From an uncultured Alphaproteobacteria bacterium (GTDB lineage: Bacteria > Pseudomonadota > Alphaproteobacteria > MPNO01 > UBA830), in contig CAJWSW010000008.1 of assembly GCA_913046035.1 (NCBI GenBank), positions 1 to 64,000 on the forward strand: a DNA stretch of 64,000 nucleotides, in the 5' to 3' direction. This document shows positions 1 to 64,000 of this stretch, in pieces (the first letter of the stretch is position 1; each line of letters starts with the position of its first letter). A program made the translations under genes and the position numbers. Below the pieces are notes generated by a model. The model did no database searches, had not been told where the DNA came from, and saw nothing but the letters and a program-made list of their open reading frames with translations.

Positions 1-2
1 CG

Positions 3-692
3 GATGATATCGAGGATTTCCACTGGATGGATCATCCCGACTGGCGCGCAAAGGGTGAACGTATGCATTTGCAGGCCGATTACAAACTGCTAATCGAAAA
101 TTTGCTGGAGCTGTCGCATCTTTCGTATGTGCATGCCAATACCCTCGGGACGGGTGCTGTGGCGGAAGAGCAGATGAAGTTTGAAAGAGATGACCGATCT
201 GTCACTCTCACTCGCTGGATACTCGATTCCCCGGTATCTACTATGTTCCAGAAGCTAGGTGGATTTGCACAGAACGAACACGTCGATCGTTGGCAACATG
301 TGACGTGGACGCCACCGGCATTTGTAAAGTTGGATGTTGGCGCTGCACGAGCGAACACCGGTGCCGTGGACGGTGACAGGTCACAGGGTTTTGGATATCG
401 AAACCTTAACGCGATCACTCCGGAAACGAATAATACAGCTCATTATTTTTGGGCTCAGGCGCGTGATTTTCGCGTCGACGAGAATTGGATTACAGACATG
501 TTTGTCGAAGCAACGAATGAGGCCTTCTCTGAGGATCTTTGGATCATTGGCTTGCAGCAGGAAAATTTAAATAGCGGCAACACGCATCCGAGGGTCGATA
601 TCAATCACGACGGCGCCGCTATTCAGGCTATCCGAATCTTGGAGACCATGATTAAAGAGGAAAATAATCATGCAATCGACGCTGTCGTATAG
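3..692 (+). CDS. Rieske aromatic oxygenase, C-terminal part (5' end outside window)
   Basis: This is the catalytic half of a Rieske non-haem iron oxygenase alpha subunit, the kind that hydroxylates or O-demethylates an aromatic acid. The reading frame is open to the window edge, and the codons before the first ATG (position 27) still match the complete paralogue at 28958, so the Rieske 2Fe-2S domain lies upstream, outside the window. The mononuclear iron motif is visible as ENLLELSHLSYVH, with the two histidine ligands five apart. The residue that is normally the bridging aspartate is glutamate here (LLELSH against LLDLTH in the 28958 paralogue). The family resembles vanillate demethylase oxygenase; the substrate is unknown. 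The converging genes downstream form a separate unit. Confidence 0.85.
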   Translation, partial: DDIEDFHWMDHPDWRAKGERMHLQADYKLLIENLLELSHLSYVHANTLGTGAVAEEQMKFERDDRSVTLTRWILDSPVSTMFQKLGGFAQNEHVDRWQHVTWTPPAFVKLDVGAARANTGAVDGDRSQGFGYRNLNAITPETNNTAHYFWAQARDFRVDENWITDMFVEATNEAFSEDLWIIGLQQENLNSGNTHPRVDINHDGAAIQAIRILETMIKEENNHAIDAVV

Positions 693-715
693 TCAGGCAA
701 CTCCATTGAAGACGT

Positions 716-1591
716 TTAGGTAGGAAGGGCCATAGACCACGACCGATCTTCATTAGCCGGGCTATATGAATTATTTGTTTGATTTGGGTTCCGGTTAACT
801 AAGGGTCGTGCAAAGAGTGGATGTGTAAGCGATCGTACTTCGTGGTTCAGTTTATAAAGAACATTACCAGTATCCAAATCGATTATGTTTTCGAACCTAT
901 ATTGATATTGACTGCTTTCCTCCGTTATCAGACCCCTTGCATTAAGCTTTTCATGGGGAGTAGAAAAATTCGCGATGTAAATTTGAATGTGGTGTCCGTC
1001 AAAGGCAGGAATTTTGCGGTCAATTTCGCGGAAAATAAGTTTTTGCCCTTCTCCAACCTGTACCCTCGCAACCACACCCCGAAAATTGACGGTTTCCGAG
1101 GGTGCTGAAATGATTTCTTGATAGAACTGAGCAATACCCTTAGCTGAATTTTTCGGAACGTCGAACTCAATGTACGCAATGCCGAGGGCCATTCTGCCGA
1201 ACCGTTTCCCTGGTGAGTATATCCGAAAACGGTTTCCCCACGGGCAGGTAGCGGACACAAAACTCTTGTCCGACTTGAATGAAAACTTGGTGTCTTTCAA
1301 TTGCCCCTCTATGCTCCTGAGCCGGTCAAGTAATTTGCGCCTTTCCGGGATCACCAGGCCTATCGTCCCCCGTATCACGAGCGGGTCTCTTGTCGGCAGG
1401 TGAAACTGGTTTCGCCCGATGTTGACCCACATATTTGCCACGCTTGTAACAAGATATGGGTCCCGTGTGAGACCAAGTCCCGAAATGTAAAAAAGCGTCG
1501 CAAGTCGTTGGTCTGGGACGCAGAGATTGATGTGTTCGAGTGCGATAACGTTACCGATATCCTCCAGTCGTCGATTGAAATTTTCTTCCAT
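716..1591 (-). CDS. VOC-superfamily (glyoxalase/extradiol dioxygenase-like) protein
   Basis: A 291-residue protein with two vicinal-oxygen-chelate modules: the first starts near residue 15 (IALEHINLCVPD), the second near residue 137 (GIAYIEFDVPK). Such proteins bind a metal and act as dioxygenases, isomerases or lyases, but many have lost the metal site. I cannot assign a full set of His/Glu ligands, so the reaction is open. It lies 24 bp after the HpcH/HpaI aldolase gene on the same strand and is probably co-transcribed with it, which suggests a role in organic-acid or aromatic catabolism. The C-terminal 40 residues are polar and look disordered. Confidence 0.7.
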   Translation of the reverse strand: MEENFNRRLEDIGNVIALEHINLCVPDQRLATLFYISGLGLTRDPYLVTSVANMWVNIGRNQFHLPTRDPLVIRGTIGLVIPERRKLLDRLRSIEGQLKDTKFSFKSDKSFVSATCPWGNRFRIYSPGKRFGRMALGIAYIEFDVPKNSAKGIAQFYQEIISAPSETVNFRGVVARVQVGEGQKLIFREIDRKIPAFDGHHIQIYIANFSTPHEKLNARGLITEESSQYQYRFENIIDLDTGNVLYKLNHEVRSLTHPLFARPLVNRNPNQTNNSYSPANEDRSWSMALPT

Positions 1592-1615
1592 TTTTCTTGT
1601 ATCCCTCTGCCAGTC

Positions 1616-2383
1616 TCATCCCCGAGTAAGTTTTGTACTGGCCAGCATTGCATTTGCGCTTGCCAGCATGTGTCGGAAATCGCTCGAAAGAGTTACTAAA
1701 TCAAAGCCCTTTTCCAACATATCATTCGCATAGTCAGAAGACATCGCATGTATGCCCGCCTTAATACCGTGCCGATGGCAAGCCTCAAGCGTTTGCTCGA
1801 TCCGATTCATCACATCCGGTGCGCGTTGATCGCCGCCAGGACTACCGCCAATTGATACTGACAAGTCGGATGGGCCTATATACACAGCGTCTAGCCCTGG
1901 CACGGAACAGATCCCGTTCAGATTGTCCACAGCCTCCTGGGTTTCGATCATAGCAAATGTAAGGATCGTTTTGTCCGCATGCTCATGATAATCCGTTCCG
2001 GCATAAAATACTGCTCGTATCGGTCCTGTGGAGCGGTATCCCCTTGGCGCATATCTACAGGCACCGACGAAACTTTCGCATTCAGCTGCCGTATTTATCA
2101 TTGGGCAAATGATGCCGTACGCACCGGCATCCAGTGATTTCATGATAATCGCTGGGTCATTCCAAGGAACACGGACCATCGGCGCGGGATCATAGCGAGT
2201 TATACCTTGCAACATTGGTAACAGATCGCTGTAGTCATTAACCCCGTGTTGCATATCGATGGTCACGCCATCCCAGCCAAGGGATGCCATTACCTCTGCT
2301 GTGAAAGAGCCGGGAGTACTGAGAAATATATTCACAGCCGCTTGGCCTGCATTCCATTTTTCGATAATTTTGTTCGGTCGCAT
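1616..2383 (-). CDS. HpcH/HpaI family aldolase
   Basis: A 255-residue class II (divalent metal) aldolase of the HpcH/HpaI family, which cleaves 4-hydroxy-2-oxo acids to pyruvate and an aldehyde. Family features seen are GVTIDMQHG (about residues 35-43), the metal-ligand region MIETQEAVDNLNGI in mid-protein, and YIGPSDLSVSIG. The length is normal for the family. The start has AAGGTGAAGG directly upstream. It leads a two-gene minus-strand operon with the VOC gene and faces away from the EamA exporter at 2425. A role in breaking down a ring-cleavage product is likely from context, but the substrate cannot be read from sequence. Confidence 0.88.
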   Translation of the reverse strand: MRPNKIIEKWNAGQAAVNIFLSTPGSFTAEVMASLGWDGVTIDMQHGVNDYSDLLPMLQGITRYDPAPMVRVPWNDPAIIMKSLDAGAYGIICPMINTAAECESFVGACRYAPRGYRSTGPIRAVFYAGTDYHEHADKTILTFAMIETQEAVDNLNGICSVPGLDAVYIGPSDLSVSIGGSPGGDQRAPDVMNRIEQTLEACHRHGIKAGIHAMSSDYANDMLEKGFDLVTLSSDFRHMLASANAMLASTKLTRG

Positions 2384-2424
2384 CCTTCACCTTTCCATAA
2401 TTTTGTTCTGTCTAACACGGTTAG

Positions 2425-3414
2425 ATGGTGTTGAGGGAGAGGGGTGAAAACGATGATTTGACGCGAAGCAAATCACCCGTGTATTTGGGCAATATGCAGA
2501 TTAAAAATCCAATTCGAATGATTGAAGAAATGGAGGGCATGTCGCCGACCTTACGAGGTATAATCTTAACGATAGCATCCGGGGCGTTTTTTGCGACAAT
2601 GCATGGGTCGGTTCGGCTGTTGTCCCAGGATCTTGATGCGATGGAAATTGCCTTCTTTCGTGCTTTTTTTGGGTTTTTGTTCTTTGCACCCATTCTATTG
2701 CGCTCTCGATTGGCTGTCCTCCGCACAACACGACTGCCATTGCATCTACTTCGTGGTCTATTCAATGGCGCATCTTTATTGTTATGGTTTACCGCCCTTA
2801 GTATGGTGCCTCTTGGTGATGCGACAGCACTTGCACTCATGGGACCGTTGTTCGTTGCTATAGGCGCAATTTTCATCTTACGGGAAAATGTGGGGGGCGC
2901 ACGCTGGGTCACCCTTGCGATAGGATTTGCAGGGGCCCTCGTGATCGTTCGTCCGGGGTTTCAAGAAATTAACCTTGGGATGATGCTGATTATTATATCC
3001 ATGCTTTGCGTAACCTGTTCAAAGCTGATTGCAAAGTCCCTGTCCCGAACGGATCAGCCATCTACAATAGTCGCCTATTTGTCGCTTACCATGATGCTTC
3101 CCTCTGGCGTGGCGCTTTTTTTCGTATGGGAGACGCCGACGGTTACCCAGCTTCTGTTCATGGTGATTATCGGTTTTCTTGGAAGTTGCGGCCACATGTT
3201 GCTCACCACAGCTTATAAAATCGCTGATATATCCGCTGTGGAGCCGGTGGTTTTCTCGCGACTTGTATGGGCGGCAGTCGTTGGATGGTTTATGTTTGCC
3301 GAATTCCCGGGTCCCTGGATTTGGGTGGGAAGCGCCTTGATAGTAGCCGCTTCAACCTGCCTAGCGCGGTATGACGCAGGTAGTCGGAAAATTCCGGAAA
3401 CATCCTCTAAATAG
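2425..3414 (+). CDS. EamA/DMT-family inner-membrane transporter
   Basis: A 329-residue drug/metabolite transporter with two EamA repeats and about ten hydrophobic segments from residue 40 to the C-terminus (for example [17 protein letters not shown] and [13 protein letters not shown]). These proteins usually export amino acids, metabolites or drugs. The first 35 residues are polar and atypical, and no clear ribosome-binding site precedes position 2425. A start at 2494, 2530 or 2539 would place the first membrane helix at the usual distance from the N-terminus. The 3' end overlaps the end of purD by 8 bp in convergent orientation. The substrate is unknown. Confidence 0.85.
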
Positions 3415-4675
3415 CCTGCCAGCCGATATCTCGCCGGCAGAACCCGCCGGGCCAGTCAATTCGGTCCACTGCTTTATATGCCCTTTTTTGTGCTTCTGCG
3501 ATTGTTGAACCGTTAGCGGTCACATTAAGGACGCGTCCACCTAATGCAACAATTTCGCCATTGTTCCCTGTTCCAGTCCCAGCATGAAATATCAACGTCC
3601 CCGCAACTTTTCCAGCACCTTCAAGACCATTGATGACGGAACCCTTTTCGTAAGCAGACGGGTAACCATTGCTCGCCATGACCACCGTGAGGGCCGCCTC
3701 ATCAAACCAGCGCAAGTCGAAATCTTTCAACTCGCCATCGCATGTCGCAATCAGAGCTGGTACGAGATCTGACATCAATCGTGTCATTAGTACCTGGCAC
3801 TCGGGATCGCCAAAACGAACATTGTATTCGATTAGTTTAGGGCCTTGGTTCGTTAGCATAAGACCTGCGTACAAAACGCCATGATAGGGTTTTCCATCGG
3901 CTTTCATTCCAGCCACGGTCGGTAGAATTATTTTGTCCATAACTAAATTTGTTATTTCGTCTGTAACAGCTGGCGCTGGGGAATAGGCCCCCATGCCACC
4001 CGTGTTTGGTCCCGTGTCCTTATCGCCGACGCGTTTGTGATCCTGCGCGGAGGCCAACGGCAAGGCATTTTCTCCATCTACGAGCGCGAAAAAACTTGCC
4101 TCCACGCCTTCCAAAAACTCTTCGATTACGATTTCGGCACCGGCATTACCAAATGCTGCTGCCGTGAGCATGCTGTCAACAGCTTCATGCGCCTCCGTAA
4201 TGGTTTGGCAAACGATTACGCCTTTACCAGCTGCTAGTCCATCGGCTTTTACAACAATTGGCGCACCGCGGACGTCGATGAATGCTTTAGCCGGACCGCT
4301 CTCAGAGAAACGCCCATATGCGGCTGTGGGAATGTTATGTCGGGTGCATAGGTCTTTCATATAGCCCTTAGAACCCTCTAGCATTGCCGCCTCGGCGCTG
4401 GGGCCGAAGGCTTTTATGCCTTGTTCATTAAGTCGGTCAGCAAGGCCTAAAACAAGCGGCGCTTCTGGTCCGATAACAACAAGATCGACATTTTTTTGAA
4501 TGCAAAATTTCACGATCTTATCGATGTCATTAGTATTGATATCCACGCATTCAGCGTCCTGAGCGATGCCGGCATTACCCGGGGCGCACCAGATTTTATC
4601 GACTAGTGGAGACCCGGCAATCGTCCAGCATAGCGCATGCTCTCGTCCACCCCCTCCAACGACTAGAACTTTCAT
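3407..4675 (-). CDS. purD: Phosphoribosylamine-glycine ligase (GARS)
   Basis: PurD makes glycinamide ribonucleotide from phosphoribosylamine, glycine and ATP, the second step of de novo purine synthesis. The protein starts [17 protein letters not shown], the canonical GARS N-terminus, so I use position 4675 rather than an in-frame ATG 28 codons further out (4759), which would run into xseA. The ATP-grasp core is visible ([58 protein letters not shown]). About 422 residues is normal. It diverges from xseA across about 60-70 bp, a common alphaproteobacterial arrangement. Confidence 0.97.
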
Positions 4676-4735
4676 TAAATCTGCCTTTGTTTTTATACAG
4701 ATGTGGTTACCATCCGACTCATCTGATGACATAGA

Positions 4736-6301
4736 ATGCGAATCGTCATGGCTGATCAATTCTTCGACTCAAGCGAACGACCCGATCTGGGTAATAATGT
4801 TGCGGAACTCTCGGTAGGAGAAGTTGCGCAGGCAATTAAACGAACTCTGGAAGGCGCCTTTGATCGCGTACGGGTGCGCGGGGAAGTCGGTCGACCAAAT
4901 TACCACGGGTCAGGTCATCTCTATTTTACCCTTAAAGATTCAGATGCTGCGATGGATGCAGTCGCATGGCGGGGAACTGTAGGAAAAATATCCTTGCGGT
5001 TGGAAGAGGGGATGGAGGTGATCGTCACCGGTCGAATCTCTTCGTATGCAAAAAGCTCACGTTATCAAATCGTGGTCGAGTCTGTCGAACTCGCTGGCGA
5101 AGGCGCGTTGCTTAAACTGTTAGAAGACCGTCGCAAAAATCTCCGTGCTGAGGGTTTATTCGATGCTGACGCGAAAAAAGAGATACCCTTTCTACCCAAC
5201 GTTATCGGCGTTGTGACGTCGCCAACCGGTGCCGTGATACGTGACATTCTTCATCGCTTGGAGGATCGCTTTCCTCGCCGCGTTCTTATGTGGCCTGTGC
5301 CCGTCCAGGGAGACGGGGCTGCTCAAAAAATTGCGGCTGCGATCAATGGATTTAATGCTTTAACTGCGAGCGACGAAATACCGCGCCCCGATGTTCTTAT
5401 CGTAGCGCGTGGCGGTGGTAGCTTAGAGGATTTGTGGCAATTCAACGAAGAGGTGGTTGTTCGAGCGGTAGCTAATTCTGACATACCCCTGATTTCAGCT
5501 GTTGGACATGAAACCGACACCACTCTAATAGACTACGCGGCAGATCGCCGCGCTCCGACGCCAACCGCAGCGGCGGAGATGGCGGTGCCGGTTCGTTCGG
5601 AACTGCTAACGCAGGTATTAGATGATGAAAGACGTTTAATTGCCGGCATAAGTCGCCTAATGGATGAACGTCGGAACTATATCGAAGGATTAGCACGCGG
5701 GTTACCGCGACCAACTGTAATACTTGAAGGGGCAATGCAGTCTTTAGATTTTGCAACGGAGCGTGTTGGTCATCTTGCGATCCGAGAAATTGAAAGGTGC
5801 GAAGCGCGGATCGCCGCAGTGGGTTCAAGGTTGCCACACCCAAGAGAGGTGATGACAAAAGCAGAGGCAGAACTTACAGCAAGGATTGAAAAAGTTTCGA
5901 TTGCTATTCGAGCCTTTGTGCGGGAAAGAACGAGCAGTTTTGTGAGCCTTTCCGCCGCCGAAAGACTTAAAGGAGCCATAGAGCGTCAGCGCTTAGACCG
6001 GAGAAATCGGCTTAAGTCCAATATTCAGCTATTAGATAGCCTCTCTTATGAGCGGGTTCTTGACCGCGGATATGCCCTTATTAGAAATGAAAAAGGTGAT
6101 CCAATTATGCGGTCAATCGAAACCAGGCCGCTTCAAAATGTCACCATAGGTTTTTCAGATGGAACCGTTTCGGCAACTATTAATGAAGATAAATTATCCA
6201 GCAAGAAGGAAGCCTCATCACATACGAGAACCAAACAGAGGTCGGTCAAAACGGAGAAAAATCGTTCTCTCTCTCGCGGTGATCAAGGGTCACTTTTCTA
6301 A
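4736..6301 (+). CDS. xseA: Exodeoxyribonuclease VII large subunit
   Basis: The catalytic subunit of exonuclease VII, which degrades single-stranded DNA from both ends to short oligonucleotides. Visible in order are the N-terminal OB fold (about residues 20-120), the catalytic region with [14 protein letters not shown] and [28 protein letters not shown], a long coiled-coil-rich segment, and a basic tail. At 521 residues it is slightly longer than average because of the charged C-terminus. A second ATG at 4748 is an equally good start. The small subunit gene xseB is not in the window. It is divergent from purD and followed after 3 bp by the M23 peptidase gene, so probably co-transcribed. Confidence 0.96.
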
Positions 6302-6304
6302 GCT

Positions 6305-7120
6305 ATGCGTTACTTGTTTAGCTGCGTTGTCGTGTTTTGCGCTTTTTCCATTGCTGCATTCGCTAATCCCCTTTCGCTTGAGGGGCATTTTAGCCAAGGG
6401 GGATTGGTTACAGGGCAGACAAGCGCGGGTGCAAAGGTTTCGCTAAATGGGAAGATGGTTAATGTATCGCCTTCTGGGTTGTTCGTATTTGGGTTTGGGC
6501 GAAATGCAGCTGATACGGCGGTCATTGAAATAATTTTGCCCGACGGTTCGCGTGTCAGCCGAGTACTCGAAATTAAACAGCGGAAATATCGGACTCAGAA
6601 GATCAATGGCTTGCCCAAGGAGATGGTTACGCCATCTGCCAAGACTTTAGAGAGGATCAGAGAAGAGGTTCGAAATATCCGCAAGGCGCGGTCCGTATTT
6701 ACAATGGAAAACCATTTTAAATCCGGTTTTATTTGGCCGTCCAAGGGCAGAATTTCCGGTGTTTACGGCAGCCAACGAATTTTGAATGGCCAACCACGTA
6801 GGCCACACTTAGGCGTCGACATAGCAGCCCCTTCTGGAAGTCCGGTTGTTGCGGCCTCTTCCGGTCGGGTGACGCTCGCCGAAAACGATCTTTATTTTAC
6901 TGGCGGCACAATCATTATCCATCACGGTCACGGTCTTTCCACGGTTTACTCTCATTTAAGTGACTTGGTTGTCCAGAAGGGGGATGTCGTTTCGCGAGGA
7001 GACCTCATAGGTAAAATCGGTTCGACGGGACGATCTACCGGCCCTCATCTCGACTGGCGTGTTAACTGGTTTCAAGAACGGCTAGATCCAATGCTATTAG
7101 TCGGTCCGATGCTTAGGTAA
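6305..7120 (+). CDS. Secreted M23 (LytM-type) metallopeptidase-like protein
   Basis: A 271-residue exported protein with a signal peptide at residues 1-20 (cleavage probably after AAFA) and a C-terminal peptidase M23 domain (about 140-262) that would cut peptidoglycan cross-links or activate amidases in the periplasm. The first zinc motif HxxxD is present (H168, D172) and YSHL supplies H217. The usual second motif H-x-H is H-x-D (H248-L-D250), so one expected histidine is aspartate. The gene follows xseA by 3 bp and converges on the lipid A acyltransferase with only 5 bp between them. Confidence 0.88.
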   Translation: MRYLFSCVVVFCAFSIAAFANPLSLEGHFSQGGLVTGQTSAGAKVSLNGKMVNVSPSGLFVFGFGRNAADTAVIEIILPDGSRVSRVLEIKQRKYRTQKINGLPKEMVTPSAKTLERIREEVRNIRKARSVFTMENHFKSGFIWPSKGRISGVYGSQRILNGQPRRPHLGVDIAAPSGSPVVAASSGRVTLAENDLYFTGGTIIIHHGHGLSTVYSHLSDLVVQKGDVVSRGDLIGKIGSTGRSTGPHLDWRVNWFQERLDPMLLVGPMLR

Positions 7121-7125
7121 GAATT

Positions 7126-8043
7126 TTATTTTTTGCGTTTCGGGTTTTTCCCCCACCGTCTGTGGAACCACATCCACTGCTCTGGTCGTTCCGTGATCCA
7201 AGCGCTGAAACGCTCATTGACCCAGGCCATGGTGGCTTTGATATCCGCTTGTCGATCACCGGTGGTCACTGGTGTGCGCGGTTCTTCAACCGTTAGACGA
7301 AAGTTTTTGGCGTTCAATCTTTCCACGCGTACTGGAATCAGCGGTGCATCGTACTTCAATGAAAGCGCCGCGGGTGCGGTGGGCGTCATGGCGTCGATCC
7401 CCAAGAAGGGGACATTTACTCCGTCGTTCATGCGAACATCCACTAACATAATCGTGTGCCGATCGCCTCCAAGGACTTGGGTTAAGCGTCTCGCTCCATC
7501 GCGGCCTTTCATTATGAGTTCTACACCGCTAGCGCGCTGCCACCGACGGACGAGAAAATCAATGAAAGGATTATTAAACGGACGATAAACAACGGTTAGA
7601 GGCAGATCATGCATGCGTGCTGCCAGTGTTACCATCTCCCAGTTACCAATGTGTCCAGCGAGAAGTATTCCGGACTTCCCGCTTACCTTAAGGGCATTGA
7701 GGTGTTCAGCACCAACGATTTCGAGGCGACTTTTTTGATTTTCACGTATCTGATCAAGGCTCCAATAATCGGAAATAACACGGGTGAAATTGTCCCACAC
7801 GCCTCGTACTATTTCTTCCGTCCTGTCAGGCGGTGTCTCGGGCCATACAAGATGGATTCCTTCTCGGATTCTTTTACTAAGCGGTAAACGGGGACCGACT
7901 AATCGGCCGATAAATGCCAACAAGGTGCCGACGCTACCGACAGGAAATTTGTGCAAAATGAAATAGATGGGCCAAGCGAGTGCTATTTCTATGCGGTGTT
8001 GGAGGTTTGGTTTTTGCCAGTATCGGTCGGAGTAATGCTTCAA
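7126..8043 (-). CDS. Lauroyl/myristoyl lipid A acyltransferase (LpxL/HtrB family)
   Basis: A 305-residue inner-membrane acyltransferase that adds a secondary acyl chain to the Kdo-lipid A precursor. The catalytic H-x4-E motif is intact as HIGNWE near residue 130, and the C-terminus carries the RPEQWMWFHRRW signature of the LpxL family. An N-terminal hydrophobic stretch (WPIYFILHKFPVGSV) anchors it. It is the last gene of the minus-strand lipid A operon, 10 bp after lpxK. Sequence alone does not say whether it is the lauroyl or myristoyl transferase. Confidence 0.92.
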   Translation of the reverse strand: MKHYSDRYWQKPNLQHRIEIALAWPIYFILHKFPVGSVGTLLAFIGRLVGPRLPLSKRIREGIHLVWPETPPDRTEEIVRGVWDNFTRVISDYWSLDQIRENQKSRLEIVGAEHLNALKVSGKSGILLAGHIGNWEMVTLAARMHDLPLTVVYRPFNNPFIDFLVRRWQRASGVELIMKGRDGARRLTQVLGGDRHTIMLVDVRMNDGVNVPFLGIDAMTPTAPAALSLKYDAPLIPVRVERLNAKNFRLTVEEPRTPVTTGDRQADIKATMAWVNERFSAWITERPEQWMWFHRRWGKNPKRKK

Positions 8044-8053
8044 AAATAAAACC

Positions 8054-9025
8054 TTATTTTTTTTGAAATGGTGAGAGTAAATCGTCTAAAGCTGCCAGAT
8101 CATCCCAGTCCAGACGGACTTTTAGCGACCTTATCATGCTCTTCGCTTCTTCTGGTATACGGACGAAGTCTTTCTCCGTTGTGACTACAATTGCGTCTGC
8201 TGCGGCTGCTTTATCAATGAGCCGCATGATTTCGTCTTTTGAGAAGTAGTGGTGGTCCGGGAAAGCCGCGATATCAACCAAATCGCATCCCATCCCCGCA
8301 AGAGTTTCAAAAAACTTTTCTGGTTGGCCTATGCCCGCGAAGGCGACGACGGGCGCACCAGAGATGTCGTCGTCCGCGGTTGCTGGAACGAAACGTGCCG
8401 TAAGGATTGGAATATTATTTGGAAGCAACGCTCGTAACGCACTAGAGGCGTCTCCGATCAGCGCAATCGCATGGATGCGCGCAATAGCACTCTCTAAAGG
8501 TTCCCTCATAGGCCCTGAAGGTATTACTCGGCCGTTTCCAAAGCCGTATCGGCTGTCAACAACCAGAATTGACAGGTCTTTATGAATTGTTGGGTTTTGC
8601 AGGCCGTCATCCAAAACGAGCGCATCGATGGTTGAGGTGGCGGCCAATCGCGCCATTTTGACTTTGTCCGCGCCGATCCACGCCGGTGCTACACTGGCAA
8701 GTAATAGGGGCTCGTCACCGACTTCCCGCGCAGAATGGATCGTCGGATCTACACGTGTTGGTTTGTTTATTTTGCCCCCATATCCGCGGCTCAGAAAACC
8801 TGCCGAGACATCTAGCTTCTGGAGGCGCTCCATGACTGCCAAAGCTACTGGGGTCTTGCCTGCGCCACCGGCGACCACATTACCGATACATATTACAGGA
8901 ACACGAACCTTGTAGGGGGTTATGTTCTGTAAGCGCTTTTGCGTGCGCCAGGTCCAGACCCAACTTATAGGCGAGAGGAGGGAGGGGAGGAGGCCGCTGG
9001 TCCGCCAAAATTCACGCGCACGCAT
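8054..9025 (-). CDS. lpxK: Tetraacyldisaccharide 4'-kinase
   Basis: LpxK phosphorylates the 4' position of the lipid A disaccharide on the cytoplasmic side of the inner membrane. The 323-residue protein has the P-loop VVAGGAGKTPVALAVMERL (about residues 49-67), the SRGYGG motif that follows it, VLDDGLQNPT and VVTTEKDFVRIP, all typical of the family. It overlaps the end of the upstream waaA gene by 14 bp, which indicates translational coupling. The acyltransferase gene follows after 10 bp. Confidence 0.96.
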   Translation of the reverse strand: MRAREFWRTSGLLPSLLSPISWVWTWRTQKRLQNITPYKVRVPVICIGNVVAGGAGKTPVALAVMERLQKLDVSAGFLSRGYGGKINKPTRVDPTIHSAREVGDEPLLLASVAPAWIGADKVKMARLAATSTIDALVLDDGLQNPTIHKDLSILVVDSRYGFGNGRVIPSGPMREPLESAIARIHAIALIGDASSALRALLPNNIPILTARFVPATADDDISGAPVVAFAGIGQPEKFFETLAGMGCDLVDIAAFPDHHYFSKDEIMRLIDKAAAADAIVVTTEKDFVRIPEEAKSMIRSLKVRLDWDDLAALDDLLSPFQKK

Positions 9026-10319
9026 TGTTCGCGACTGGGGTGGGTTTAGTGGAAGAGATGCGATTTAGATGCGGATTAATATGGGCAAATACGGCATCTA
9101 AAACATTTTGTTTACCATCCGCTACAGAACGTGCTGCTAATATTCGACGCTGCCGTAGCGTTGAGTTTGAAAGGAGGGTACCTATTTCTAGAGCTAACTC
9201 TTCTGCGGTGTGGACTATGACTGAGGCGCCTGCTGTAAGAAGTTCGCTTTGAACATCTAAGAAATTCTCCATGTGGGGCCCATGAACAATCGCACAACCT
9301 AGCCGTGCTGGTTCGATAGGGTTTTGCCCACCATGAGGTATGAGGGTCCCTCCAACGACAGCAATATCCGTTATACGGAAAAACAAGCCGAGTTCTCCGA
9401 TGGTGTCTCCAAGCAGAAAAGAGATTGAAGCGTCTACAGGATCTGTCTTGCTCCGAACCGACACCGATAGCTTTCTGTCTAAGAGAAGTTGCTCAATGCA
9501 AGCAGCCCTTTCAGGATGGCGCGGTATAATGACAGTGAGTATATCTGGGAAATTTTTGATGAGTATCTCGTGGGCGTCAGCTATGACCTCATCTTCGCCC
9601 GCGTGAGTGCTGAAAACTACCCATCTTGGGCGTCCCGCGATGCTTGCGTCTAGTGCTGTGAGCATTTTTTGATCCGCAGGCAAAGGGGAGGTCGCAAACT
9701 TTAAGTTCCCTGGGCAGGCAACGTTCTTAGCACCAAGCACTCTTAGGCGCCCTGCATCCAGCTCTGTCTGAGCCATGCACAACTCGAAGGTCTCAAGCAG
9801 TCGACGAATCATCCATGGTGCTCTTCTCCAGCCTTGCACAGAGGCCGCCGAGATGCGGGCATTCATGAGGAAAGATGGGATCCTTCTAGATTTAATCTCT
9901 GATAGGACGGTTGGCCAGAACTCAGATTCGACCCATAGGACAAGGTCGGGATGCCAAAAATCCAGAAATCGTTTGACCCAAGGGACTCGGTCGACCGGGA
10001 TGTATTGATGGATTACTGTCGCGGGAAGTCGATGAATAATCAGATGAGCCGAACTGACTGTGCCGGAAGTCATGAGAATTGTGATCTTTGGATATTCGTG
10101 GATTAATCGATCGATAAGGCTCGTCATAGACAAAGATTCGCCGATACTTGCCGCGTGAATCCAAACGAGTGGTCCTTCCGGTCTTGGCCGGGATGCAATA
10201 CCCATTCGCTCATTGAACCGCATGATATCCTCTTTCCCCGATTTCAGTCGGCGGTCGAGGTATCTCCTTATCAACGGGGTGCAAACCCAAGTCATTGCGC
10301 GGTATATGGAAACGCTCAC
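9012..10319 (-). CDS. waaA: 3-deoxy-D-manno-octulosonic acid (Kdo) transferase
   Basis: WaaA (KdtA) adds Kdo to the lipid A precursor, building the inner core of lipopolysaccharide. The 435-residue protein shows PLVWIHAASIGESLS near residue 50, LWVESEFWPTVL, and the C-terminal CMP-Kdo-binding glycosyltransferase part with VVGGTLIPHGGQNPIEPA. It sits in the middle of the lipid A operon, overlapping the DUF374 gene by 4 bp (ATGA) and lpxK by 14 bp. The sequence does not settle whether it adds one or two Kdo residues. Confidence 0.96.
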   Translation of the reverse strand: MSVSIYRAMTWVCTPLIRRYLDRRLKSGKEDIMRFNERMGIASRPRPEGPLVWIHAASIGESLSMTSLIDRLIHEYPKITILMTSGTVSSAHLIIHRLPATVIHQYIPVDRVPWVKRFLDFWHPDLVLWVESEFWPTVLSEIKSRRIPSFLMNARISAASVQGWRRAPWMIRRLLETFELCMAQTELDAGRLRVLGAKNVACPGNLKFATSPLPADQKMLTALDASIAGRPRWVVFSTHAGEDEVIADAHEILIKNFPDILTVIIPRHPERAACIEQLLLDRKLSVSVRSKTDPVDASISFLLGDTIGELGLFFRITDIAVVGGTLIPHGGQNPIEPARLGCAIVHGPHMENFLDVQSELLTAGASVIVHTAEELALEIGTLLSNSTLRQRRILAARSVADGKQNVLDAVFAHINPHLNRISSTKPTPVANNACA

Positions 10320-11053
10320 TTAGCCCCCTTGGAGATCGGCGTATTGGTAGCAGAATAAAGATCCTCTGGCAGCACTGGTTCGCGACCCATTTCTGCGTCA
10401 AGGGTCATAGTGAGATCATTCAGAACATGCTCCAGTTCTCTCCGAATTTGCTCCGTCCGTTTCTTATCGGCATCCCGCGGTACCTCAATGGGATGCCCGA
10501 TTCTTACAACACCCTTACCGAACGGGAAGGGCAACATAAATCTATCCCAGGATGAAAATACGCGACTCCGGGATGCCGCAAAAGTTATTGGTAATATCAG
10601 TGCCCCCGTGAGTTTTGCGGCGGAGATAGCTCCGGCTGAAACACGCATCCTCGGCCCCCTTGGACCATCAGGGGTGATCCCTATGTACTCTCCGCGCCGC
10701 AAAGCCCGCACAATTGATATGAGTGCGCCTCTACCACCCTTAGAAGAAGAGCCAGCGATTGTACCTACTTCTAGGTGCTGCAAAGTTTGAGAAATAAGTA
10801 CTCCGTCCCTGTGCCGCGAAATCAAGATACTCATTGGTACGTCATATACCCAAGCATTTGGAATCATTAGCATCCTGCCATGCCAAAAACAGGCGATGAA
10901 GGGCTTATTATTAGCGACTAACGCCGCAGCAATCTCCTGGTTTTCTACTTTCCAGTTCCCTGTAAACCAGACAAGGCGTATGTATTTCGCTGCAAGCCAA
11001 CTTAAGGCCGCTGCGACCTTTGGTCTGCGCGCGAGTTTACGCATTGAAGACAT
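10316..11053 (-). CDS. DUF374 lysophospholipid acyltransferase-family protein
   Basis: A 245-residue member of the DUF374 family, related to PlsC/LpxL acyltransferases. Visible motifs are IACFWHGRMLMIPNAW (with the probable catalytic His), SILISRHRDGVLISQTLQHL and ITPDGPRGPRMRVSAGA. In alphaproteobacteria this gene almost always sits next to waaA and lpxK, and a role in lipid A acylation is generally assumed; its exact acceptor is not known from sequence. The gap to msbA is 3 bp and the ATGA overlap with waaA is 4 bp, so it is firmly inside the operon. Confidence 0.9.
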   Translation of the reverse strand: MSSMRKLARRPKVAAALSWLAAKYIRLVWFTGNWKVENQEIAAALVANNKPFIACFWHGRMLMIPNAWVYDVPMSILISRHRDGVLISQTLQHLEVGTIAGSSSKGGRGALISIVRALRRGEYIGITPDGPRGPRMRVSAGAISAAKLTGALILPITFAASRSRVFSSWDRFMLPFPFGKGVVRIGHPIEVPRDADKKRTEQIRRELEHVLNDLTMTLDAEMGREPVLPEDLYSATNTPISKGAK

Positions 11054-11056
11054 CGA

Positions 11057-12913
11057 TTATCCTTTAGAAACAGGAGCGAGCGCTCCTCCGTCATCGTCGG
11101 CGAATTGCATTGCATGCAGTTTAGAGTAAGCGCCGCCGCGGACAATCAGTTCCGAATGTGTGCCGGTTTCACGGATTTTGCCACCCTCTATAACAAATAT
11201 GCAGTCGGCATCTAAAACAGTAGAGAGTCTATGGGCGATAATTACTGTTGTCCGCCCTTTTTTAAGCCGTGACAATGCCATTTGAACCTGCCTTTCTGTT
11301 TCTGTGTCAAGGGCCGAGGTTGCTTCATCAAGCAGCAAGATGGGGGCGTCTTTCAACATCGCTCTTGCGATGGCAATACGTTGTCGTTGACCGCCAGAAA
11401 GTTTCGCGCCACGACCACCCACGTATGTATCGAACCCGTCTGCAAATTGGGAAATAAATTCCTCCGCACCTGCATCGGCTGCCGCGCGAGTAATTTCTTC
11501 GTCGGTAGCGTGCCATTTTCCGTAAGCGATGTTGGCACGAATAGTATCGTCGAAAAGCAATATTTCCTGGCTAACTAGTGAGATGCCGCTGCGCAAACTC
11601 TCTATTGTCACATCGCGGACATCTTGGCCGTCAATGAGCACCCGACCACTAGCTACATCATAAAACCGTGGTATTAGATTAAGTATTGTTGACTTTCCCG
11701 CACCTGATGGACCGACTAGTGCTACGGTTTTTCCAGCGTCGATCTGAAGGTTGATTCCGGTAAGAGCGGAAGAATTTTGGGTATACCGGAAATGGACGTT
11801 TTCAAGGGATATTTGGCCTTGGATAGGCTTGATTGGAACAGCTTTGTCGGAATTGGTTATGGTGGACTTTAAGTCTAGTACAGCGAAAACACGTTGCGCC
11901 GCTGCGAGGCCTTGTTGCAACGTTGAATTCAAGTTCGCGATGTTTTTCATCGGCTTATAAGCAGCCAATAAAGCCGCCATGAAGGAAGCAAGTTCGCCTG
12001 TCGTCATCTCCCCATCAATAACGAGCAACCCGCCATAAAGAATCGCGCAGGCCAGGGCTATTCCGCCCAGCGCTTCCATCAAAGGTCGGCTTATAGCCTG
12101 AACTCGCGCGGCTTTACGGGTTAGCTGGAAGACCCGCTCTATAACGGCTGCGGCGCGTTTGGTCTCGCGTTCCTCCATCGTGTAGGCCTTTACATGCCTA
12201 GCCCCCTGGAAAGTCTCGTCCAGCAGGGTCGTCAGATCTCCTGTTTCGATTTGCGTATTACGCGAGATCTTACGAATGCGCTTCCCGATTCGGACGATCG
12301 GGTAGAGCGCTAAAGGAAACACAAAAATTGTAAGAAGCGCGAGCGTGGAATTATGAAAAATAAGGATCGCAAGCAAAAATAGCACTAGCAGCGCGTCCTT
12401 CAGTAAACCGGTCAAAGCTTTCGCCATCGAATACCGAAGGAGATTTGCATCATTGATAAAACGAGAAATGAGGCTTCCAACTGAATTGTCATGGAAGAAT
12501 TGTAGATCAGCACGGATTACGCCGCGGTACATAGAGGATTGCAGGTTCGCAACCATTCGATGCCCGATTACTTCCATGTTAACAGCCTCGAAATAGCCGG
12601 CGATCCCAGAAATAATCGCGAGAGCGATGATCGCCCCTGGTAGCAGGTAGAGCATTTCCCGATCGCGCGCGATCAGAACTTGGTCGACGACGTCTTTTAA
12701 CAGATAGATCATGCTTGCCGACGTGGCGGCGACAAGCACCATGCAGAGAAATGTAGTTAGTATGCGTTTGCGCTGAGGCCAAAGTTGCTTGCGAACAAGT
12801 CGATTGATCAGGGTTTTCGACGTTTCGATTCTTTTGTCGGCCAGTTCCAATCCATTGGAAAGTGCCTGTTCTTTATCGGCCACTGGAGAGGGTCCCGTTT
12901 CTCTTGGAGACAA
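11057..12913 (-). CDS. msbA: Lipid A export ABC transporter, fused membrane and ATPase domains (MsbA-like)
   Basis: A 618-residue half-transporter that flips lipid A-core across the inner membrane. Six membrane helices lie in the N-terminal 340 residues, followed by the ATPase domain with Walker A GPSGAGKST (about residue 400), signature motif LSGGQRQR, Walker B ILLLDEATSALD and the switch HRLST. A polar N-terminal extension of about 50 residues precedes the first helix. Position immediately ahead of the DUF374-waaA-lpxK genes supports MsbA over a generic exporter. The C-terminal 15 residues are acidic and then small, probably unstructured. Confidence 0.93.
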   Translation of the reverse strand: MSPRETGPSPVADKEQALSNGLELADKRIETSKTLINRLVRKQLWPQRKRILTTFLCMVLVAATSASMIYLLKDVVDQVLIARDREMLYLLPGAIIALAIISGIAGYFEAVNMEVIGHRMVANLQSSMYRGVIRADLQFFHDNSVGSLISRFINDANLLRYSMAKALTGLLKDALLVLFLLAILIFHNSTLALLTIFVFPLALYPIVRIGKRIRKISRNTQIETGDLTTLLDETFQGARHVKAYTMEERETKRAAAVIERVFQLTRKAARVQAISRPLMEALGGIALACAILYGGLLVIDGEMTTGELASFMAALLAAYKPMKNIANLNSTLQQGLAAAQRVFAVLDLKSTITNSDKAVPIKPIQGQISLENVHFRYTQNSSALTGINLQIDAGKTVALVGPSGAGKSTILNLIPRFYDVASGRVLIDGQDVRDVTIESLRSGISLVSQEILLFDDTIRANIAYGKWHATDEEITRAAADAGAEEFISQFADGFDTYVGGRGAKLSGGQRQRIAIARAMLKDAPILLLDEATSALDTETERQVQMALSRLKKGRTTVIIAHRLSTVLDADCIFVIEGGKIRETGTHSELIVRGGAYSKLHAMQFADDDGGALAPVSKG

Positions 12914-12994
12914 TATTATTTGTCAGATTACCATGTCTGCCAAACCCGGCCAAATAATTGAAAACAGATGAAAATTTCGATTGTGATTGGAGAT

Positions 12995-14338
12995 CTAACT
13001 GCCTGCGACGGTCATTCCATCTATCCGCAGTGTCGGTGCGTCTATACCGGACTTAAATTCAAGATCATCAGCCGGCACCAGATTAGCGAACATATCTTTC
13101 AAATTGCCGGCGATGGTAATTTCGGTTACCGGATAGCTAATCTCACCGTTCTCAATCCAAAAGCCAGCCGCGCCGCGACTATAATCTCCAGTTACCATAT
13201 TAATCCCCATGCCTATAAGCTCCGTTACGTAAAAACCGCTTGTAATGTCTGAGACTAACTCGGTCGGAGATTTATCGCCGGCTTCCATGAAAAGGTTCGT
13301 TACGGCAGGTGAAGGAGGGGAGGCCGTGCTTCTAGCAGCGTTGCCAGTCGACTCAAGTTCTAGCTGTCGCGCCGACGCGAGATCAAGCACCCAAGTTGTT
13401 AGCACGCCATTCTCGGCAAGATATTTTTTGCAATTAGGAAGTCCTTCAGCATCGAAAGGTTTGGAGCGCAAACCACGGTTTCGGTGCGGGTCATCGACAA
13501 CATTAATCCCATCGCGGAATATCTTTTGGCCCAAACAGTCCTTTAGGAATGAGGTTCCCCGCGAGATCGAAGATCCATTAATGGCGCCAGCGAAGTGCCG
13601 AACAATTCCACTGGAAACTCTAGGATCATAGACAACAGGAACCTGTTGGGTTTCAACCTTTCGAGCATTGAGGCGTTTCACTGCCCTTTCGCCCGCGTTG
13701 CGACCGATTTTTGCTGGGTCAGTAAGGTCTGAGTAGAACACTGAGGACGAGTAGTCGTAATCTCGCTCCATTGCGGTACCTTCGCCAGCAAGGACTGACG
13801 CCGCTAAACTGTAGCTAGAGGTCTGGTAGCTTTGTGCCAACCCATTAGACGCCGCAATAGCGATACGTGCGCTACTCCGACCAGCTTCAGCACCTTCGCT
13901 ATTGGTGATACCGGCGATGGACCGTGCTGCGTCTTCTGCGGTACGAGCGGCATCGATTAGGGTTTCATTGTTTGGTTCCGCAGTGTCGCATATTTCAAGT
14001 GTCGGCGGATCTATGACCAGTTGATCGGGGTAGGCAATTCCGCAATACGGATCTTCAGGTGCTACCTTTGCCATTTCGACGGCACGACTTGCGACGTCTT
14101 TCAATGTTTCTTGTTCAAAATCCGTAGAGGAGACGATCGCTTGCTGCCTGCCAACAAAAACGCGAAGTCCGAGATCTTTGCTTTCGGACCTCTCAAGTTT
14201 TTCAAGGTTCCCTAATCGGCATGAAATTGAAACGGCAGAAGCGTTAAAAACAATCGCATCCGCTGCATCTGCCCCTTGGCGGAGGGCTGTGTCAATCAAA
14301 TCGGCGAGTAGTTCCAGTTGATTTTTTGTATCGGCCAT
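12995..14338 (-). CDS. pmbA: TldE/PmbA-family metalloprotease subunit
   Basis: A 447-residue PmbA (TldE) protein. TldD and TldE together form a peptidase that trims modified peptides; TldE itself lacks the HExxxH zinc motif, and none is present here. Family features are FVGRQQAIVSSTDF in the N-terminal domain and the C-terminal GMGINMVTGDYSRGAAGFWIENGEISYPVTE with the conserved asparagine/glycine-rich loop. The TldD partner is not in the window. It begins 5 bp after ubiD and is separated from msbA by 81 bp, so it may share their transcript. Confidence 0.93.
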   Translation of the reverse strand: MADTKNQLELLADLIDTALRQGADAADAIVFNASAVSISCRLGNLEKLERSESKDLGLRVFVGRQQAIVSSTDFEQETLKDVASRAVEMAKVAPEDPYCGIAYPDQLVIDPPTLEICDTAEPNNETLIDAARTAEDAARSIAGITNSEGAEAGRSSARIAIAASNGLAQSYQTSSYSLAASVLAGEGTAMERDYDYSSSVFYSDLTDPAKIGRNAGERAVKRLNARKVETQQVPVVYDPRVSSGIVRHFAGAINGSSISRGTSFLKDCLGQKIFRDGINVVDDPHRNRGLRSKPFDAEGLPNCKKYLAENGVLTTWVLDLASARQLELESTGNAARSTASPPSPAVTNLFMEAGDKSPTELVSDITSGFYVTELIGMGINMVTGDYSRGAAGFWIENGEISYPVTEITIAGNLKDMFANLVPADDLEFKSGIDAPTLRIDGMTVAGS

Positions 14339-14343
14339 GCCCG

Positions 14344-15852
14344 CTACCTGCTCCTAGGTTTCCAAATGTCCTGTCCTTCGCCAGGCAAACCATACTTTTC
14401 CCATTTTCGGGAAACCTTCTCTACAATTTCACTGCTCATGCGAAGTTTACGACCCCACTCACGTTGCGTTTCAGCCCCGATCTTCTTTGTTGCATCTATC
14501 CCCATTTTCGAGCCAAGGCCTTCGATTGGGGACGCGAAATCTAGGTAGTCAATTGGTGTATTTTCAATTGTTGTAACATCTCGGGCAGCATCTACATTTG
14601 TAGAGATTGCCCAGATAACATCTTCCCATTTGCGAGCGCAAATATCTTCATCCACCACAATAACGAATTTTGTATACATAAATTGTTTCAGATAGGACCA
14701 AACCCCCATCATGATCCGCTTGGCTTGTCCTGCATATGTTTTTCTGACCGATACAACAGCGATCCGATAAGAACAGGCTTCCGGGGGAAGCCAGAAGTCG
14801 ACTATTTCAGGAAATTGTTGAACCAGTAGCGGAATAAAAACGTCGTTGAGCGTTCGTCCTAGAACTGACGGTTCATCAGGCGGTCGGCCTGTAAATGTCG
14901 TTAAGTAAATAGGATCCTTGCGCATGGTGATCGCAGATACGGTGAAGATTGGAAAAGGTTCGACTGAGTTATAGTAACCCGTGTGATCACCGTATGGACC
15001 TTCTGGCCCCGTCTCGGTTAGAGACACGTGTCCTTCTATTACGATCTCAGCCTCAGCGGGTACCTGCAAAGGAATGGTTTTGCAATTTGTCAACGCAAGT
15101 TTGCTGCCTCGCAACAGGCCCGCGAATTGGTACTCGGACATAGTCTCCGGTACGGGCGCCACGGCCGCTATGGTGGTGGCAGGGTCAGCTCCGATCACAG
15201 CTGCAGCGGGAACCGACTGCGACCCTACCCGCGCGGCATCCACCGCATGTTTAGCGCCGCCGCGATGAGCGAGCCATCGCATCAGGGTTGTATTACGGCC
15301 AGTAACCTGCATACGGTAAATACCGACGTTTGATTTTCCATCAACGCCCTCGGTGACGACAAGGGGCCATGTAATTAGCGGAGCCGGCTCGTTTGGCCAG
15401 CAGGTCTGAATGGGAAGCTTCCCGAGATCTACATCTTTCCCGGTCAGCACGATTTCTTGGCAGGGAGCGCTAGTCGATGTTTTAGGCTTCATTGCCATAA
15501 CCGTTTTAAGCAGAGGAAGCATTTCTATCGCCTCCCGCCAACCACCTGGTGGCTCCGGCTGCCGCAGAAAGGCGAGTTGTTCGCCGAATTCACGGAGTTC
15601 ATCGGGAGTTTTTCCCATACCCCAAGCCACGCGCTCGACGGTACCAAACAAATTTGCTAGGACCGGCATATGATATGATTCACCATCATTGCTTACGACA
15701 TTTTCGAAAAGAACGGCGGGTCCGTCTTCAGCGAGAAGTCGGGTCTGGATTTCTGTCATTTCCAAATGCGTAGAGACTGGTTCAGAAACCCGGATCAACC
15801 GTTTTTCTTTCTCCAGTTTGACTATAAAATCTCGAAGGTTGGCGTAGGCCAT
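14344..15852 (-). CDS. ubiD: UbiD family decarboxylase, probably ubiquinone-pathway type
   Basis: A 502-residue prenylated-FMN-dependent decarboxylase. The protein matches the canonical UbiD plan: N-terminal MAYANLRDFIVKLEKEKRL, the middle IGADPATTIAAVAPVPE segment, and the catalytic acidic motif VSLTETGPEGPYGDHTGYY with the two glutamates. In ubiquinone synthesis it removes the carboxylate from polyprenyl-4-hydroxybenzoate. It is the first gene of a minus-strand run reaching to position 7126. The UbiX flavin prenyltransferase is not in the window. A second, quite different UbiD lies at 24878. Confidence 0.92.
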   Translation of the reverse strand: MAYANLRDFIVKLEKEKRLIRVSEPVSTHLEMTEIQTRLLAEDGPAVLFENVVSNDGESYHMPVLANLFGTVERVAWGMGKTPDELREFGEQLAFLRQPEPPGGWREAIEMLPLLKTVMAMKPKTSTSAPCQEIVLTGKDVDLGKLPIQTCWPNEPAPLITWPLVVTEGVDGKSNVGIYRMQVTGRNTTLMRWLAHRGGAKHAVDAARVGSQSVPAAAVIGADPATTIAAVAPVPETMSEYQFAGLLRGSKLALTNCKTIPLQVPAEAEIVIEGHVSLTETGPEGPYGDHTGYYNSVEPFPIFTVSAITMRKDPIYLTTFTGRPPDEPSVLGRTLNDVFIPLLVQQFPEIVDFWLPPEACSYRIAVVSVRKTYAGQAKRIMMGVWSYLKQFMYTKFVIVVDEDICARKWEDVIWAISTNVDAARDVTTIENTPIDYLDFASPIEGLGSKMGIDATKKIGAETQREWGRKLRMSSEIVEKVSRKWEKYGLPGEGQDIWKPRSR

Positions 15853-15932
15853 TGTCGCAAGGTCCTGCCTTAGGGTCGGGTCTCGGTCAAGCGTCGGACC
15901 GATTTAGAAATTAGATCATTTGAGATGAAACT

Positions 15933-16658
15933 ATGTCAGAAACTATGAATGATCCAGTTACACACGCAAAATCATATCCGTTCCCAGTTATGGGTAAATC
16001 ATATGTCTTCCGAGATGGGATGCCATACGATATGCCGGACGCTGGTTTTGATAAAACGGGACGAACGCCTGTCCTCGCGGCCGGTTCAAATCAATCACAT
16101 GAGCAATTAGCAAGAAAATACGCAGGGCTACTTGAACAAACTGAGATTCCCATTCAGCGAGCAATACTCAGCGATTTTGACTCCGTTTATGCCGCGCATC
16201 TTGCAGGCTATGGCTCGGTGCCCTCGACCCTTTTCCCATCAGATGGAACGCGAGTAACTACGTACGTGCTGTGGCTGGATGATTCCCAGTTGAACCGGAT
16301 GCACGAAACCGAACGGAATTATACTTATGACCACCTATATGACATTAAGGTGCGCATAGAAGACAGCGATGAATTACTCGGCGAGGCCTATGCATATTCT
16401 GCGAAGGTGGGCTGCATTGGTCACTGTGGTAAGCCAATTGCATTGCGAGAAATCCCTGCTTTGAATAGGAACTTCCCGTCAATGTCTCAGGTCGGAATAC
16501 TTGAACATGTTCGTAACAGGTTAGTGCCGGAGGAGCCGCTCGATGTGTTTATTGGCGCTCATATTGCGAACCCGGAGCTGCGCGCATTCCGCACATCTGG
16601 TCTGTCCGAGGGCGCAATATTTCCCAATTTTCCGCGAACAGTTATAGGAGAATTTTAG
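15933..16658 (+). CDS. Uncharacterised 241-residue protein, possible cyclotransferase-like fold
   Basis: I do not recognise this family. The reading frame is clean, it starts after an 80-bp divergent promoter region shared with ubiD, and it ends 4 bp short of the formate dehydrogenase gene, so it is real. The middle resembles gamma-glutamylcyclotransferase-like proteins in outline: PVLAAGSNQSHEQLARKY near residue 50 recalls the GYGSN loop, and TTYVLWLDDSQLNRMHETERNY near residue 110 recalls the VYxLxxxxLxxLDxxE turn. That is shape resemblance, not a match. No signal peptide or membrane helix is visible. The C-terminus contains IGHCGKPIALREIPA and is rich in prolines. Confidence 0.8.
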   Translation: MSETMNDPVTHAKSYPFPVMGKSYVFRDGMPYDMPDAGFDKTGRTPVLAAGSNQSHEQLARKYAGLLEQTEIPIQRAILSDFDSVYAAHLAGYGSVPSTLFPSDGTRVTTYVLWLDDSQLNRMHETERNYTYDHLYDIKVRIEDSDELLGEAYAYSAKVGCIGHCGKPIALREIPALNRNFPSMSQVGILEHVRNRLVPEEPLDVFIGAHIANPELRAFRTSGLSEGAIFPNFPRTVIGEF

Positions 16659-16662
16659 GTTT

Positions 16663-19434
16663 TTACTTCGTGGCTGCGGTGGAGGATTTCTCTATTCTTG
16701 CAGCGCAAAATTTGAATTCGGGTATTTTTCCGGCGGGATCGAGGGCGGCATTAGTTAATATATTTGCTGCAGCTTCTGAATAACAAAACGGTATGAAGAC
16801 TACTCCTTCGGGCACGTCTCGGTCGGCGCGAGCCTTTAATTCGATGATGCCGCGACGCGTCTCAACCTTAATCATCTCACCTGGCGCAATGTTCATCTTT
16901 ATAAGGTCTTTGGTGGACAGGTTTGCAGTTGCCTCGGGTTCTAAACTGTCCAAGATATCGGCCCGGCGTGTCATCGCCCCTGTATGCCAGTGTTCTAAAA
17001 GCCTGCCTGTTGTGAGGATCATTGGATACGCGTCGTCGGGCACCTCATCGGGTGGAAGAATATCGGCGGGGACAAATTTTCCGCGCCCCGACGTCGTCGG
17101 AAAACCCTCCTGAAAAATGACTTCTTGGCTGAGACCATTGTCATCGAGGGGGTAGGTGACGGAGTCAAGGATCTGAAGACTTTCCCATGTGATGCCTTTG
17201 AAGGATGGCATGCATGCGGCCATCTCGTCGAAGACTTCCTTCGGGCTGTTATATTGCCAGTCGAGACCAATTCGGCGCGCTATTTCCTGAATGATCCAAA
17301 GATCTTGTTTTGCGTCGCCTGGTAAGGGAAGTGCCTTACGCCCAATCTGGACTTGGCGGTTTGTGTTTGTGAAACTTCCTTCCTTCTCTGGAAATGCACT
17401 CGCTGGTAGTATGACGTCGGCATGAAATGCGGTTTCCGTCAAAAACAGGTCCTGTAAAACTAAATGGTCGAGGGCGGCAAGTGCTTGACGCGCATGACGC
17501 GCATCTGGATCGGACATCGCTGGGTTTTCGCCCATAATATACATCGCGCGAATGTCGCCATTTCGGATCGAGTCCATGATTTCAACCACAGTTAAACCTG
17601 GATTTGGATCAAGTTCCGACGCCCAAAACTTCTCGAATTTGGCTCGTACTTCCGGTTTTTCTACCGATAGGTAGTCTGGAAAGAACATGGGAATTAAACC
17701 GGCATCTGAGGCGCCCTGCACATTATTTTGCCCACGTAAAGGATGTAGCCCTGTACCTGGTCGGCCAACATGGCCGGTCATTAAAGCAAGAGAGATAAGA
17801 CAACGTGAATTATCGGTTCCGTGCACATGTTGCGAAATTCCCATACCCCAGAATATGATGCTGCGATCGGCATTTGCGTATTCACGAGCGATTATCCTAA
17901 TTCTGTCTGCATCGACGCCGCATATATCGGACATCGTTTCGGGTGAGAAACCCCTTAAGTGCTCCTTAATCTCCTCAAAACCTTCTGTATGGCGCTCTAT
18001 GTAGTCGTTGTCTGTAAGGTTTTCTTCAACAATCGTGTGCATCATTGCGTTCAGTAGCGCTACGTCTGACCCACTTTTGAACTGGACCATGTGTGTGGCA
18101 TGTCGAGATAGGGCCTGCCCGCGTGGGTCCATAACAATTAACTTTGCACCGTTATTAACCGCATTTTTGAAGAACGTCGCTGCCACAGGGTGGTTCACCG
18201 TCGGATTGGCGCCGATTACAATGATCACGTCTGATTTTGCCACATCGTAGAAAGGTGCGGAAACGGCGCCGGAATTGACCGTTTCCATTAATGCCGCAAC
18301 CGACGAAGCATGGCATAGGCGTGTGCAGTGATCGACGTTGTTATTTCCAAAACCGGTGCGGACAAGTTTTTGAAATAGATAAGCTTCTTCGTTGGATCCT
18401 TTTGCCGATCCGAAGCCGGCGAGGGCCGAGCCGCCGGTTTCGTTCACAACCTTTTTCAGTCCACTGGCGGCGAATTCGAGCGCCTCGTCCCAAGTCGCTT
18501 CCCGAAAGTATTTCAGAGGTGTGGCGGGGTCGTAGTTTGCGTCTGGGTCTTTCGCAATTCCGCCTTTTCGAATTAATGGACGAGTGAGCCGATCAGGATG
18601 ATGGATATAATCGAAGCCGAAGCGGCCCTTTACGCAAAGCCGGTTGTGGTTTGCGGGACCATCGCGACCGTCGACGGAAAGAAGTTTGTCCTCCTTGATT
18701 TTGTACGTGAGCTGACATCCAACGCCGCAGTATGGACAAATTGAATCAACTTGTCTGTCCGGCTCTATAAGACCATCTGACGACGTAACGGTCGAAGGCA
18801 GTAAGGCACCAGTGGGGCAAGCTTGAACGCATTCCCCACAAGCAACACAAGTACTATCGCCCATGGGGTCATCAAAATCGAACACGATTTTTGCCTCCGC
18901 CCCACGGCCAGCCATCCCAATGACGTCATTTACTTGCACTTCGCGGCATGCGCGGATGCACAATGTGCAATTAATGCAGGCATCTAAATTGACCGCCATC
19001 GCCGGATGAGACAAATCTGGTTCCAGCGCAATTTGCGCCGGGAAACGTGACTTTTCGATATCAAGGCGTTCCGCCCAAGACCAGAATTGCGACCCCTTGT
19101 CATGCGTTTTCTCGCGGGATGGCTGATCGGCAACCAGAAGTTCAAAAACCATTTTTCTAGCGGAGGTTGCGCGAGCGCTGCCTGACTGAACCACCATTCC
19201 GTCCTCTGGCCGGCGGATGCAGGATGCAGCGAGAACCCGCTCGCCCTCTATCTCGACCATGCAAGCACGGCAATTACCATCAGCGCGATATCCTGGCGAC
19301 GGTGCATAGCATAAATGCGGGATATCAATTCCGTTGCGCTGTGCAACCTGCCAGATGGTCTCTCCCGGGGCAGCAGAGACCGTTTTGCCGTCGAGCGTGA
19401 AACTGATTTTTTCTGTTGATCCGTCAAGAGCCAT
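16663..19434 (-). CDS. fdsA: NAD-linked formate dehydrogenase, molybdenum (alpha) subunit
   Basis: A 923-residue Mo/W-bis-MGD subunit that oxidises formate to CO2 and passes electrons through Fe-S clusters to the FdsGB subunit. In order: a NuoG-like 2Fe-2S domain (CRACMVEIEG), two 4Fe-4S motifs (CINCTLCIRAC, CVACGECVQAC), the MopB cluster (CPYCGVGC), and the catalytic region VDHCTRLCHASSVAAL with cysteine at the active site, so it is not a selenoprotein. I choose the ATG at 19434, just after the fdsGB stop codon, over an ATG 33 codons upstream that lies inside fdsGB. FdhD and the FdsC/FdsD accessory genes are not in the window. Confidence 0.95.
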   Translation of the reverse strand: MALDGSTEKISFTLDGKTVSAAPGETIWQVAQRNGIDIPHLCYAPSPGYRADGNCRACMVEIEGERVLAASCIRRPEDGMVVQSGSARATSARKMVFELLVADQPSREKTHDKGSQFWSWAERLDIEKSRFPAQIALEPDLSHPAMAVNLDACINCTLCIRACREVQVNDVIGMAGRGAEAKIVFDFDDPMGDSTCVACGECVQACPTGALLPSTVTSSDGLIEPDRQVDSICPYCGVGCQLTYKIKEDKLLSVDGRDGPANHNRLCVKGRFGFDYIHHPDRLTRPLIRKGGIAKDPDANYDPATPLKYFREATWDEALEFAASGLKKVVNETGGSALAGFGSAKGSNEEAYLFQKLVRTGFGNNNVDHCTRLCHASSVAALMETVNSGAVSAPFYDVAKSDVIIVIGANPTVNHPVAATFFKNAVNNGAKLIVMDPRGQALSRHATHMVQFKSGSDVALLNAMMHTIVEENLTDNDYIERHTEGFEEIKEHLRGFSPETMSDICGVDADRIRIIAREYANADRSIIFWGMGISQHVHGTDNSRCLISLALMTGHVGRPGTGLHPLRGQNNVQGASDAGLIPMFFPDYLSVEKPEVRAKFEKFWASELDPNPGLTVVEIMDSIRNGDIRAMYIMGENPAMSDPDARHARQALAALDHLVLQDLFLTETAFHADVILPASAFPEKEGSFTNTNRQVQIGRKALPLPGDAKQDLWIIQEIARRIGLDWQYNSPKEVFDEMAACMPSFKGITWESLQILDSVTYPLDDNGLSQEVIFQEGFPTTSGRGKFVPADILPPDEVPDDAYPMILTTGRLLEHWHTGAMTRRADILDSLEPEATANLSTKDLIKMNIAPGEMIKVETRRGIIELKARADRDVPEGVVFIPFCYSEAAANILTNAALDPAGKIPEFKFCAARIEKSSTAATK

Positions 19435-19450
19435 CGATTTTCCGTCCCGC

Positions 19451-21151
19451 CTATTTGGCGTCTTCAGGAAAATGACGGAATACCGACAACAGGCCGTTCG
19501 GCGCTGCTTGACCGAGACCGCAGATCGATGCATCCATCATGGTTTTGCTAAGTTCTTCAAGTAATGGACGATCCCAGTGATCTGCTTCCATCAATTTGAC
19601 CGATTTTTCACATCCGGCACGGCAAGGCGTGCACTGGCCGCATGATTCATGCTGGTAAAATCGCATAAGGTTTAATGCAGCATTCGCGATGTTATCCTGC
19701 TCCGAAAGGATAATGACCGCGCCTGAACCCGCGAGGCATCCGTATTCTTCCAAGGTTCCGAAATCGAGCGGTATGTTGTCCTTTTCGGCTGGTAATATGC
19801 CGCCTGATGCCCCCCCCGGTAAATATCCCTTGAATGTGTGGCCGTCCGCCATTCCACCGCAATACTCATCTATTAGCTCACGGACGGTGATACCCGCCCC
19901 TGCAATCTTGGCGCCCGGCTCACGGACGCGCCCTGACACGGAAAAGGTTCGCAGGCCCTTGCGGCCGTTCCGCCCATGGTTAGAAAACCACTCTGGACCA
20001 TTCTCCAGCACATCTCTTACCCAGAAAAGTGTTTCGACATTATTAATCAGGGTAGGGCGATTAAATAGTCCCACCTCTGCCGCAAATGGTGGTTTGTGCC
20101 GCGGAATTCCTCGCTTGCCCTCGATGCTCTCTAACATCGCTGACTCCTCGCCGCAGATATAAGCACCCGCACCACGACGGACGTAAACCGTTCCTGGTTC
20201 TAGGAGAGCTGCCTCTTCAAGCTTCGCGATGGCATCAATTAAAATTGCCCGCGCAGCAGGGTACTCATCACGGATGTATATGTAACAAGCCTCTGCCTCT
20301 ACCGCCCACATTCCAATTAGGACGCCTTCGAGAAATTGGTGAACCTCCTGCTGAATAAAGTAGCGGTCTTTAAACGTGCCGGGTTCACCCTCATCGGCGT
20401 TCACTGCCATAAGCCGGGGGCCTGGAAAGCCCCGAACGATGCGCCATTTACGGCCTGTGGAAAAGCCTGCGCCGCCCAGTCCGCAAAGTGATGAGCTTTC
20501 AAGTGATGAAATTACCTGCTCTCGAGACAACTTGCCATCATAGCAGCGTCTTAGCGTCTTGTAACCTCCGGCAGAGACATATTTGTCGTAATCGATGTGA
20601 TCCGGTATTACTGCTCTTACGGATGAGCTCGCTACAGCGTCCTCAATTTTTTCAGGTGTTGCGTGAAATATTTGATTTTGGCCGACTGCAACGGCTGGTG
20701 CCTTGTCGCAAGCTCCCATACAGGGTGCCGTCAAGACGCGAGCATTATTACCCAAGATACTATTAAGGCTAGATAACAGTTCTTTCGCACCCAACATCTC
20801 GCAGGTCAGAGACTCACAAACCCTTACAGTTATTTCTGGCGGCGAAGCCTCCTCATCGGCAAGAACATCGAAGTGGTGATAAAAAGTTGCGGTCTCATAT
20901 ACTTCAGCGATTGCGAGACGGAATTCATCGGCCAGCGCGACAAGATGGTTGGAACTAAGACAACGATAGTAATCCTGAATCAGATGCAGAGCCTCAATTA
21001 ACATATCACGGGACCTCGGCATATCGCCCAGTAAAGCTGAGACTTCTGACGTGGCATTTTGAAGCAGTTGGCGACCTTTTGGATTCGATGCGCCGCTACG
21101 GCCTTTGCCGGGACCGCGGAACTTTGGAATTTCTGGTTTAACTCTCGTCAT
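19451..21151 (-). CDS. Fused formate dehydrogenase gamma-beta subunit (NuoE-NuoF fusion)
   Basis: A 566-residue protein joining a NuoE-like domain (about 30-170; 2Fe-2S ligands in CESLTCEM and CMGACDKAP) to a NuoF-like domain (about 190-560) that binds FMN and NADH (GLGGAGFSTGRKW, AVNADEGEPGTFKDRY, GAGAYICGEESAML) and a 4Fe-4S cluster (CGQCTPCRAGC). It transfers electrons from the Mo subunit to NAD+. In many bacteria FdsG and FdsB are separate proteins; fused versions also occur. Sixteen bases separate it from fdsA, and its start overlaps the DUF3553 gene by 14 bp. Confidence 0.94.
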   Translation of the reverse strand: MTRVKPEIPKFRGPGKGRSGASNPKGRQLLQNATSEVSALLGDMPRSRDMLIEALHLIQDYYRCLSSNHLVALADEFRLAIAEVYETATFYHHFDVLADEEASPPEITVRVCESLTCEMLGAKELLSSLNSILGNNARVLTAPCMGACDKAPAVAVGQNQIFHATPEKIEDAVASSSVRAVIPDHIDYDKYVSAGGYKTLRRCYDGKLSREQVISSLESSSLCGLGGAGFSTGRKWRIVRGFPGPRLMAVNADEGEPGTFKDRYFIQQEVHQFLEGVLIGMWAVEAEACYIYIRDEYPAARAILIDAIAKLEEAALLEPGTVYVRRGAGAYICGEESAMLESIEGKRGIPRHKPPFAAEVGLFNRPTLINNVETLFWVRDVLENGPEWFSNHGRNGRKGLRTFSVSGRVREPGAKIAGAGITVRELIDEYCGGMADGHTFKGYLPGGASGGILPAEKDNIPLDFGTLEEYGCLAGSGAVIILSEQDNIANAALNLMRFYQHESCGQCTPCRAGCEKSVKLMEADHWDRPLLEELSKTMMDASICGLGQAAPNGLLSVFRHFPEDAK

Positions 21152-21329
21152 TTGTCTCCGCTTCGTCCACGGTTTGCAGGTTGATAATTTCTGCGTTGAT
21201 CAAGTGTTTTCCTGCATTTTCGAAGTTAACTGTTATCCGGGTGCCATCCACCGACTGAACTTGTCCCAGACCCCAGTCGCTCTGTGTCGGATGCCGGACA
21301 AATGCCCCGGGCGCTATATCGTATACCAT
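21138..21329 (-). CDS. Small DUF3553 protein
   Basis: A 63-residue protein of the DUF3553 family, recognised by VRHPTQSDWGLGQVQSVDGT and ITVNFENAGKHLI. This all-beta module is common as a short stand-alone alphaproteobacterial protein and also as a domain in UvrD/PcrA-type helicases; its function is not established. It is the first gene of the formate dehydrogenase operon and overlaps fdsGB by 14 bp, so the two are translationally coupled. Whether it serves the dehydrogenase or is only carried along cannot be said. Confidence 0.85.
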   Translation of the reverse strand: MVYDIAPGAFVRHPTQSDWGLGQVQSVDGTRITVNFENAGKHLINAEIINLQTVDEAETNDES

Positions 21330-21526
21330 TCAAAATGCCTTCATTCTCTCATGAAGCAATTTACATTAATTTTTAGCTTCGTTAAGGGTGAGTTATTTAG
21401 CAAAATCCGGGGCCGTTTTGGAGATTAGGTTCCGCTTGTTAGTTGAGTTTGTTGTGCGCTATCTTGCAGGGCGGTCTGAAATCAGTCCGCTGTCCAACCC
21501 GAGGTGTGGCATAGCTCCCGGTAGAA

Positions 21527-21943
21527 ATGACAATTACAATTCCTCCAGATTACCAACCAACCGAAAAAGAGCCTTTCATGAATGATGTGATGCTGGAATA
21601 TTTTCGGCGGAAACTCGTCTTTTGGAGGGACAGTCTATTACGTGACTCTAGTCAAACATTACAAAATCTCCAGGAGCCTGAATCTTGGTCCGCTGACCAG
21701 TCTGACCGTGCAATGGCTGAAACGGACAGGTCCATAGAATTGAGAACCCGTGACCGTGCGAGAAAATTAATCCAAAAAATTGACGATGCTTTGCAGCGGA
21801 TCGAAGACGGCAACTACGGCTATTGTATCGACACAGGCGAGCCGATTAGCGTTAAACGGCTAGAAGCACGCCCTATTGCGACGCTTGGGCTTGAGGCGCA
21901 AGAAAGGCATGAACGTCTGGAAAAAACAAAGCGTGACAATTAA
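21527..21943 (+). CDS. dksA: RNA polymerase-binding transcription factor DksA, one-cysteine variant
   Basis: A 138-residue DksA, which binds the RNA polymerase secondary channel and mediates the stringent response with ppGpp. The coiled coil runs from about residue 25 to 95, and the zinc-finger region is GYCIDTGEPISVKRLEARPIATL. Only one cysteine (C100) of the usual four remains, with Thr at the second position; one-cysteine DksA forms are known in alphaproteobacteria and do not need zinc. It is a lone gene between the formate dehydrogenase operon and the SMP-30 gene. A TraR-like protein with all four cysteines is encoded at 56060. Confidence 0.93.
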   Translation: MTITIPPDYQPTEKEPFMNDVMLEYFRRKLVFWRDSLLRDSSQTLQNLQEPESWSADQSDRAMAETDRSIELRTRDRARKLIQKIDDALQRIEDGNYGYCIDTGEPISVKRLEARPIATLGLEAQERHERLEKTKRDN

Positions 21944-22051
21944 TTAGGGAGGCTTTGGGGTCTGCGCTTACCGAGCCGTTCAAAAATTGTCCCGGATGCT
22001 CGGCAAGGCTGTGCTTGTGCGCAACCCTCAATATCGTTTTGGGAGTTTTTA

Positions 22052-22930
22052 ATGTTTGAACCATATGTTGCCGTGAAGCATAGTTGCATTCTTGGGGAGT
22101 CGCCGATCTGGTCGGAGGTCGAACAGGCCCTTTACTGGGTGGATATTCGAAACCCCATGATTTACCGCTGGACTGCGGCATCTCGCGAATTGAAGAGCTG
22201 GCCTGTCCAAACTGAGATCGGGTCTATTGGCTTTGCCAGTGAGGGGCGGCTAATCGCTGGGACGCGGATGGGATTCGCTTATATCAATCTGGCAGACGGC
22301 GAGTTTAGAGAGCTTATTGATCCAGAAGGTAGTGGTCGCATGAATACCATCCGGTTGAATGACGGGAAAGTTGACCGCAAAGGCCGTTTCTGGTGTGGGT
22401 CCATGGAAGATCCCGGTGCGTCGGAAATCGCAACCTTGTATCGGTTAGATCCTGATCATTCAGTGCACCGCATGGAAGGACCTGTCCAGATATCTAATGC
22501 TATTTGCTGGAGCCCTGATAACACCTTGATGTTTTTCGCAGACTCCCGAAAGCAGGTGGTATGGGCTTACGATTTTGATATCGGTGAAGGCACAATTGAG
22601 AACCGCCGTGTGTTCATCGAAGTACCGAGAGAAGAGGGTGTGCCTGATGGGGCAACTGTTGATGCCGATGGCTTTCTCTGGTTGGCACATATGCGTGGTG
22701 GGCGGGTTAAACGCTATGATCCAGACGGCAAGGTCGAGCGGGAGATACTATTTCCTGCCTCTCTCACCTCGTGCCCGGCATTCGGTGGTGCGGATCTCTC
22801 GACGCTCTACGTCACTACCGCGTCGTCGCTTTTTGAGCAGTCGGATTTCGCGCGTGAGCCGGATGCCGGTTCGGTTTTCGCGGTTGAAACTGATATTAAA
22901 GGCCTTGCCGAACCAGCATTCGGCGCCTGA
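22052..22930 (+). CDS. SMP-30/gluconolactonase/LRE-family protein
   Basis: A 292-residue six-bladed beta-propeller lactonase-like protein. It has the LGESPIWSEVEQALYWVDI opening with the metal-ligand glutamate (E in LGESP), IRLNDGKVDRKGRFWCGSM, and NAICWSPDNTLMFFADS near the expected second and third ligands (N and D). These enzymes hydrolyse sugar or other lactones with Ca or Zn. Start supported by GGGAG before the ATG. A CitE-like lyase follows, suggesting a catabolic unit, but the 175-bp gap means they may be independently transcribed. The substrate is not assignable. Confidence 0.9.
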   Translation: MFEPYVAVKHSCILGESPIWSEVEQALYWVDIRNPMIYRWTAASRELKSWPVQTEIGSIGFASEGRLIAGTRMGFAYINLADGEFRELIDPEGSGRMNTIRLNDGKVDRKGRFWCGSMEDPGASEIATLYRLDPDHSVHRMEGPVQISNAICWSPDNTLMFFADSRKQVVWAYDFDIGEGTIENRRVFIEVPREEGVPDGATVDADGFLWLAHMRGGRVKRYDPDGKVEREILFPASLTSCPAFGGADLSTLYVTTASSLFEQSDFAREPDAGSVFAVETDIKGLAEPAFGA

Positions 22931-23105
22931 ATGGGGGCTTGGTGGTTAACCCAAATTACATTGGGGAGCCGGAAACTTCTATTCGAATCCATTGATGAAA
23001 TAGGTTGAGATCAATATCAGTTGCGGCCTGCTCGGTTACCGCATTTCGATGATGGAATCTGGACCAGCGTGTAAGATAGGTGTAGCCCGAACTAAGGAGG
23101 TAACC

Positions 23106-23966
23106 ATGAGAGATCCAAAAATTCGGCCACGCCGAAGTTTGCTGTTTGTCCCTGGTCTGCGGCCTGACCGGTTTTCTAAAGCTCTGGAAAGCGGTGCGGA
23201 TATCGTGTGCGTCGATATCGAGGATGCCGTGCCATTGTCACGTAAACAGGAAGCGCGAGATTTGACCCTCCCACTTTTGGCTGATGAACATTCGGCTGAT
23301 GTGGAAATCATGGTCCGCGTAAATCCTTTATCTACCCCAGATGGACTGCGCGATATTTTAGCCCTTCGTAATAGCAATGTGCCGCCAAAGGCAATCATGC
23401 TGGCCAAACCCGGATCAAGTGCAGAAATCAGATTATACGATGAATTATTGCAGGGAAGCTGCGCGGAAATTAGGTTTCATGTGATTATCGAGTCCACAGA
23501 TGGTCTAGAGAATGTCATGGAGATTGCCAGTGCGTCTGAGAGGATTGACTCTCTTTTGTTTGGCGCTGTGGATATGTCTGCCGACCTGAGAGCCCAAAAA
23601 ACCTGGGAAAATATGCTTTATGCTCGGTCGCGTGTGGTTCATGCAGCTTCGCGGTTTGATTTGGACCTCTTAGACGTTCCATTTCTTAACCTCTCCGATC
23701 AGGCGGGCCTAGAAGATGAGGCAAGGATGTCTGATGCCCTCGGCTTTACGGGAAAGGCATCGATACATCCAAAGCAAATTCCAATCATTAATGAGGTTTT
23801 TTCGCCGACTCCTGAGTTGGTGAGCCGTGCTAGAAGAATTTTAGCGGAATTTGAAAAAGATGAGACAGGGCTTGTTGTTCTGGATGGAGAACTAATCGAG
23901 CGCCCTGTAATACGATCGATGCTTCGTGTCCTTGCGATCGCTGAGCACCTCAAGACGCTCTCTTAG
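23106..23966 (+). CDS. CitE-like / malyl-CoA lyase-family protein (HpcH/HpaI superfamily)
   Basis: An approximately 286-residue aldolase-type lyase of the CitE/malyl-CoA lyase branch. It opens with RRSLLFVPGLRPDRFSKALE, then DIVCVDIEDAV (metal-site Glu/Asp) and IIESTDGLENVMEIA, and ends with the GKASIHPKQIPIINEVFSP segment typical of CitE. I use the ATG at 23106 because AAGGAGGTAACC sits directly before it; an earlier ATG at 23049 has no such site. Stand-alone CitE homologues cleave or hydrolyse 3-hydroxyacyl-CoA-type substrates. It ends 4 bp inside the convergent DUF427 gene. Confidence 0.9.
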   Translation: MRDPKIRPRRSLLFVPGLRPDRFSKALESGADIVCVDIEDAVPLSRKQEARDLTLPLLADEHSADVEIMVRVNPLSTPDGLRDILALRNSNVPPKAIMLAKPGSSAEIRLYDELLQGSCAEIRFHVIIESTDGLENVMEIASASERIDSLLFGAVDMSADLRAQKTWENMLYARSRVVHAASRFDLDLLDVPFLNLSDQAGLEDEARMSDALGFTGKASIHPKQIPIINEVFSPTPELVSRARRILAEFEKDETGLVVLDGELIERPVIRSMLRVLAIAEHLKTLS

Positions 23967-24763
23967 TCGCCTCTATAAAATTTCATCGTTGTTTTATCGA
24001 TTTCTGCGCCGTCTATGAAAATTGCATCGACCTGTTCGTTGTAAAAACAAATTAAGTTTCCGACTTTTTGGCATTCGGGAATCGGCTGGGGGTAGACCCA
24101 AGCGATATCTGGGAATGAGACGCCTGCGATCTCAGCTGAAAAATATTTTGCTTTACCCTTATACGGGCAGATTGAAGTGGTGGCGCTCTCGACGAGCAGT
24201 TCCATCCGCACATCTGATGCTGGGATGTAAAAACGAGTTGGAAGACCGGTCTCGAAGAGGAAGAGAGCATTTGTTGTATCTGCGATTGCTACACCGCCAA
24301 GGATTACCCGTACGGGGCGAGAAGAGGGAAGGGCATCCACCCGTTTATATGGGTCGCGAGGGTGGGCGAATACTTCCTCATCTTCCTCAAACCAATGATC
24401 CACCCTTTCCCAGTAAAATGCGCAGTAATCCTGAAGGTTTATCGCCGTCATTTCATCGTACGGTGTCTGATACGCCCAGACGGCATTTACCGACTCCCGA
24501 TCCCCCGCCTTTATGGACCAGTAGGAGGCATGCCCCTTGTACTGGCAATAGCTCTCGTGACTAGTCGGTTGCATTAGTTCGAGCCGGACGTCCCTCATTG
24601 GGAAGTAATAAACTGGTAGGTGGCCAGTCTCATACATCAGAACTGTATTGGTCGAGTCAGCAATCCATTCATCTCCGAATTTGACCCGTACGCGTCGTGG
24701 AGATGGTTCCAGGCGAACTATGCGATTGGGATTTTTTTTGAAGCCAGGTGCCGGGTTGGGCAT
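23963..24763 (-). CDS. Tandem DUF427 protein
   Basis: A 266-residue protein built from two DUF427 domains of about 110 residues. Each repeat has the same plan: VRVKFGDEWIADSTNTVLMYETG then YYFPMRDVRLELMQPT then CQYKGHASYWS in the first, and VRVILGGVAIADTTNALFLFETG then FYIPASDVRMELLVES then CPYKGKAKYFS in the second. The function of DUF427 is unknown; single-domain forms are common. It diverges from the UbiD gene at 24878 and its stop overlaps the CitE-like gene. No signal peptide or membrane segment is visible. Confidence 0.9.
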   Translation of the reverse strand: MPNPAPGFKKNPNRIVRLEPSPRRVRVKFGDEWIADSTNTVLMYETGHLPVYYFPMRDVRLELMQPTSHESYCQYKGHASYWSIKAGDRESVNAVWAYQTPYDEMTAINLQDYCAFYWERVDHWFEEDEEVFAHPRDPYKRVDALPSSRPVRVILGGVAIADTTNALFLFETGLPTRFYIPASDVRMELLVESATTSICPYKGKAKYFSAEIAGVSFPDIAWVYPQPIPECQKVGNLICFYNEQVDAIFIDGAEIDKTTMKFYRGD

Positions 24764-24877
24764 AGATGTCTCTCCTCGGCTCTAACATAGTTAGCTATTC
24801 CCCCGACACAAGCAGACAATGGGGCTGGAGGGCGAACCTAACTCTGTTTAAACTAGGCAATTCGCAGGCGCCGAGTA

Positions 24878-26422
24878 ATGTCTATGTCACTCAAAGTCGA
24901 TCAAATGCCCAATCTAGATGAATTCCGGCTCCGTCATTTTGTCGAACGCATGGTTGGTGAAGGTGAAGTCGTCGTCGTTGATACACCAGTCGATCTTGTC
25001 GACGTTGCAGCACGCTTGGATGGAACTGAAAAGGCGGTGCTCCTGCGTCAGGTCGGTCCCGAGAAGGCGCAACTCGTTGGCGGCATCACTGGAAGCCGCG
25101 CTCGGATTGCAAAGGCATTCGGCGTGGAACCGGAAGAGCTTCTGACTGAGGTAAACCGCAGGCTTAGCGAACCGCAAGATTTGGTCGAAATTGAAAGTGA
25201 GGACGCTCCGGTCCATGAGGTAGTGGAAACGGGCCGTGAAATCGACCTGACAAAGCTGCCCGTACATTTGCAACACGAACTTGACGGCGCCCCCTATATT
25301 TCTGCGTCACTAGATTATGTCATTAATCCAGCAACGGGATGGACAAATAACGGTGTTCGCCGTTTGATGCTTCGCGGCAAGACCGAAACTGGGATCGATT
25401 TAGTCGCGCCGTCAGACTTGAAAGCGATTTACGAGCGATGTGTGTCCAGTGGGGAACGTTTACCAATTGCTTTTGCTGTGGGCTCACATCCCTGCGACCA
25501 CTTGGCGGCGGTTATGCGTATGCCAGTAGATGAATTACCCCTTGTTGCCAGGTTGCGCGGCGCAACTTTACCTGTTGTTAAATGTATCACTTCTGCAATC
25601 CGGGTACCTGCCGACGTCGAATATGTTATCGAGGGGTATCTCGATGAGCACGGACATGCTGAGCCGGAAGGTCCCTACGGTGAATTCCTCGGATACTACG
25701 GTGTAGTAAAGAGCAATCCTGTGTTTCACTGCACCGCAATCACGCGACGCAAGGATGCGCTGTTTCAGACCTCTACTATTTCAGGCGAACATATTGGCTG
25801 GACAGACACTACACAGCTAAATGCTATCCGAGCTGAGGTAACTGTTTGGCGTGCACTACAGACCGCGGTTCGCGAACCAGTTGGTATAAACATTACAACC
25901 TCATCAGGCGGTAGTTTCAACGTCAGGGTATCGCTGCGGCAGCGAATGCCGGGCGAGGCGCGAAATGCGATTGCCGCAGTGATGGGCTCACTGGCCAATG
26001 CAAAACACATTTTTGTTGTCGATCCGGATATAGATATATTTGACGATGCGCAAATGGACTGGGCGCTCGCCACGCGATTTCAGGCAGACCGGGATTTAGT
26101 GGTCGAATCCGGGTTTCGTGCATTGCCACTCGATCCGTCCCTTAATGGGAAACGCGTGGGGGCGAAGGCGGGTTTTGATCTCACGTTACCCTTTGGCGAG
26201 CGAGGATTGGCTCAAACTGTGCCTAAAACTATGATTTCCGGTCAAAAGACCCATGATAGTGTGGAGGCAGCGCTCGCTGAGAAGCCGAAATCATTTGGCG
26301 AGCTAATGGTAGCGACGGGTTCGCGCGACGGGCGAGAAATTGTGCGAGCGCTCGAAATGCTTAGAACGGCTGGGCGCCTCGATCGGGTCGAAAATGGCCG
26401 TTACGTGATCAGCAACGAATGA
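24878..26422 (+). CDS. UbiD-family decarboxylase with C-terminal winged-helix-like tail
   Basis: A 514-residue prenylated-FMN-type decarboxylase. The core includes LPVHLQHELDGAPYISASLDYVINP, the GSHPCDHLAAVMRMPVDELPLVARLRG block and the acidic catalytic motif EPEGPYGEFLGYYG. It is far from the canonical UbiD at 14344 and is presumably a catabolic aromatic or heteroaromatic acid decarboxylase. Roughly residues 469-514 form an extra segment (FGELMVATGSRDGREIV, then an RALEMLRTAGRLDRV helix and a short strand RYVIS) that looks like a winged helix; this is read by eye. Its stop codon overlaps the start of the molybdenum subunit gene (ATGA), so the two are translationally coupled. Confidence 0.88.
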   Translation: MSMSLKVDQMPNLDEFRLRHFVERMVGEGEVVVVDTPVDLVDVAARLDGTEKAVLLRQVGPEKAQLVGGITGSRARIAKAFGVEPEELLTEVNRRLSEPQDLVEIESEDAPVHEVVETGREIDLTKLPVHLQHELDGAPYISASLDYVINPATGWTNNGVRRLMLRGKTETGIDLVAPSDLKAIYERCVSSGERLPIAFAVGSHPCDHLAAVMRMPVDELPLVARLRGATLPVVKCITSAIRVPADVEYVIEGYLDEHGHAEPEGPYGEFLGYYGVVKSNPVFHCTAITRRKDALFQTSTISGEHIGWTDTTQLNAIRAEVTVWRALQTAVREPVGINITTSSGGSFNVRVSLRQRMPGEARNAIAAVMGSLANAKHIFVVDPDIDIFDDAQMDWALATRFQADRDLVVESGFRALPLDPSLNGKRVGAKAGFDLTLPFGERGLAQTVPKTMISGQKTHDSVEAALAEKPKSFGELMVATGSRDGREIVRALEMLRTAGRLDRVENGRYVISNE

Positions 26423-28773
26423 TATCTCGACAGCGAAAAGAAATTCGTAAGCGGCCCCATCGACTCGAGGACGAGCGCCTGCTCCGTGGCGCGGGTTCCT
26501 ACAGTGACGACTTTAATCAGCCGGATCAACTTTATGCTGGGATGGTCCGGTCGCCACACGCCCATGCCATGATTAAAAGTGTTAATTGCACGCGTGCCTG
26601 TGCCATGGCTGGGGTTCATACGGTGCTGACAGGTGCTGACTATTGTGCTGATGGTCTTAAGGATATTGGTCACGTAGCCAACCCGGCGGGTGCTGTGGAT
26701 TGGCAAAATCCTGCTTTCGTTAATCGAGATGGCTCAAAGCCCCTTGACCGTGCTCAACCAACGGTGGTCCGCGATAAAGTACGTCACGTCGGAGAGATCA
26801 TCGCTGTTGTTGTTGCGGATACGTTGGCGCTAGCGCAGGAAGCCGCTGACCTGGTTGAAGTCGAATACAACGTATTACCGGTTGTGACCGATGCAATGGA
26901 AGCCCTAAAAACTGGTGCACCGCAGATCTGGGCCGATTGCCCGGGGAACACGCCGTTAGATGCGGAAATCGGTGACGCGGCTGCAACCGAAGCGGCATTT
27001 GAAATTGCAGCCCACAAGGTTTCGGCAAGATTTTTCAATAACCGCGTCATCAACTGCCAAATGGAACCTCGCGCTGCAGTCGGTGTCTGGGATCGCAAAT
27101 CTAACAAAATCACGCTGCATGCTGGCGGGCAGGGCGTTCATCGGCACAAATTGATCCTGAGTAAAATTTTCGGGTTAGAGCCGACTCAGGTGCGCGTCGT
27201 ATCGCGCGATGTGGGCGGTGGCTTTGGCCCCCGTAATATGATGTATCCGGAATTCGTGGCTGTGTGTTGGGCATCTCAAAGGACTGGCCACCCCGTAAAA
27301 TGGTTGGGCGATAGGTCAGAGGCGTTTTTATCCGATTATCAGGCCCGAGACCTCTATACAACGGCCGAACTCGCGCTAGACGAGGATGGAAATTTTCTTG
27401 CCCTGCGTGCGGACCTTGTTGGGAATATAGGCGCGCACACCGTGTCATATGTACCTCTGTCAAACGGGCCAAGGTTGCTTCCCTCGGTTTACCGGATGGA
27501 TGCCAGTTATGCGCGTATTCGGGGGGTATTGACGAATACAGTGCCGACAGGACCCTACCGAGGTGCCGGGCGCCCAGAAGCCATGCATACCATTGAGCGG
27601 CTAATTGACATGGCGGCGCGAGAGTTGTGCGTCGATCGAATAGAATTGCGGCGGCAGAACATGATTTCCCAAGATGAATTGCCAGCCTCGAATTCAATGG
27701 GAACGATATACGATTGCGGTGAATTCAATAACTGCATGGACAAGGCCTTGCGAGCGGCTGATTGGAAAGGATTTGCTGGCCGGAAATCACATTCAAGTGA
27801 AAGAGGCATGCTGAGGGGTATTGGGTACGCATCATACATCCAGGCCCCCGTCGGTGCACCTCTCGAATACGCGGATATCACAATAAACGCTAACAATGTT
27901 GTAGACGTCCGGATTGGAACGCAGTCGAGTGGGCAGGGACATGAAACGGTGTTTGCTCAGATCATCGCGGAAATACTTGGCATCTCAGAGACAGACGTTC
28001 GAATTTTAACCGGTGATACAGATCTAGTGCCGCTCGGCGGCGGGTCGCATTCTGACCGCTCGATGCGTATCGGCGGGATCGTTATACAAGAAGCTGCCAA
28101 CAAGGTTATTGAGATTGCTCGTAATAAGGCAGCCGACATGCTTGAAGCTGCTGTTGAAGACATAACCTTTGAGCGAGGTATCTTTTGCATCACTGGCACT
28201 GATAAAAGCTCTGGTTTGTATGAGGTTGCAGCTAAAGTAGCGGGCGGCACCATCAACGCCGATCATGTATTCAGAGGAAGATCAGCTGCATATCCCAATG
28301 GCGCGGCAGTCTCCGAAATTGAGATCGATCCGGTGACTGGGCATTTGGCTGTTATAGGACATACCACTGTTGATGACCCAGGTACGGCGATAAACCCCAG
28401 GATCCTTGCGGGGCAGGCGCACGGTTCTATCGTGCAAGGTATCGGGCAGGCCATAATCGAAAATGGCGTCTACGATCGCAAAACCGGCCAGTTGATCGCC
28501 GGATCGTTTATGGATTATGGCCTGTTGCGGGCCGATGACCTCCCGAATTTTATTACCTCTTTGCATGAGGTTCCAACCTTAAACAATCCCCTAGGCGTAA
28601 AAGGCGGCGGTGAGGGTGCCACTGTTTCTGCGACTGCTGCATTTTTGAATGCTGTATGCGATGCGCTGCAGAATTACGGGGTGCAGGATCTAGACATGCC
28701 CGTAACTTCTGAAAAAATATGGAGAGCTATTAACAACTCGAATTTCCCTAATTTGGGTGGATCTCAAGAATAG
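26419..28773 (+). CDS. Aldehyde oxidase/xanthine dehydrogenase-family molybdopterin-binding large subunit
   Basis: A 784-residue Mo-cofactor subunit of the CoxL/aldehyde oxidase family, which hydroxylates carbon centres next to a carbonyl or ring nitrogen using water. Family signatures are DVGGGFGPRNMMYPE, PYRGAGRPEAMHTIERLID (aldehyde-oxidase-like, not the cysteine loop of form I CO dehydrogenase), GQGHETVFAQ, and GVKGGGEGATVSATAAFLNA with the catalytic glutamate. These enzymes usually need a 2Fe-2S and an FAD subunit; neither is next to it or elsewhere in the window. Coupled to the UbiD decarboxylase by an ATGA overlap. Confidence 0.93.
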   Translation: MISRQRKEIRKRPHRLEDERLLRGAGSYSDDFNQPDQLYAGMVRSPHAHAMIKSVNCTRACAMAGVHTVLTGADYCADGLKDIGHVANPAGAVDWQNPAFVNRDGSKPLDRAQPTVVRDKVRHVGEIIAVVVADTLALAQEAADLVEVEYNVLPVVTDAMEALKTGAPQIWADCPGNTPLDAEIGDAAATEAAFEIAAHKVSARFFNNRVINCQMEPRAAVGVWDRKSNKITLHAGGQGVHRHKLILSKIFGLEPTQVRVVSRDVGGGFGPRNMMYPEFVAVCWASQRTGHPVKWLGDRSEAFLSDYQARDLYTTAELALDEDGNFLALRADLVGNIGAHTVSYVPLSNGPRLLPSVYRMDASYARIRGVLTNTVPTGPYRGAGRPEAMHTIERLIDMAARELCVDRIELRRQNMISQDELPASNSMGTIYDCGEFNNCMDKALRAADWKGFAGRKSHSSERGMLRGIGYASYIQAPVGAPLEYADITINANNVVDVRIGTQSSGQGHETVFAQIIAEILGISETDVRILTGDTDLVPLGGGSHSDRSMRIGGIVIQEAANKVIEIARNKAADMLEAAVEDITFERGIFCITGTDKSSGLYEVAAKVAGGTINADHVFRGRSAAYPNGAAVSEIEIDPVTGHLAVIGHTTVDDPGTAINPRILAGQAHGSIVQGIGQAIIENGVYDRKTGQLIAGSFMDYGLLRADDLPNFITSLHEVPTLNNPLGVKGGGEGATVSATAAFLNAVCDALQNYGVQDLDMPVTSEKIWRAINNSNFPNLGGSQE

Positions 28774-28792
28774 TAGTCAGGGCGGATTTCCT

Positions 28793-28930
28793 ATGCTCGC
28801 TCGTGATGAAGCACCGGATTGCCTTACAACAAGCAATGAATATTTTTTAAACATACGCAAGGAGAGTATGGTTGTAAGACCCGTATCGGTAACAAAGGTT
28901 GAGGGGGCCGGTCAGTGTGTTCGATTGTGA
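28793..28930 (+). CDS. Possible 45-residue small ORF
   Basis: Between the molybdenum subunit and the Rieske gene an open frame of 45 codons begins MLARDEAPDCLTTSNEYF and ends VEGAGQCVRL. AGGGCGG precedes the first ATG, and an internal ATG at codon 26 has AAGGAG just before it, so either could be translated. I recognise no family. The spacer is only 184 bp and the sequence shows no clear codon bias, so this could be chance or a short leader peptide for the Rieske gene. Confidence 0.2.
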   Translation: MLARDEAPDCLTTSNEYFLNIRKESMVVRPVSVTKVEGAGQCVRL

Positions 28931-28957
28931 CATGGAAAAATTCCAGGCAGATTTGCT

Positions 28958-30001
28958 ATGACTGCATCATTCGTGCGGAACGCGTGGTACGCTGCATGTT
29001 GGGCGTCTGATTTAGGGTCGGATAAACCCCACGCGAAAACCATTTTGGGTGAACCGGTTGTGCTTTGGCGGGACAAGTCGGGAGCGCCAGTAGCCCTAGA
29101 GGATCGCTGTTGCCACAGGCATCTTCCTTTGTCTTTGGGCAGAGTGACAGGCAATACGCTCCAATGCGGCTACCATGGTCTCGAATTCAATGCATTGGGA
29201 AGATGCGTCAGCGTTCCTGGTCAAAGTCGAGTGCCACCAAATGCCACAATCCAATCCTATCCTGTTTGCCAACGCCATGCATTAATCTGGATTTGGTGCG
29301 GTGACCCATCCCAGGCTGATGCAAATGATATTCCTGACTTGTTTTGGCTTGATCATCCAGACTGGACTCAGACGGGAGGCCATTTGCATATGAGGGCGGA
29401 TTACCGCTTATTAATCGACAATCTACTCGACCTTACCCATGTCAGCTATATTCACAAAAATACGATTGCCGGCGATCCCAAAGAAGCATTAGTGCCCGTG
29501 AAGACAACTCGTGAAGGCGATTGTATCCGAGTTGAACGCTGGATGCTCGGTTTTACCGCGCCACCAATGTACAATAAGGCTCGTCGCTTTGATGGGCCGG
29601 TGGATCGTTGGCAATTGATTAAGTGGCAGGCGCCTTCAATAGTAACACTTGATATTGGCTGCGCCGATGCCGGCACAGGTGCGCCTGAGGGCGATCGGTC
29701 GCAAGGGATTTCGATGTGGTCGAACCACATAATCACGCCTGAAACTGAGACCACAACCCATTACCTCTGGGCTTTTGCCAGGAATTACAAGCTTGAAGAC
29801 GCTTCCGTATCAAAAGTGCTCGCGAAGGGGGGCATGCAGACGTTTATGGAGGATGTTGTTGTTTTAGAGCGTCAGCAGGCAGCTTTGGAGGAGGTGGGGG
29901 AGCGCCCCGTCGTTGATATCAATATTGACAACGCTCCTCTTCAGTTTCGCAATACCCTTGAAAACCTGATCGCAGCCGAAAATGTGGGGTCAGATTGCTA
30001 A
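28958..30001 (+). CDS. Rieske aromatic oxygenase, VanA-like
   Basis: A complete 347-residue Rieske oxygenase alpha subunit. The Rieske domain (about 1-110) has EDRCCHRHLPLSLG and CGYHGLEF; the iron site is DNLLDLTHVSYIH (about residue 150), with aspartate in the bridging position. Length and layout match vanillate O-demethylase-type oxygenases, which remove methyl groups from aryl ethers or hydroxylate. It is the closest relative in the window of the truncated gene at position 3. No ferredoxin-reductase gene is near. RidA follows after a 173-bp gap. Confidence 0.92.
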   Translation: MTASFVRNAWYAACWASDLGSDKPHAKTILGEPVVLWRDKSGAPVALEDRCCHRHLPLSLGRVTGNTLQCGYHGLEFNALGRCVSVPGQSRVPPNATIQSYPVCQRHALIWIWCGDPSQADANDIPDLFWLDHPDWTQTGGHLHMRADYRLLIDNLLDLTHVSYIHKNTIAGDPKEALVPVKTTREGDCIRVERWMLGFTAPPMYNKARRFDGPVDRWQLIKWQAPSIVTLDIGCADAGTGAPEGDRSQGISMWSNHIITPETETTTHYLWAFARNYKLEDASVSKVLAKGGMQTFMEDVVVLERQQAALEEVGERPVVDINIDNAPLQFRNTLENLIAAENVGSDC

Positions 30002-30174
30002 ATATCAAAAGCAATGACGATACGCCACATGATCGGCTATTTGCCGTGTTTGCAGGCTTTAAAAGTAGTATGCTTAACCTCAGCTTTTTTGAGCTGTGTA
30101 CTCTCTCGATCATGAAGTAGGAGACACTGCTTTATGAGAAAAATTTGTAGTCGCCAAGAATTTGGGGGTTTTAG

Positions 30175-30558
30175 ATGGACAAAATAACAAAGGTATCTGT
30201 GTCTGGCGTTCCTGAGCCGCAAGGTAACATTTATAGCAATTGTCTTAAGGTCGGAAATCAGCTGATTTTATCTGGGATGATTGCTAGCGACACATCTGGT
30301 GACGCGTATCAGCAATCGGTTGAGTGTTTTCAGAAGATACGAACGATAATAGAAGCGGCAGGCGGGCGCATCGAGGACGTAGCTAAACTTAATATCTATC
30401 TTACAGATATGGAAAATCGCCCAGCTTTCGGGCGGGCTCGTGGTGAATTCTTCTCTGGCAGAATGCCTTGCTCTACATTAGTTGCCATTTCGGCGCTTGC
30501 CTCTCCTGGCGCATTGGTGGAAATTGAGGCCACAGCGTTCTTGGGAGCGGGCACATAA
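30175..30558 (+). CDS. RidA-family (YjgF/YER057c/UK114) protein
   Basis: A 127-residue RidA-like protein, a trimeric enzyme that hydrolyses reactive enamine/imine intermediates or a relative recruited to catabolism. Seen are the N-terminal GNIYSNCLKVGNQLILSG, the middle KLNIYLTDMENRPAF with the conserved D, and the C-terminal VEIEATAFLG. The arginine that marks true RidA deaminases usually sits in RVEI or VRVEVE; here the region reads TLVAISALASPGALVEIEA, without an obvious arginine, so imine deaminase activity is uncertain. GGGGG upstream of the ATG supports the start. Confidence 0.9.
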   Translation: MDKITKVSVSGVPEPQGNIYSNCLKVGNQLILSGMIASDTSGDAYQQSVECFQKIRTIIEAAGGRIEDVAKLNIYLTDMENRPAFGRARGEFFSGRMPCSTLVAISALASPGALVEIEATAFLGAGT

Positions 30559-30912
30559 AGATTTATTGACTTCGCGCGATTTTCAAGCCGTGAGGAATCG
30601 GGGCGCAGAAGCGGTGATAATTTTAAGTCCTTATTAAGTAAAACAGACTGTTTTCTTTGTGCAAAATTCTCTTGTGTACGTTGGAGATCTTTTATCATCG
30701 CGCTTTTCCATTAGGGCAGGATTATGAAGTTAAGTTGCAGAGATCCACTTTGCGAAATGAAGCATTTTGGCAGAACCGATAAAACGCAAATAAGATCTTG
30801 ATTTAATCTTGCATTTAACATACTATCCAAATAGTCAGTATTATGGTCTAGAGCCGTCAACATGAACTGAAGTTGGCGTTAATGAGAATGAGTGCATACC
30901 GCCGGGGGTAAT
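30559..30912. promoter_or_regulatory. Upstream region of the box cluster
   Basis: A 354-bp gene-free stretch ahead of boxC. It is AT-rich towards boxC and contains no convincing small gene or RNA. TGCA-centred words occur at 30660-30663 (within TTTGTGCAAA), 30810-30813 (CTTGCATTT) and 30893-30896 (GTGCATAC). BoxR/BzdR-type regulators are known to bind TGCA-containing sites, but these words are short and the regulator gene is not in the window, so this is only a pointer. Promoter elements cannot be placed with confidence. Confidence 0.3.
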
Positions 30913-32604
30913 ATGTCGACCGAAATTCATCACAAAATAACGGCCGAGGAGCCGCGGATCGATTTTCGTACTAACCCGGACGAATATAAGCACTGGAACC
31001 TCACTTTTGATGGCCGCGTCGCAAGACTTGCACTTGATGTCGAGGAGGATGCGACGCTAGTCCCGGGATATGAACTTAAACTTAATTCCTACGACCTGGG
31101 GGTCGACATAGAACTTTATGATGCACTGCAGCGAATCCGTTTTGAACATCCAGAAGTCGGCGCTGTTGTCATAACCTCGGATAAGGAGCGGGTGTTTTGC
31201 GCCGGTGCAAACATTCGAATGTTGTCGCAGTCCACCCATTCGCACAAAGTAAATTTTTGCAAGTTCACTAATGAAACGCGAAACGGCATCGAAGATGCAA
31301 ATAATTATTCGGGGGTCCGTTTCCTCGCCGCCGTAAACGGGGCGTGCGCCGGAGGTGGATACGAGCTTGCGCTTGCTTGCGATCATATCATGCTGATCGA
31401 TGACGGCTCTTCGACAGTCTCTCTCCCTGAACTCCCACTCCTCGCGGTACTTCCCGGCACTGGAGGGCTCACTCGGCTGGTCGACAAGCGCAAGGTGCGC
31501 CATGACAGGGCAGACTATTTTTGCACAACATCGGAGGGTGTCCGCGGGAAGCGCGCCATTGATTGGGGCTTCGTAGACGAGATAATTCCACGGTCAAAGT
31601 TCGACGACACCGTCGCTGAACGTGCAAAGGAATTCGCGTTAGAAAGCGATCGTCCCCTGGATGCCGTCGGCATCAAGCTCACGCCACTCACGAAAAAAAT
31701 CGAGGAAACTCGTATTTCTTATGAAACGCTGACGATTGAAATTGATCGTGATCTTGCAACAGCAACCCTTACCATCTTTGCGCCGATCCAAATACCGCCT
31801 GAAGACGTCACAGGGATTGAAAATCAGGGAGCAGCATTCTGGCCGCTCAGTATGTGTCGAGATCTTGAAGACGCTATAATGGAACTCCGGGTTAATGAAA
31901 AGGAGATCGGCACCTGGATTTTTAAAACCGAGGGCGCGGCCGCCCATGTGGAAGCTGCGGACAAATTGCTGATTGCTCATGCCGATCATTGGCTGGTGCG
32001 AGAGATAATCCTATTCATGAAACGAACCTTCAAAAAAATCGACGTGTCTTCTCGTTCTATTATCACCTTGGTTGAACCTGGGAGTTGTTTTGCAGGAACA
32101 CTCTTGGAATTGGTTCTGGCTGCCGACAGGTCATATATGTTGGATGGCTCATTCGAGGGCTCCAACGTGCCCGCGGCCGAGATTACGCTGACAGAAATGA
32201 ATTTTGGGCCGCTCGAAATGCCAAATGGCCTTAGTCGACTAGCGCACAGATTTTTAAACGATCCGTCGGATATCGAGATGTTAAAAGCCGAGGTTGGGCA
32301 GAGATTGGATGCGCTAAAGGCCGAAGATCTCGGTCTCGTAACCTTCGCGCCGGATGACATCGACTGGGATGATGAGGTGCGTATTGCTGTAGAAGAACGA
32401 GCGAGTTTTTCGCCTGATGCCCTTACAGGTATGGAAGCAAGTTTGCGGTTTGCTGGCCCCGAAACTATGGAAACAAAAATATTCGGGCGCTTATCTGCAT
32501 GGCAGAATTGGATTTTTCAACGACCTAACGCTGTGGGAGAGGACGGAGCGTTGAAAGTATTTGGATCCGGTCAACGGGCGGAATACGACAAAAAGAGAGT
32601 ATAA
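30913..32604 (+). CDS. boxC: 2,3-epoxybenzoyl-CoA dihydrolase (ring-opening), BoxC
   Basis: BoxC hydrolytically opens the ring of 2,3-epoxybenzoyl-CoA, giving 3,4-dehydroadipyl-CoA semialdehyde and formate. The 563-residue protein has two crotonase-type halves: the first carries AVVITSDKERVFCAGANI, VNGACAGGGYELALACDHIM and SLPELPLLAVLPGTGGLTRLVDKR; the second begins near residue 270. This matches BoxC over its full length. I start at 30913, where GGGGGTAAT precedes ATG, seven codons after an in-frame ATG at 30892. It leads the box cluster here, upstream of boxB; the reductase boxA is absent. The formate released could feed the Fds dehydrogenase at 16.7-21 kb. Confidence 0.95.
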   Translation: MSTEIHHKITAEEPRIDFRTNPDEYKHWNLTFDGRVARLALDVEEDATLVPGYELKLNSYDLGVDIELYDALQRIRFEHPEVGAVVITSDKERVFCAGANIRMLSQSTHSHKVNFCKFTNETRNGIEDANNYSGVRFLAAVNGACAGGGYELALACDHIMLIDDGSSTVSLPELPLLAVLPGTGGLTRLVDKRKVRHDRADYFCTTSEGVRGKRAIDWGFVDEIIPRSKFDDTVAERAKEFALESDRPLDAVGIKLTPLTKKIEETRISYETLTIEIDRDLATATLTIFAPIQIPPEDVTGIENQGAAFWPLSMCRDLEDAIMELRVNEKEIGTWIFKTEGAAAHVEAADKLLIAHADHWLVREIILFMKRTFKKIDVSSRSIITLVEPGSCFAGTLLELVLAADRSYMLDGSFEGSNVPAAEITLTEMNFGPLEMPNGLSRLAHRFLNDPSDIEMLKAEVGQRLDALKAEDLGLVTFAPDDIDWDDEVRIAVEERASFSPDALTGMEASLRFAGPETMETKIFGRLSAWQNWIFQRPNAVGEDGALKVFGSGQRAEYDKKRV

Positions 32605-32705
32605 AATCGATAGGTATTAATCGTTAAATAAGTAACGTTTTTAGGATCTTTAAATTTTTATCCTATTTAGTAATCGGTAAAGTTTCATCATAGGAAATCA
32701 GCGGA

Positions 32706-34133
32706 ATGACTTCTATCAACTACAACGAACGCATCCCAAATAACGTCGGCCTTGGAGAGAACCGCCGGTTACAGAGGGCACTTGAGTCATGGCTTCCGAA
32801 CTATTTGAACTGGTGGGACGAGCTTGGCCCGGAGGGGACGCAAGGTTATGACGTGTATCTTCGTACTGCGGTTGACGTAGGCACGGAGGGATGGGCGCAT
32901 TTTAATCATGTCAAAATGCCGGAATACCGCTGGGGTATTTTTCTCAATGAAGCTATACCGGACAGGAGGATAGGATTTGGAGACCATAAAGGTGAACCTG
33001 TTTGGCAAGAGGTTCCTGGTGAATACCGGTCGACTTTAAGGAGGCTTATTGTTACGCAAGGCGACACCGAGCCTGCGTCGGTTGAACAACAACGCGTACT
33101 TGGCCAGACAGCGCCATCTCTGTACGATTTGCGAAATCTTTTTCAAATTAATGTGGAAGAAGGGCGTCACCTTTGGGCGATGGTCTATTTGCTTCACGCC
33201 CATTTTGGCCGCGATGGTCGCGAAGAAGCCGAGATGATGCTGGAACGGCACTCGGGAGATCCGGATAAGCCTCGCATCTTGGGTGCATTCAATGAACCCA
33301 CTCCCGACTGGCTATCCATGTTCATGTTTGCTTTTTTTACTGATCGCGATGGGAAATTTCAGTTGGCGTCACTCGCCGAGAGTGGGTTCGACCCGCTGGC
33401 TCGTACATGTCAGTTTATGCTGACTGAGGAGGCTCACCACATGTTTGTAGGCGAATCCGGCGTGATGCGAATTGTAAAACGGACATGTGAGGTGATGGAT
33501 GAGATCGGCACCGACGACCCGGAACGCGTGCGTCAGGCGGGTGCAATTGATCTCCAGACTATGCAAAAGTGGATCAATTTCCATTACTCCATTTCTGTCG
33601 ACCTGTTTGGTCAGGAGCTTTCGACCAACGCTGCGAATTATTACACGCAGGGACTGAAGGGTCGGTACCATGAAGGGAAAATCGACGATGATCATCGTTT
33701 AGTTGATTACTCCTACCCGGTTCTCATGCTTAACGGAGATAAGATCGTTGAGGAGAGCCATCCCGCGCTCACATCCGTTAACGAAAAATTACGTCAGGAT
33801 TATATTGACGACTGCCAGCGTGGTATGAACCGCTGGAACAAGGTGATTGAAAAAAGCGGTCACGATTTCCAGTTCAAATTGCCCCATCGTGGATTTAACA
33901 GGGCTATCGGTAATTTCGCGGAAGTCAAAGTATCGCCGGACGGAAGGGTTATTTCCGAAGCTGAGTGGACGAAAAATGCTACAGACTGGATGCCAACTGA
34001 AAGTGACCGTGAGTTCGTTAAGGCATTAATGAAGCCCTGCTATGAGCAGGGTAAAATCGCAGGCTGGATTGCTCCACCGACACGTGGCGTCCACGGTAAT
34101 CCATTTGACTATGAATATGTCAAATTCAACTAA
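32706..34133 (+). CDS. boxB: Benzoyl-CoA 2,3-epoxidase oxygenase subunit, BoxB
   Basis: BoxB is the di-iron oxygenase that inserts one oxygen of O2 into benzoyl-CoA to form the 2,3-epoxide. The 475-residue length is normal. Di-iron ligand regions are visible as NVEEGRHLWAMVYLLHAHFG (E, H) and MLTEEAHHMFVGESGV (E, H), with further acidic ligands between them. The gene lies about 100 bp after boxC and about 110 bp before the ligase gene. BoxB receives electrons from the BoxA ferredoxin-reductase, which is not encoded in the window. Confidence 0.95.
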   Translation: MTSINYNERIPNNVGLGENRRLQRALESWLPNYLNWWDELGPEGTQGYDVYLRTAVDVGTEGWAHFNHVKMPEYRWGIFLNEAIPDRRIGFGDHKGEPVWQEVPGEYRSTLRRLIVTQGDTEPASVEQQRVLGQTAPSLYDLRNLFQINVEEGRHLWAMVYLLHAHFGRDGREEAEMMLERHSGDPDKPRILGAFNEPTPDWLSMFMFAFFTDRDGKFQLASLAESGFDPLARTCQFMLTEEAHHMFVGESGVMRIVKRTCEVMDEIGTDDPERVRQAGAIDLQTMQKWINFHYSISVDLFGQELSTNAANYYTQGLKGRYHEGKIDDDHRLVDYSYPVLMLNGDKIVEESHPALTSVNEKLRQDYIDDCQRGMNRWNKVIEKSGHDFQFKLPHRGFNRAIGNFAEVKVSPDGRVISEAEWTKNATDWMPTESDREFVKALMKPCYEQGKIAGWIAPPTRGVHGNPFDYEYVKFN

Positions 34134-34163
34134 CGTGATTTTGGTCACGCATTAAAGTGACCC
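34134..34163 (+). repeat. Two overlapping hairpins after boxB
   Basis: Directly after the boxB stop codon CGTGA (34134-34138) pairs with TCACG (34145-34149), and the overlapping GGTCAC (34143-34148) pairs with GTGACC (34157-34162). The two stems share bases and so exclude each other. There is no long U-run, so this is not a standard terminator. It could affect mRNA ends between boxB and the ligase gene. Confidence 0.45.
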
Positions 34164-34246
34164 TTCTTCCATCATCTGTCGTGTCGCGGTAAAAACGTAT
34201 AGCAAAGGCAGTCATAAGACTGAGAACGACAGTGGGGGAACATACG

Positions 34247-35830
34247 ATGGAACCAAATACGGTTCATATCGAGCGTGAAGGTGACGCGCCAGTTTTTACT
34301 TTTGCAGATTCATTTAATGTGTCTGTGCACATGATCGATCGGCATTTAAATGAAGGCCGGGCGGATAGACTGGCCTACATAACAGATCATGAAAAAGTTA
34401 CATACGGACAACTGGCTGAGCGGGTAAACCGCTGCGGTAATGCGTTGCTTTCAGCCGGGATATCCCCCCGCGAACGCATGCTAATGATTGTGAAAGATTG
34501 CCCAGAATTTGTGTATCTTTATTACGGTGCCATTAAGGCGGGTATCATACCCGTGCCAATCAACACACTGCTCCGTGCAAAAGATTATAAGTACATGATT
34601 GAGGACTCTATGTGTGCGGGTCTGATCTATTCTCCAGACTTCGCCGCAGAGGTTGAGCCAGCGCTAAAGGCGGCGGCTCGCAGACCGGCTTTTGTGACGA
34701 GCACGGAGGGCGAGCAGGGCGTCCAACAAATGATGGTGCGAGCTGAGAATGAACTCTCGCCGCATCCTTCAGATCCATTGGCAGATTGTTTTTGGCTTTA
34801 TTCATCTGGTTCCACTGGTCGCCCTAAAGGCACAGTTCACCGTCAACGTGATTTGTTAGTTAACAGCGTTTTGTACACGGAACCGGTGCTAAATATCACC
34901 GAGGATGACATAATGTTTTCTGCGGCCAAGCTTTTCTTTGCTTATGGCCTTGGTAACTCTATGAACTTTCCGCTGAACTACGGCGCCTGCACAGTGCTCT
35001 CGGATGAACGTCCAACACCCGAAATGACATTCCGGATCATCGAAAAATACAAGCCAACTATTTATTATGGGGTGCCAACACTTTACGCAGCGCAGTGCCG
35101 CGCACTCGAAACTGAGTCACCAGATCTCTCGAGTATCCGAATTTCGGTCTCGGCTGGAGAGTCGTTGCCGGCACCAATATTTGAACGCTGGAGAGAAAAA
35201 GTTGGTCACCCTCCCGTTGACGGTATCGGTTCAACCGAAGGTACCCATATATTTATTTCTAACCGACCTGAGGACGCAAAAGCCGGCACCAGTGGTAAGG
35301 TTTTACCGGGATACAAAGCGCGCATCGTCGACGATGAAGGCAATGATGTTAAACCCGGAGAAGTTGGGCGACTTTGGGTCCAGGGGCAGTCTATGGCCGC
35401 ATACTACTGGAACCAGCCCGAACGCACAGAACAGACGATGTTGGGTAATGATTGGCTGAATACGGGTGATACATACACCCAAGATGAAGACGGCTATTAC
35501 GTCTACAACGGGCGGTCGGATGACATGATCAAGGTGGGCGGTATCTGGTGCTCGCCGATTGAGATCGAATCCCGCCTTATTGACCACCCTAAAGTTCTCG
35601 AAGCCGGCGTCGTGGGCCGCGAGGACAGCGACGGGCTGGTAAAGCCGGAGGCGCATATCATTCTAAAAGAACACGGAGACGCCAGTGACGAACTAGCGGC
35701 GGAATTACTTGAACACTGCAAAGATGGTCTAGCTAGATACAAGTATCCTCGTTGGTTTCATTTTGTGGAGGATCTTCCCAAAACAGCCACTGGTAAAATT
35801 CAACGCTTCAAACTGCGTTCCGAAGACTAA
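34247..35830 (+). CDS. Benzoate-CoA ligase family protein
   Basis: An approximately 527-residue ATP-dependent acyl-CoA ligase that activates benzoate (or a close analogue) to its CoA thioester, the entry step of the box pathway. The AMP-binding motif is YSSGSTGRPKGTVHRQ, followed by YYGVPTLYAAQ, GIGSTEGTHIF, NTGDTYTQDEDGYYVYNGRSDDMIKVGGIW and the C-terminal catalytic lysine in KTATGKIQRFKLR. The overall pattern matches benzoate-CoA ligases (BclA/BadA). I use ATG 34247, preceded by GTGGGGGAA, rather than the GTG at 34232 that is itself part of that site. Confidence 0.93.
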   Translation: MEPNTVHIEREGDAPVFTFADSFNVSVHMIDRHLNEGRADRLAYITDHEKVTYGQLAERVNRCGNALLSAGISPRERMLMIVKDCPEFVYLYYGAIKAGIIPVPINTLLRAKDYKYMIEDSMCAGLIYSPDFAAEVEPALKAAARRPAFVTSTEGEQGVQQMMVRAENELSPHPSDPLADCFWLYSSGSTGRPKGTVHRQRDLLVNSVLYTEPVLNITEDDIMFSAAKLFFAYGLGNSMNFPLNYGACTVLSDERPTPEMTFRIIEKYKPTIYYGVPTLYAAQCRALETESPDLSSIRISVSAGESLPAPIFERWREKVGHPPVDGIGSTEGTHIFISNRPEDAKAGTSGKVLPGYKARIVDDEGNDVKPGEVGRLWVQGQSMAAYYWNQPERTEQTMLGNDWLNTGDTYTQDEDGYYVYNGRSDDMIKVGGIWCSPIEIESRLIDHPKVLEAGVVGREDSDGLVKPEAHIILKEHGDASDELAAELLEHCKDGLARYKYPRWFHFVEDLPKTATGKIQRFKLRSED

Positions 35831-35864
35831 GCGCCAAACGGAACTGAATGAGAAGGAGCCGCAA

Positions 35865-36695
35865 ATGCCAAAGGTCCTCACAGACCAGCAAATAAAATTC
35901 TACCATGAAAAAGGTTATCTGGCGCCCTTCGAGGGTATCGATGCGCATGCGGCCGCCGCGATGTGCGAAGATTTGGATGCCTTTGAACGCGATGAAGGTA
36001 TGCCGGCGTCTGAAATTATCGTGAAGGCGCACCTGTGTTTCCGTCGGTCATACGAGTTTTCTCGTCACCCTAAAATTCTAGACGTGGTTGAGGATCTGAT
36101 TGGACCTGATATTTATGTCCTTTCGTCAAGATTTTGGATGAAACCTGGAAAGGATGGAACCTTTGTATCCTGGCATCAGGACTCAGCATATTTTGGACTA
36201 GAACCTAACGAGTTAGTTACAGTTTGGTTGGCGTTGACAGACAGCGAGCCGGAAAACGGGTGTTTAAAGGTTATCCCCGGTACGCATAGGGGTAAAATTT
36301 ATTCCCACGTCGAGACCTTCGACAAAAAGAACCTCTTGGCACGCGGGCAATCTATCAAGGTAATAGATAGTTCGGATGCTGTGGACCTTGTTCTACGTGC
36401 CGGGCAATTTTCATGCCACCATGAACGTATTGTTCATGGTTCTGACGCAAATGATACTGACGATATACGTATTGGGCTCGGACTTTTCTATTTTCCCGCG
36501 CACGTCCGTTCTACGATCGGGCGGCGCCCGGCATCTCTAGTCCGGGGGGTAGATAAATATGGACACTGGGATGCCGATCCAGTCCCCAGTGTTGATCGTG
36601 ATGCGGATGTTTATGCTCATGTGAAGGCGGCTGGCGAGCGTTATACCGACCCTCAATATGATCAGGAGTCGGCTCGCGAAAAAGTAACGACCTGA
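35865..36695 (+). CDS. Phytanoyl-CoA dioxygenase (PhyH)-family oxygenase
   Basis: An approximately 276-residue Fe(II)/2-oxoglutarate-dependent oxygenase of the PhyH family. The facial triad is visible: SWHQDSAYFGL supplies H-x-D and HERIVHGSDAN the distal histidine. GCLKVIPGTHRG is the family turn. The start at 35865 has AGAAGGAG upstream and follows the ligase stop by 34 bp; an earlier in-frame ATG (35763) lies inside the ligase gene and is unlikely. Hydroxylation of an aliphatic acid or acyl-CoA is probable; the substrate is unknown. It is not a standard member of box clusters. Confidence 0.9.
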   Translation: MPKVLTDQQIKFYHEKGYLAPFEGIDAHAAAAMCEDLDAFERDEGMPASEIIVKAHLCFRRSYEFSRHPKILDVVEDLIGPDIYVLSSRFWMKPGKDGTFVSWHQDSAYFGLEPNELVTVWLALTDSEPENGCLKVIPGTHRGKIYSHVETFDKKNLLARGQSIKVIDSSDAVDLVLRAGQFSCHHERIVHGSDANDTDDIRIGLGLFYFPAHVRSTIGRRPASLVRGVDKYGHWDADPVPSVDRDADVYAHVKAAGERYTDPQYDQESAREKVTT

Positions 36696-36710
36696 TAGAG
36701 ACGTCCGGCA

Positions 36711-38003
36711 ATGCGCCCACTCAACGATGCGCCAACTGGCCTGAATTCCCTCACTGCATTTGATGCAGCCCAAAGGGTGGCGGCGGGTGAAATCACGTCT
36801 GAGAGCCTTGTCTCCGATTGTCTCGCCCGTATTCAATCAAATAATGAGATGCTTGGCGCTTGGATTTATCTCGATGCCGATTATGCGCTCGCACAGGCTC
36901 GCAGGTATGATCAATCGGATGTGTTGGTCGGTCCACTGCATGGTGTTCCGGTCGGCGTTAAGGATGTCCTTGACACCTATGACATGCCGACAGAGTACGG
37001 ATCAGATATCTATAAGGGGCATCGACCTATTAGAGACTCCGCTTGTGTAGCTGCACTTCGCGCTGCCGGGGCAGTGATTTTAGGTAAAACCACAACCACC
37101 CAATTTGCCAGTCCGTTACCAGTCGGCGTCCGCAACCCACATGACGTGGATCGCACTGCCGGGGTTTCTTCCAGCGGTTCTGCTGCTGCAGTTGCGGATT
37201 TCATGGTGCCGCTCGCAAATGGAACCCAGACCGGCGGATCAGTAATACTTCCAGCCTCGTTCTGTGGCTTAGTGGGATACAAAGCTAGTCTAAACGGTCT
37301 TGATCGAACGGGGATTGCGGGTCTGAAAAAATCTCTTGATACCCTTGGATATTTTGCTCGCTGCGTCGAGGATATTAAGTTGGTCTACGAAGCGGTTACC
37401 GGCTTTTTTCTCCCCGAGGATCCGGGGCGTCCAAACATTGGGGTATGTCGCACGCCGTTATGGGACGAGGCTGAACCCTGCGCACAGACTGCTCTGGAGG
37501 AGGCTGCCTCTAAACTGTCCGGGGTGGGATATAATGTACGAGATATATGCTTGCCGCCGCAATTTGACTCCATCGAACAGCCATTTCGGGTGATCTCCAA
37601 CTACGAGGGGAAGAATGCCTTAGCTGACGAATTTCGCAATCATATGAGCAATATGAATTCTTGGATGCAGGAAACAGGCAATTCAAACTGGTCCGAAAAG
37701 GACTACTGTGTTGCCGTTTGCGCCGCCGACACTGCTCGTTCGGCACTCGGAAGTCTTCTCAAAGATACGCCTATATTGCTCACACCGTCGACTGCTGGTG
37801 AGGCGCCCCCCGATTTAGAGAGTGTGACTATGTCATCCTTCAACCGGATGTGGACCCTTATGCATGGTCCGACGATGACACTGCCAGTATCTGCGGGGCC
37901 GAATGGTATGCCTGTTGGCATTCAGATTGTTGCTGGGGTGGGTGAAGATGCACTTCTAATCGCTCGCTCGCTCGAAATAATGCGAATTCTGCAGAGCGTC
38001 TGA
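36711..38003 (+). CDS. Amidase signature-family protein
   Basis: A 430-residue amidase of the GatA/AtzE type. The Ser-Ser-Lys triad is intact: Lys in LGKTTTTQFA, the cis-serine region GVSSSGSAAAVADF, and the nucleophile serine in TQTGGSVILPASFCGLVGYK. The protein is slightly short but complete. It starts 15 bp after the PhyH gene, so it is in the same transcript as the box-linked genes. Such enzymes hydrolyse amides, biuret-type compounds or aryl amides such as benzamide; the last would fit next to benzoate-CoA ligase but is only inference. Confidence 0.92.
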   Translation: MRPLNDAPTGLNSLTAFDAAQRVAAGEITSESLVSDCLARIQSNNEMLGAWIYLDADYALAQARRYDQSDVLVGPLHGVPVGVKDVLDTYDMPTEYGSDIYKGHRPIRDSACVAALRAAGAVILGKTTTTQFASPLPVGVRNPHDVDRTAGVSSSGSAAAVADFMVPLANGTQTGGSVILPASFCGLVGYKASLNGLDRTGIAGLKKSLDTLGYFARCVEDIKLVYEAVTGFFLPEDPGRPNIGVCRTPLWDEAEPCAQTALEEAASKLSGVGYNVRDICLPPQFDSIEQPFRVISNYEGKNALADEFRNHMSNMNSWMQETGNSNWSEKDYCVAVCAADTARSALGSLLKDTPILLTPSTAGEAPPDLESVTMSSFNRMWTLMHGPTMTLPVSAGPNGMPVGIQIVAGVGEDALLIARSLEIMRILQSV

Positions 38004-38074
38004 CAGCGGAACTCTCTTTCTTGCCTGAGGGCGAGGGAGCATTATAGTCCGCGCGTCATAAAGGAGATCGAATA

Positions 38075-38947
38075 ATGGAATCCAAATCCGCTAAGTTAGC
38101 ACTAAAATTGCGAAAAACAGACGATTTCATCGTGGCGCCTGGCGTCTACGATATGATATCGGCGAAAATGGCGGATAGTATCGGATTTGATGCTCTCTAT
38201 ATGACCGGATCGGGAACAGTGGCCTCCCATCTTGGCGTTCCAGATGCGGGGATAGCGACATATACCGACATGGTATCTCGTGCCGGCCGTGTTGCCAGCG
38301 GTACTAACACACCTTTGATTGCCGATGCGGATACCGGTTACGGAGGGCTGGTTAATGTGCGAGAGACAGTGCGTGGCTACGAGATGGCTGGTGTGGCTGC
38401 TATCCAGATAGAGGATCAGGATTTTCCAAAAAAATGCGGTCATTTATCTGGCCACAAGCTTATCTCGGCGGAGGAGATGGTGACCAAGATTAAGGTGGCG
38501 CTAGACAGTCGGCTCTTTGACGAGACGCTTATAATTGCGCGGACTGATGCGCGAAAGGCGATTGGTCGGGATGAGGCGATGCGGCGCTCGGAGATGTACG
38601 TAGAGGCGGGAGCTGATATCCTTTTTTATGAAGCGCCCTCGGACATACATGAGATGCGTGAAATAGGGAGCATGTTTGGCAGAGATATACCCTTGTTATC
38701 TAATATGGTGAATGGTGGCGTGACGCCGGTGATGAAACCGAAAGAACTGGCAAACTTGGGTTACCGTATCGCTATTTTTCCGTCAGCGGGATTTTTGGCG
38801 ACCTGCAACGCCCTTAACGCGGTTTATCGTGCGTTGAAGCAAAAAGGAGATGCCGAGGACGGGGGTGTTGATCTCTTCTCATTTGGCGAATTCAATGACT
38901 TGATGGGTTTTAATGATATTGTGAAATTTGAAGAGCAATACAACTAG
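38075..38947 (+). CDS. Isocitrate lyase/PEP mutase-superfamily lyase
   Basis: A 290-residue TIM-barrel lyase of the isocitrate lyase/PEP phosphonomutase superfamily. It has FDALYMTGSGTVASHLGVPDAG, the Mg-binding DADTGYGG and the catalytic loop KKCGH, and shares the LLSNMVNGGVTPVM segment of oxaloacetate decarboxylase/methylisocitrate-lyase-like members. Members cleave 2-hydroxy acids or 2-methyl(iso)citrate-type compounds to pyruvate or glyoxylate plus another acid. AAGGAGATCGAATA before the ATG gives a strong start. The last gene of the box-linked block, 71 bp after the amidase gene. Confidence 0.92.
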   Translation: MESKSAKLALKLRKTDDFIVAPGVYDMISAKMADSIGFDALYMTGSGTVASHLGVPDAGIATYTDMVSRAGRVASGTNTPLIADADTGYGGLVNVRETVRGYEMAGVAAIQIEDQDFPKKCGHLSGHKLISAEEMVTKIKVALDSRLFDETLIIARTDARKAIGRDEAMRRSEMYVEAGADILFYEAPSDIHEMREIGSMFGRDIPLLSNMVNGGVTPVMKPKELANLGYRIAIFPSAGFLATCNALNAVYRALKQKGDAEDGGVDLFSFGEFNDLMGFNDIVKFEEQYN

Positions 38948-39082
38948 AAGTATGACGCAAAACGATTAAGCCGACTTGTTTAACGAGTATTCCGCCTGGT
39001 TGTAGGTGATTAACATAAAAGTGAGGGATGTCTTTGAGAGAGATAGATTGGCAGACAAAGATGTATTCGGCATAGTGCTTTA

Positions 39083-39553
39083 ATGCCAGGAAAACTCAAA
39101 ATAGACCCTGCCGATGATCGGCCGCCGGTAGCACCAGTGCTGCCCGAACCCGACAAACAGGCGGATCACCATCGCCAGGTGCGTGCAGCACGTCAGACTG
39201 AGGTGATGGAAGACTATGTCGAACTGATAGCTGATTTAATTGACTCTACCGGCGAGGCTCGTTCAGTGGACATCGCCGCGCGGCTTGGTGTTACAACCCC
39301 TACAGTCGCGCGCATGATTGGGCGGTTGAAAGACGCGGAATGGATTGAAGCAAGACCCTATCGCACCATATTCCTTACCGAGGAAGGTCGTAAGATTGCA
39401 GAGGCATCCCGTCGTCGGCACCAGATCGTTGTCGAATTTCTCACCTCGATTGGTGTTAGAGAGGAAATTGCACGTGCTGACGCCGAGGGGATTGAACACC
39501 ACGTTTCTGATGAGACACTTATTGCGTTTGAGAGTTATTTGAAATCGATCTGA
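39083..39553 (+). CDS. mntR: Manganese-responsive regulator MntR (DtxR family)
   Basis: A 156-residue DtxR-like regulator. The helix-turn-helix is [31 protein letters not shown] (about residues 55-88), followed by the dimerisation/metal region [25 protein letters not shown] and [13 protein letters not shown] with metal-binding His/Glu. It represses Mn import, for example of mntH, when Mn is sufficient. No MntH or SitABC transporter is in the window. The first 40 residues are polar, as in other alphaproteobacterial MntR. No clear ribosome-binding site precedes the ATG. Confidence 0.92.
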
Positions 39554-39678
39554 TTCCTAGCTTAGCGCCGAATCAAATCGGACTTATTTTCTAGAATAAG
39601 CGCCTTATTTAGAGGGCCCGGCTTTGTTCCCCACAATTCTCGATTCAAGGAGGTCCTGAAAACTGCGGTTCCCACAGG

Positions 39679-39702
39679 GTATACACACCACAATGTGGAT
39701 AC
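39679..39702. promoter_or_regulatory. Inverted pair of DnaA-box-like sites (upstream pair)
   Basis: GTATACACA (39679-39687) and TGTGGATAC (39694-39702) face each other across the 6-bp spacer CCACAA. Read on the opposite strand the second site is GTATCCACA. Each is one mismatch from the DnaA box consensus TTATNCACA (position 1 G for T). The arrangement repeats that of the perfect pair 101 bp downstream. Confidence 0.6.
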
Positions 39703-39779
39703 CTCATCATTTAGTCGTTTTTAATTGACGATGCCCTAGATATTGATGCACACTGCCGAGTTGCGACTGTAGATTTTAG

Positions 39780-39803
39780 TTATCCACAGATGGTTGTGGA
39801 TAA
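39780..39803. promoter_or_regulatory. Inverted pair of perfect DnaA boxes (downstream pair)
   Basis: TTATCCACA (39780-39788) and TGTGGATAA (39795-39803) are exact matches to the consensus DnaA box on opposite strands, with a 6-bp spacer (GATGGT). The centre of this pair is 101 bp downstream of the centre of the first pair, close to ten helical turns. In E. coli the nrdAB promoter carries DnaA boxes that affect its transcription, so a similar role is the simplest reading. Confidence 0.75.
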
Positions 39804-39951
39804 ATTGCGGCTTGCAGGGCGGGATTTGTCCAAGTTGGGCTGAAATCATATGGCAACAGTTACCTGCCACAAAGCGTAGAAATCACAGGGGGTGGTTCTG
39901 CGCGGTATCAATTCACTACCCCCAGACGAGTTCATTATAGGAGGGCGGGGC

Positions 39952-41835
39952 GTGCTCGACCTGGTACAAACAGAACATGATCTCTTTCAGTCAAAACGCG
40001 GTATTGCAGTGCGTATCGATCGGGATCGGGACGCAAACCTGACAGATTTTGGCAAGGCGGTTCTGTCCGATCGGTATTTAATGCCGGGCGAAGAATATCA
40101 GGATCTTTTTGCGCGCGTTTCTTGCCATTTTGCAGATGATTCAGATCACGCGCAGCGCATTTACGACTACATGTCAAACCTTTGGTTCATGCCGTCGACC
40201 CCAGTTTTATCAAATGGCGGAACTGATCGAGGCTTACCCATTTCTTGTTTTTTAAATGAAGCTAATGACAGCCTCAACGGTATCGTAGAGCTTTGGAATG
40301 AGAACGTTTGGCTTGCTTCGCTCGGCGGCGGTATCGGCTCATATTGGGGCAATTTGCGTTCAATTGGAGAAAAAGTGGGGGCTAATGGTAAAACCTCCGG
40401 TATCATTCCCTTCATTCGTGTAATGGACTCGTTGACACTCGCAATTTCGCAGGGTTCCCTCCGTCGAGGCTCAGCGGCGATTTACATTCGCATTGATCAT
40501 CCTGAAATAGAAGAATTCATCGAACTGAGACGTCCTACTGGAGGTGACCCAAATCGTAAGGCTTTAAATTTGCACCACGGGATTATCATAACCGACGAAT
40601 TTATGCGGGCAGTCGAAAACGATGAAGAATGGGGTCTTAAGAGTCCGAAGGATCAGACTGTAATTCGTAAAGTATCTGCTCGCGGTCTATGGATCCGCAT
40701 GCTTTCTACTCGCATTGAGACTGGCGAGCCTTATCTGCTTTATATAGATCACGTAAACAAAGCAATTCCGGAACATCACAAGTTGGCCGGACTCGAAGTT
40801 AAGATGTCGAACCTTTGCAGTGAAATTACATTGCCGACAGGTGTAGACAAGGATGGCGAAGAGCGCACGGCGGTTTGTTGTCTCTCTTCACTAAATCTAG
40901 AAACTTATATGGAATGGCATGATCATCCAACGTTTGTTGAAGATATCATGCGGTTCTTAGATAATGTCATTCAGGACTTTATCGAACGTGCGCCCGATAC
41001 TATGGCTCGCGCCCGTTATTCTGCGATGAGAGAACGTTCTGTCGGGCTTGGCGTTATGGGGTATCACTCATTTTTACAGAGCCAAGCGGTACCCATGGAA
41101 TCCGTAATGGCGAAGGTTTGGAATAAGCGAATATTTAAACAAATCAAAGAACAAGCCGACGCTGCATCAGTGATTTTGGCGCAAGAGCGAGGCGCATGTC
41201 CTGATGCTGCCGAATACGGCATGGTAGAGCGTTTTTCTAACAAGATGGCGATCGCACCAACGGCATCGATTTCAATTATTTGTGGTGGTTCGTCTCCGGG
41301 TATTGAGCCGAATGCTGCAAACTCCTACACACACAAAACCCTTTCTGGTTCGTTTAATGTACGTAATAAATTTTTGAAAGCTCTGCTCGCGGAAAAAGGC
41401 AAGGATGATGACGATACATGGTCGTCTATCACTGTAAACGAGGGGTCAGTTCAGCACCTTGATTTCCTTTCCGAGGACGAAAAAGACGTCTTCAAAACAG
41501 CCTTCGAACTAGATCAGAGGTGGCTTATCGACCATGCCGGTGACCGCGCAGAATTCATATGCCAATCCCAGTCATTAAATGTTTTCCTACCAGCTGATGT
41601 TCAGAAAAAAACGTTACATGATGTGCATTGGAGGGCATGGGAAAAGGGTGTAAAATCGCTCTATTATTGCCGTTCTAAATCTGTTGCTCGTGCCGAAAGC
41701 CATGCAAGCGTTTCGGTAACTGGTGCTAAAGCTAATACCGCGAATGCGGGTGTAGATGGGAACTTTGAACCGTTGCCCATAGCGGCATCTGGCGAAAATG
41801 AAAACGATTATGAAGAATGCTTGAGTTGCCAGTAG
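39952..41835 (+). CDS. nrdA: Class I ribonucleoside-diphosphate reductase alpha subunit
   Basis: NrdA reduces ribonucleotides to deoxyribonucleotides with NrdB. The catalytic barrel is clear: NLCSEITLPTG with the redox cysteine, MPSTPVLSNGGTDRGLPISCFLN, LASLGGGIGSYWG, RRGSAAIYI and MAIAPTASISIICGGSSPGIEPN. The C-terminal dithiol is CLSCQ. There is no N-terminal ATP-cone; the protein enters the barrel within about 30 residues. I favour the GTG at 39952, which has AGGAGG seven bases upstream; the in-frame GTG at 39892 would add 20 residues. nrdB follows 66 bp after the stop. Confidence 0.94.
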   Translation: MLDLVQTEHDLFQSKRGIAVRIDRDRDANLTDFGKAVLSDRYLMPGEEYQDLFARVSCHFADDSDHAQRIYDYMSNLWFMPSTPVLSNGGTDRGLPISCFLNEANDSLNGIVELWNENVWLASLGGGIGSYWGNLRSIGEKVGANGKTSGIIPFIRVMDSLTLAISQGSLRRGSAAIYIRIDHPEIEEFIELRRPTGGDPNRKALNLHHGIIITDEFMRAVENDEEWGLKSPKDQTVIRKVSARGLWIRMLSTRIETGEPYLLYIDHVNKAIPEHHKLAGLEVKMSNLCSEITLPTGVDKDGEERTAVCCLSSLNLETYMEWHDHPTFVEDIMRFLDNVIQDFIERAPDTMARARYSAMRERSVGLGVMGYHSFLQSQAVPMESVMAKVWNKRIFKQIKEQADAASVILAQERGACPDAAEYGMVERFSNKMAIAPTASISIICGGSSPGIEPNAANSYTHKTLSGSFNVRNKFLKALLAEKGKDDDDTWSSITVNEGSVQHLDFLSEDEKDVFKTAFELDQRWLIDHAGDRAEFICQSQSLNVFLPADVQKKTLHDVHWRAWEKGVKSLYYCRSKSVARAESHASVSVTGAKANTANAGVDGNFEPLPIAASGENENDYEECLSCQ

Positions 41836-41901
41836 CAACCAGCTCTCAAAAATCAACTTTTAACATCTCATTTATTGAGGATTACGGAGACGAATTCTGC
41901 C

Positions 41902-42861
41902 ATGTCGCTACTAGAAGCTAATTCAGTTTATAAACCTTTTACTTATCCCTGGGCTTACGACGCCTGGCTGACACAACAACGCGTTCACTGGTTGCCTGAA
42001 GAGGTGCCCTTAGCGGATGACGTTAAAGATTGGCACAACAAACTCTCTGCTGAAGAGCGAAATCTTCTCACCCAGATATTCCGCTTCTTCACTCAGTCCG
42101 ATATTGAGGTCAATAATTGCTACATGAAACGTTACTCACGCGTGTTTCAGCCGACCGAGGTGCAGATGATGTTATCGGCATTCTCTAATATAGAAACCGT
42201 TCATATCGCGGCTTATTCCCATTTATTAGACACCATCGGGATGCCGGAAACGGAATACCAAGCCTTTCTGCACTATAAGGAAATGAAAGATAAATTCGAT
42301 TATCTGCAGCAGTTTGATGTAGATACAAAGGAAAATATTGCTCGCACTTTAGCGGTTTTTGGAGGCTTTACAGAAGGTCTTCAGCTATTCGCCAGTTTCG
42401 CGATTCTGATGAACTTCCCGCGCTTCAACAAAATGAAGGGAATGGGTCAAATTGTATCTTGGTCTGTTCGGGACGAGAGCTTGCACACGGAATCAATTAT
42501 TAAGCTGTTCCGCACTTTCGTGTCAGAAAACCCTGAAATCTGGACCGAAGATTTTCAGCGCTCGCTTTATGTACTCTGCTCTGAAATGGTTGAGCACGAA
42601 GACGCTTTTATTGATCTTGCTTTTGAACTTGGAGGTGTGGAAGGGCTCAACGGGTCGGAAGTTAAAGAATATATTCGCTATATTGCAGATCGCCGCCTCA
42701 CGCAGCTTGGCTTGCAGCCGATCTACAGACTTGAAAAGAACCCGCTACCCTGGATGGACGAAATGCTTAATGGTATGGAGCATACGAATTTCTTTGAAAA
42801 TAGAGCGACCGAATATTCAAAGGCCGCTACCCAAGGTTCTTGGGAAGATGTCTGGGCATAG
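41902..42861 (+). CDS. nrdB: Class I ribonucleoside-diphosphate reductase beta subunit
   Basis: NrdB carries the di-iron centre and tyrosyl radical of class I ribonucleotide reductase. From the ATG at 41902 the protein is 319 residues, with iron ligands D67, E98, H101, E158, E192 and H195 and the radical tyrosine at Y105 (IETVHIAAYSH). The spacing of D, E, H and Tyr is the same as in E. coli NrdB, offset by 17. There is no ATP-cone domain here either. ACGGAGACG upstream supports this start over the TTG at 41875. A strong hairpin follows at 42901. Confidence 0.95.
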   Translation: MSLLEANSVYKPFTYPWAYDAWLTQQRVHWLPEEVPLADDVKDWHNKLSAEERNLLTQIFRFFTQSDIEVNNCYMKRYSRVFQPTEVQMMLSAFSNIETVHIAAYSHLLDTIGMPETEYQAFLHYKEMKDKFDYLQQFDVDTKENIARTLAVFGGFTEGLQLFASFAILMNFPRFNKMKGMGQIVSWSVRDESLHTESIIKLFRTFVSENPEIWTEDFQRSLYVLCSEMVEHEDAFIDLAFELGGVEGLNGSEVKEYIRYIADRRLTQLGLQPIYRLEKNPLPWMDEMLNGMEHTNFFENRATEYSKAATQGSWEDVWA

Positions 42862-42900
42862 CTACGTGGCAGAATGATCATGCCTTGTCTGTCGAAGCTC

Positions 42901-42929
42901 AAACCGGCGAGTTTTACAGTCGCCGGTTT
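42901..42929 (+). terminator. Stem-loop after nrdB
   Basis: AAACCGGCGA (42901-42910) pairs perfectly with TCGCCGGTTT (42920-42929) around a nine-base loop, 40 bp after the nrdB stop codon. The stem is GC-rich in its core. The 3' side runs TTTATCCCC, so the U-tract is weak, but position and stem strength fit an intrinsic terminator for nrdAB. Confidence 0.55.
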
Positions 42930-43070
42930 ATCCCCTTCTTGTGATACAACTGAATAAAACAAGCCCGCTTCCCTACAAGCTTGTAAGGCACTTGCCTTTG
43001 ATTTTGATAAGCTCCCGGTATTGTTTTAAAGGTAAGCGACAATTTTCTCTGCACTGTCTATCATACTTAG

Positions 43071-43994
43071 ATGGATAGAAAATTTGCACAGACGCCGGGT
43101 CCCGGCGAAATTTATCTTGACCATGTTGGCTGGTTTGTCCCCGATATTGAGGTTGCCGCCCCACACTTTGAAACACTTGGTTTTCCTTTGACGCCTTTTA
43201 CCGTTCATGCGAATGAAAAGCCGAATGGGGAGCGCGTGCTGTCGGGCACCGCAAACCGGTGTGGGATGATCCGACGTGGTTACCTCGAAGTCTTAACACG
43301 AATGCCCGACGTTGAATCACCAATTACGGAACAGTTTGACGCGTGCCTGGCGAGATATACGGGCGTGCACCTTATCGCCTTTTCCGTTTTAGACACGGAG
43401 GTGACAACGGCGCGACTACGTGACTGCGGCTTTAAACCGGAGGCCCCTGTAGCTTTGCGTCGCCCTTTGCCATTGGATAACGGCGAGCAGGGCACAGCGG
43501 CATTTTCGGTAATCCGGTTACCAAATAATGCGATGGCGGAGGGGAGGGTGCAGGTTTTGAGCCAAGATACGCCAGACATCGTCTGGCAGCCATCATTTAC
43601 CGCTCACGCTAATTGTGCGGCAATGTTGTCGGGAGTTTTGATCTGCGTTTCTGATCCGCTGGAAGCATCGGAACGTTATGAGAGATTTACTGGAAAAACT
43701 GCTGAGCTACGAGGTGGAGGTTATCGCATACCGCTTGATCGCGGTGAAATCGTTATCTGTGCGTCTGATACATGCAGCGAACTTCTTCAAGATGTTGATA
43801 TACCCGAGTTACCGTTCATCGCCGCCGTTTCTGTGGCGAGCGAAGATATCGCTAAAACTCGTTCTTATCTCTTGGAAGCTAATGTTCCTCTGTTTGAGAA
43901 TTCTGACAATCGCCTCATTACAAACTCTAGGTCGGGGATGGGCGCCCAATTTGTTTTTCATTCCTTTGACCAAGAGCCATTTCCGCTATTGTGA
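43071..43994 (+). CDS. VOC-superfamily protein (glyoxalase_3-like)
   Basis: A 307-residue two-module VOC protein. It starts with LDHVGWFVPDIEVAAPHFETLGFPLTPF and has a second module from about residue 190. The family includes ring-cleavage and lyase activities, but I cannot place a complete metal triad beyond H at LDHVGW. Its stop codon overlaps the GTG start of chaC (GTGA), so the two are translationally coupled. A function linked to thiol or glutathione metabolism is therefore possible, since ChaC acts on glutathione. Confidence 0.8.
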   Translation: MDRKFAQTPGPGEIYLDHVGWFVPDIEVAAPHFETLGFPLTPFTVHANEKPNGERVLSGTANRCGMIRRGYLEVLTRMPDVESPITEQFDACLARYTGVHLIAFSVLDTEVTTARLRDCGFKPEAPVALRRPLPLDNGEQGTAAFSVIRLPNNAMAEGRVQVLSQDTPDIVWQPSFTAHANCAAMLSGVLICVSDPLEASERYERFTGKTAELRGGGYRIPLDRGEIVICASDTCSELLQDVDIPELPFIAAVSVASEDIAKTRSYLLEANVPLFENSDNRLITNSRSGMGAQFVFHSFDQEPFPLL

Positions 43995-44530
43995 AAAATA
44001 CCTGGATTTTTGGATATGGGTCACTTGTTTGGCGACCTGATTTTCCCTTTATTGAAGCCCGGAAGGCCAGGATTTTCGGTTGGAAACGCCGTTTTTGGCA
44101 GGGTTCAACTGACCATCGCGGTATCCCTGGGGCTCCGGGTCGCGTTGTCACATTAGTAAAAGACAGCGATGCGGTTTGCTGGGGAACTGCATATCTTGTA
44201 GACGCAAAGGATCGCGACGACGTCTTGATTAAACTTAACTATAGAGAAAAAGACGGTTATTCGATCCATAATGTTTCTGTTTCATTTCCTTGCTCGGAGG
44301 AATGTTCAGAGCCGGGGCTGATTTATATCGCTAATCCTGGAAATCCCCAATGGCTTGGGGAGGCACCCCTTGCAGAAATTGCAGCGCAGGTTCGTGCTTG
44401 CGCAGGTCCGTCTGGCGAGAACAGAGAATACGTCGTCAACCTCGCGAGTTCATTGCGGCGGATGGGAGCGAGCGATCCGCACGTATTTGAAATTGCGCGT
44501 TTGTTGGGCTGCACTCCTGCTGAACGTTAG
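43991..44530 (+). CDS. Glutathione-specific gamma-glutamylcyclotransferase (ChaC-like)
   Basis: A 179-residue ChaC-family protein, which cleaves glutathione to 5-oxoproline and Cys-Gly in the cytosol. The substrate loop WIFGYGSLVWRPDF is at the N-terminus, followed by RFWQGSTDHRGIPGAPGRVVTLV and YREKDGYSI with the catalytic-glutamate region. Starts at GTG 43991, overlapping the VOC stop codon. It converges on the Lrp-type regulator with a 4-bp overlap. Next beyond that is a thiol dioxygenase-like cupin, so this neighbourhood may handle glutathione-derived cysteine. Confidence 0.92.
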   Translation: MKNTWIFGYGSLVWRPDFPFIEARKARIFGWKRRFWQGSTDHRGIPGAPGRVVTLVKDSDAVCWGTAYLVDAKDRDDVLIKLNYREKDGYSIHNVSVSFPCSEECSEPGLIYIANPGNPQWLGEAPLAEIAAQVRACAGPSGENREYVVNLASSLRRMGASDPHVFEIARLLGCTPAER

Positions 44531-44985
44531 GCATAATCGAGTGGTAGGGCGGTGGTGTATTTAATCTGTTCCATCGAAAAAGACGAGCTGACATCGTAAA
44601 GCTCAACCTGCTCAATCAGGCGTTGGTAGAAGTGATCATATGCTGCAATATCCGGTACCACCACGCGCAGCAGATAGTCAATATCGCCCGACATCCGGTA
44701 AAATTCCACGACTTCGGGAAATTCATTTACTGCGGATGAGAACCCTTGGTACCAGGCCGCATCATGTTTGTCTGTTTTTATTGAGACAAATACGGTGACA
44801 CCGGCATTAAGTTTCTCTGCATCAAGCAGAGCGACCCTCGATCTGATAACGCCTATTTTTTCAAGATTCTGGATCCGTCGCCAGCAGGGGGTAGTCGATA
44901 ATCCAACCTCCTTTGCGATTTCGGCGACGACTTGTGTTGTATCCAATTGTAGGATGCTAAGAATTTTCTTGTCTATCTCATCCAT
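44527..44985 (-). CDS. Lrp/AsnC-family transcriptional regulator
   Basis: A 152-residue Lrp/AsnC regulator. It has an N-terminal helix-turn-helix (MDEIDKKILSILQLDTTQVVAE, then VGLSTTPCWRRIQNLEKIGVI) and a C-terminal RAM/effector domain from about residue 65 (VFVSIKTDKHDAAWY). It is transcribed away from the cupin gene at 45139 across an AT-rich 153-bp region, the usual arrangement for an Lrp regulator controlling its neighbour. Its effector is probably an amino acid, perhaps a sulphur-containing one. Confidence 0.93.
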   Translation of the reverse strand: MDEIDKKILSILQLDTTQVVAEIAKEVGLSTTPCWRRIQNLEKIGVIRSRVALLDAEKLNAGVTVFVSIKTDKHDAAWYQGFSSAVNEFPEVVEFYRMSGDIDYLLRVVVPDIAAYDHFYQRLIEQVELYDVSSSFSMEQIKYTTALPLDYA

Positions 44986-45138
44986 TAGGATAAAAAACCA
45001 AAATAATATAATTAAAGAGAATAAATTATCATTATTGTCGAATCAAATAAAAAATTTGCAAACAAATGTCGTTAAAAATTTAAAATAATTACTATTAGGT
45101 TTTTATAACGATTTACGCCGAAAGGTGAAGGTCGAACA
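44986..45138. promoter_or_regulatory. AT-rich divergent promoter region
   Basis: The 153 bp between the Lrp-type gene and the cupin gene are strongly AT-rich, especially 45000-45110 with several A and T runs. Lrp-family proteins bind bent AT-rich DNA, so this is the likely binding region. No exact operator is proposed. GAAAGGTGAAGG before 45139 supplies the cupin gene with a ribosome-binding site. Confidence 0.5.
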
Positions 45139-45669
45139 ATGAACATCAAAACATTTTGCCTGCAGACGAGCCGTATTATCGCGGAAAATCCTGTTGAAAG
45201 CGTACCGGCCCGCATATCCGAATACTTGCCAGAAATTTTGGGTGACCGTGATCTATTGACTGCAGACCAAAAGGTGCCGCCCGCGAAAGGATATGGCAGA
45301 CATGATGTTTTTCTATGCCCTGATGACCATTTTTCTATTATAGCTGCGGTCTGGCCTGCTGGTATTATCTCGCCTATCCACGATCACAAAACCTGGTGCA
45401 CATTCGGTGTATATGAGGGTGTAATTGAAGAAACCAGGTATCGTTCCGATCCGAGTGATCCTTGCGGAGTAGACGTTATTGCCACGGAGACTGTAAACTG
45501 GGTTGCAGGCGATGTAACACACTTGCCAGTTGGCAGTGGAGATATTCACTGCATGCACAATCCCACCGAGCAGGTGGCAGTGTCGGTGCATGTCTATGGC
45601 GGTAATTCGGTCAAACTTGGGCCTAATGTTGTCAAGGTTTACCGAGAAGCCGAGACCGCGGTAGCTTGA
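45139..45669 (+). CDS. Cysteine dioxygenase-like cupin (thiol dioxygenase)
   Basis: A 176-residue cupin of the cysteine dioxygenase/3-mercaptopropionate dioxygenase type. The iron-binding cupin motif is SPIHDHKTWCTFGVYEGVIEETRY (two His), with the third ligand in GDIHCMHNPTEQVAVSVHVYG. Such enzymes oxidise cysteine or 3-mercaptopropionate to the sulphinate with O2. Sequence does not decide between the substrates. Divergent from the Lrp regulator; an MDR gene follows after 85 bp containing a short GC-rich hairpin (45712-45725). Confidence 0.85.
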   Translation: MNIKTFCLQTSRIIAENPVESVPARISEYLPEILGDRDLLTADQKVPPAKGYGRHDVFLCPDDHFSIIAAVWPAGIISPIHDHKTWCTFGVYEGVIEETRYRSDPSDPCGVDVIATETVNWVAGDVTHLPVGSGDIHCMHNPTEQVAVSVHVYGGNSVKLGPNVVKVYREAETAVA

Positions 45670-45754
45670 CGGCAGTTAGTTAAACGCGTTAATCCAGCCT
45701 GCTGGGATATTCCCGCTTGGGCGGGGCTAGCAAAGCTTAAAAGGGAGAAGAAAA

Positions 45755-46762
45755 GTGCGCGCAGTTGTTCTGCACGAACACGGTGATATTGATAACTTAA
45801 AATATCACGAAGATTACACCGATCCGGAATGCGGCGAAGATCAAGTCATCATCCGGGTCAAGGCGACATCGCTTAATTATCATGATGTCTTCACCACAAA
45901 AGGCATGCCTGGAATTAAGGTCCCACTTCCAATCGTAATCGGTCTAGATATTTCAGGCGAAATCGCTGAGGTTGGTAAATCGGTCGATGGGTGGTCCGTC
46001 GGGGACCGGGTGCTTGTTAATCCGCTGGATCCTGTCACACCAGAAAAGGGTCTTATGGGTGAGATGTTGGATGGTGGTACGGCCGAATTATGTGCTGTGG
46101 ATGCTACCCGTCTGATAAGTATCCCCGATGGCTGTTCCTACGAGCAGGCCGCTGCGTTACCCGTGGCATACGGGACAGCGCATCGAATGATGATTAGCAA
46201 TGGCCGCATGAAAGGTGGCGAGAAAGTGCTAATCCTTGGCGCATCCGGTGGAGTGGGCTCTTGCTGTGTTCTCTTGGCAAAGGCGATGGGTTGCGAGGTG
46301 GTCGCCGCCGGGTCTAGCCCAGAAAAGCTGGAGGCACTAACGTCTTGGGGGGCTGACCATGTCATCGGATATGATGCCTTTGAAAAGACAATTTACGGAA
46401 TTTATGGCAAACCTCATCGTCGAAAGTTTGAAGGCGGCGTAGACGTGGTCATAAATTTCACTGGCGGTGACACTTGGGTCCCGTCTTTGAAGGCAACACA
46501 GCGTGGTGGCAAAATACTTACCTGCGGTGCAACAGCTGGTTTCGATCCCGCGGAAGACTTACGTTATATCTGGACGTTTGAGCTACAGGTCCTTGGCTCT
46601 AATTCCTGGGCAATCAAAGATTTAGAAATGCTGATGGAGATGATTGCCTCTGAAAAGCTGAAACCTGTAATCGATACCGTATTGCCGCTTGAGCAGACAG
46701 CGGAAGGCGTTCGCCAGCTGCGCGACCGCGAGGTGATTGGAAAAATCGTTATCACTCCGTAA
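45755..46762 (+). CDS. Zinc-independent MDR oxidoreductase (quinone reductase-like)
   Basis: A 335-residue medium-chain dehydrogenase/reductase. It shows LNYHDVFTTKGMPGIKVPLPIVIGLDISGEIAEVG, the NADPH-binding GASGGVGSCCVLLAKAMG (about residue 165), and GGKILTCGATAG. The canonical catalytic zinc cysteine is replaced (NYHDVF rather than a cysteine), suggesting the quinone oxidoreductase/enoyl reductase type. GTG start preceded by AGGGAGAAG. The CoA ligase gene begins 13 bp after it, so an acyl-CoA or enone substrate is plausible. Confidence 0.9.
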   Translation: MRAVVLHEHGDIDNLKYHEDYTDPECGEDQVIIRVKATSLNYHDVFTTKGMPGIKVPLPIVIGLDISGEIAEVGKSVDGWSVGDRVLVNPLDPVTPEKGLMGEMLDGGTAELCAVDATRLISIPDGCSYEQAAALPVAYGTAHRMMISNGRMKGGEKVLILGASGGVGSCCVLLAKAMGCEVVAAGSSPEKLEALTSWGADHVIGYDAFEKTIYGIYGKPHRRKFEGGVDVVINFTGGDTWVPSLKATQRGGKILTCGATAGFDPAEDLRYIWTFELQVLGSNSWAIKDLEMLMEMIASEKLKPVIDTVLPLEQTAEGVRQLRDREVIGKIVITP

Positions 46763-46775
46763 GAGAGTTAAACCA

Positions 46776-48308
46776 ATGAACCCTTCGGTGTCTGGAAATC
46801 TTGGTGATGTCTTTGCGGAACACGCGGATTCTGACAGCGTCGCAATTGTGGATTTGTATAATCCGACTAAACCGTGTGAGTATACATTTCGAGAATTTAA
46901 CGGTAACTGCGACGCGGTCGCCAACGGCCTCATTGTTGCCGGCTTAGAACCCGGGGACAGGATAGGCATCCTAGCGCTAAATCGCGTCGAATTTTTAGAA
47001 GTACTATTTGGTGCCATGAGGGCGGGCTGCGTGCCCGTGATGATAAACGTCAAGCTACCGGCCGAAACGGCGGAATACATCATCAGTGACGCTGAGGTCA
47101 AAATTATCTTCGCTGATGCGGATCAGATAGCGCGGATAAATAATAGCACTCGTATTGTTTCGTTTGGCGAGGGGGACGATCCTTTTGATAGATTCAAAAT
47201 ATTTTCAAATGAGGCGTTTCCGTCGTTTTTCCCTGGTAAAGGCGATATAGCAGAACAGCCTTACACCTCGGGATCTACCGGCCGACCAAAAGGCGTTTTA
47301 CTTGATCATTTGGGACAAGTCTGGATGATTGATAAAATCGTTAAAAGCCGCGACATACGCGGCGACGACTGCTCAGTGATTTCAGCACCGCTCTATCATA
47401 AGAATGCCCTCCTGGCAGTAAAATCGGCACTGTCGGCAGGGGGGCGGATCGTATTATTTTCTCGCTTTGATGCAAGTGAATACATACGGGCAATAGAGCG
47501 TTACCGTCTTACGATGCTGACTGGTGTGCCGACTATGTATGCCCTGATCCTTCAGGAAGAGGACTTGTTGAATCGAACTGATCTTTCCTCAGTAAGGAAC
47601 TGTTCGATGGGATCGGCACCCGCGTCTGATAATCTGCTCGATACACTGGCAACCCGTTTTCCGGATGCAAAACTTAATCTTAACTATGGGATCACAGAAG
47701 GTGGCCCAATACTGTTCTCTTGGACCCACCCTGACGGCCTTCCACGACCGCGGACATCCGTTGGGTTTCCCATCGAAGGGGTTGAAATAAAATTGATTGA
47801 TGGGCCGAATGAAAGCGAGGGGGTGTTATGTGTCAAAAGCCCTGGGGTTATGGAAGGCTACCATAACCTGCCGGAAGCAACTGAAAGTGTGCTGTCGTCC
47901 GACGGTTGGCTGAACACTGGCGACATTCTGCGCTGCGATGAAAACGGCTGGGATTTCTTTGTTGATCGGGCGGATGATATGTTTGTCTGCGCCGGAGAGA
48001 ATATATATCCCGGAGACGTCGAATCGATGCTAGAGCGCAATGAAGAAGTTATGCAGGCCGTCGTTGTTCCGGCGCCTAACACGTTGAAGGCCCACGTTCC
48101 ATTTGCATGGATAGTCAAACGTGAGGGATCTTCGCTAGATGAACAGGCGGTCAAGGAATACGCACTTGAAAACGGGCCGGTATACGCCCATCCACGCCGA
48201 GTGTTCTTCGTTGATGCCTTACCTCTGAGCGGAACAAATAAAATTGATCGCCGCGCTCTTGAGGCTGAAGCCGTAAAAAAAGCTCGAGAGGGCGGAGGTG
48301 CGGACTAA
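46776..48308 (+). CDS. AMP-dependent acyl-CoA synthetase/ligase
   Basis: A 510-residue adenylate-forming ligase. It has the AMP-binding loop YTSGSTGRPKGVLLDH, then TGVPTMYALILQ, NYGITEGGPILF, NTGDILRCDENGWDFFVDRADDMFVCAGENIYPGDVE and the C-terminal lysine in SGTNKIDRRAL. The acid substrate cannot be told from sequence; the family covers crotonobetaine, fatty and aromatic acids. I use ATG 46776, downstream of AAGAGAG; an in-frame ATG at 46737 overlaps the MDR gene. Its 3' end overlaps the CAP-domain gene by 11 bp. Confidence 0.92.
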   Translation: MNPSVSGNLGDVFAEHADSDSVAIVDLYNPTKPCEYTFREFNGNCDAVANGLIVAGLEPGDRIGILALNRVEFLEVLFGAMRAGCVPVMINVKLPAETAEYIISDAEVKIIFADADQIARINNSTRIVSFGEGDDPFDRFKIFSNEAFPSFFPGKGDIAEQPYTSGSTGRPKGVLLDHLGQVWMIDKIVKSRDIRGDDCSVISAPLYHKNALLAVKSALSAGGRIVLFSRFDASEYIRAIERYRLTMLTGVPTMYALILQEEDLLNRTDLSSVRNCSMGSAPASDNLLDTLATRFPDAKLNLNYGITEGGPILFSWTHPDGLPRPRTSVGFPIEGVEIKLIDGPNESEGVLCVKSPGVMEGYHNLPEATESVLSSDGWLNTGDILRCDENGWDFFVDRADDMFVCAGENIYPGDVESMLERNEEVMQAVVVPAPNTLKAHVPFAWIVKREGSSLDEQAVKEYALENGPVYAHPRRVFFVDALPLSGTNKIDRRALEAEAVKKAREGGGAD

Positions 48309-48792
48309 ACGGCGCATAGCCGCCTTTACATTCATCGCGACTATATTGTTTGGACCGGCAGTTGCAATTGGGGGTATTGAAAGAACCACGTTAATCGCTG
48401 AATTGCTTCGAGAGGTGAACATCCAGCGAAAGCATAATGGTAAACAACCCTTGCGCCTAAATAGTAGGCTGACTGCCGCAGCCCAAAAACACGCAAAAAA
48501 CATGTCGGAAAATAATTTCTTCGGCCACCTATCTCCTGATGGATATGGCGTCATGGAGCGTGTCACTAAAGAAGGCTATCTTTGGCGAGCTATCGCGGAA
48601 AACATTGGTGCTGGGTTGTCATCGCCCAAATTTACGGTCACAGCCTGGATGAACAGCCGAGACCACCGAGCTAATCTGCTGAATGGCGAATTCAACGAAG
48701 TGGGGATTGGTTATTTCCGACCATTGCAAAACGAGACAAAGTCGAGATATTCCCATTATTGGGTTATCGTTTTTGGCGGGCGCTCTAGGTAG
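48298..48792 (+). CDS. Exported CAP/SCP-domain protein
   Basis: A 164-residue secreted protein with a signal peptide (residues 1-24, MRTKRRIAAFTFIATILFGPA) and a CAP/SCP (PR-1-like) domain: INxQRKHNGKQPLRLNSRLTAAAQKHAKNM, FFGHLSPDG, AENIGAGLSSP and WMNSRDHRANLLNGEFNEVGIGYF. CAP domains bind sterols, metals or cell-wall components; the bacterial function is unclear. GTG start inside the end of the ligase gene (11-bp overlap), with GGCGGAG as the ribosome-binding site. It converges on speE. Confidence 0.9.
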   Translation: MRTKRRIAAFTFIATILFGPAVAIGGIERTTLIAELLREVNIQRKHNGKQPLRLNSRLTAAAQKHAKNMSENNFFGHLSPDGYGVMERVTKEGYLWRAIAENIGAGLSSPKFTVTAWMNSRDHRANLLNGEFNEVGIGYFRPLQNETKSRYSHYWVIVFGGRSR

Positions 48793-48798
48793 GCTAAA

Positions 48799-49650
48799 TC
48801 AGTAATGCATATACGCCGGCAGGCTGAAACAAGCGATGTGGATTTCCGGCGTGTAATAATGAGTATCGATATTTGCGGCATTAAATCGCGAACAGACGGT
48901 ATTTATATCGGTTGACCGCGCTGTGGTAGAGCGCGCACCCCAGCCAAGTGTCATGAAACCAAACGCGTATGTTGGGACGACTGTTAGGTATAACGCGGCG
49001 TCTTCATAGATATCTTTTAAGCGTTTGTGGGTTTTTTGTGCTTCATCTTTTTGTACGAACGAGACACCAGATTGGCAGATAAAAATCCCGTCAGGCCGCA
49101 ACACTTTACGACAATCTGAATAGAATTCATCAGAAAACAAAGGCAATGATGGCCCGATCGGATCCGTAGAGTCGACGATGATCAAGTCGAACCGTTGATC
49201 AGTCTCCTTAACAAAACTCAGGCCATCGGCAATGATCAACTCGCTACGGGGATCGCCGAAGGCACCATCACTAATCGAGGGAAGAAATTTTTGGCAAAGT
49301 TCGACGACGTTTCGATCGATCTCGACCATTGTCACTTTCTTGATTGCGCTATGCTTGAGAACATCGCGTAGTGCGCCGCCATCTCCACCTCCAATGATTA
49401 AAACGTCTTTCACGGAACCGTGGGCAAGGATGGGCACGTGGGTAATCATCTCGTGATAAGCCGCCTCGTCGCGTTCGGTTGTCTGAATCACGTTATCGAG
49501 GGCAAGAACGCGCCCAAAAAAAGGTGTCTCGAAAATTACCAGATCCTGATATTCGGTTTTCGATTGATAGATTATTTCCGTTATTTGGAAACGCTGTTGG
49601 AATGATCCATGAAGCGTCTCTGGATACCAATTCAGCCCCTCGTTGGTCAT
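48799..49650 (-). CDS. speE: Spermidine synthase (polyamine aminopropyltransferase)
   Basis: SpeE transfers an aminopropyl group from decarboxylated S-adenosylmethionine to putrescine. The 283-residue protein has YQDLVIFETPFFGRVLALDNVIQTTERDE, the nucleotide-binding VLIIGGGDGGALRDVLKH (about residue 80) and the catalytic IIVDSTDPIGPSLPLF. Its start overlaps the end of speD (ATGA), making a classic speD-speE pair. It ends 6 bp from the convergent CAP-domain gene. Confidence 0.96.
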   Translation of the reverse strand: MTNEGLNWYPETLHGSFQQRFQITEIIYQSKTEYQDLVIFETPFFGRVLALDNVIQTTERDEAAYHEMITHVPILAHGSVKDVLIIGGGDGGALRDVLKHSAIKKVTMVEIDRNVVELCQKFLPSISDGAFGDPRSELIIADGLSFVKETDQRFDLIIVDSTDPIGPSLPLFSDEFYSDCRKVLRPDGIFICQSGVSFVQKDEAQKTHKRLKDIYEDAALYLTVVPTYAFGFMTLGWGARSTTARSTDINTVCSRFNAANIDTHYYTPEIHIACFSLPAYMHY

Positions 49651-50102
49651 TCAACGACACCCCGCCTTGATTCTTTAACCGATTTGCGTTCAGGACTGAA
49701 CCTTTCTTCAAGGATACATAGGGCAAGATCGGGACGGCAGTTACCGCACATAAAGACGTCGAATGCGGCGTAATCCAGTTCGGGCCATGTGTGGACACTG
49801 ATATGGCTCTCTGCGAGTAATGCCACTCCCGAAACCCCTCCTTCGCCACCAAATTCGTGCAAGTGAAGGTGAAGCAGTGCAGCGTTAGCAGCCTCCGCAG
49901 CGTCGCGGAGTGCGTTCTCGATAAAATCGATATCATTAAGACCAGAACCACCCCAGAAATCGATAAGTAGGTGGGCGCCAGCGTAAATTTGACCACCCTG
50001 CCGGATCAGATAGTCTACCGATTGGTCGGACCTGCTTTGTCCTGCATTATCTAAAAGATCTGCCGAGGACGCATTGACCGGCAGAGGCGGTGTTTTTTCC
50101 AT
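49647..50102 (-). CDS. speD: S-adenosylmethionine decarboxylase proenzyme
   Basis: SpeD supplies decarboxylated S-adenosylmethionine for SpeE. It is made as a proenzyme that cleaves itself to create a pyruvoyl group. The cleavage site is visible as LLAES|HISVHTWPE with Ser at about residue 99 of the form starting at 50102, and the FDVFMCGNC region follows. I choose ATG 50102, preceded by AGGG; an in-frame ATG at 50186 would add 28 basic residues of uncertain status. The protein ends ERKSVKESRRGVVE. Confidence 0.94.
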   Translation of the reverse strand: MEKTPPLPVNASSADLLDNAGQSRSDQSVDYLIRQGGQIYAGAHLLIDFWGGSGLNDIDFIENALRDAAEAANAALLHLHLHEFGGEGGVSGVALLAESHISVHTWPELDYAAFDVFMCGNCRPDLALCILEERFSPERKSVKESRRGVVE

Positions 50103-50202
50103 TTTGTAAGCCCTATAAAGCCGCAACCGCAGCCCTGATAATAATCGAAAGCCGGGCCTTATCGCGTTTTTATGAGCACAGTGCAAGTACCTTTGATGGC
50201 TT

Positions 50203-51960
50203 TTAAAAGGCCTCCGCTGAGAGCGCCATAATTTCCGCAGATCCCGCAGTCGCCGCTTGTGCTAGAGCCGCTACCTGCGGGAGCAAGTTTGCTGCATAAA
50301 ACCGCGATGTGGCCACTTTTGAACGGTAGAATTCACTGTCGTCTTTCGTGGCCGCAGCAATGTTAGCAGACCGCGCCAAAAGCCAGCCGCCAGCTACCAG
50401 ACCCAAGGCTTGCAGAAAGGGGGTTGCGCCGGAAACGACGGCCCGAGGATCGTCGCCATCGTAATTAAGCATCCAATTACTTGCCGAAGTCAGGGCTTCT
50501 ACTGATGAAAGCATCGCAGTGGCAATCGTTTTGTCAGTGATCTCAGTACCCTTGATCTCGGAAATAAATTTGTTCAATTCTTCGCCTTGGTCACGCATTA
50601 TTTTACGTCCGAGAAGGTCCAATGCCTGGATACCGTTGGTACCCTCGTAGATAGGCGTGATCCGACTATCGCGATAGTATTGTGCTGCCCCTGTATCTTC
50701 AATAAATCCTGCTCCACCATGTACTTGGATGCCTAATGAAGCGATTTCAACACCGCAATCTGTGGACCAGGCTTTCACAACGGGTACGAGTAGATCTACA
50801 CGGTCTTGCGCCGCCTTTTTGACTTCGTCTTCGGGATGCTTTCGGGCGACATCCTGTTGAGCTGCGACATAATATCCCAATGCCCGGTTAGCTTCTGTTA
50901 ATGCACGCATCTTCATCAAGTTACGACGTACATCTGGATGACGGATAATTGGTACGTCTCCGGCTGAGGGATCGGCGGGGTCTCGCCCTTGAACCCTTTC
51001 ACGTGCGAAATTTGAAGCCTGCTGATAGGCGCGTTCACCAACACCAACGCCCTCACGCCCGACCGCAAGCCTAGCGTTGTTCATCATAGCAAACATGTAT
51101 TCCATTCCGCGGCACTCTTCACCGACCAGATAACCTATCGCCCCTTCGTTTTCACCGAATTGCATGACACAGGTGGGACTGGCGTGAATGCCTAGCTTGT
51201 GTTCCAAAGAAACTGCTCTCACATCATTCCGTTGACCGATTGATCCATCCTCATTGACCAAGAATTTTGGAACTATGAATAATGAAATGCCCCGCGTACC
51301 AGGAGGCGCATCTGGAGTTCGCGCGAGAACCATATGCACAATATTATCGGTGTAATCATGTTCTCCAAAAGTTGTATATATTTTCTGCCCAGTGAGGAGG
51401 TAGTGGTCGCCCTGTGCTTCCGCCTTTGTGTGTAACGCACCGACATCTGATCCTGCATGAGGCTCGGTCAGGCCCATTGTGCCCGTCCACTCGCCCGTTA
51501 CGAGTTTTGGCAACCATTTCTCCTTTTGCGAAATATTCCCAAACTCTTCTAAGCATTCTACTGCCGCAATGGTCAGAACTGGACACAGCATGAACGCAAG
51601 GTTCGCGCTATCCCACATCTCAAAAACCGGGGTTGCCAGTAAAAGCGGTAGCCCTTGTCCTCCAATCTCTGAGTCGAATTGCAATGCGTTCCAGCCGCCG
51701 TCAACATATGCCTTATAAGCTTCTTTAAAACCTGTTGGGGTAATAACTACGCCGTTCTCCAACCGAGAGCCTTCCACATCCCCGTTTCGATTGATTGGCG
51801 ACAGAACGTTGTGTGCCAATTTACCGGCTTCTTCCAATATAGCTGTCGTTACGTCCGATGTTGCATCCTCATAACCCGGTAGCTCGTTGACCGTTTTAAG
51901 ACCAATCAATTCCTCTACGACGAATTTCATATCTCGTATTGGAGCGACAAATTCAGCCAT
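50203..51960 (-). CDS. Acyl-CoA dehydrogenase, long form (DmdC/AcdA-like)
   Basis: A 585-residue FAD acyl-CoA dehydrogenase of the longer subfamily that includes 3-methylmercaptopropionyl-CoA dehydrogenase DmdC. It has GLTEPHAGSDVGALHTKA (about residue 160), FIVPKFLVNEDGSIGQRNDVR, NNARLAVGREGVGVGERAYQQA, the catalytic base in YEGTNGIQALDLLGRK, and a C-terminal domain beyond residue 460. The chain-length or DMSP-related substrate cannot be fixed. It is 3 bp downstream of the FAD-linked oxidase gene and about 100 bp upstream of speD. Confidence 0.9.
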   Translation of the reverse strand: MAEFVAPIRDMKFVVEELIGLKTVNELPGYEDATSDVTTAILEEAGKLAHNVLSPINRNGDVEGSRLENGVVITPTGFKEAYKAYVDGGWNALQFDSEIGGQGLPLLLATPVFEMWDSANLAFMLCPVLTIAAVECLEEFGNISQKEKWLPKLVTGEWTGTMGLTEPHAGSDVGALHTKAEAQGDHYLLTGQKIYTTFGEHDYTDNIVHMVLARTPDAPPGTRGISLFIVPKFLVNEDGSIGQRNDVRAVSLEHKLGIHASPTCVMQFGENEGAIGYLVGEECRGMEYMFAMMNNARLAVGREGVGVGERAYQQASNFARERVQGRDPADPSAGDVPIIRHPDVRRNLMKMRALTEANRALGYYVAAQQDVARKHPEDEVKKAAQDRVDLLVPVVKAWSTDCGVEIASLGIQVHGGAGFIEDTGAAQYYRDSRITPIYEGTNGIQALDLLGRKIMRDQGEELNKFISEIKGTEITDKTIATAMLSSVEALTSASNWMLNYDGDDPRAVVSGATPFLQALGLVAGGWLLARSANIAAATKDDSEFYRSKVATSRFYAANLLPQVAALAQAATAGSAEIMALSAEAF

Positions 51961-51963
51961 TCT

Positions 51964-53430
51964 TTACTCCTTCAAAACCTTGCCCGGATTCATAATACCA
52001 TTCGGATCTAACGCAGCTTTAATGGACCGCATCATGTTTAATGCTACCGGTGATTTATATGTTTCTAACTCGTGTTTCCGTAACCGGCCAATTCCGTGTT
52101 CGGCACTAATTGAACCGCCCATGGCTACGGTACGATCATAAATGGATTTGTGAATTTCTGGCTCTAAAGCTCTGAAGTCCTCATCCGACATCTCTAGCGG
52201 GCGGCTCAGATTAAAATGGATGTTACCATCGCCCACATGGCCAAAGGCACAGGGACGAATGCCTGGCACCATTGCGGTGAGGTCGGTAATGGCTTCGGAG
52301 AGGAAATCAGCAACTCGGGAAACTGGAACCGATATATCGTGTTTCGAGCTCGCCCCCTCAAATTTTTGAGCCTCCGGGATTGTTTCGCGGATCCTCCAGA
52401 AATCAGCGGCTTGCTGCCCGCTTTCTGCAAATACGGCATCAATAACAATTTTGTCCTGTATCCCTTTAGTCAGCACCTGCTCAAGCATATCTCGAAGTCC
52501 TGCGGCTGCTGCTTCGCCTGCGGCAAGTTCCATAAGTACGTAATGCTGATGAGGTGTCGACATTGGGTCACGTGTTCCATCAATATGTTTCAAAGCAAAG
52601 GCAATGGCGTCACGAGGCATATACTCGAAGGTAATTACACGATCGTCGGTCAATTGGCGGGCACGGGCAAGAAGTTCTACGGCGGCGTATGCGTCTTTAA
52701 CGGCGACAAAAGCTGTTTGGATATCTGCTGGTTTTGGAAATAGCTTAAGGCAAGCTGCCGTAATAATACCGAGCGTTCCCTCCGCACCAATGAAAAGGTG
52801 TTTAAGGTCGTAGCCTGTGTTGTCCTTCCTAAGGCCCGAGAGACCATTCCAAACACTACCATCTGGCAACACCGCCTCTAAACCAAGGCACATGTCCCGC
52901 GCCGGACCGTATCGTAAAACGCCCGTTCCGCCGGCATTTGTCGATAGGTTACCGCCAATTCGTGCCGTGCCCTCTCCACCGAGGCTTAAAGGGAAATACC
53001 TGTCTGCTTCATCTGCGGCCGCCTGAACGTCAGATAAAATGACCCCAGCTTCTACGGTGATTGTATAATTTAGTGGGTCCAAGTCTCGCACATTATTCAT
53101 GCGAGTGAGGGACAAAAGAACCTCGCCGCCATGCTCATAAGGAGTTGCACCGCCGCAAAGACCCGTGTTCCCGCCTTGAGGCACGATGGGGGTATGTGTC
53201 TCGTTACATATCCGCACGAGTTTGGCGACCTCTTCCGTCGAGGCTGGTCGCAATACCATTGGCGTAGTGCCTGTAAAGTACCCACGTTCGTCTTTTAAGT
53301 ATGGTGATTTATCAGCTTCATCCGTAACAACGCCTGCGGCTCCAACAACTTTGTGGAGCCGTTCTAAAACCGACTGCTCAACTTTTCTCAGAACTTCAGA
53401 TGACATCGAATGATAATCTTTAACATACAT
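51964..53430 (-). CDS. FAD-binding 2-hydroxyacid dehydrogenase/oxidase-like (GlcD family)
   Basis: A 488-residue FAD-binding oxidoreductase of the GlcD/D-2-hydroxyglutarate or D-lactate dehydrogenase type. The FAD-binding motif PQGGNTGLCGGATPY lies near residue 85, LGGEGTARIGGNLSTNAGGTGVLRYG is the second FAD loop, and the C-terminal FAD-oxidase domain has CAFGHVGDGNIHFNL and SAEHGIGRLRKHEL. An alternative start is ATG 53406. It is grouped with the acyl-CoA dehydrogenase gene (3-bp gap). Electrons probably go to a quinone or cytochrome. Confidence 0.9.
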   Translation of the reverse strand: MYVKDYHSMSSEVLRKVEQSVLERLHKVVGAAGVVTDEADKSPYLKDERGYFTGTTPMVLRPASTEEVAKLVRICNETHTPIVPQGGNTGLCGGATPYEHGGEVLLSLTRMNNVRDLDPLNYTITVEAGVILSDVQAAADEADRYFPLSLGGEGTARIGGNLSTNAGGTGVLRYGPARDMCLGLEAVLPDGSVWNGLSGLRKDNTGYDLKHLFIGAEGTLGIITAACLKLFPKPADIQTAFVAVKDAYAAVELLARARQLTDDRVITFEYMPRDAIAFALKHIDGTRDPMSTPHQHYVLMELAAGEAAAAGLRDMLEQVLTKGIQDKIVIDAVFAESGQQAADFWRIRETIPEAQKFEGASSKHDISVPVSRVADFLSEAITDLTAMVPGIRPCAFGHVGDGNIHFNLSRPLEMSDEDFRALEPEIHKSIYDRTVAMGGSISAEHGIGRLRKHELETYKSPVALNMMRSIKAALDPNGIMNPGKVLKE

Positions 53431-53473
53431 TATGCCTAAATGATGTGTGATGTTTGGGCAATGGGGTCAAACG

Positions 53474-54421
53474 TCACATCTGTGGTGCCGATGCCCGACG
53501 TAGTCGGTCGTTTATCGCCCTGCCAAGACCTTCGTTTGGGACCGGCATTACAGCTATCCGTGTTGCGAGGACGTCAAGTTCACGTAACATTGCGAATAAA
53601 TTACCTGCAGCCTGCTCGAGGTTGGCCTTGGGACTGAGGTTTTTGGTCAAATCAGGGTTGTTTGGTAAACCTTTTCCGAATGCGAGCAGTGCCTCACCGG
53701 CAAAAACAGAAGTGGCATTCAGCCGCAGCACAGCATCCGGCGCATAATGGCTTTCTAACATGCCTGGAGACTTGGGCAGAACGGAGTGTGAGTTTGGGAT
53801 ATCAATGCGGCCAACTACCTTTTCGATCTGTTCCGTTGTAACCCCACCAGGGCGAAGGATGGTTGGTATATCTCGTGTACAATCAAGAACTGTAGACTCC
53901 AATCCAACAGCGCAGCGTCCAGCATCAATGATAAATTCGGCCGCGGCGCCGAGTGACTCCTGAACATGGAGCGCGTCAGTAGGGCTGATTTTCCCTGACA
54001 AATTTGCGCTGGGAGCAGCCACCGGTCGGGCCGTCGCCCTCAACAGTGCCTGAGTGATTTCATGTGCGGGTACGCGAATGGCAACGGTGTTTAACCCTGC
54101 CGACGCAAGCAATGAAATTGGACTGTCTACTGTTTTTTTTGCTACGATAGAAATTGGTCCTGGCCAGAAAGCACTTGCGATTTTTTTGGCAGAATCGGAG
54201 AGCTGTGCGAGAGACATTGCGCTCTCGATATCGGATACATGAATGATCAGCGGGTTAAAGTCGGGGCGTCTTTTGACCGAAAAAATGCGTGCAACGGCAT
54301 CGTTCGATGTTGCGTCCGCTCCAAGGCCGTATACAGTTTCGGTCGGAAATGCGACCAAACCACCTGATCTCAATCGATCGCCGGCCTCTAAAATGTTTTC
54401 TGGTGTCGGTTGAACAATCAT
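53474..54421 (-). CDS. L-threonylcarbamoyladenylate synthase (Sua5 type)
   Basis: A 315-residue Sua5/YwlC-family protein that makes threonylcarbamoyl-AMP for the universal tRNA modification t6A37. The YrdC-like domain runs from about residue 15 to 205 (GLVAFPTETVYGLGADATS, KRRPDFNPLIIHV, RPVAAPSANLSGKISPT, STVLDCT), followed by the Sua5 C-terminal domain. Its start overlaps cysQ by 4 bp. The overlap and the minus-strand run suggest expression with cysQ, a frequent alphaproteobacterial neighbour. Confidence 0.93.
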   Translation of the reverse strand: MIVQPTPENILEAGDRLRSGGLVAFPTETVYGLGADATSNDAVARIFSVKRRPDFNPLIIHVSDIESAMSLAQLSDSAKKIASAFWPGPISIVAKKTVDSPISLLASAGLNTVAIRVPAHEITQALLRATARPVAAPSANLSGKISPTDALHVQESLGAAAEFIIDAGRCAVGLESTVLDCTRDIPTILRPGGVTTEQIEKVVGRIDIPNSHSVLPKSPGMLESHYAPDAVLRLNATSVFAGEALLAFGKGLPNNPDLTKNLSPKANLEQAAGNLFAMLRELDVLATRIAVMPVPNEGLGRAINDRLRRASAPQM

Positions 54422-55200
54422 TTTGCACCCCTGGCGATGAACTCAGGGTTTCGCCAGCCCATTTTTCCGTATTTAAGCTCTGATCCATCAGTCAGCAAAA
54501 CATATCCGCCAGCACCTCGAAGTATTGCATGCCCGGCTGCAGTATCCCACTCCGACGTTGGGCCATATCTCGGATAAATATCCGCATTCCCCTCCGCTAT
54601 AAGACAGAATTTCAGGGAGCTCCCAATTGTCTTGTGATGATGAACCTCTAACTCATTAATCAATGAAGCTAATTTTTCTTTGTCTCCATGCGAACGACTG
54701 GAAACGACAACCACACCCTCTTTGGGCGTATTCCGCACCGCAATCGGTCTCCAGCTTCCGCCAGCGACCCGTCGCTCAGCAGATTCTATGCCACAGGCTC
54801 TGAATGCTTGCCCGATTGCGGGAGCTGTAACAACACCTAATACCGGTTCGCCATGATGGATTAGGGCGATGTTAACTGTGAATTCTCCGCTTCGACGTAA
54901 AAATTCTTTCGTGCCGTCAACTGGGTCCACTAGCCAAAATGTGTTGCTTTCTGATGACTCCACCAGTCCATTTGAAACCGCTTCTTCCCCAATCGCCGGT
55001 ATACCTGGCAAAAGATTACGTAAGTCCCGGAGAATGAGTGTTTCTGCGCGTTCATCCGCCACTGTTACTGGCGAAGCATCTTTTTTAAAAAAAATATCAA
55101 ACTCGGTTGCGTATATTTCGAGGATTAATTGGCCGGCACAATCAGCGACCTCGGTGACCGCTTCCATAAGCTTTCTGAGCTCGGTATCGGAAAAAACCAA
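54418..55200 (-). CDS. cysQ: 3'(2'),5'-bisphosphate nucleotidase CysQ
   Basis: CysQ removes the 3' phosphate of PAP and PAPS, clearing a by-product of sulphate assimilation. The 260-residue inositol-monophosphatase-fold protein has DASPVTVADERAE, IPAIGEEAVSNG, the metal motif WLVDPVDGTKEFLRR and the C-terminal SEWDTAAGHAILRGAGG. It is the first gene of the minus-strand group running to speE. A 95-bp region with TATAAT at 55253-55258 (on the plus strand) separates it from the divergent SRAP gene. Confidence 0.94.
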   Translation of the reverse strand: MVFSDTELRKLMEAVTEVADCAGQLILEIYATEFDIFFKKDASPVTVADERAETLILRDLRNLLPGIPAIGEEAVSNGLVESSESNTFWLVDPVDGTKEFLRRSGEFTVNIALIHHGEPVLGVVTAPAIGQAFRACGIESAERRVAGGSWRPIAVRNTPKEGVVVVSSRSHGDKEKLASLINELEVHHHKTIGSSLKFCLIAEGNADIYPRYGPTSEWDTAAGHAILRGAGGYVLLTDGSELKYGKMGWRNPEFIARGAK

Positions 55201-55295
55201 TGGTTTTACAGTTTCTTGTTAAAACGCCATTATAGTTAGCGCGCATATCTTGTATAATAAAAGTTGAAAATTTCATCCTCGGTTGAATTTCTCAC

Positions 55296-55976
55296 ATGTG
55301 TGGAAGGTATACCCTTAGTGTTTCACCAGAGACGTTGCAAAAGCTGGTAAATGTTGACGTTTCGCTTAACTTGCAACCTCGCTACAACATTGCTCCGACC
55401 CAAATGGCGCCCGTGGTGCGCCATTGCAATGGGAAGAGAAAAATGGAGATGCTGCGTTGGGGATTGATCCCATCTTGGTCGAAAGATCAGTCCGCCAGTA
55501 CTAAGCTAATAAATGCTCGCGGTGAGACAATTTCGCAGAAACCATCATTTCGTGAAGCCTTTAAAAAGCGCCGCTGTCTGATCCCGGCCGACGGTTTTTA
55601 CGAATGGCGTAGAGAGGGTGACGTAAAGCAGCCATACCGTATAGGGTTTGAGGGAGGGCCGCCATTTCTATTTGCCGGTTTGTGGGATATCTGGACTGCG
55701 CCCGAGAACAATGAAGATGCGAGTAGCGTGATAGAAACCTTTACAATCGTGACTACGACTGCGAATAGGAAGATCGCGCCAATTCACCATCGAATGCCAG
55801 TTATTGTTGAACCTAAAAACTGCGAATTATGGCTCACAGGCCATCCGGAAAAGGCGGCAAGCTTGATCTTCGCAGTTCCAGAAGATGATTTGGCTTTTTA
55901 CCGGGTTTCAATGAGGGTCAATAATGTAAGCAATGATGATGTAGGTTGTATCAAGCCTTTAAAGCGTCTCTCTTAG
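55296..55976 (+). CDS. SRAP-family protein (YedK/HMCES-like)
   Basis: A 226-residue SRAP protein, which cross-links covalently to abasic sites in single-stranded DNA through Cys2 and protects them. MCGRYTLSVSP begins with the catalytic cysteine directly after Met. LQPRYNIAPTQ, KLINARGETISQKPSFREAFKKRRCLIPADGFYEWRR and IAPIHHRMPVIV carry the conserved Asn, Glu and His residues. Starts at ATG 55296 in a short promoter region. It is alone on the plus strand, convergent with the TraR-like gene. Confidence 0.94.
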   Translation: MCGRYTLSVSPETLQKLVNVDVSLNLQPRYNIAPTQMAPVVRHCNGKRKMEMLRWGLIPSWSKDQSASTKLINARGETISQKPSFREAFKKRRCLIPADGFYEWRREGDVKQPYRIGFEGGPPFLFAGLWDIWTAPENNEDASSVIETFTIVTTTANRKIAPIHHRMPVIVEPKNCELWLTGHPEKAASLIFAVPEDDLAFYRVSMRVNNVSNDDVGCIKPLKRLS

Positions 55977-56059
55977 AAATATTTTAGTTTGCGTAATTAT
56001 TGTATGATCGCTCATGCGTATCGGGTATGGCGAGCATTTCCAGATCATTTGTTTCACCA

Positions 56060-56410
56060 TTAGTTTGCGCACTCCAGGCACCGCGACGCGGTTGGGTACA
56101 ATTCCAGCCGTTCCGGTTTGATCTCTTCGCCGCATTCCACGCAGTATCCGTATTCTTTGTCTTTGATACGCGCCAGTGCTGCATCAATTTGCCTTATTTC
56201 AATCTGGCGCCGGGTGCTCGTGGCCTTCGCCATCTCCTGGACCTGTAAAGAGTCCATTCGCGAAAGGCGCCCCTGCACTTGTTGGTCTAGTTCCACCGGG
56301 GCCGAAGCAGCAGCCGAGCCTTCCAAAAGACGGAGGAGTTCTGAACGACGCTCGACAAGAAGGGCTTGAAAGTGGTTGCAGTCTATATTCATCCTACCGC
56401 GAACAATCAT
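56060..56410 (-). CDS. TraR/DksA-family zinc-finger protein
   Basis: A 116-residue small DksA-like protein. It has an N-terminal helix pair (ERRSELLRLLEGS), a QLDAALARIKDKEYGY-type segment, and an intact four-cysteine zinc finger (YCVECGEEI ... RCLECAN). Probably binds the RNA polymerase secondary channel or is a regulator of unknown target. A second ATG at 56392 gives a slightly shorter N-terminus. It lies 99 bp downstream of gcrA on the same strand. Compare the full-length one-cysteine DksA at 21527. Confidence 0.85.
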   Translation of the reverse strand: MIVRGRMNIDCNHFQALLVERRSELLRLLEGSAAASAPVELDQQVQGRLSRMDSLQVQEMAKATSTRRQIEIRQIDAALARIKDKEYGYCVECGEEIKPERLELYPTASRCLECAN

Positions 56411-56509
56411 TACACACTGTTTGTGCTAGGCTTAAACCACTGCCCCTGCTGTTTCTTCGACAAGGGGCCCAGGTTTTCGGAGTGGTCCCAACCTCCCTCC
56501 CAAGCTTTA

Positions 56510-56887
56510 TCAGGCGGCCGCTGTCGAGCGGCGGCGCATCAAATAATGGGCGGTACAGTGCTCTGCGCAGTAATGGCGTCCGGGTTGCACAGTCTTGCCA
56601 CAAATATGGAGCCCATATTTGCCCGGCTCGTCAATCGGCCAACGACACATCCAGGGTTCCACATCTGCCGAAGGGTGATGGAAAATCGGTTCTTCAAATA
56701 TAATGGGTTCAGGCTCAGGCTCCTTCTTTGGAACCTCTGTGCCACGTTGTAGGTTCAGTCGGTGCGCCTTCCCAATAACTGCATTCCGCGTTACACCGCC
56801 ACCGAGTTTTTCGGCGATTTGCCGAGCGGAAAGACCTTCAGCCCAAAGTCGCGTGAGTATCTCGACCCGTTCGGGGCTCCACTGCAT
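56510..56887 (-). CDS. gcrA: Cell-cycle regulator GcrA
   Basis: GcrA is an alphaproteobacterial transcription factor that works with sigma-70 at CcrM-methylated (GANTC) promoters. The protein from ATG 56887 is 125 residues with the family N-terminus MQWSPERVEILTRLWAEGLS, the helix-turn-helix ARQIAEKLGGGVTRNAVIGKAHRL, a charged linker, and a C-terminal RNA-polymerase-binding segment CRWPIDEPGKYGLHICGKTV ... CAEHC. GGGAGGAACATCC upstream sets the start; the 50 extra codons further out look non-coding. In Caulobacter gcrA is controlled by DnaA and CtrA. Confidence 0.95.
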   Translation of the reverse strand: MQWSPERVEILTRLWAEGLSARQIAEKLGGGVTRNAVIGKAHRLNLQRGTEVPKKEPEPEPIIFEEPIFHHPSADVEPWMCRWPIDEPGKYGLHICGKTVQPGRHYCAEHCTAHYLMRRRSTAAA

Positions 56888-57186
56888 GGATGTTCCTCCC
56901 TGTCCTACTTTATTGTTTTGGCTGCATCTTAAACGCAATATAAAGCGCACATTTTGCCGCTTTCTACTATATATTGAGTACACAGTAGAGCAACCCGAAT
57001 TTTGATAATTCAGCAAAATTCCTGTGGAAAGACCCATTTGGGGATAATTTTGCTTAAGTTATTGTAAATTAATCACAATGCATCAGTACTGCTCAGATAT
57101 GGCCTGTGGATAGCCGAGATACCCCCAGGCTTTGCCAAGTTTGGGGGCAACCGAACGTTATTTACTCGATCTGCTGAATGTGAGGC
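56888..57186. promoter_or_regulatory. gcrA upstream region
   Basis: About 299 bp between gcrA and the end of the VOC gene. It contains TGTGGATAG at 57105-57113 (opposite strand CTATCCACA), one mismatch from a DnaA box, and a weaker TGTGGAAAG at 57023-57031. No GANTC word is seen in it. No small gene is recognisable. In Caulobacter, DnaA influences gcrA transcription, so the site is worth testing, but a single one-mismatch match in 300 bp is weak evidence. Confidence 0.4.
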
Positions 57187-57582
57187 TCATGAAATTTTGC
57201 CCTTGTAGCTGGTGAGGTTAATAATTTCGAGCACGTTGCCATCTGGATCGTGGAAATAAGCGCGTGGACCATTGACTGCGCCGCCCTGACGGTCTTCTTC
57301 AAGGAATATGTTGATGCCTTTTGCCCTCAATTGATCCTTGGCATTTTCATACTCCTCTTCCGCGACGATGAAAGCATGGTGAACGTCGTGGTCGTTTGGA
57401 TCAATTTTGGCATCTGATTTTGTGAGAATTATGCAGTCGCCGCCACAGTCAAGGAAGACCATGCCGCGTTCGTGATTAACCTGGACCGGTGTCATTCCAA
57501 GAATGTCGACATAAAACGCCATACTCCGGACGGTATCTGTAACGGCTAGTGTGAAATGCGCGACGCCTAAAGTTTTGATCAT
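57187..57582 (-). CDS. Small VOC-superfamily protein
   Basis: A 131-residue single VOC module: GVAHFTLAVTDTVRSMAFYVDILGM at the start, VHHAFIVAEEEYENAKDQLRAKGI in the middle and GPRAYFHDPDGNVLEIINLTSY at the end. His in GVAHF, His in VHHAF and Glu in VLEI are in positions for a metal site. It resembles glyoxalase/fosfomycin-resistance/dioxygenase folds; the reaction is open. It diverges from the FAD oxidoreductase gene at 57734 across 150 bp. Confidence 0.85.
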   Translation of the reverse strand: MIKTLGVAHFTLAVTDTVRSMAFYVDILGMTPVQVNHERGMVFLDCGGDCIILTKSDAKIDPNDHDVHHAFIVAEEEYENAKDQLRAKGINIFLEEDRQGGAVNGPRAYFHDPDGNVLEIINLTSYKGKIS

Positions 57583-57733
57583 ACCTTCTATCCCTGATTA
57601 GATTACTCCAGATTGGTGAGCAAGATTACGGCCTTTGATCGCAAGTTTAATAATTGTCTGCTGCGGCCCTCGCGTTGGTGCTAATGTCCAAACTAAGCCG
57701 AAGACTTTATAATCATTTGAGGGGTAAGACGAG

Positions 57734-59143
57734 ATGCAATTCGATGCTGTTGTGGTAGGGGGCGGGTTTGCAGGGCTTACAGCCGCGAACCATATTGCCA
57801 TGGAGGGATACCGGCCAATTGTGCTTGAGGCTGGCATCGACGAAAAATACATGTGCAACTCTCGGGTCTCCACCGGCGCTTTGCACGTTGGTTTCCGAAA
57901 CCCTGAGGACCCTGCGGATCAGCTATTCGAAAACATAATGTCGGAAACCGATGGGACGGCGCGGAAGGATATTGCCCAGACATTAGCTGAAAACTCGCAG
58001 GCAACTATTAATTGGATGCGGGATGAAGGTTGTGAGTTTATGCAGCACCCGCGGCGAGCCTCAGGTATGCCCATGATGGTGCCAGGCCGAGAGATGAAGG
58101 CTGGGCTTGATTGGGAAAACAGTGGGCCCAACAAGTTTTTGTTGGCACTTGCTGACAAGCTTGAAGAGCGCGGCGGTCAATTACGCCGTGGCGCGCGCGT
58201 TAGTGGGCTAGTCCATAATGATGGGCAGGTTTGTGGTGTTTACACCGAGGCCGGGGAGAAAATCGAAGCAATCGCCGTGGTAATTGCGGATGGTGGCTTT
58301 CAGGCAGATCCAGACTTGGTTGGTCGCCACATCACACTTTCGCCCGAGAAGCTCCGTCAACGCAATACGCAAACCGGCCGTGGCGATGGGCTAAAAATGG
58401 CAGTTGCTATCGGTGCCGAAACAATCGGGCTTGATAAATTTTATGGCCATGTACTTAGCAGAGATGCAATGATGAACGAGAAGCTATGGCCCTATCCGCA
58501 GCTAGACGTAGTGTGCGCAAAAAGCATTGTGGTTACGCCAGATGGCCGACGTTTCGCTGACGAGGGGCAGGGGGGTGTTTACTTCACAAACGCTATCGCG
58601 GCTCTAGACGATCCGCTATCTGCGACTGCTGTTTTTGACCACACTGTTTGGGAGGACGCGAAAGTTGCAGATATTGTGCCGCCGAACCCTTCACTTGAAC
58701 AAAATGGGGGGACGGTGTTCGAGGCTGCTAGCTTAGCGGAACTTGCGGGGCTAGCTGGTTTGGATCCGGTCGGACTTCTAGATACTGTAACAGAATACAA
58801 TGACTCGATACGTACCGGAGGCGTTTGCGGGCTATCGCCAACACGAAATACTGAAAAATTTCCAGCACACCTGATTGAAAACGCACCCTATTATGCGATC
58901 CCACTATGCGCTGGCATAACCGTGACTTCGGGTGGCCTTGCCGTGGATGGCAGTGCCCAAGTTCTCAGTAAAAGCGGGGAGGTTATCTCGGGTCTTTATG
59001 CTGCTGGATCTGTTGTTGGCGGGCTCGAGGGCGGTCCGCGCGTGGGGTACGTTGGAGGTCTCATAAAAGCGTTTGGTATTGGGCGCATTGCTGGTCGGGC
59101 AATTGCTGCAAAACTTGCAAACAAATGCATAAAAATGCCGTAA
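57734..59143 (+). CDS. FAD-dependent oxidoreductase (fumarate reductase/TcuA-like)
   Basis: A 469-residue flavoprotein of the succinate dehydrogenase/fumarate reductase flavoprotein family, similar in outline to tricarballylate dehydrogenase TcuA and 3-ketosteroid dehydrogenases. The FAD-binding GGGFAGLTAANHIAMEGYRPIVLEAG is at the N-terminus, AVVIADGGFQADPDLVG in the middle, and GLYAAGSVVGGLEGGPRVGYVGGL at the C-terminus. It would dehydrogenate or reduce a C-C bond of a carboxylic acid. It begins the aromatic island that continues to the LigJ-like gene. Confidence 0.9.
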   Translation: MQFDAVVVGGGFAGLTAANHIAMEGYRPIVLEAGIDEKYMCNSRVSTGALHVGFRNPEDPADQLFENIMSETDGTARKDIAQTLAENSQATINWMRDEGCEFMQHPRRASGMPMMVPGREMKAGLDWENSGPNKFLLALADKLEERGGQLRRGARVSGLVHNDGQVCGVYTEAGEKIEAIAVVIADGGFQADPDLVGRHITLSPEKLRQRNTQTGRGDGLKMAVAIGAETIGLDKFYGHVLSRDAMMNEKLWPYPQLDVVCAKSIVVTPDGRRFADEGQGGVYFTNAIAALDDPLSATAVFDHTVWEDAKVADIVPPNPSLEQNGGTVFEAASLAELAGLAGLDPVGLLDTVTEYNDSIRTGGVCGLSPTRNTEKFPAHLIENAPYYAIPLCAGITVTSGGLAVDGSAQVLSKSGEVISGLYAAGSVVGGLEGGPRVGYVGGLIKAFGIGRIAGRAIAAKLANKCIKMP

Positions 59144-59389
59144 CAGGCAGCTTGAGCCGACGTTGGTAAGAGATATCATCAAATGTAGCTTCAAAAAAAG
59201 GATGTAAATCGTTATTTAGAACAGGTGGGAAATTTCTGCGCTTATTTGGTTACGTTATCCAACGGCTTAAAACCAGAGCTCAGATGTAAAATTTGTGCAC
59301 ACTTTCTTTATTTTTTGGGCTTTAATCTTACCTCACCCCTGTAGGACAATTCAGTATCGACGACGCCGGTTTATTTGGAAGGACAACTA

Positions 59390-60400
59390 ATGATTATTGA
59401 TTGCCATGGCCATTATACCACAGAACCCGATGCGCTTACCGACTACCGCAAAGCTCAGCTGGCTGGTGTTGATAATGATCCGAATTTTGTGCCGTCGGCG
59501 GCCGCATTAGATATTACCGATGATCAGATACGCGAAAAGCTTGAGCCTAACCAAATCCGGTTGCAGAACGAGCGGGGAACCGATCTCACAATTTTTTCGC
59601 CGCGGGCTGTTGGCATGGGTCATCACCTTGGCACCGAACAGACCAGCATGTACTGGGCGCAGATCTGCAACGATATGATCCGGCGGGTGTGTGATTTATA
59701 CCCTGAACGCTTTGTGCCAGTCTGTCAGTTGCCTCAATACCCGGGTGTCGAGCCAGCAAAATCTGTGCCCGAGCTTGAACGGTGTGTTAATGAAATGGAT
59801 TTTATAGGCGTTAATGTGAACCCCGATCCGTCCGGCGCCATGTGGACTGACCCACCGATCACTGACAAATGGTGGTATCCGTTATGGGAAAAAATGGAGG
59901 AGTTACAGGTACCTGGCATGCTGCACGTGTCTGGTTCCTGCAATCCAAATTTCCACCATACTGGTGCTCACTACATTGCAGGCGATACTACCGTGTTTAT
60001 GCAACTGATCCTTGGTGATCTTTTCGCAGACTTTCCCGGTTTAAAGTTTATCATTCCGCATGGTGGCGGTGCGGTGCCATTCCATTGGGGACGCTACCGC
60101 GGGTTAGCCCAAGATCTTGGAAAACCGCCGTTAGATGAGCACCTTCTTAAAAATGTGTTCTTCGACACTTGTGTGTACCACCAAGCCGGCATCGATTGCA
60201 TGACTAAGGTTATTCCAGATAAGAACATACTTTTCGCGTCGGAAATGGTCGGCGCAGTGCGCGGCGTCGACCCAACCACCGGGTTCAATTATGACGACAC
60301 AAAAAGATACATCGATGCGACGCCGAACTTAGATGAGTTACAGCGAAAATCAGTTTTTGAGGACAATGTCCGCCACGTGTTTCCGCGCCTGAGGTTGTAA
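59390..60400 (+). CDS. Amidohydrolase, LigJ-like 4-oxalomesaconate hydratase
   Basis: A 336-residue metal-dependent amidohydrolase-superfamily protein. It closely resembles LigJ of Sphingobium, which hydrates 4-oxalomesaconate in protocatechuate 4,5-cleavage: shared features are MIIDCHGHYTTEP, DLTIFSPRAVGMGHHLG, NVNPDPSGAMWTDPPITDKWWYP, FVIPHGGGAVPFHWGR-like segment (here FIIPHGGGAVPFHWGRY), NVFFDTCVYHQAGID and LFASEMVGAVRGVDPTTGFNYDDTKRYI. I choose ATG 59390 with AAGGAC upstream over the TTG at 59375. If LigJ is right it sits downstream of ring cleavage, whose dioxygenase is not in the window. Confidence 0.88.
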   Translation: MIIDCHGHYTTEPDALTDYRKAQLAGVDNDPNFVPSAAALDITDDQIREKLEPNQIRLQNERGTDLTIFSPRAVGMGHHLGTEQTSMYWAQICNDMIRRVCDLYPERFVPVCQLPQYPGVEPAKSVPELERCVNEMDFIGVNVNPDPSGAMWTDPPITDKWWYPLWEKMEELQVPGMLHVSGSCNPNFHHTGAHYIAGDTTVFMQLILGDLFADFPGLKFIIPHGGGAVPFHWGRYRGLAQDLGKPPLDEHLLKNVFFDTCVYHQAGIDCMTKVIPDKNILFASEMVGAVRGVDPTTGFNYDDTKRYIDATPNLDELQRKSVFEDNVRHVFPRLRL

Positions 60401-60465
60401 ATATTTACCGCTAAATACCTTTCATAACCTGGGGCTGTAGCTACCCTAACAGACAGGTGTTGGGC

Positions 60466-61752
60466 TTAAACCGTGACCCGTTCCTTTCCGGTATCGGTTT
60501 TAAATGCCTCCTTGCAAGCGCCTACGTAATCCTCGTCGGCCTCAAGTACTACGGCGACTGAGCGTACTTTCATGTGCTCCGGTTCTCTGCCCGTTGGCAT
60601 GACCCCTTTTTCTGCTAAATCAGTTGCGGCTTTGCGTAGACGATTTCGGGTCATGACGATGCCGTAATCCGTCGGCACAAGGTTTTCTCGGCTTCGATCG
60701 ACTATCGGACCCATTGATTCCTGTAGAGATGCGTCTTGCATTCCGAAGCCGAAGACCCCTGAAAAAGTCTCCCCCCTCTTTTGTGCCTCGCGATCAATCA
60801 GATAGTCGTTGTCCTTGTTTTGTTTTGGCCTGAAGGTGCCTGGAATGACTGGAACGTGTATTCCCTTGCCGTCAAGGCAGGCCTGACGTTCCTCAGGTGT
60901 AAGCGGCCGGTCAGGATGATAGTCATAGCTCCATGTCCAGCAATTTTCGTCGTTGATGGGCACCCAGAAATGTCCGTGCTGAGGGTGATCCGCACGAGGT
61001 GCAATCATCGTGAAACATGGCATTACCCACTGGGTGATACGCCAGTAATTCTTGCCACCATCCACCTTCCGTCGTGCTGCAACGTATAGCCCGCCATCGG
61101 ATTCCCGCACCTCGAATACAGGCTTCATGTCACCCATATTAAATTTGTTAGCCTTGGCACCTTTGAACAATGGATCACGCTCTAATTCCATTGAATGCAA
61201 CCAAGATACATGGCTGGAGTCGATACCGCCCTCTAAGCCTTGTAACCAATTTGATTCTTGCAGTCGTTTAGTCGAGACAGTTTGCTCAGGTTTTACGGTG
61301 GCAAATTCCCACGCTGGCTCCGGCGGGCGGTTTGCGGGGTCACCCATATAGGTCCAGAGAATTTCGCCAACTTTTATAAGCGGATAAGCCTGAAGCTTCG
61401 CTTCTTGGCGGACAACGCTATCCTCTGGCTCTGAGGGAATATCTAGACAATTACCTTCGACATCGAACTTCCAACCATGGTAAGGGCAGCGTAGGCCGCA
61501 ATCTTCATTGCGGCCAAACCATAAAGACACGCGTCGATGGGCGCAAAATTCCTCAATCAGCCCATACCGACCTTTGGTGTCGCGAAACGCAATCATCTTT
61601 TCACCGAGGAGCTCGACACGAACAGGCGGACAGTCGTTTTCGGGTAATTCCTCGGACAGCATCGCTGGCAGCCAATATTGGCGGAACAACTCGCCCATTG
61701 GCGTGCCCTTGTCCGTCCGGGTCAGTAGGTCATTTACTTCTTTGCGCAGCAT
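60466..61752 (-). CDS. Rieske aromatic oxygenase, phthalate 4,5-dioxygenase-like
   Basis: A 428-residue Rieske oxygenase, longer than the VanA-like pair. The Rieske motif is EEFCAHRRVSLWFGR and CGLRCPYHGWKFD; the iron site is EGGIDSSHVSWLH. It has LRCPYHGWKFDVEGNCLDIPSEPEDS, and the C-terminal part (VIMTRNRLRKAATDLAEKG) matches phthalate/phthalate-like 4,5-dioxygenase oxygenases. It would form the cis-dihydrodiol of phthalate or a related aromatic acid. No reductase is encoded near it. It diverges from the hydrolase gene at 61975 across 222 bp. Confidence 0.9.
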   Translation of the reverse strand: MLRKEVNDLLTRTDKGTPMGELFRQYWLPAMLSEELPENDCPPVRVELLGEKMIAFRDTKGRYGLIEEFCAHRRVSLWFGRNEDCGLRCPYHGWKFDVEGNCLDIPSEPEDSVVRQEAKLQAYPLIKVGEILWTYMGDPANRPPEPAWEFATVKPEQTVSTKRLQESNWLQGLEGGIDSSHVSWLHSMELERDPLFKGAKANKFNMGDMKPVFEVRESDGGLYVAARRKVDGGKNYWRITQWVMPCFTMIAPRADHPQHGHFWVPINDENCWTWSYDYHPDRPLTPEERQACLDGKGIHVPVIPGTFRPKQNKDNDYLIDREAQKRGETFSGVFGFGMQDASLQESMGPIVDRSRENLVPTDYGIVMTRNRLRKAATDLAEKGVMPTGREPEHMKVRSVAVVLEADEDYVGACKEAFKTDTGKERVTV

Positions 61753-61974
61753 ATTTTGTCTCCCGCTTCATCTCTCCTGCCTCAATACAGATTAGACTGG
61801 TCTCTAAACAGCTCAATATATGCGGTTTAAACGGGGTAGTGTGTTTGGAATGAAATACATCCGGTAAACCGCTAGTATATTAATTAGAAATCTAGGCACT
61901 TGCCGTCAATGGACGGATTACGTCGGCGCCGATAGATTTGTGAAAGTATAATTTCAGAAAAAAGAACCAATGTT
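61753..61974. promoter_or_regulatory. Divergent promoter region with paired palindromes
   Basis: Between the Rieske gene and the alpha/beta hydrolase gene, GCGGTTTA (61822-61829) and TAAACCGC (61865-61872) form a perfect 8-bp inverted repeat with a 35-bp loop. Each arm also sits in a smaller palindromic setting (GTTTAAAC at 61825-61832; CGGTAAACCG at 61863-61871). This looks like a pair of operator sites controlling both genes. No regulator gene is adjacent. Confidence 0.45.
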
Positions 61975-62829
61975 ATGCCCTATGCTCAAATCGATGGAAT
62001 TCGTACCCGTTACAATGTTGTAGGTTCAGGACCGCCGATCTTGATGTACGCGCCAGGCGGTTTCAATGCCCGCCTCGAACAGTGGACCGAACTTGGCGTA
62101 TACAAGCGGCTAAAATTGCTGGACCATCTGCCCTCTGAATACACTTGCATCATTTTTGACCGGCGCGAAAATGGTGAATCCGGCGGCCGCGTCGAAGCGG
62201 TGGGTTGGCCACATTTTGTTCGGCAGGGCGCTGGCCTGCTCGATGAACTGGGCTTCGACAAAGCACACTTATTAGGCGGTTGTATGGGGTGTCCCCCAGT
62301 AACTGCTTTCGCGGCCGCCCATGCAGAAAGGGTCTTGTCTATGATCCTGTTCTGGCCGGTTGGAGGCCCAAAATATAGAATTAACTGTCAGCTACGCTTC
62401 GCCCGCCATCTCTCCTTTATTGAAGAGAACGGACTGCAAGCAGTAGTTGACCTCGTCCACAGTCACGACCTCAACTTCTCACAAGATCCGCGCAGTGGAC
62501 CGTGGGTTGGGCCAATTCGGAACGACCCTGATTTTGCAAAAAAGTACGTCGCGTACGACCTTGTCGCCTATAAAAATATTTTATTCGCAATGGTGGGCGC
62601 GCTATTCGACCGCGACACTGCACCAGGCGCAGGCGCGGAAGAACTTTTGGCAATGGATATCCCCTCCTTTATCGTGCCTGGCGATGACGATGCGCACGCA
62701 AAGTCGGCGGCAATGTACTTACATGAATGTCTGCGCGGGTCGGTATACGTGGATATTGCCCCTAAGGAGCAGTCAGAGGAAAATATTCCGCCAAGGATAA
62801 TCGAGTTTTTGGGTGGCGTGGGTGTTTAA
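61975..62829 (+). CDS. Alpha/beta hydrolase with cysteine nucleophile motif
   Basis: A 284-residue alpha/beta-hydrolase fold protein. The nucleophile elbow reads LGGCMGCP (Cys103 at the GxCxG position) instead of GxSxG, as in dienelactone hydrolase. After the acidic region FIVPGDDDAHAKSAAMYLHE, the chain ends DIAPKEQSEENIPPRIIEFLG without the expected histidine loop (normally GH), so the catalytic triad is not complete in the usual place. It could be a specialised hydrolase, a lyase or a regulator. It lies between the Rieske gene and the DHP decarboxylase-like gene, supporting a role in aromatic catabolism. Confidence 0.88.
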   Translation: MPYAQIDGIRTRYNVVGSGPPILMYAPGGFNARLEQWTELGVYKRLKLLDHLPSEYTCIIFDRRENGESGGRVEAVGWPHFVRQGAGLLDELGFDKAHLLGGCMGCPPVTAFAAAHAERVLSMILFWPVGGPKYRINCQLRFARHLSFIEENGLQAVVDLVHSHDLNFSQDPRSGPWVGPIRNDPDFAKKYVAYDLVAYKNILFAMVGALFDRDTAPGAGAEELLAMDIPSFIVPGDDDAHAKSAAMYLHECLRGSVYVDIAPKEQSEENIPPRIIEFLGGVGV

Positions 62830-62870
62830 GAGAAATTCTGAAGTTTCAATAAATTTCTTCAGAACGTCTC
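62830..62870. terminator. Stem-loop between convergent genes
   Basis: TTCTGAAG (62836-62843) pairs perfectly with CTTCAGAA (62857-62864), and outside a two-by-two mismatch GAGA (62830-62833) pairs with TCTC (62867-62870). It lies just past the hydrolase stop codon, before the convergent DHP decarboxylase-like gene. The stem is moderately AT-rich with no clear U-tract, so a bidirectional terminator or mRNA-end structure is likely but not certain. Confidence 0.45.
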
Positions 62871-62978
62871 CGGAAACTCATAAACGCCCCCACATCCGTT
62901 TACTTATCCTTGCGCCAATGCGTGGAATAGAACCCTCTCCGGTACGGAGTTTGACGCGAATGTTGAGTCGGTAAATTC

Positions 62979-63911
62979 TTACCCTACAACGTCTAAAAGA
63001 CTCCTCGCGAACAAATCTTCAACAGATACCGCCTGGGGCAGAATTTTCTGTGTTGCTGCGTGACCAATCAATTGCTCTAGCGTGTCGCGGTTTGGAGCAA
63101 TTCCATAGGGCAGCGGGTCAGGCGTGTCGTTCATGACGGCGAGATGCACTTTTTCGGCGTCAGTACTACCGCCACCGCTTAAGGCCGCAACGTAAAGATT
63201 TTTGGATTCGGTAAATGCATTGAAGACCTGCAATGCTACATCCGGTTTCTCTGCAAGAAGATCATCCCGTACAACGACCGTGTGATTTATAGGATAAAGT
63301 CCTCGGCCTTTATATGCGGCAACGCCCGCAGCAAACGGGTCTTCATACATTGTAGCAACATCAGGATGATCGATTTTAGCGCCTACGGCACCGACAATGT
63401 CACCGCAAGCCATTGCTGTTTTCAAGTCGCTGTGTTTCAACGGTTTCACGTTATCGGGTGCCCTATAATCCTCAACATGTTCATCGCCTGAGGGGCACCA
63501 TGTAACCGAGGACAGATCGACATTATATTCTTCTTGGATGATCGCCCGTGCCCAAACGCCAGTGGTTACAGTGTACCCCCTGTTAACGCCTACGCGTTTG
63601 TTGGCTAATTCCGCTGGGCTAGCTAGTCCTGCAGGCAAATAATGCAAGATAGCCCCATGGTGGAAGTCGCGAACTAAAAAAATTGGCAGTGCCGTAAATT
63701 TTGCACCATGCGCTTTCGCGCAGATATATGTGGTGAGAGCCATCTCGCAGACGTCATAGGCCATTTCCCGCACCATCCGACGAAAGGCGTGCACCAATAC
63801 AGGGACTTCTTCCCAGTCCATCTCGAAATCGGGTAGTGTGATAATTCCTTCTTTAAGTGCCCGATTGTTTCCTTGGGTGCGCGAGACCGCATGCAGCTTG
63901 GTCTTACTCAT
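62979..63911 (-). CDS. 4,5-dihydroxyphthalate decarboxylase-like (Pht5-family) protein
   Basis: A 310-residue periplasmic-binding-protein-fold protein without signal peptide. The family includes 4,5-dihydroxyphthalate decarboxylase, which yields protocatechuate. Visible are YDVCEMALTTYICAKAHGAKFTALPIFLVRDFHHGAILHYLPAGLASPAELANKRVGVNRGYTVTTGVWAR-type blocks (in parts: DVCEMALTTYICAK, RDFHHGAILHY, RVGVNRGYTVTTGVW) and ATMYEDPFAAGVAAYKGRGLYPINHTVVVRD. Absence of a signal peptide favours the cytosolic enzyme over a transport protein. The gene is read away from the window end, and its partners upstream are not visible. Confidence 0.85.
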   Translation of the reverse strand: MSKTKLHAVSRTQGNNRALKEGIITLPDFEMDWEEVPVLVHAFRRMVREMAYDVCEMALTTYICAKAHGAKFTALPIFLVRDFHHGAILHYLPAGLASPAELANKRVGVNRGYTVTTGVWARAIIQEEYNVDLSSVTWCPSGDEHVEDYRAPDNVKPLKHSDLKTAMACGDIVGAVGAKIDHPDVATMYEDPFAAGVAAYKGRGLYPINHTVVVRDDLLAEKPDVALQVFNAFTESKNLYVAALSGGGSTDAEKVHLAVMNDTPDPLPYGIAPNRDTLEQLIGHAATQKILPQAVSVEDLFARSLLDVVG

Positions 63912-64000
63912 TTTTTGCCTTCTCTCTCTTTCGTTAACAGCAGTCTAGCTCGCCAGTATCCTCTAGTGACGGTAATAGCCATGTTAGGGGAAGATCGTTG

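Follow-up and report, generated by a model that had tools for sequence, protein, structure and literature searches.

Convergent pairs of candidate DnaA boxes and tandem NrdR boxes at the nrdAB promoter of an uncultured alphaproteobacterium

The stretch of DNA analyzed here (the window, 64,000 nucleotides of an uncultured alphaproteobacterium) codes on its forward strand for the α subunit of a class I ribonucleotide reductase (RNR), NrdA (39952-41835; NF006577/TIGR02506), followed by the β subunit, NrdB (41875-42861). Going by the relatives and by a Shine-Dalgarno sequence (AGGAGG, 39939-39944), the likely start of nrdA is the GTG at 39952 rather than the ORF start at 39892. An ATP-cone is seen in neither the NrdA nor the NrdB of the window; hence, the only ATP-cone protein found is the regulator NrdR, whose gene is present in the genome between glyA-like and ribD-like frames (PF03477, 70 bits; MKCPFC... 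and MKCPFCGSDDTQVKDSRP). Directly upstream of nrdAB is a gene for an mntR-type manganese regulator (39083-39553), possibly relevant to the metal used by this RNR. Certain relatives (L089-L092) code for a second RNR large subunit, ~32-35% identical and in a frame of 770-780 aa, which has no match in the genome under study.

Upstream of nrdA are two inverted pairs of DnaA-box-like 9-mers. The downstream pair, D (39780-39803), reads TTATCCACA-GATGGT-TGTGGATAA, i.e., two perfect boxes TTATCCACA, one on the plus strand (39780-39788) and one on the minus strand (39795-39803), converging across a 6-bp spacer. The upstream pair, U (39679-39702), reads GTATACACA-CCACAA-TGTGGATAC and has the same 9-6-9 geometry, its start being 101 bp from that of D. 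A preliminary description of this DNA had recognized the two perfect inverted boxes of D and the matching geometry of U, and both hold on direct reading. It had also placed each U box one mismatch from the consensus, which is true of the right box (GTATCCACA, 39694-39702, minus strand), the left one (GTATACACA, 39679-39687, plus strand; ATATCCACA in relatives) having two, and it had put the pairs about ten helical turns apart; the 101 bp stand, while exact ten-turn phasing gives way to 9.6 turns if a turn is taken as 10.5 bp. Two bp upstream of U, in direct orientation, is GTTCCCACA (39668-39676, plus strand), a suggestive candidate for a weak DnaA box: the site, TTC[CT]CACAG, has 8 of 9 columns invariant in five genomes and matches the consensus at only 6 of 9 positions here. 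Together with the left box of U it gives GTTCCCACA-GG-GTATACACA, a weak candidate for a direct double box of the E. coli type, in which the spacer is 2-3 bp. A search of all 2.78 Mb of the genome finds no exact 9-6-9 pair other than D, and allowing up to three mismatches in the 18 positions yields D, U and one weak site only. This uniqueness, and the recurrence of both pairs in relatives, bear out the earlier argument against chance. Readings of D and U as an MntR site or an IscR-type-2 site were set aside for misfit of spacing or motif.

Between U and D lies the predicted nrdAB promoter, with a probable -35 element TTGACG (39725-39730) and, at the expected -10 position, TGCACA (39747-39752), both on the plus strand and both invariant at 6 of 6 columns in five genomes. 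The -10 assignment is a presumptive one; being unlike TATAAT, this hexamer caused a sigma-70 consensus scan to miss the conserved promoter. The same region contains two plus-strand NrdR box cores: box 1, CATCATTTAG (39705-39714; one mismatch to CWANATNTWG, 8 of 10 columns invariant), and box 2, CTAGATATTG (39736-39745; no mismatch), which sits between the -35 and -10 elements, 31 bp from box 1. For NrdR, box centers must be separated by whole helical turns, ~31 or 41 bp (PMC12051234), and the tandem cores thus have the spacing of the NrdR regulon. The motif itself is validated by a histogram of NrdR-core spacings over 81 nrdA leaders, which peaks at 31 bp (21 leaders). The preliminary description had overlooked these NrdR boxes between U and D.

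Related-locus and family searches retrieved five relatives with nrdA (L003-L006 and G005, the latter being L007). Conservation of both pairs in close relatives, on which the earlier proposal had been made to hinge, is seen in four of these five family members: L003-L006, which span three genera, keep both pairs with their N6 spacers and the 101-bp distance. The window and these four align without gaps over a 153-bp block (39660-39812). In this five-genome, three-genus alignment, the D boxes have 17 of 18 invariant columns (9/9 left, 8/9 right) as against 0/6 in the spacer and 0/8 in the stretch after D; at U the counts are 7/9 for the left box, 1/6 for the spacer and 7/9 for the right box. A freely varying spacer with a conserved 9-mer on either side is the pattern expected from two box-binding monomers. 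Outer bases vary among the relatives: U is of the ATATCCACA type, reading ATATCCACAACATGTTGTGGATAT in L005, and the right D box of L005 and L006 is GTATCCACA. Throughout the genomes of these four relatives, 9-6-9 sites with 0-1 mismatch are confined to the nrdA pairs. In the nrdA leader of G005, of the same family, neither pair was found; it has scattered near-boxes instead, and ATATCCACA and TGATCCACA are present in the upstream region.

The same alignment speaks to the idea that D works not as DNA but as a hairpin of the 5' leader RNA, since the palindrome could fold into a 9-bp stem in the transcript. The stem bases are invariant except for an outer A replaced by C in L005/L006, which disrupts a pair with no compensatory change; the five genomes offer no covariation, and the palindrome recurs at U, upstream of the promoter. 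We accordingly dropped the hairpin and regard it as extremely unlikely, keeping D as a pair of candidate DnaA boxes. A separate RNA element is found between D and nrdA (39863-39945), where a covarying hairpin and a candidate H-type pseudoknot, GGGGGTGG with CTACCCCC, use the pairings 39874-39881/39896-39903 and 39888-39895/39916-39923. In this element 94.9% of the cells are paired (43-56% in slid controls) and three pairs are changed on both sides. A covariance model scores convincingly only at the nrdA of five family genomes, and an Rfam search of the window returned no match; the leader RNA is possibly regulatory.

The genome codes for a canonical DnaA (PF08299, 112.7 bits) with the GRDHTTVMHA signature intact. 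Genome-wide there is no excess of TTATCCACA (19 sites versus 21 for the reversed control), and the perfect boxes elsewhere in this genome fall mostly within open frames, with no second strong paired promoter found. A weaker intergenic pair, TTATCCACG-N5-TGTGGATAA, lies at the end of a contig, downstream of a folB-like frame (L152:314-336, contig C76), and its spacing resembles that of the E. coli DARS cores. The usual alphaproteobacterial oriC is the region upstream of hemE. Here, that region (L147:5518-5781, contig C32) contains four one-mismatch DnaA boxes in ~260 bp and is the probable oriC of the genome.

Across the class, a perfect DnaA box is present in 23 of the 81 nrdA leaders, versus 3 among 1241 control windows. 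Shuffles predict 0.31 leaders and are the fairer yardstick, since coding sequence makes up most of the control windows and the leaders are mutually related. Near-perfect boxes likewise number 1.37 per 400 bp of nrdA leader as against 0.05 in the controls. These boxes come in several geometries: 9-2-9 convergent pairs just before the nrdA start codon (L057, L062, L063, L069) and, in another group (L009, L125, L127-L130), TTTTCCACA direct repeats 11 bp apart upstream of nrdA, a period that leaves 2 bp between direct boxes, as in E. coli (PMC11317965). In the latter group, which belongs to another family of the same order, TTATGCACA abuts NrdR box 1. Such lineage-specific variation (9-2-9, 9-6-9, 11-bp direct repeats) fits the binding of DnaA monomers and not of one fixed dimeric regulator, and the enrichment supports DnaA as the predicted binder. 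The putative control of nrdAB by DnaA, as first proposed in the preliminary description, is thus well supported by conservation, by class-wide enrichment in the leaders and by an intact DnaA gene.

We also searched 385 alphaproteobacterial genomes for exact TTATCCACA-N0..14-TGTGGATAA pairs. These occur at 25 places, with spacers of 2 (two places), 3 (seven), 4 (four), 5 (three), 6 (six), 10 (one) and 14 bp (two) and no others within the N0..14 range, against an expectation of ~0.016 per spacer under a uniform base model. The neighbors of the exact pairs include hemE (L172, L179, L183), nrdA (the window, L181, L185, L192), dnaE (L177, L178/L194, L187), repA (L173), a uracil-DNA glycosylase gene (L190) and polA (L193). 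The six N6 sites lie at the nrdA of the window, at three dnaE genes, at one polA and at one place without an assigned neighbor (G148). In every one of these TATCCACA-N6-TGTGGATA sites the 9-mer is also completed by an outer T and A; loosening the N6 search at the outer base returned the same six from the 385 genomes and no additional ones, and hence all N6 sites carry complete 9-mers. Their strict 6-bp spacing and strong symmetry, together with the location of five of the six at nrdA, dnaE or polA, could be taken to mark the operators of an unknown dimeric repressor of DNA-precursor and polymerase genes, the match to DnaA boxes being incidental. This appears unlikely to us: both half-sites correspond to the 9-bp DnaA consensus down to the outer base, the spacer of D is free, the perfect boxes of other nrdA leaders come in other spacings and orientations, and the convergent pairs beside hemE have spacers of 3, 4 and 10 bp.

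The N6 sites at dnaE and polA have NrdR-like centers (CAGCATGTTG, CAGCATTTTG, CAACATATTG). The three sites upstream of dnaE (L195:1896-1919, L194:2990-3013 and L196:3398-3421) come from Alphaproteobacteria of different families, and each is accompanied, exactly 31 bp closer to the gene, by a further NrdR core (0-1 mismatch); the rough chance value for such a partner in three out of three is 2e-8. The NrdR cores and their 31-bp partners suggest a composite DnaA/NrdR operator. The exact pair upstream of the polA-like gene, which codes for a 5'-3' exonuclease domain, also contains a perfect NrdR core (L193:1505-1528). In four relatives, U itself has an NrdR-like center without mismatch, CAACATGTTG or CAAGATGTTG, a feature that the preliminary description had missed; this center is gone from U in the window and is not in D. 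The cores at dnaE and in the relatives' U, with the 31-bp partners of the former, might suggest that the 9-6-9 palindromes are nothing more than extended NrdR boxes. This is very improbable, for the center of D departs from the NrdR core at 3-4 positions, U is spaced 19 and 50 bp from the two NrdR boxes instead of the required 31 or 41 bp (PMC12051234), and the NrdR boxes of 28 nrdA leaders are generally devoid of TTAT/ATAA DnaA flanks (~4/9 matches in the overlap frame). This want of a general overlap in nrdA leaders limits compositeness to particular sites. As a reading of the sequence, it is firm for the dnaE sites and suggestive for U, and it finds no support at D. More tentatively, and with rather less than even confidence, we envisage an alphaproteobacterial class of composite operators, convergent boxes with a 6-bp spacer and an NrdR-box center, at which DnaA and NrdR would compete for one 24-bp site at nrdAB, dnaE and polA; in the nrdAB of this family, U would be such a composite, decayed in the window, and D a copy for DnaA alone, downstream of the promoter.

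In E. coli, DnaA regulates nrdAB, with low DnaA-ATP or DnaA-ADP activating and high DnaA-ATP repressing (PMC8203912). The present locus resembles that system in having DnaA and NrdR boxes around the promoter, the nucleotide form of DnaA tuning nrdAB there (PMC8203912, PMC11317965, PMC12176259). The layouts differ: the E. coli boxes, TTATCCACA-N3-TTATGCACT, form a direct pair located to one side, and those of the present locus form two convergent 9-6-9 pairs, one on either side of the promoter. An action of DnaA on ribonucleotide reductase genes has also been proposed for Caulobacter crescentus, another alphaproteobacterium (Hottes 2005, as cited in PMC8203912). A closer geometric parallel, overlooked in the preliminary description, is provided by the E. 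coli DARS cores, DARS1 being TAATACACA-N3-TTATCCACA-N5-AGTGGATAA and DARS2 TTCTTCACA-N3-CTATCCACA-N5-GGTGAATAA, whose opposed boxes I and II drive head-to-head dimers of ADP-DnaA (PMC8682772, PMC5742627). The U of the relatives, GTTCTCACA-N2-ATATCCACA-N6-TGTGGATAT, resembles them in topology, with convergent boxes 5-6 bp apart and a candidate third box in direct orientation 2-3 bp away. U, and perhaps D, might accordingly be DARS-like elements at which ADP-DnaA dimerizes head-to-head and sheds its ADP, any effect on nrdAB being secondary. We give this little credence, as each spacing is off by 1 bp (2 for 3 and 6 for 5), the weak third box matches at only 5-6/9 positions and is lacking altogether in D, and the sites come as two copies on a promoter beside NrdR boxes. 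U and D appear to resemble opposed-pair DnaA sites, and we do not claim them as DARS members. In the oriC of Thermotoga maritima, the inverted boxes 2-3 support a DnaA dimer in vitro, with an optimum spacing of 4 bp and an additional complex at 5-6 bp, compared with 6 bp here (PMC10316083). We found no earlier description of combined NrdR and DnaA boxes in this layout in the searchable open literature; while the control of nrdAB by DnaA and NrdR is a known idea, the arrangement and the composite dnaE 9-6-9 sites appear to be new within that literature.

Taken as sequence evidence, the two inverted pairs are likely to be DnaA operators of the nrdAB promoter, with a tandem NrdR operator between them. 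Several observations pull the other way: the DnaA of E. coli favors direct boxes separated by 2-3 bp, the double-box rule (PMC11317965); the Thermotoga optimum for inverted boxes is 4 bp (PMC10316083); U is degraded in the window genome and the G005 nrdA is without the pairs; the promoter and start site are predictions; and TTATCCACA shows no genome-wide excess. If the pairs are DnaA operators, the NrdR boxes between them imply that nrdAB would be read by two sensors—DnaA, which would report the state of replication through its ATP or ADP form, and NrdR, which would report dATP/ATP. Taking a position near 39760 as the predicted start of transcription, U would span about -82 to -59, immediately before the promoter, and D, at about +20 to +43, would belong to the earliest transcribed DNA. 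Each convergent pair may be occupied by a DnaA dimer, as at the E. coli DARS cores; DnaA on D could repress by blocking or stalling RNA polymerase, while DnaA on U could activate, or else stabilize the D complex via looping. At high dATP, NrdR on boxes 1 and 2 would exclude the polymerase. Replication state and nucleotide supply thus probably meet at one nrdAB switch.

Most of what is understood about how dNTP supply is matched to the initiation of replication comes from E. coli, in which DnaA plays a complex part at nrdAB; the candidate DnaA and NrdR inputs described here present a simple, conserved and mutable layout. The recurrence of convergent DnaA pairs at nrdA, dnaE, polA and hemE suggests that DnaA may read geometry, and that in Alphaproteobacteria it may use the opposed-pair arrangement, as in DARS, for gene regulation.
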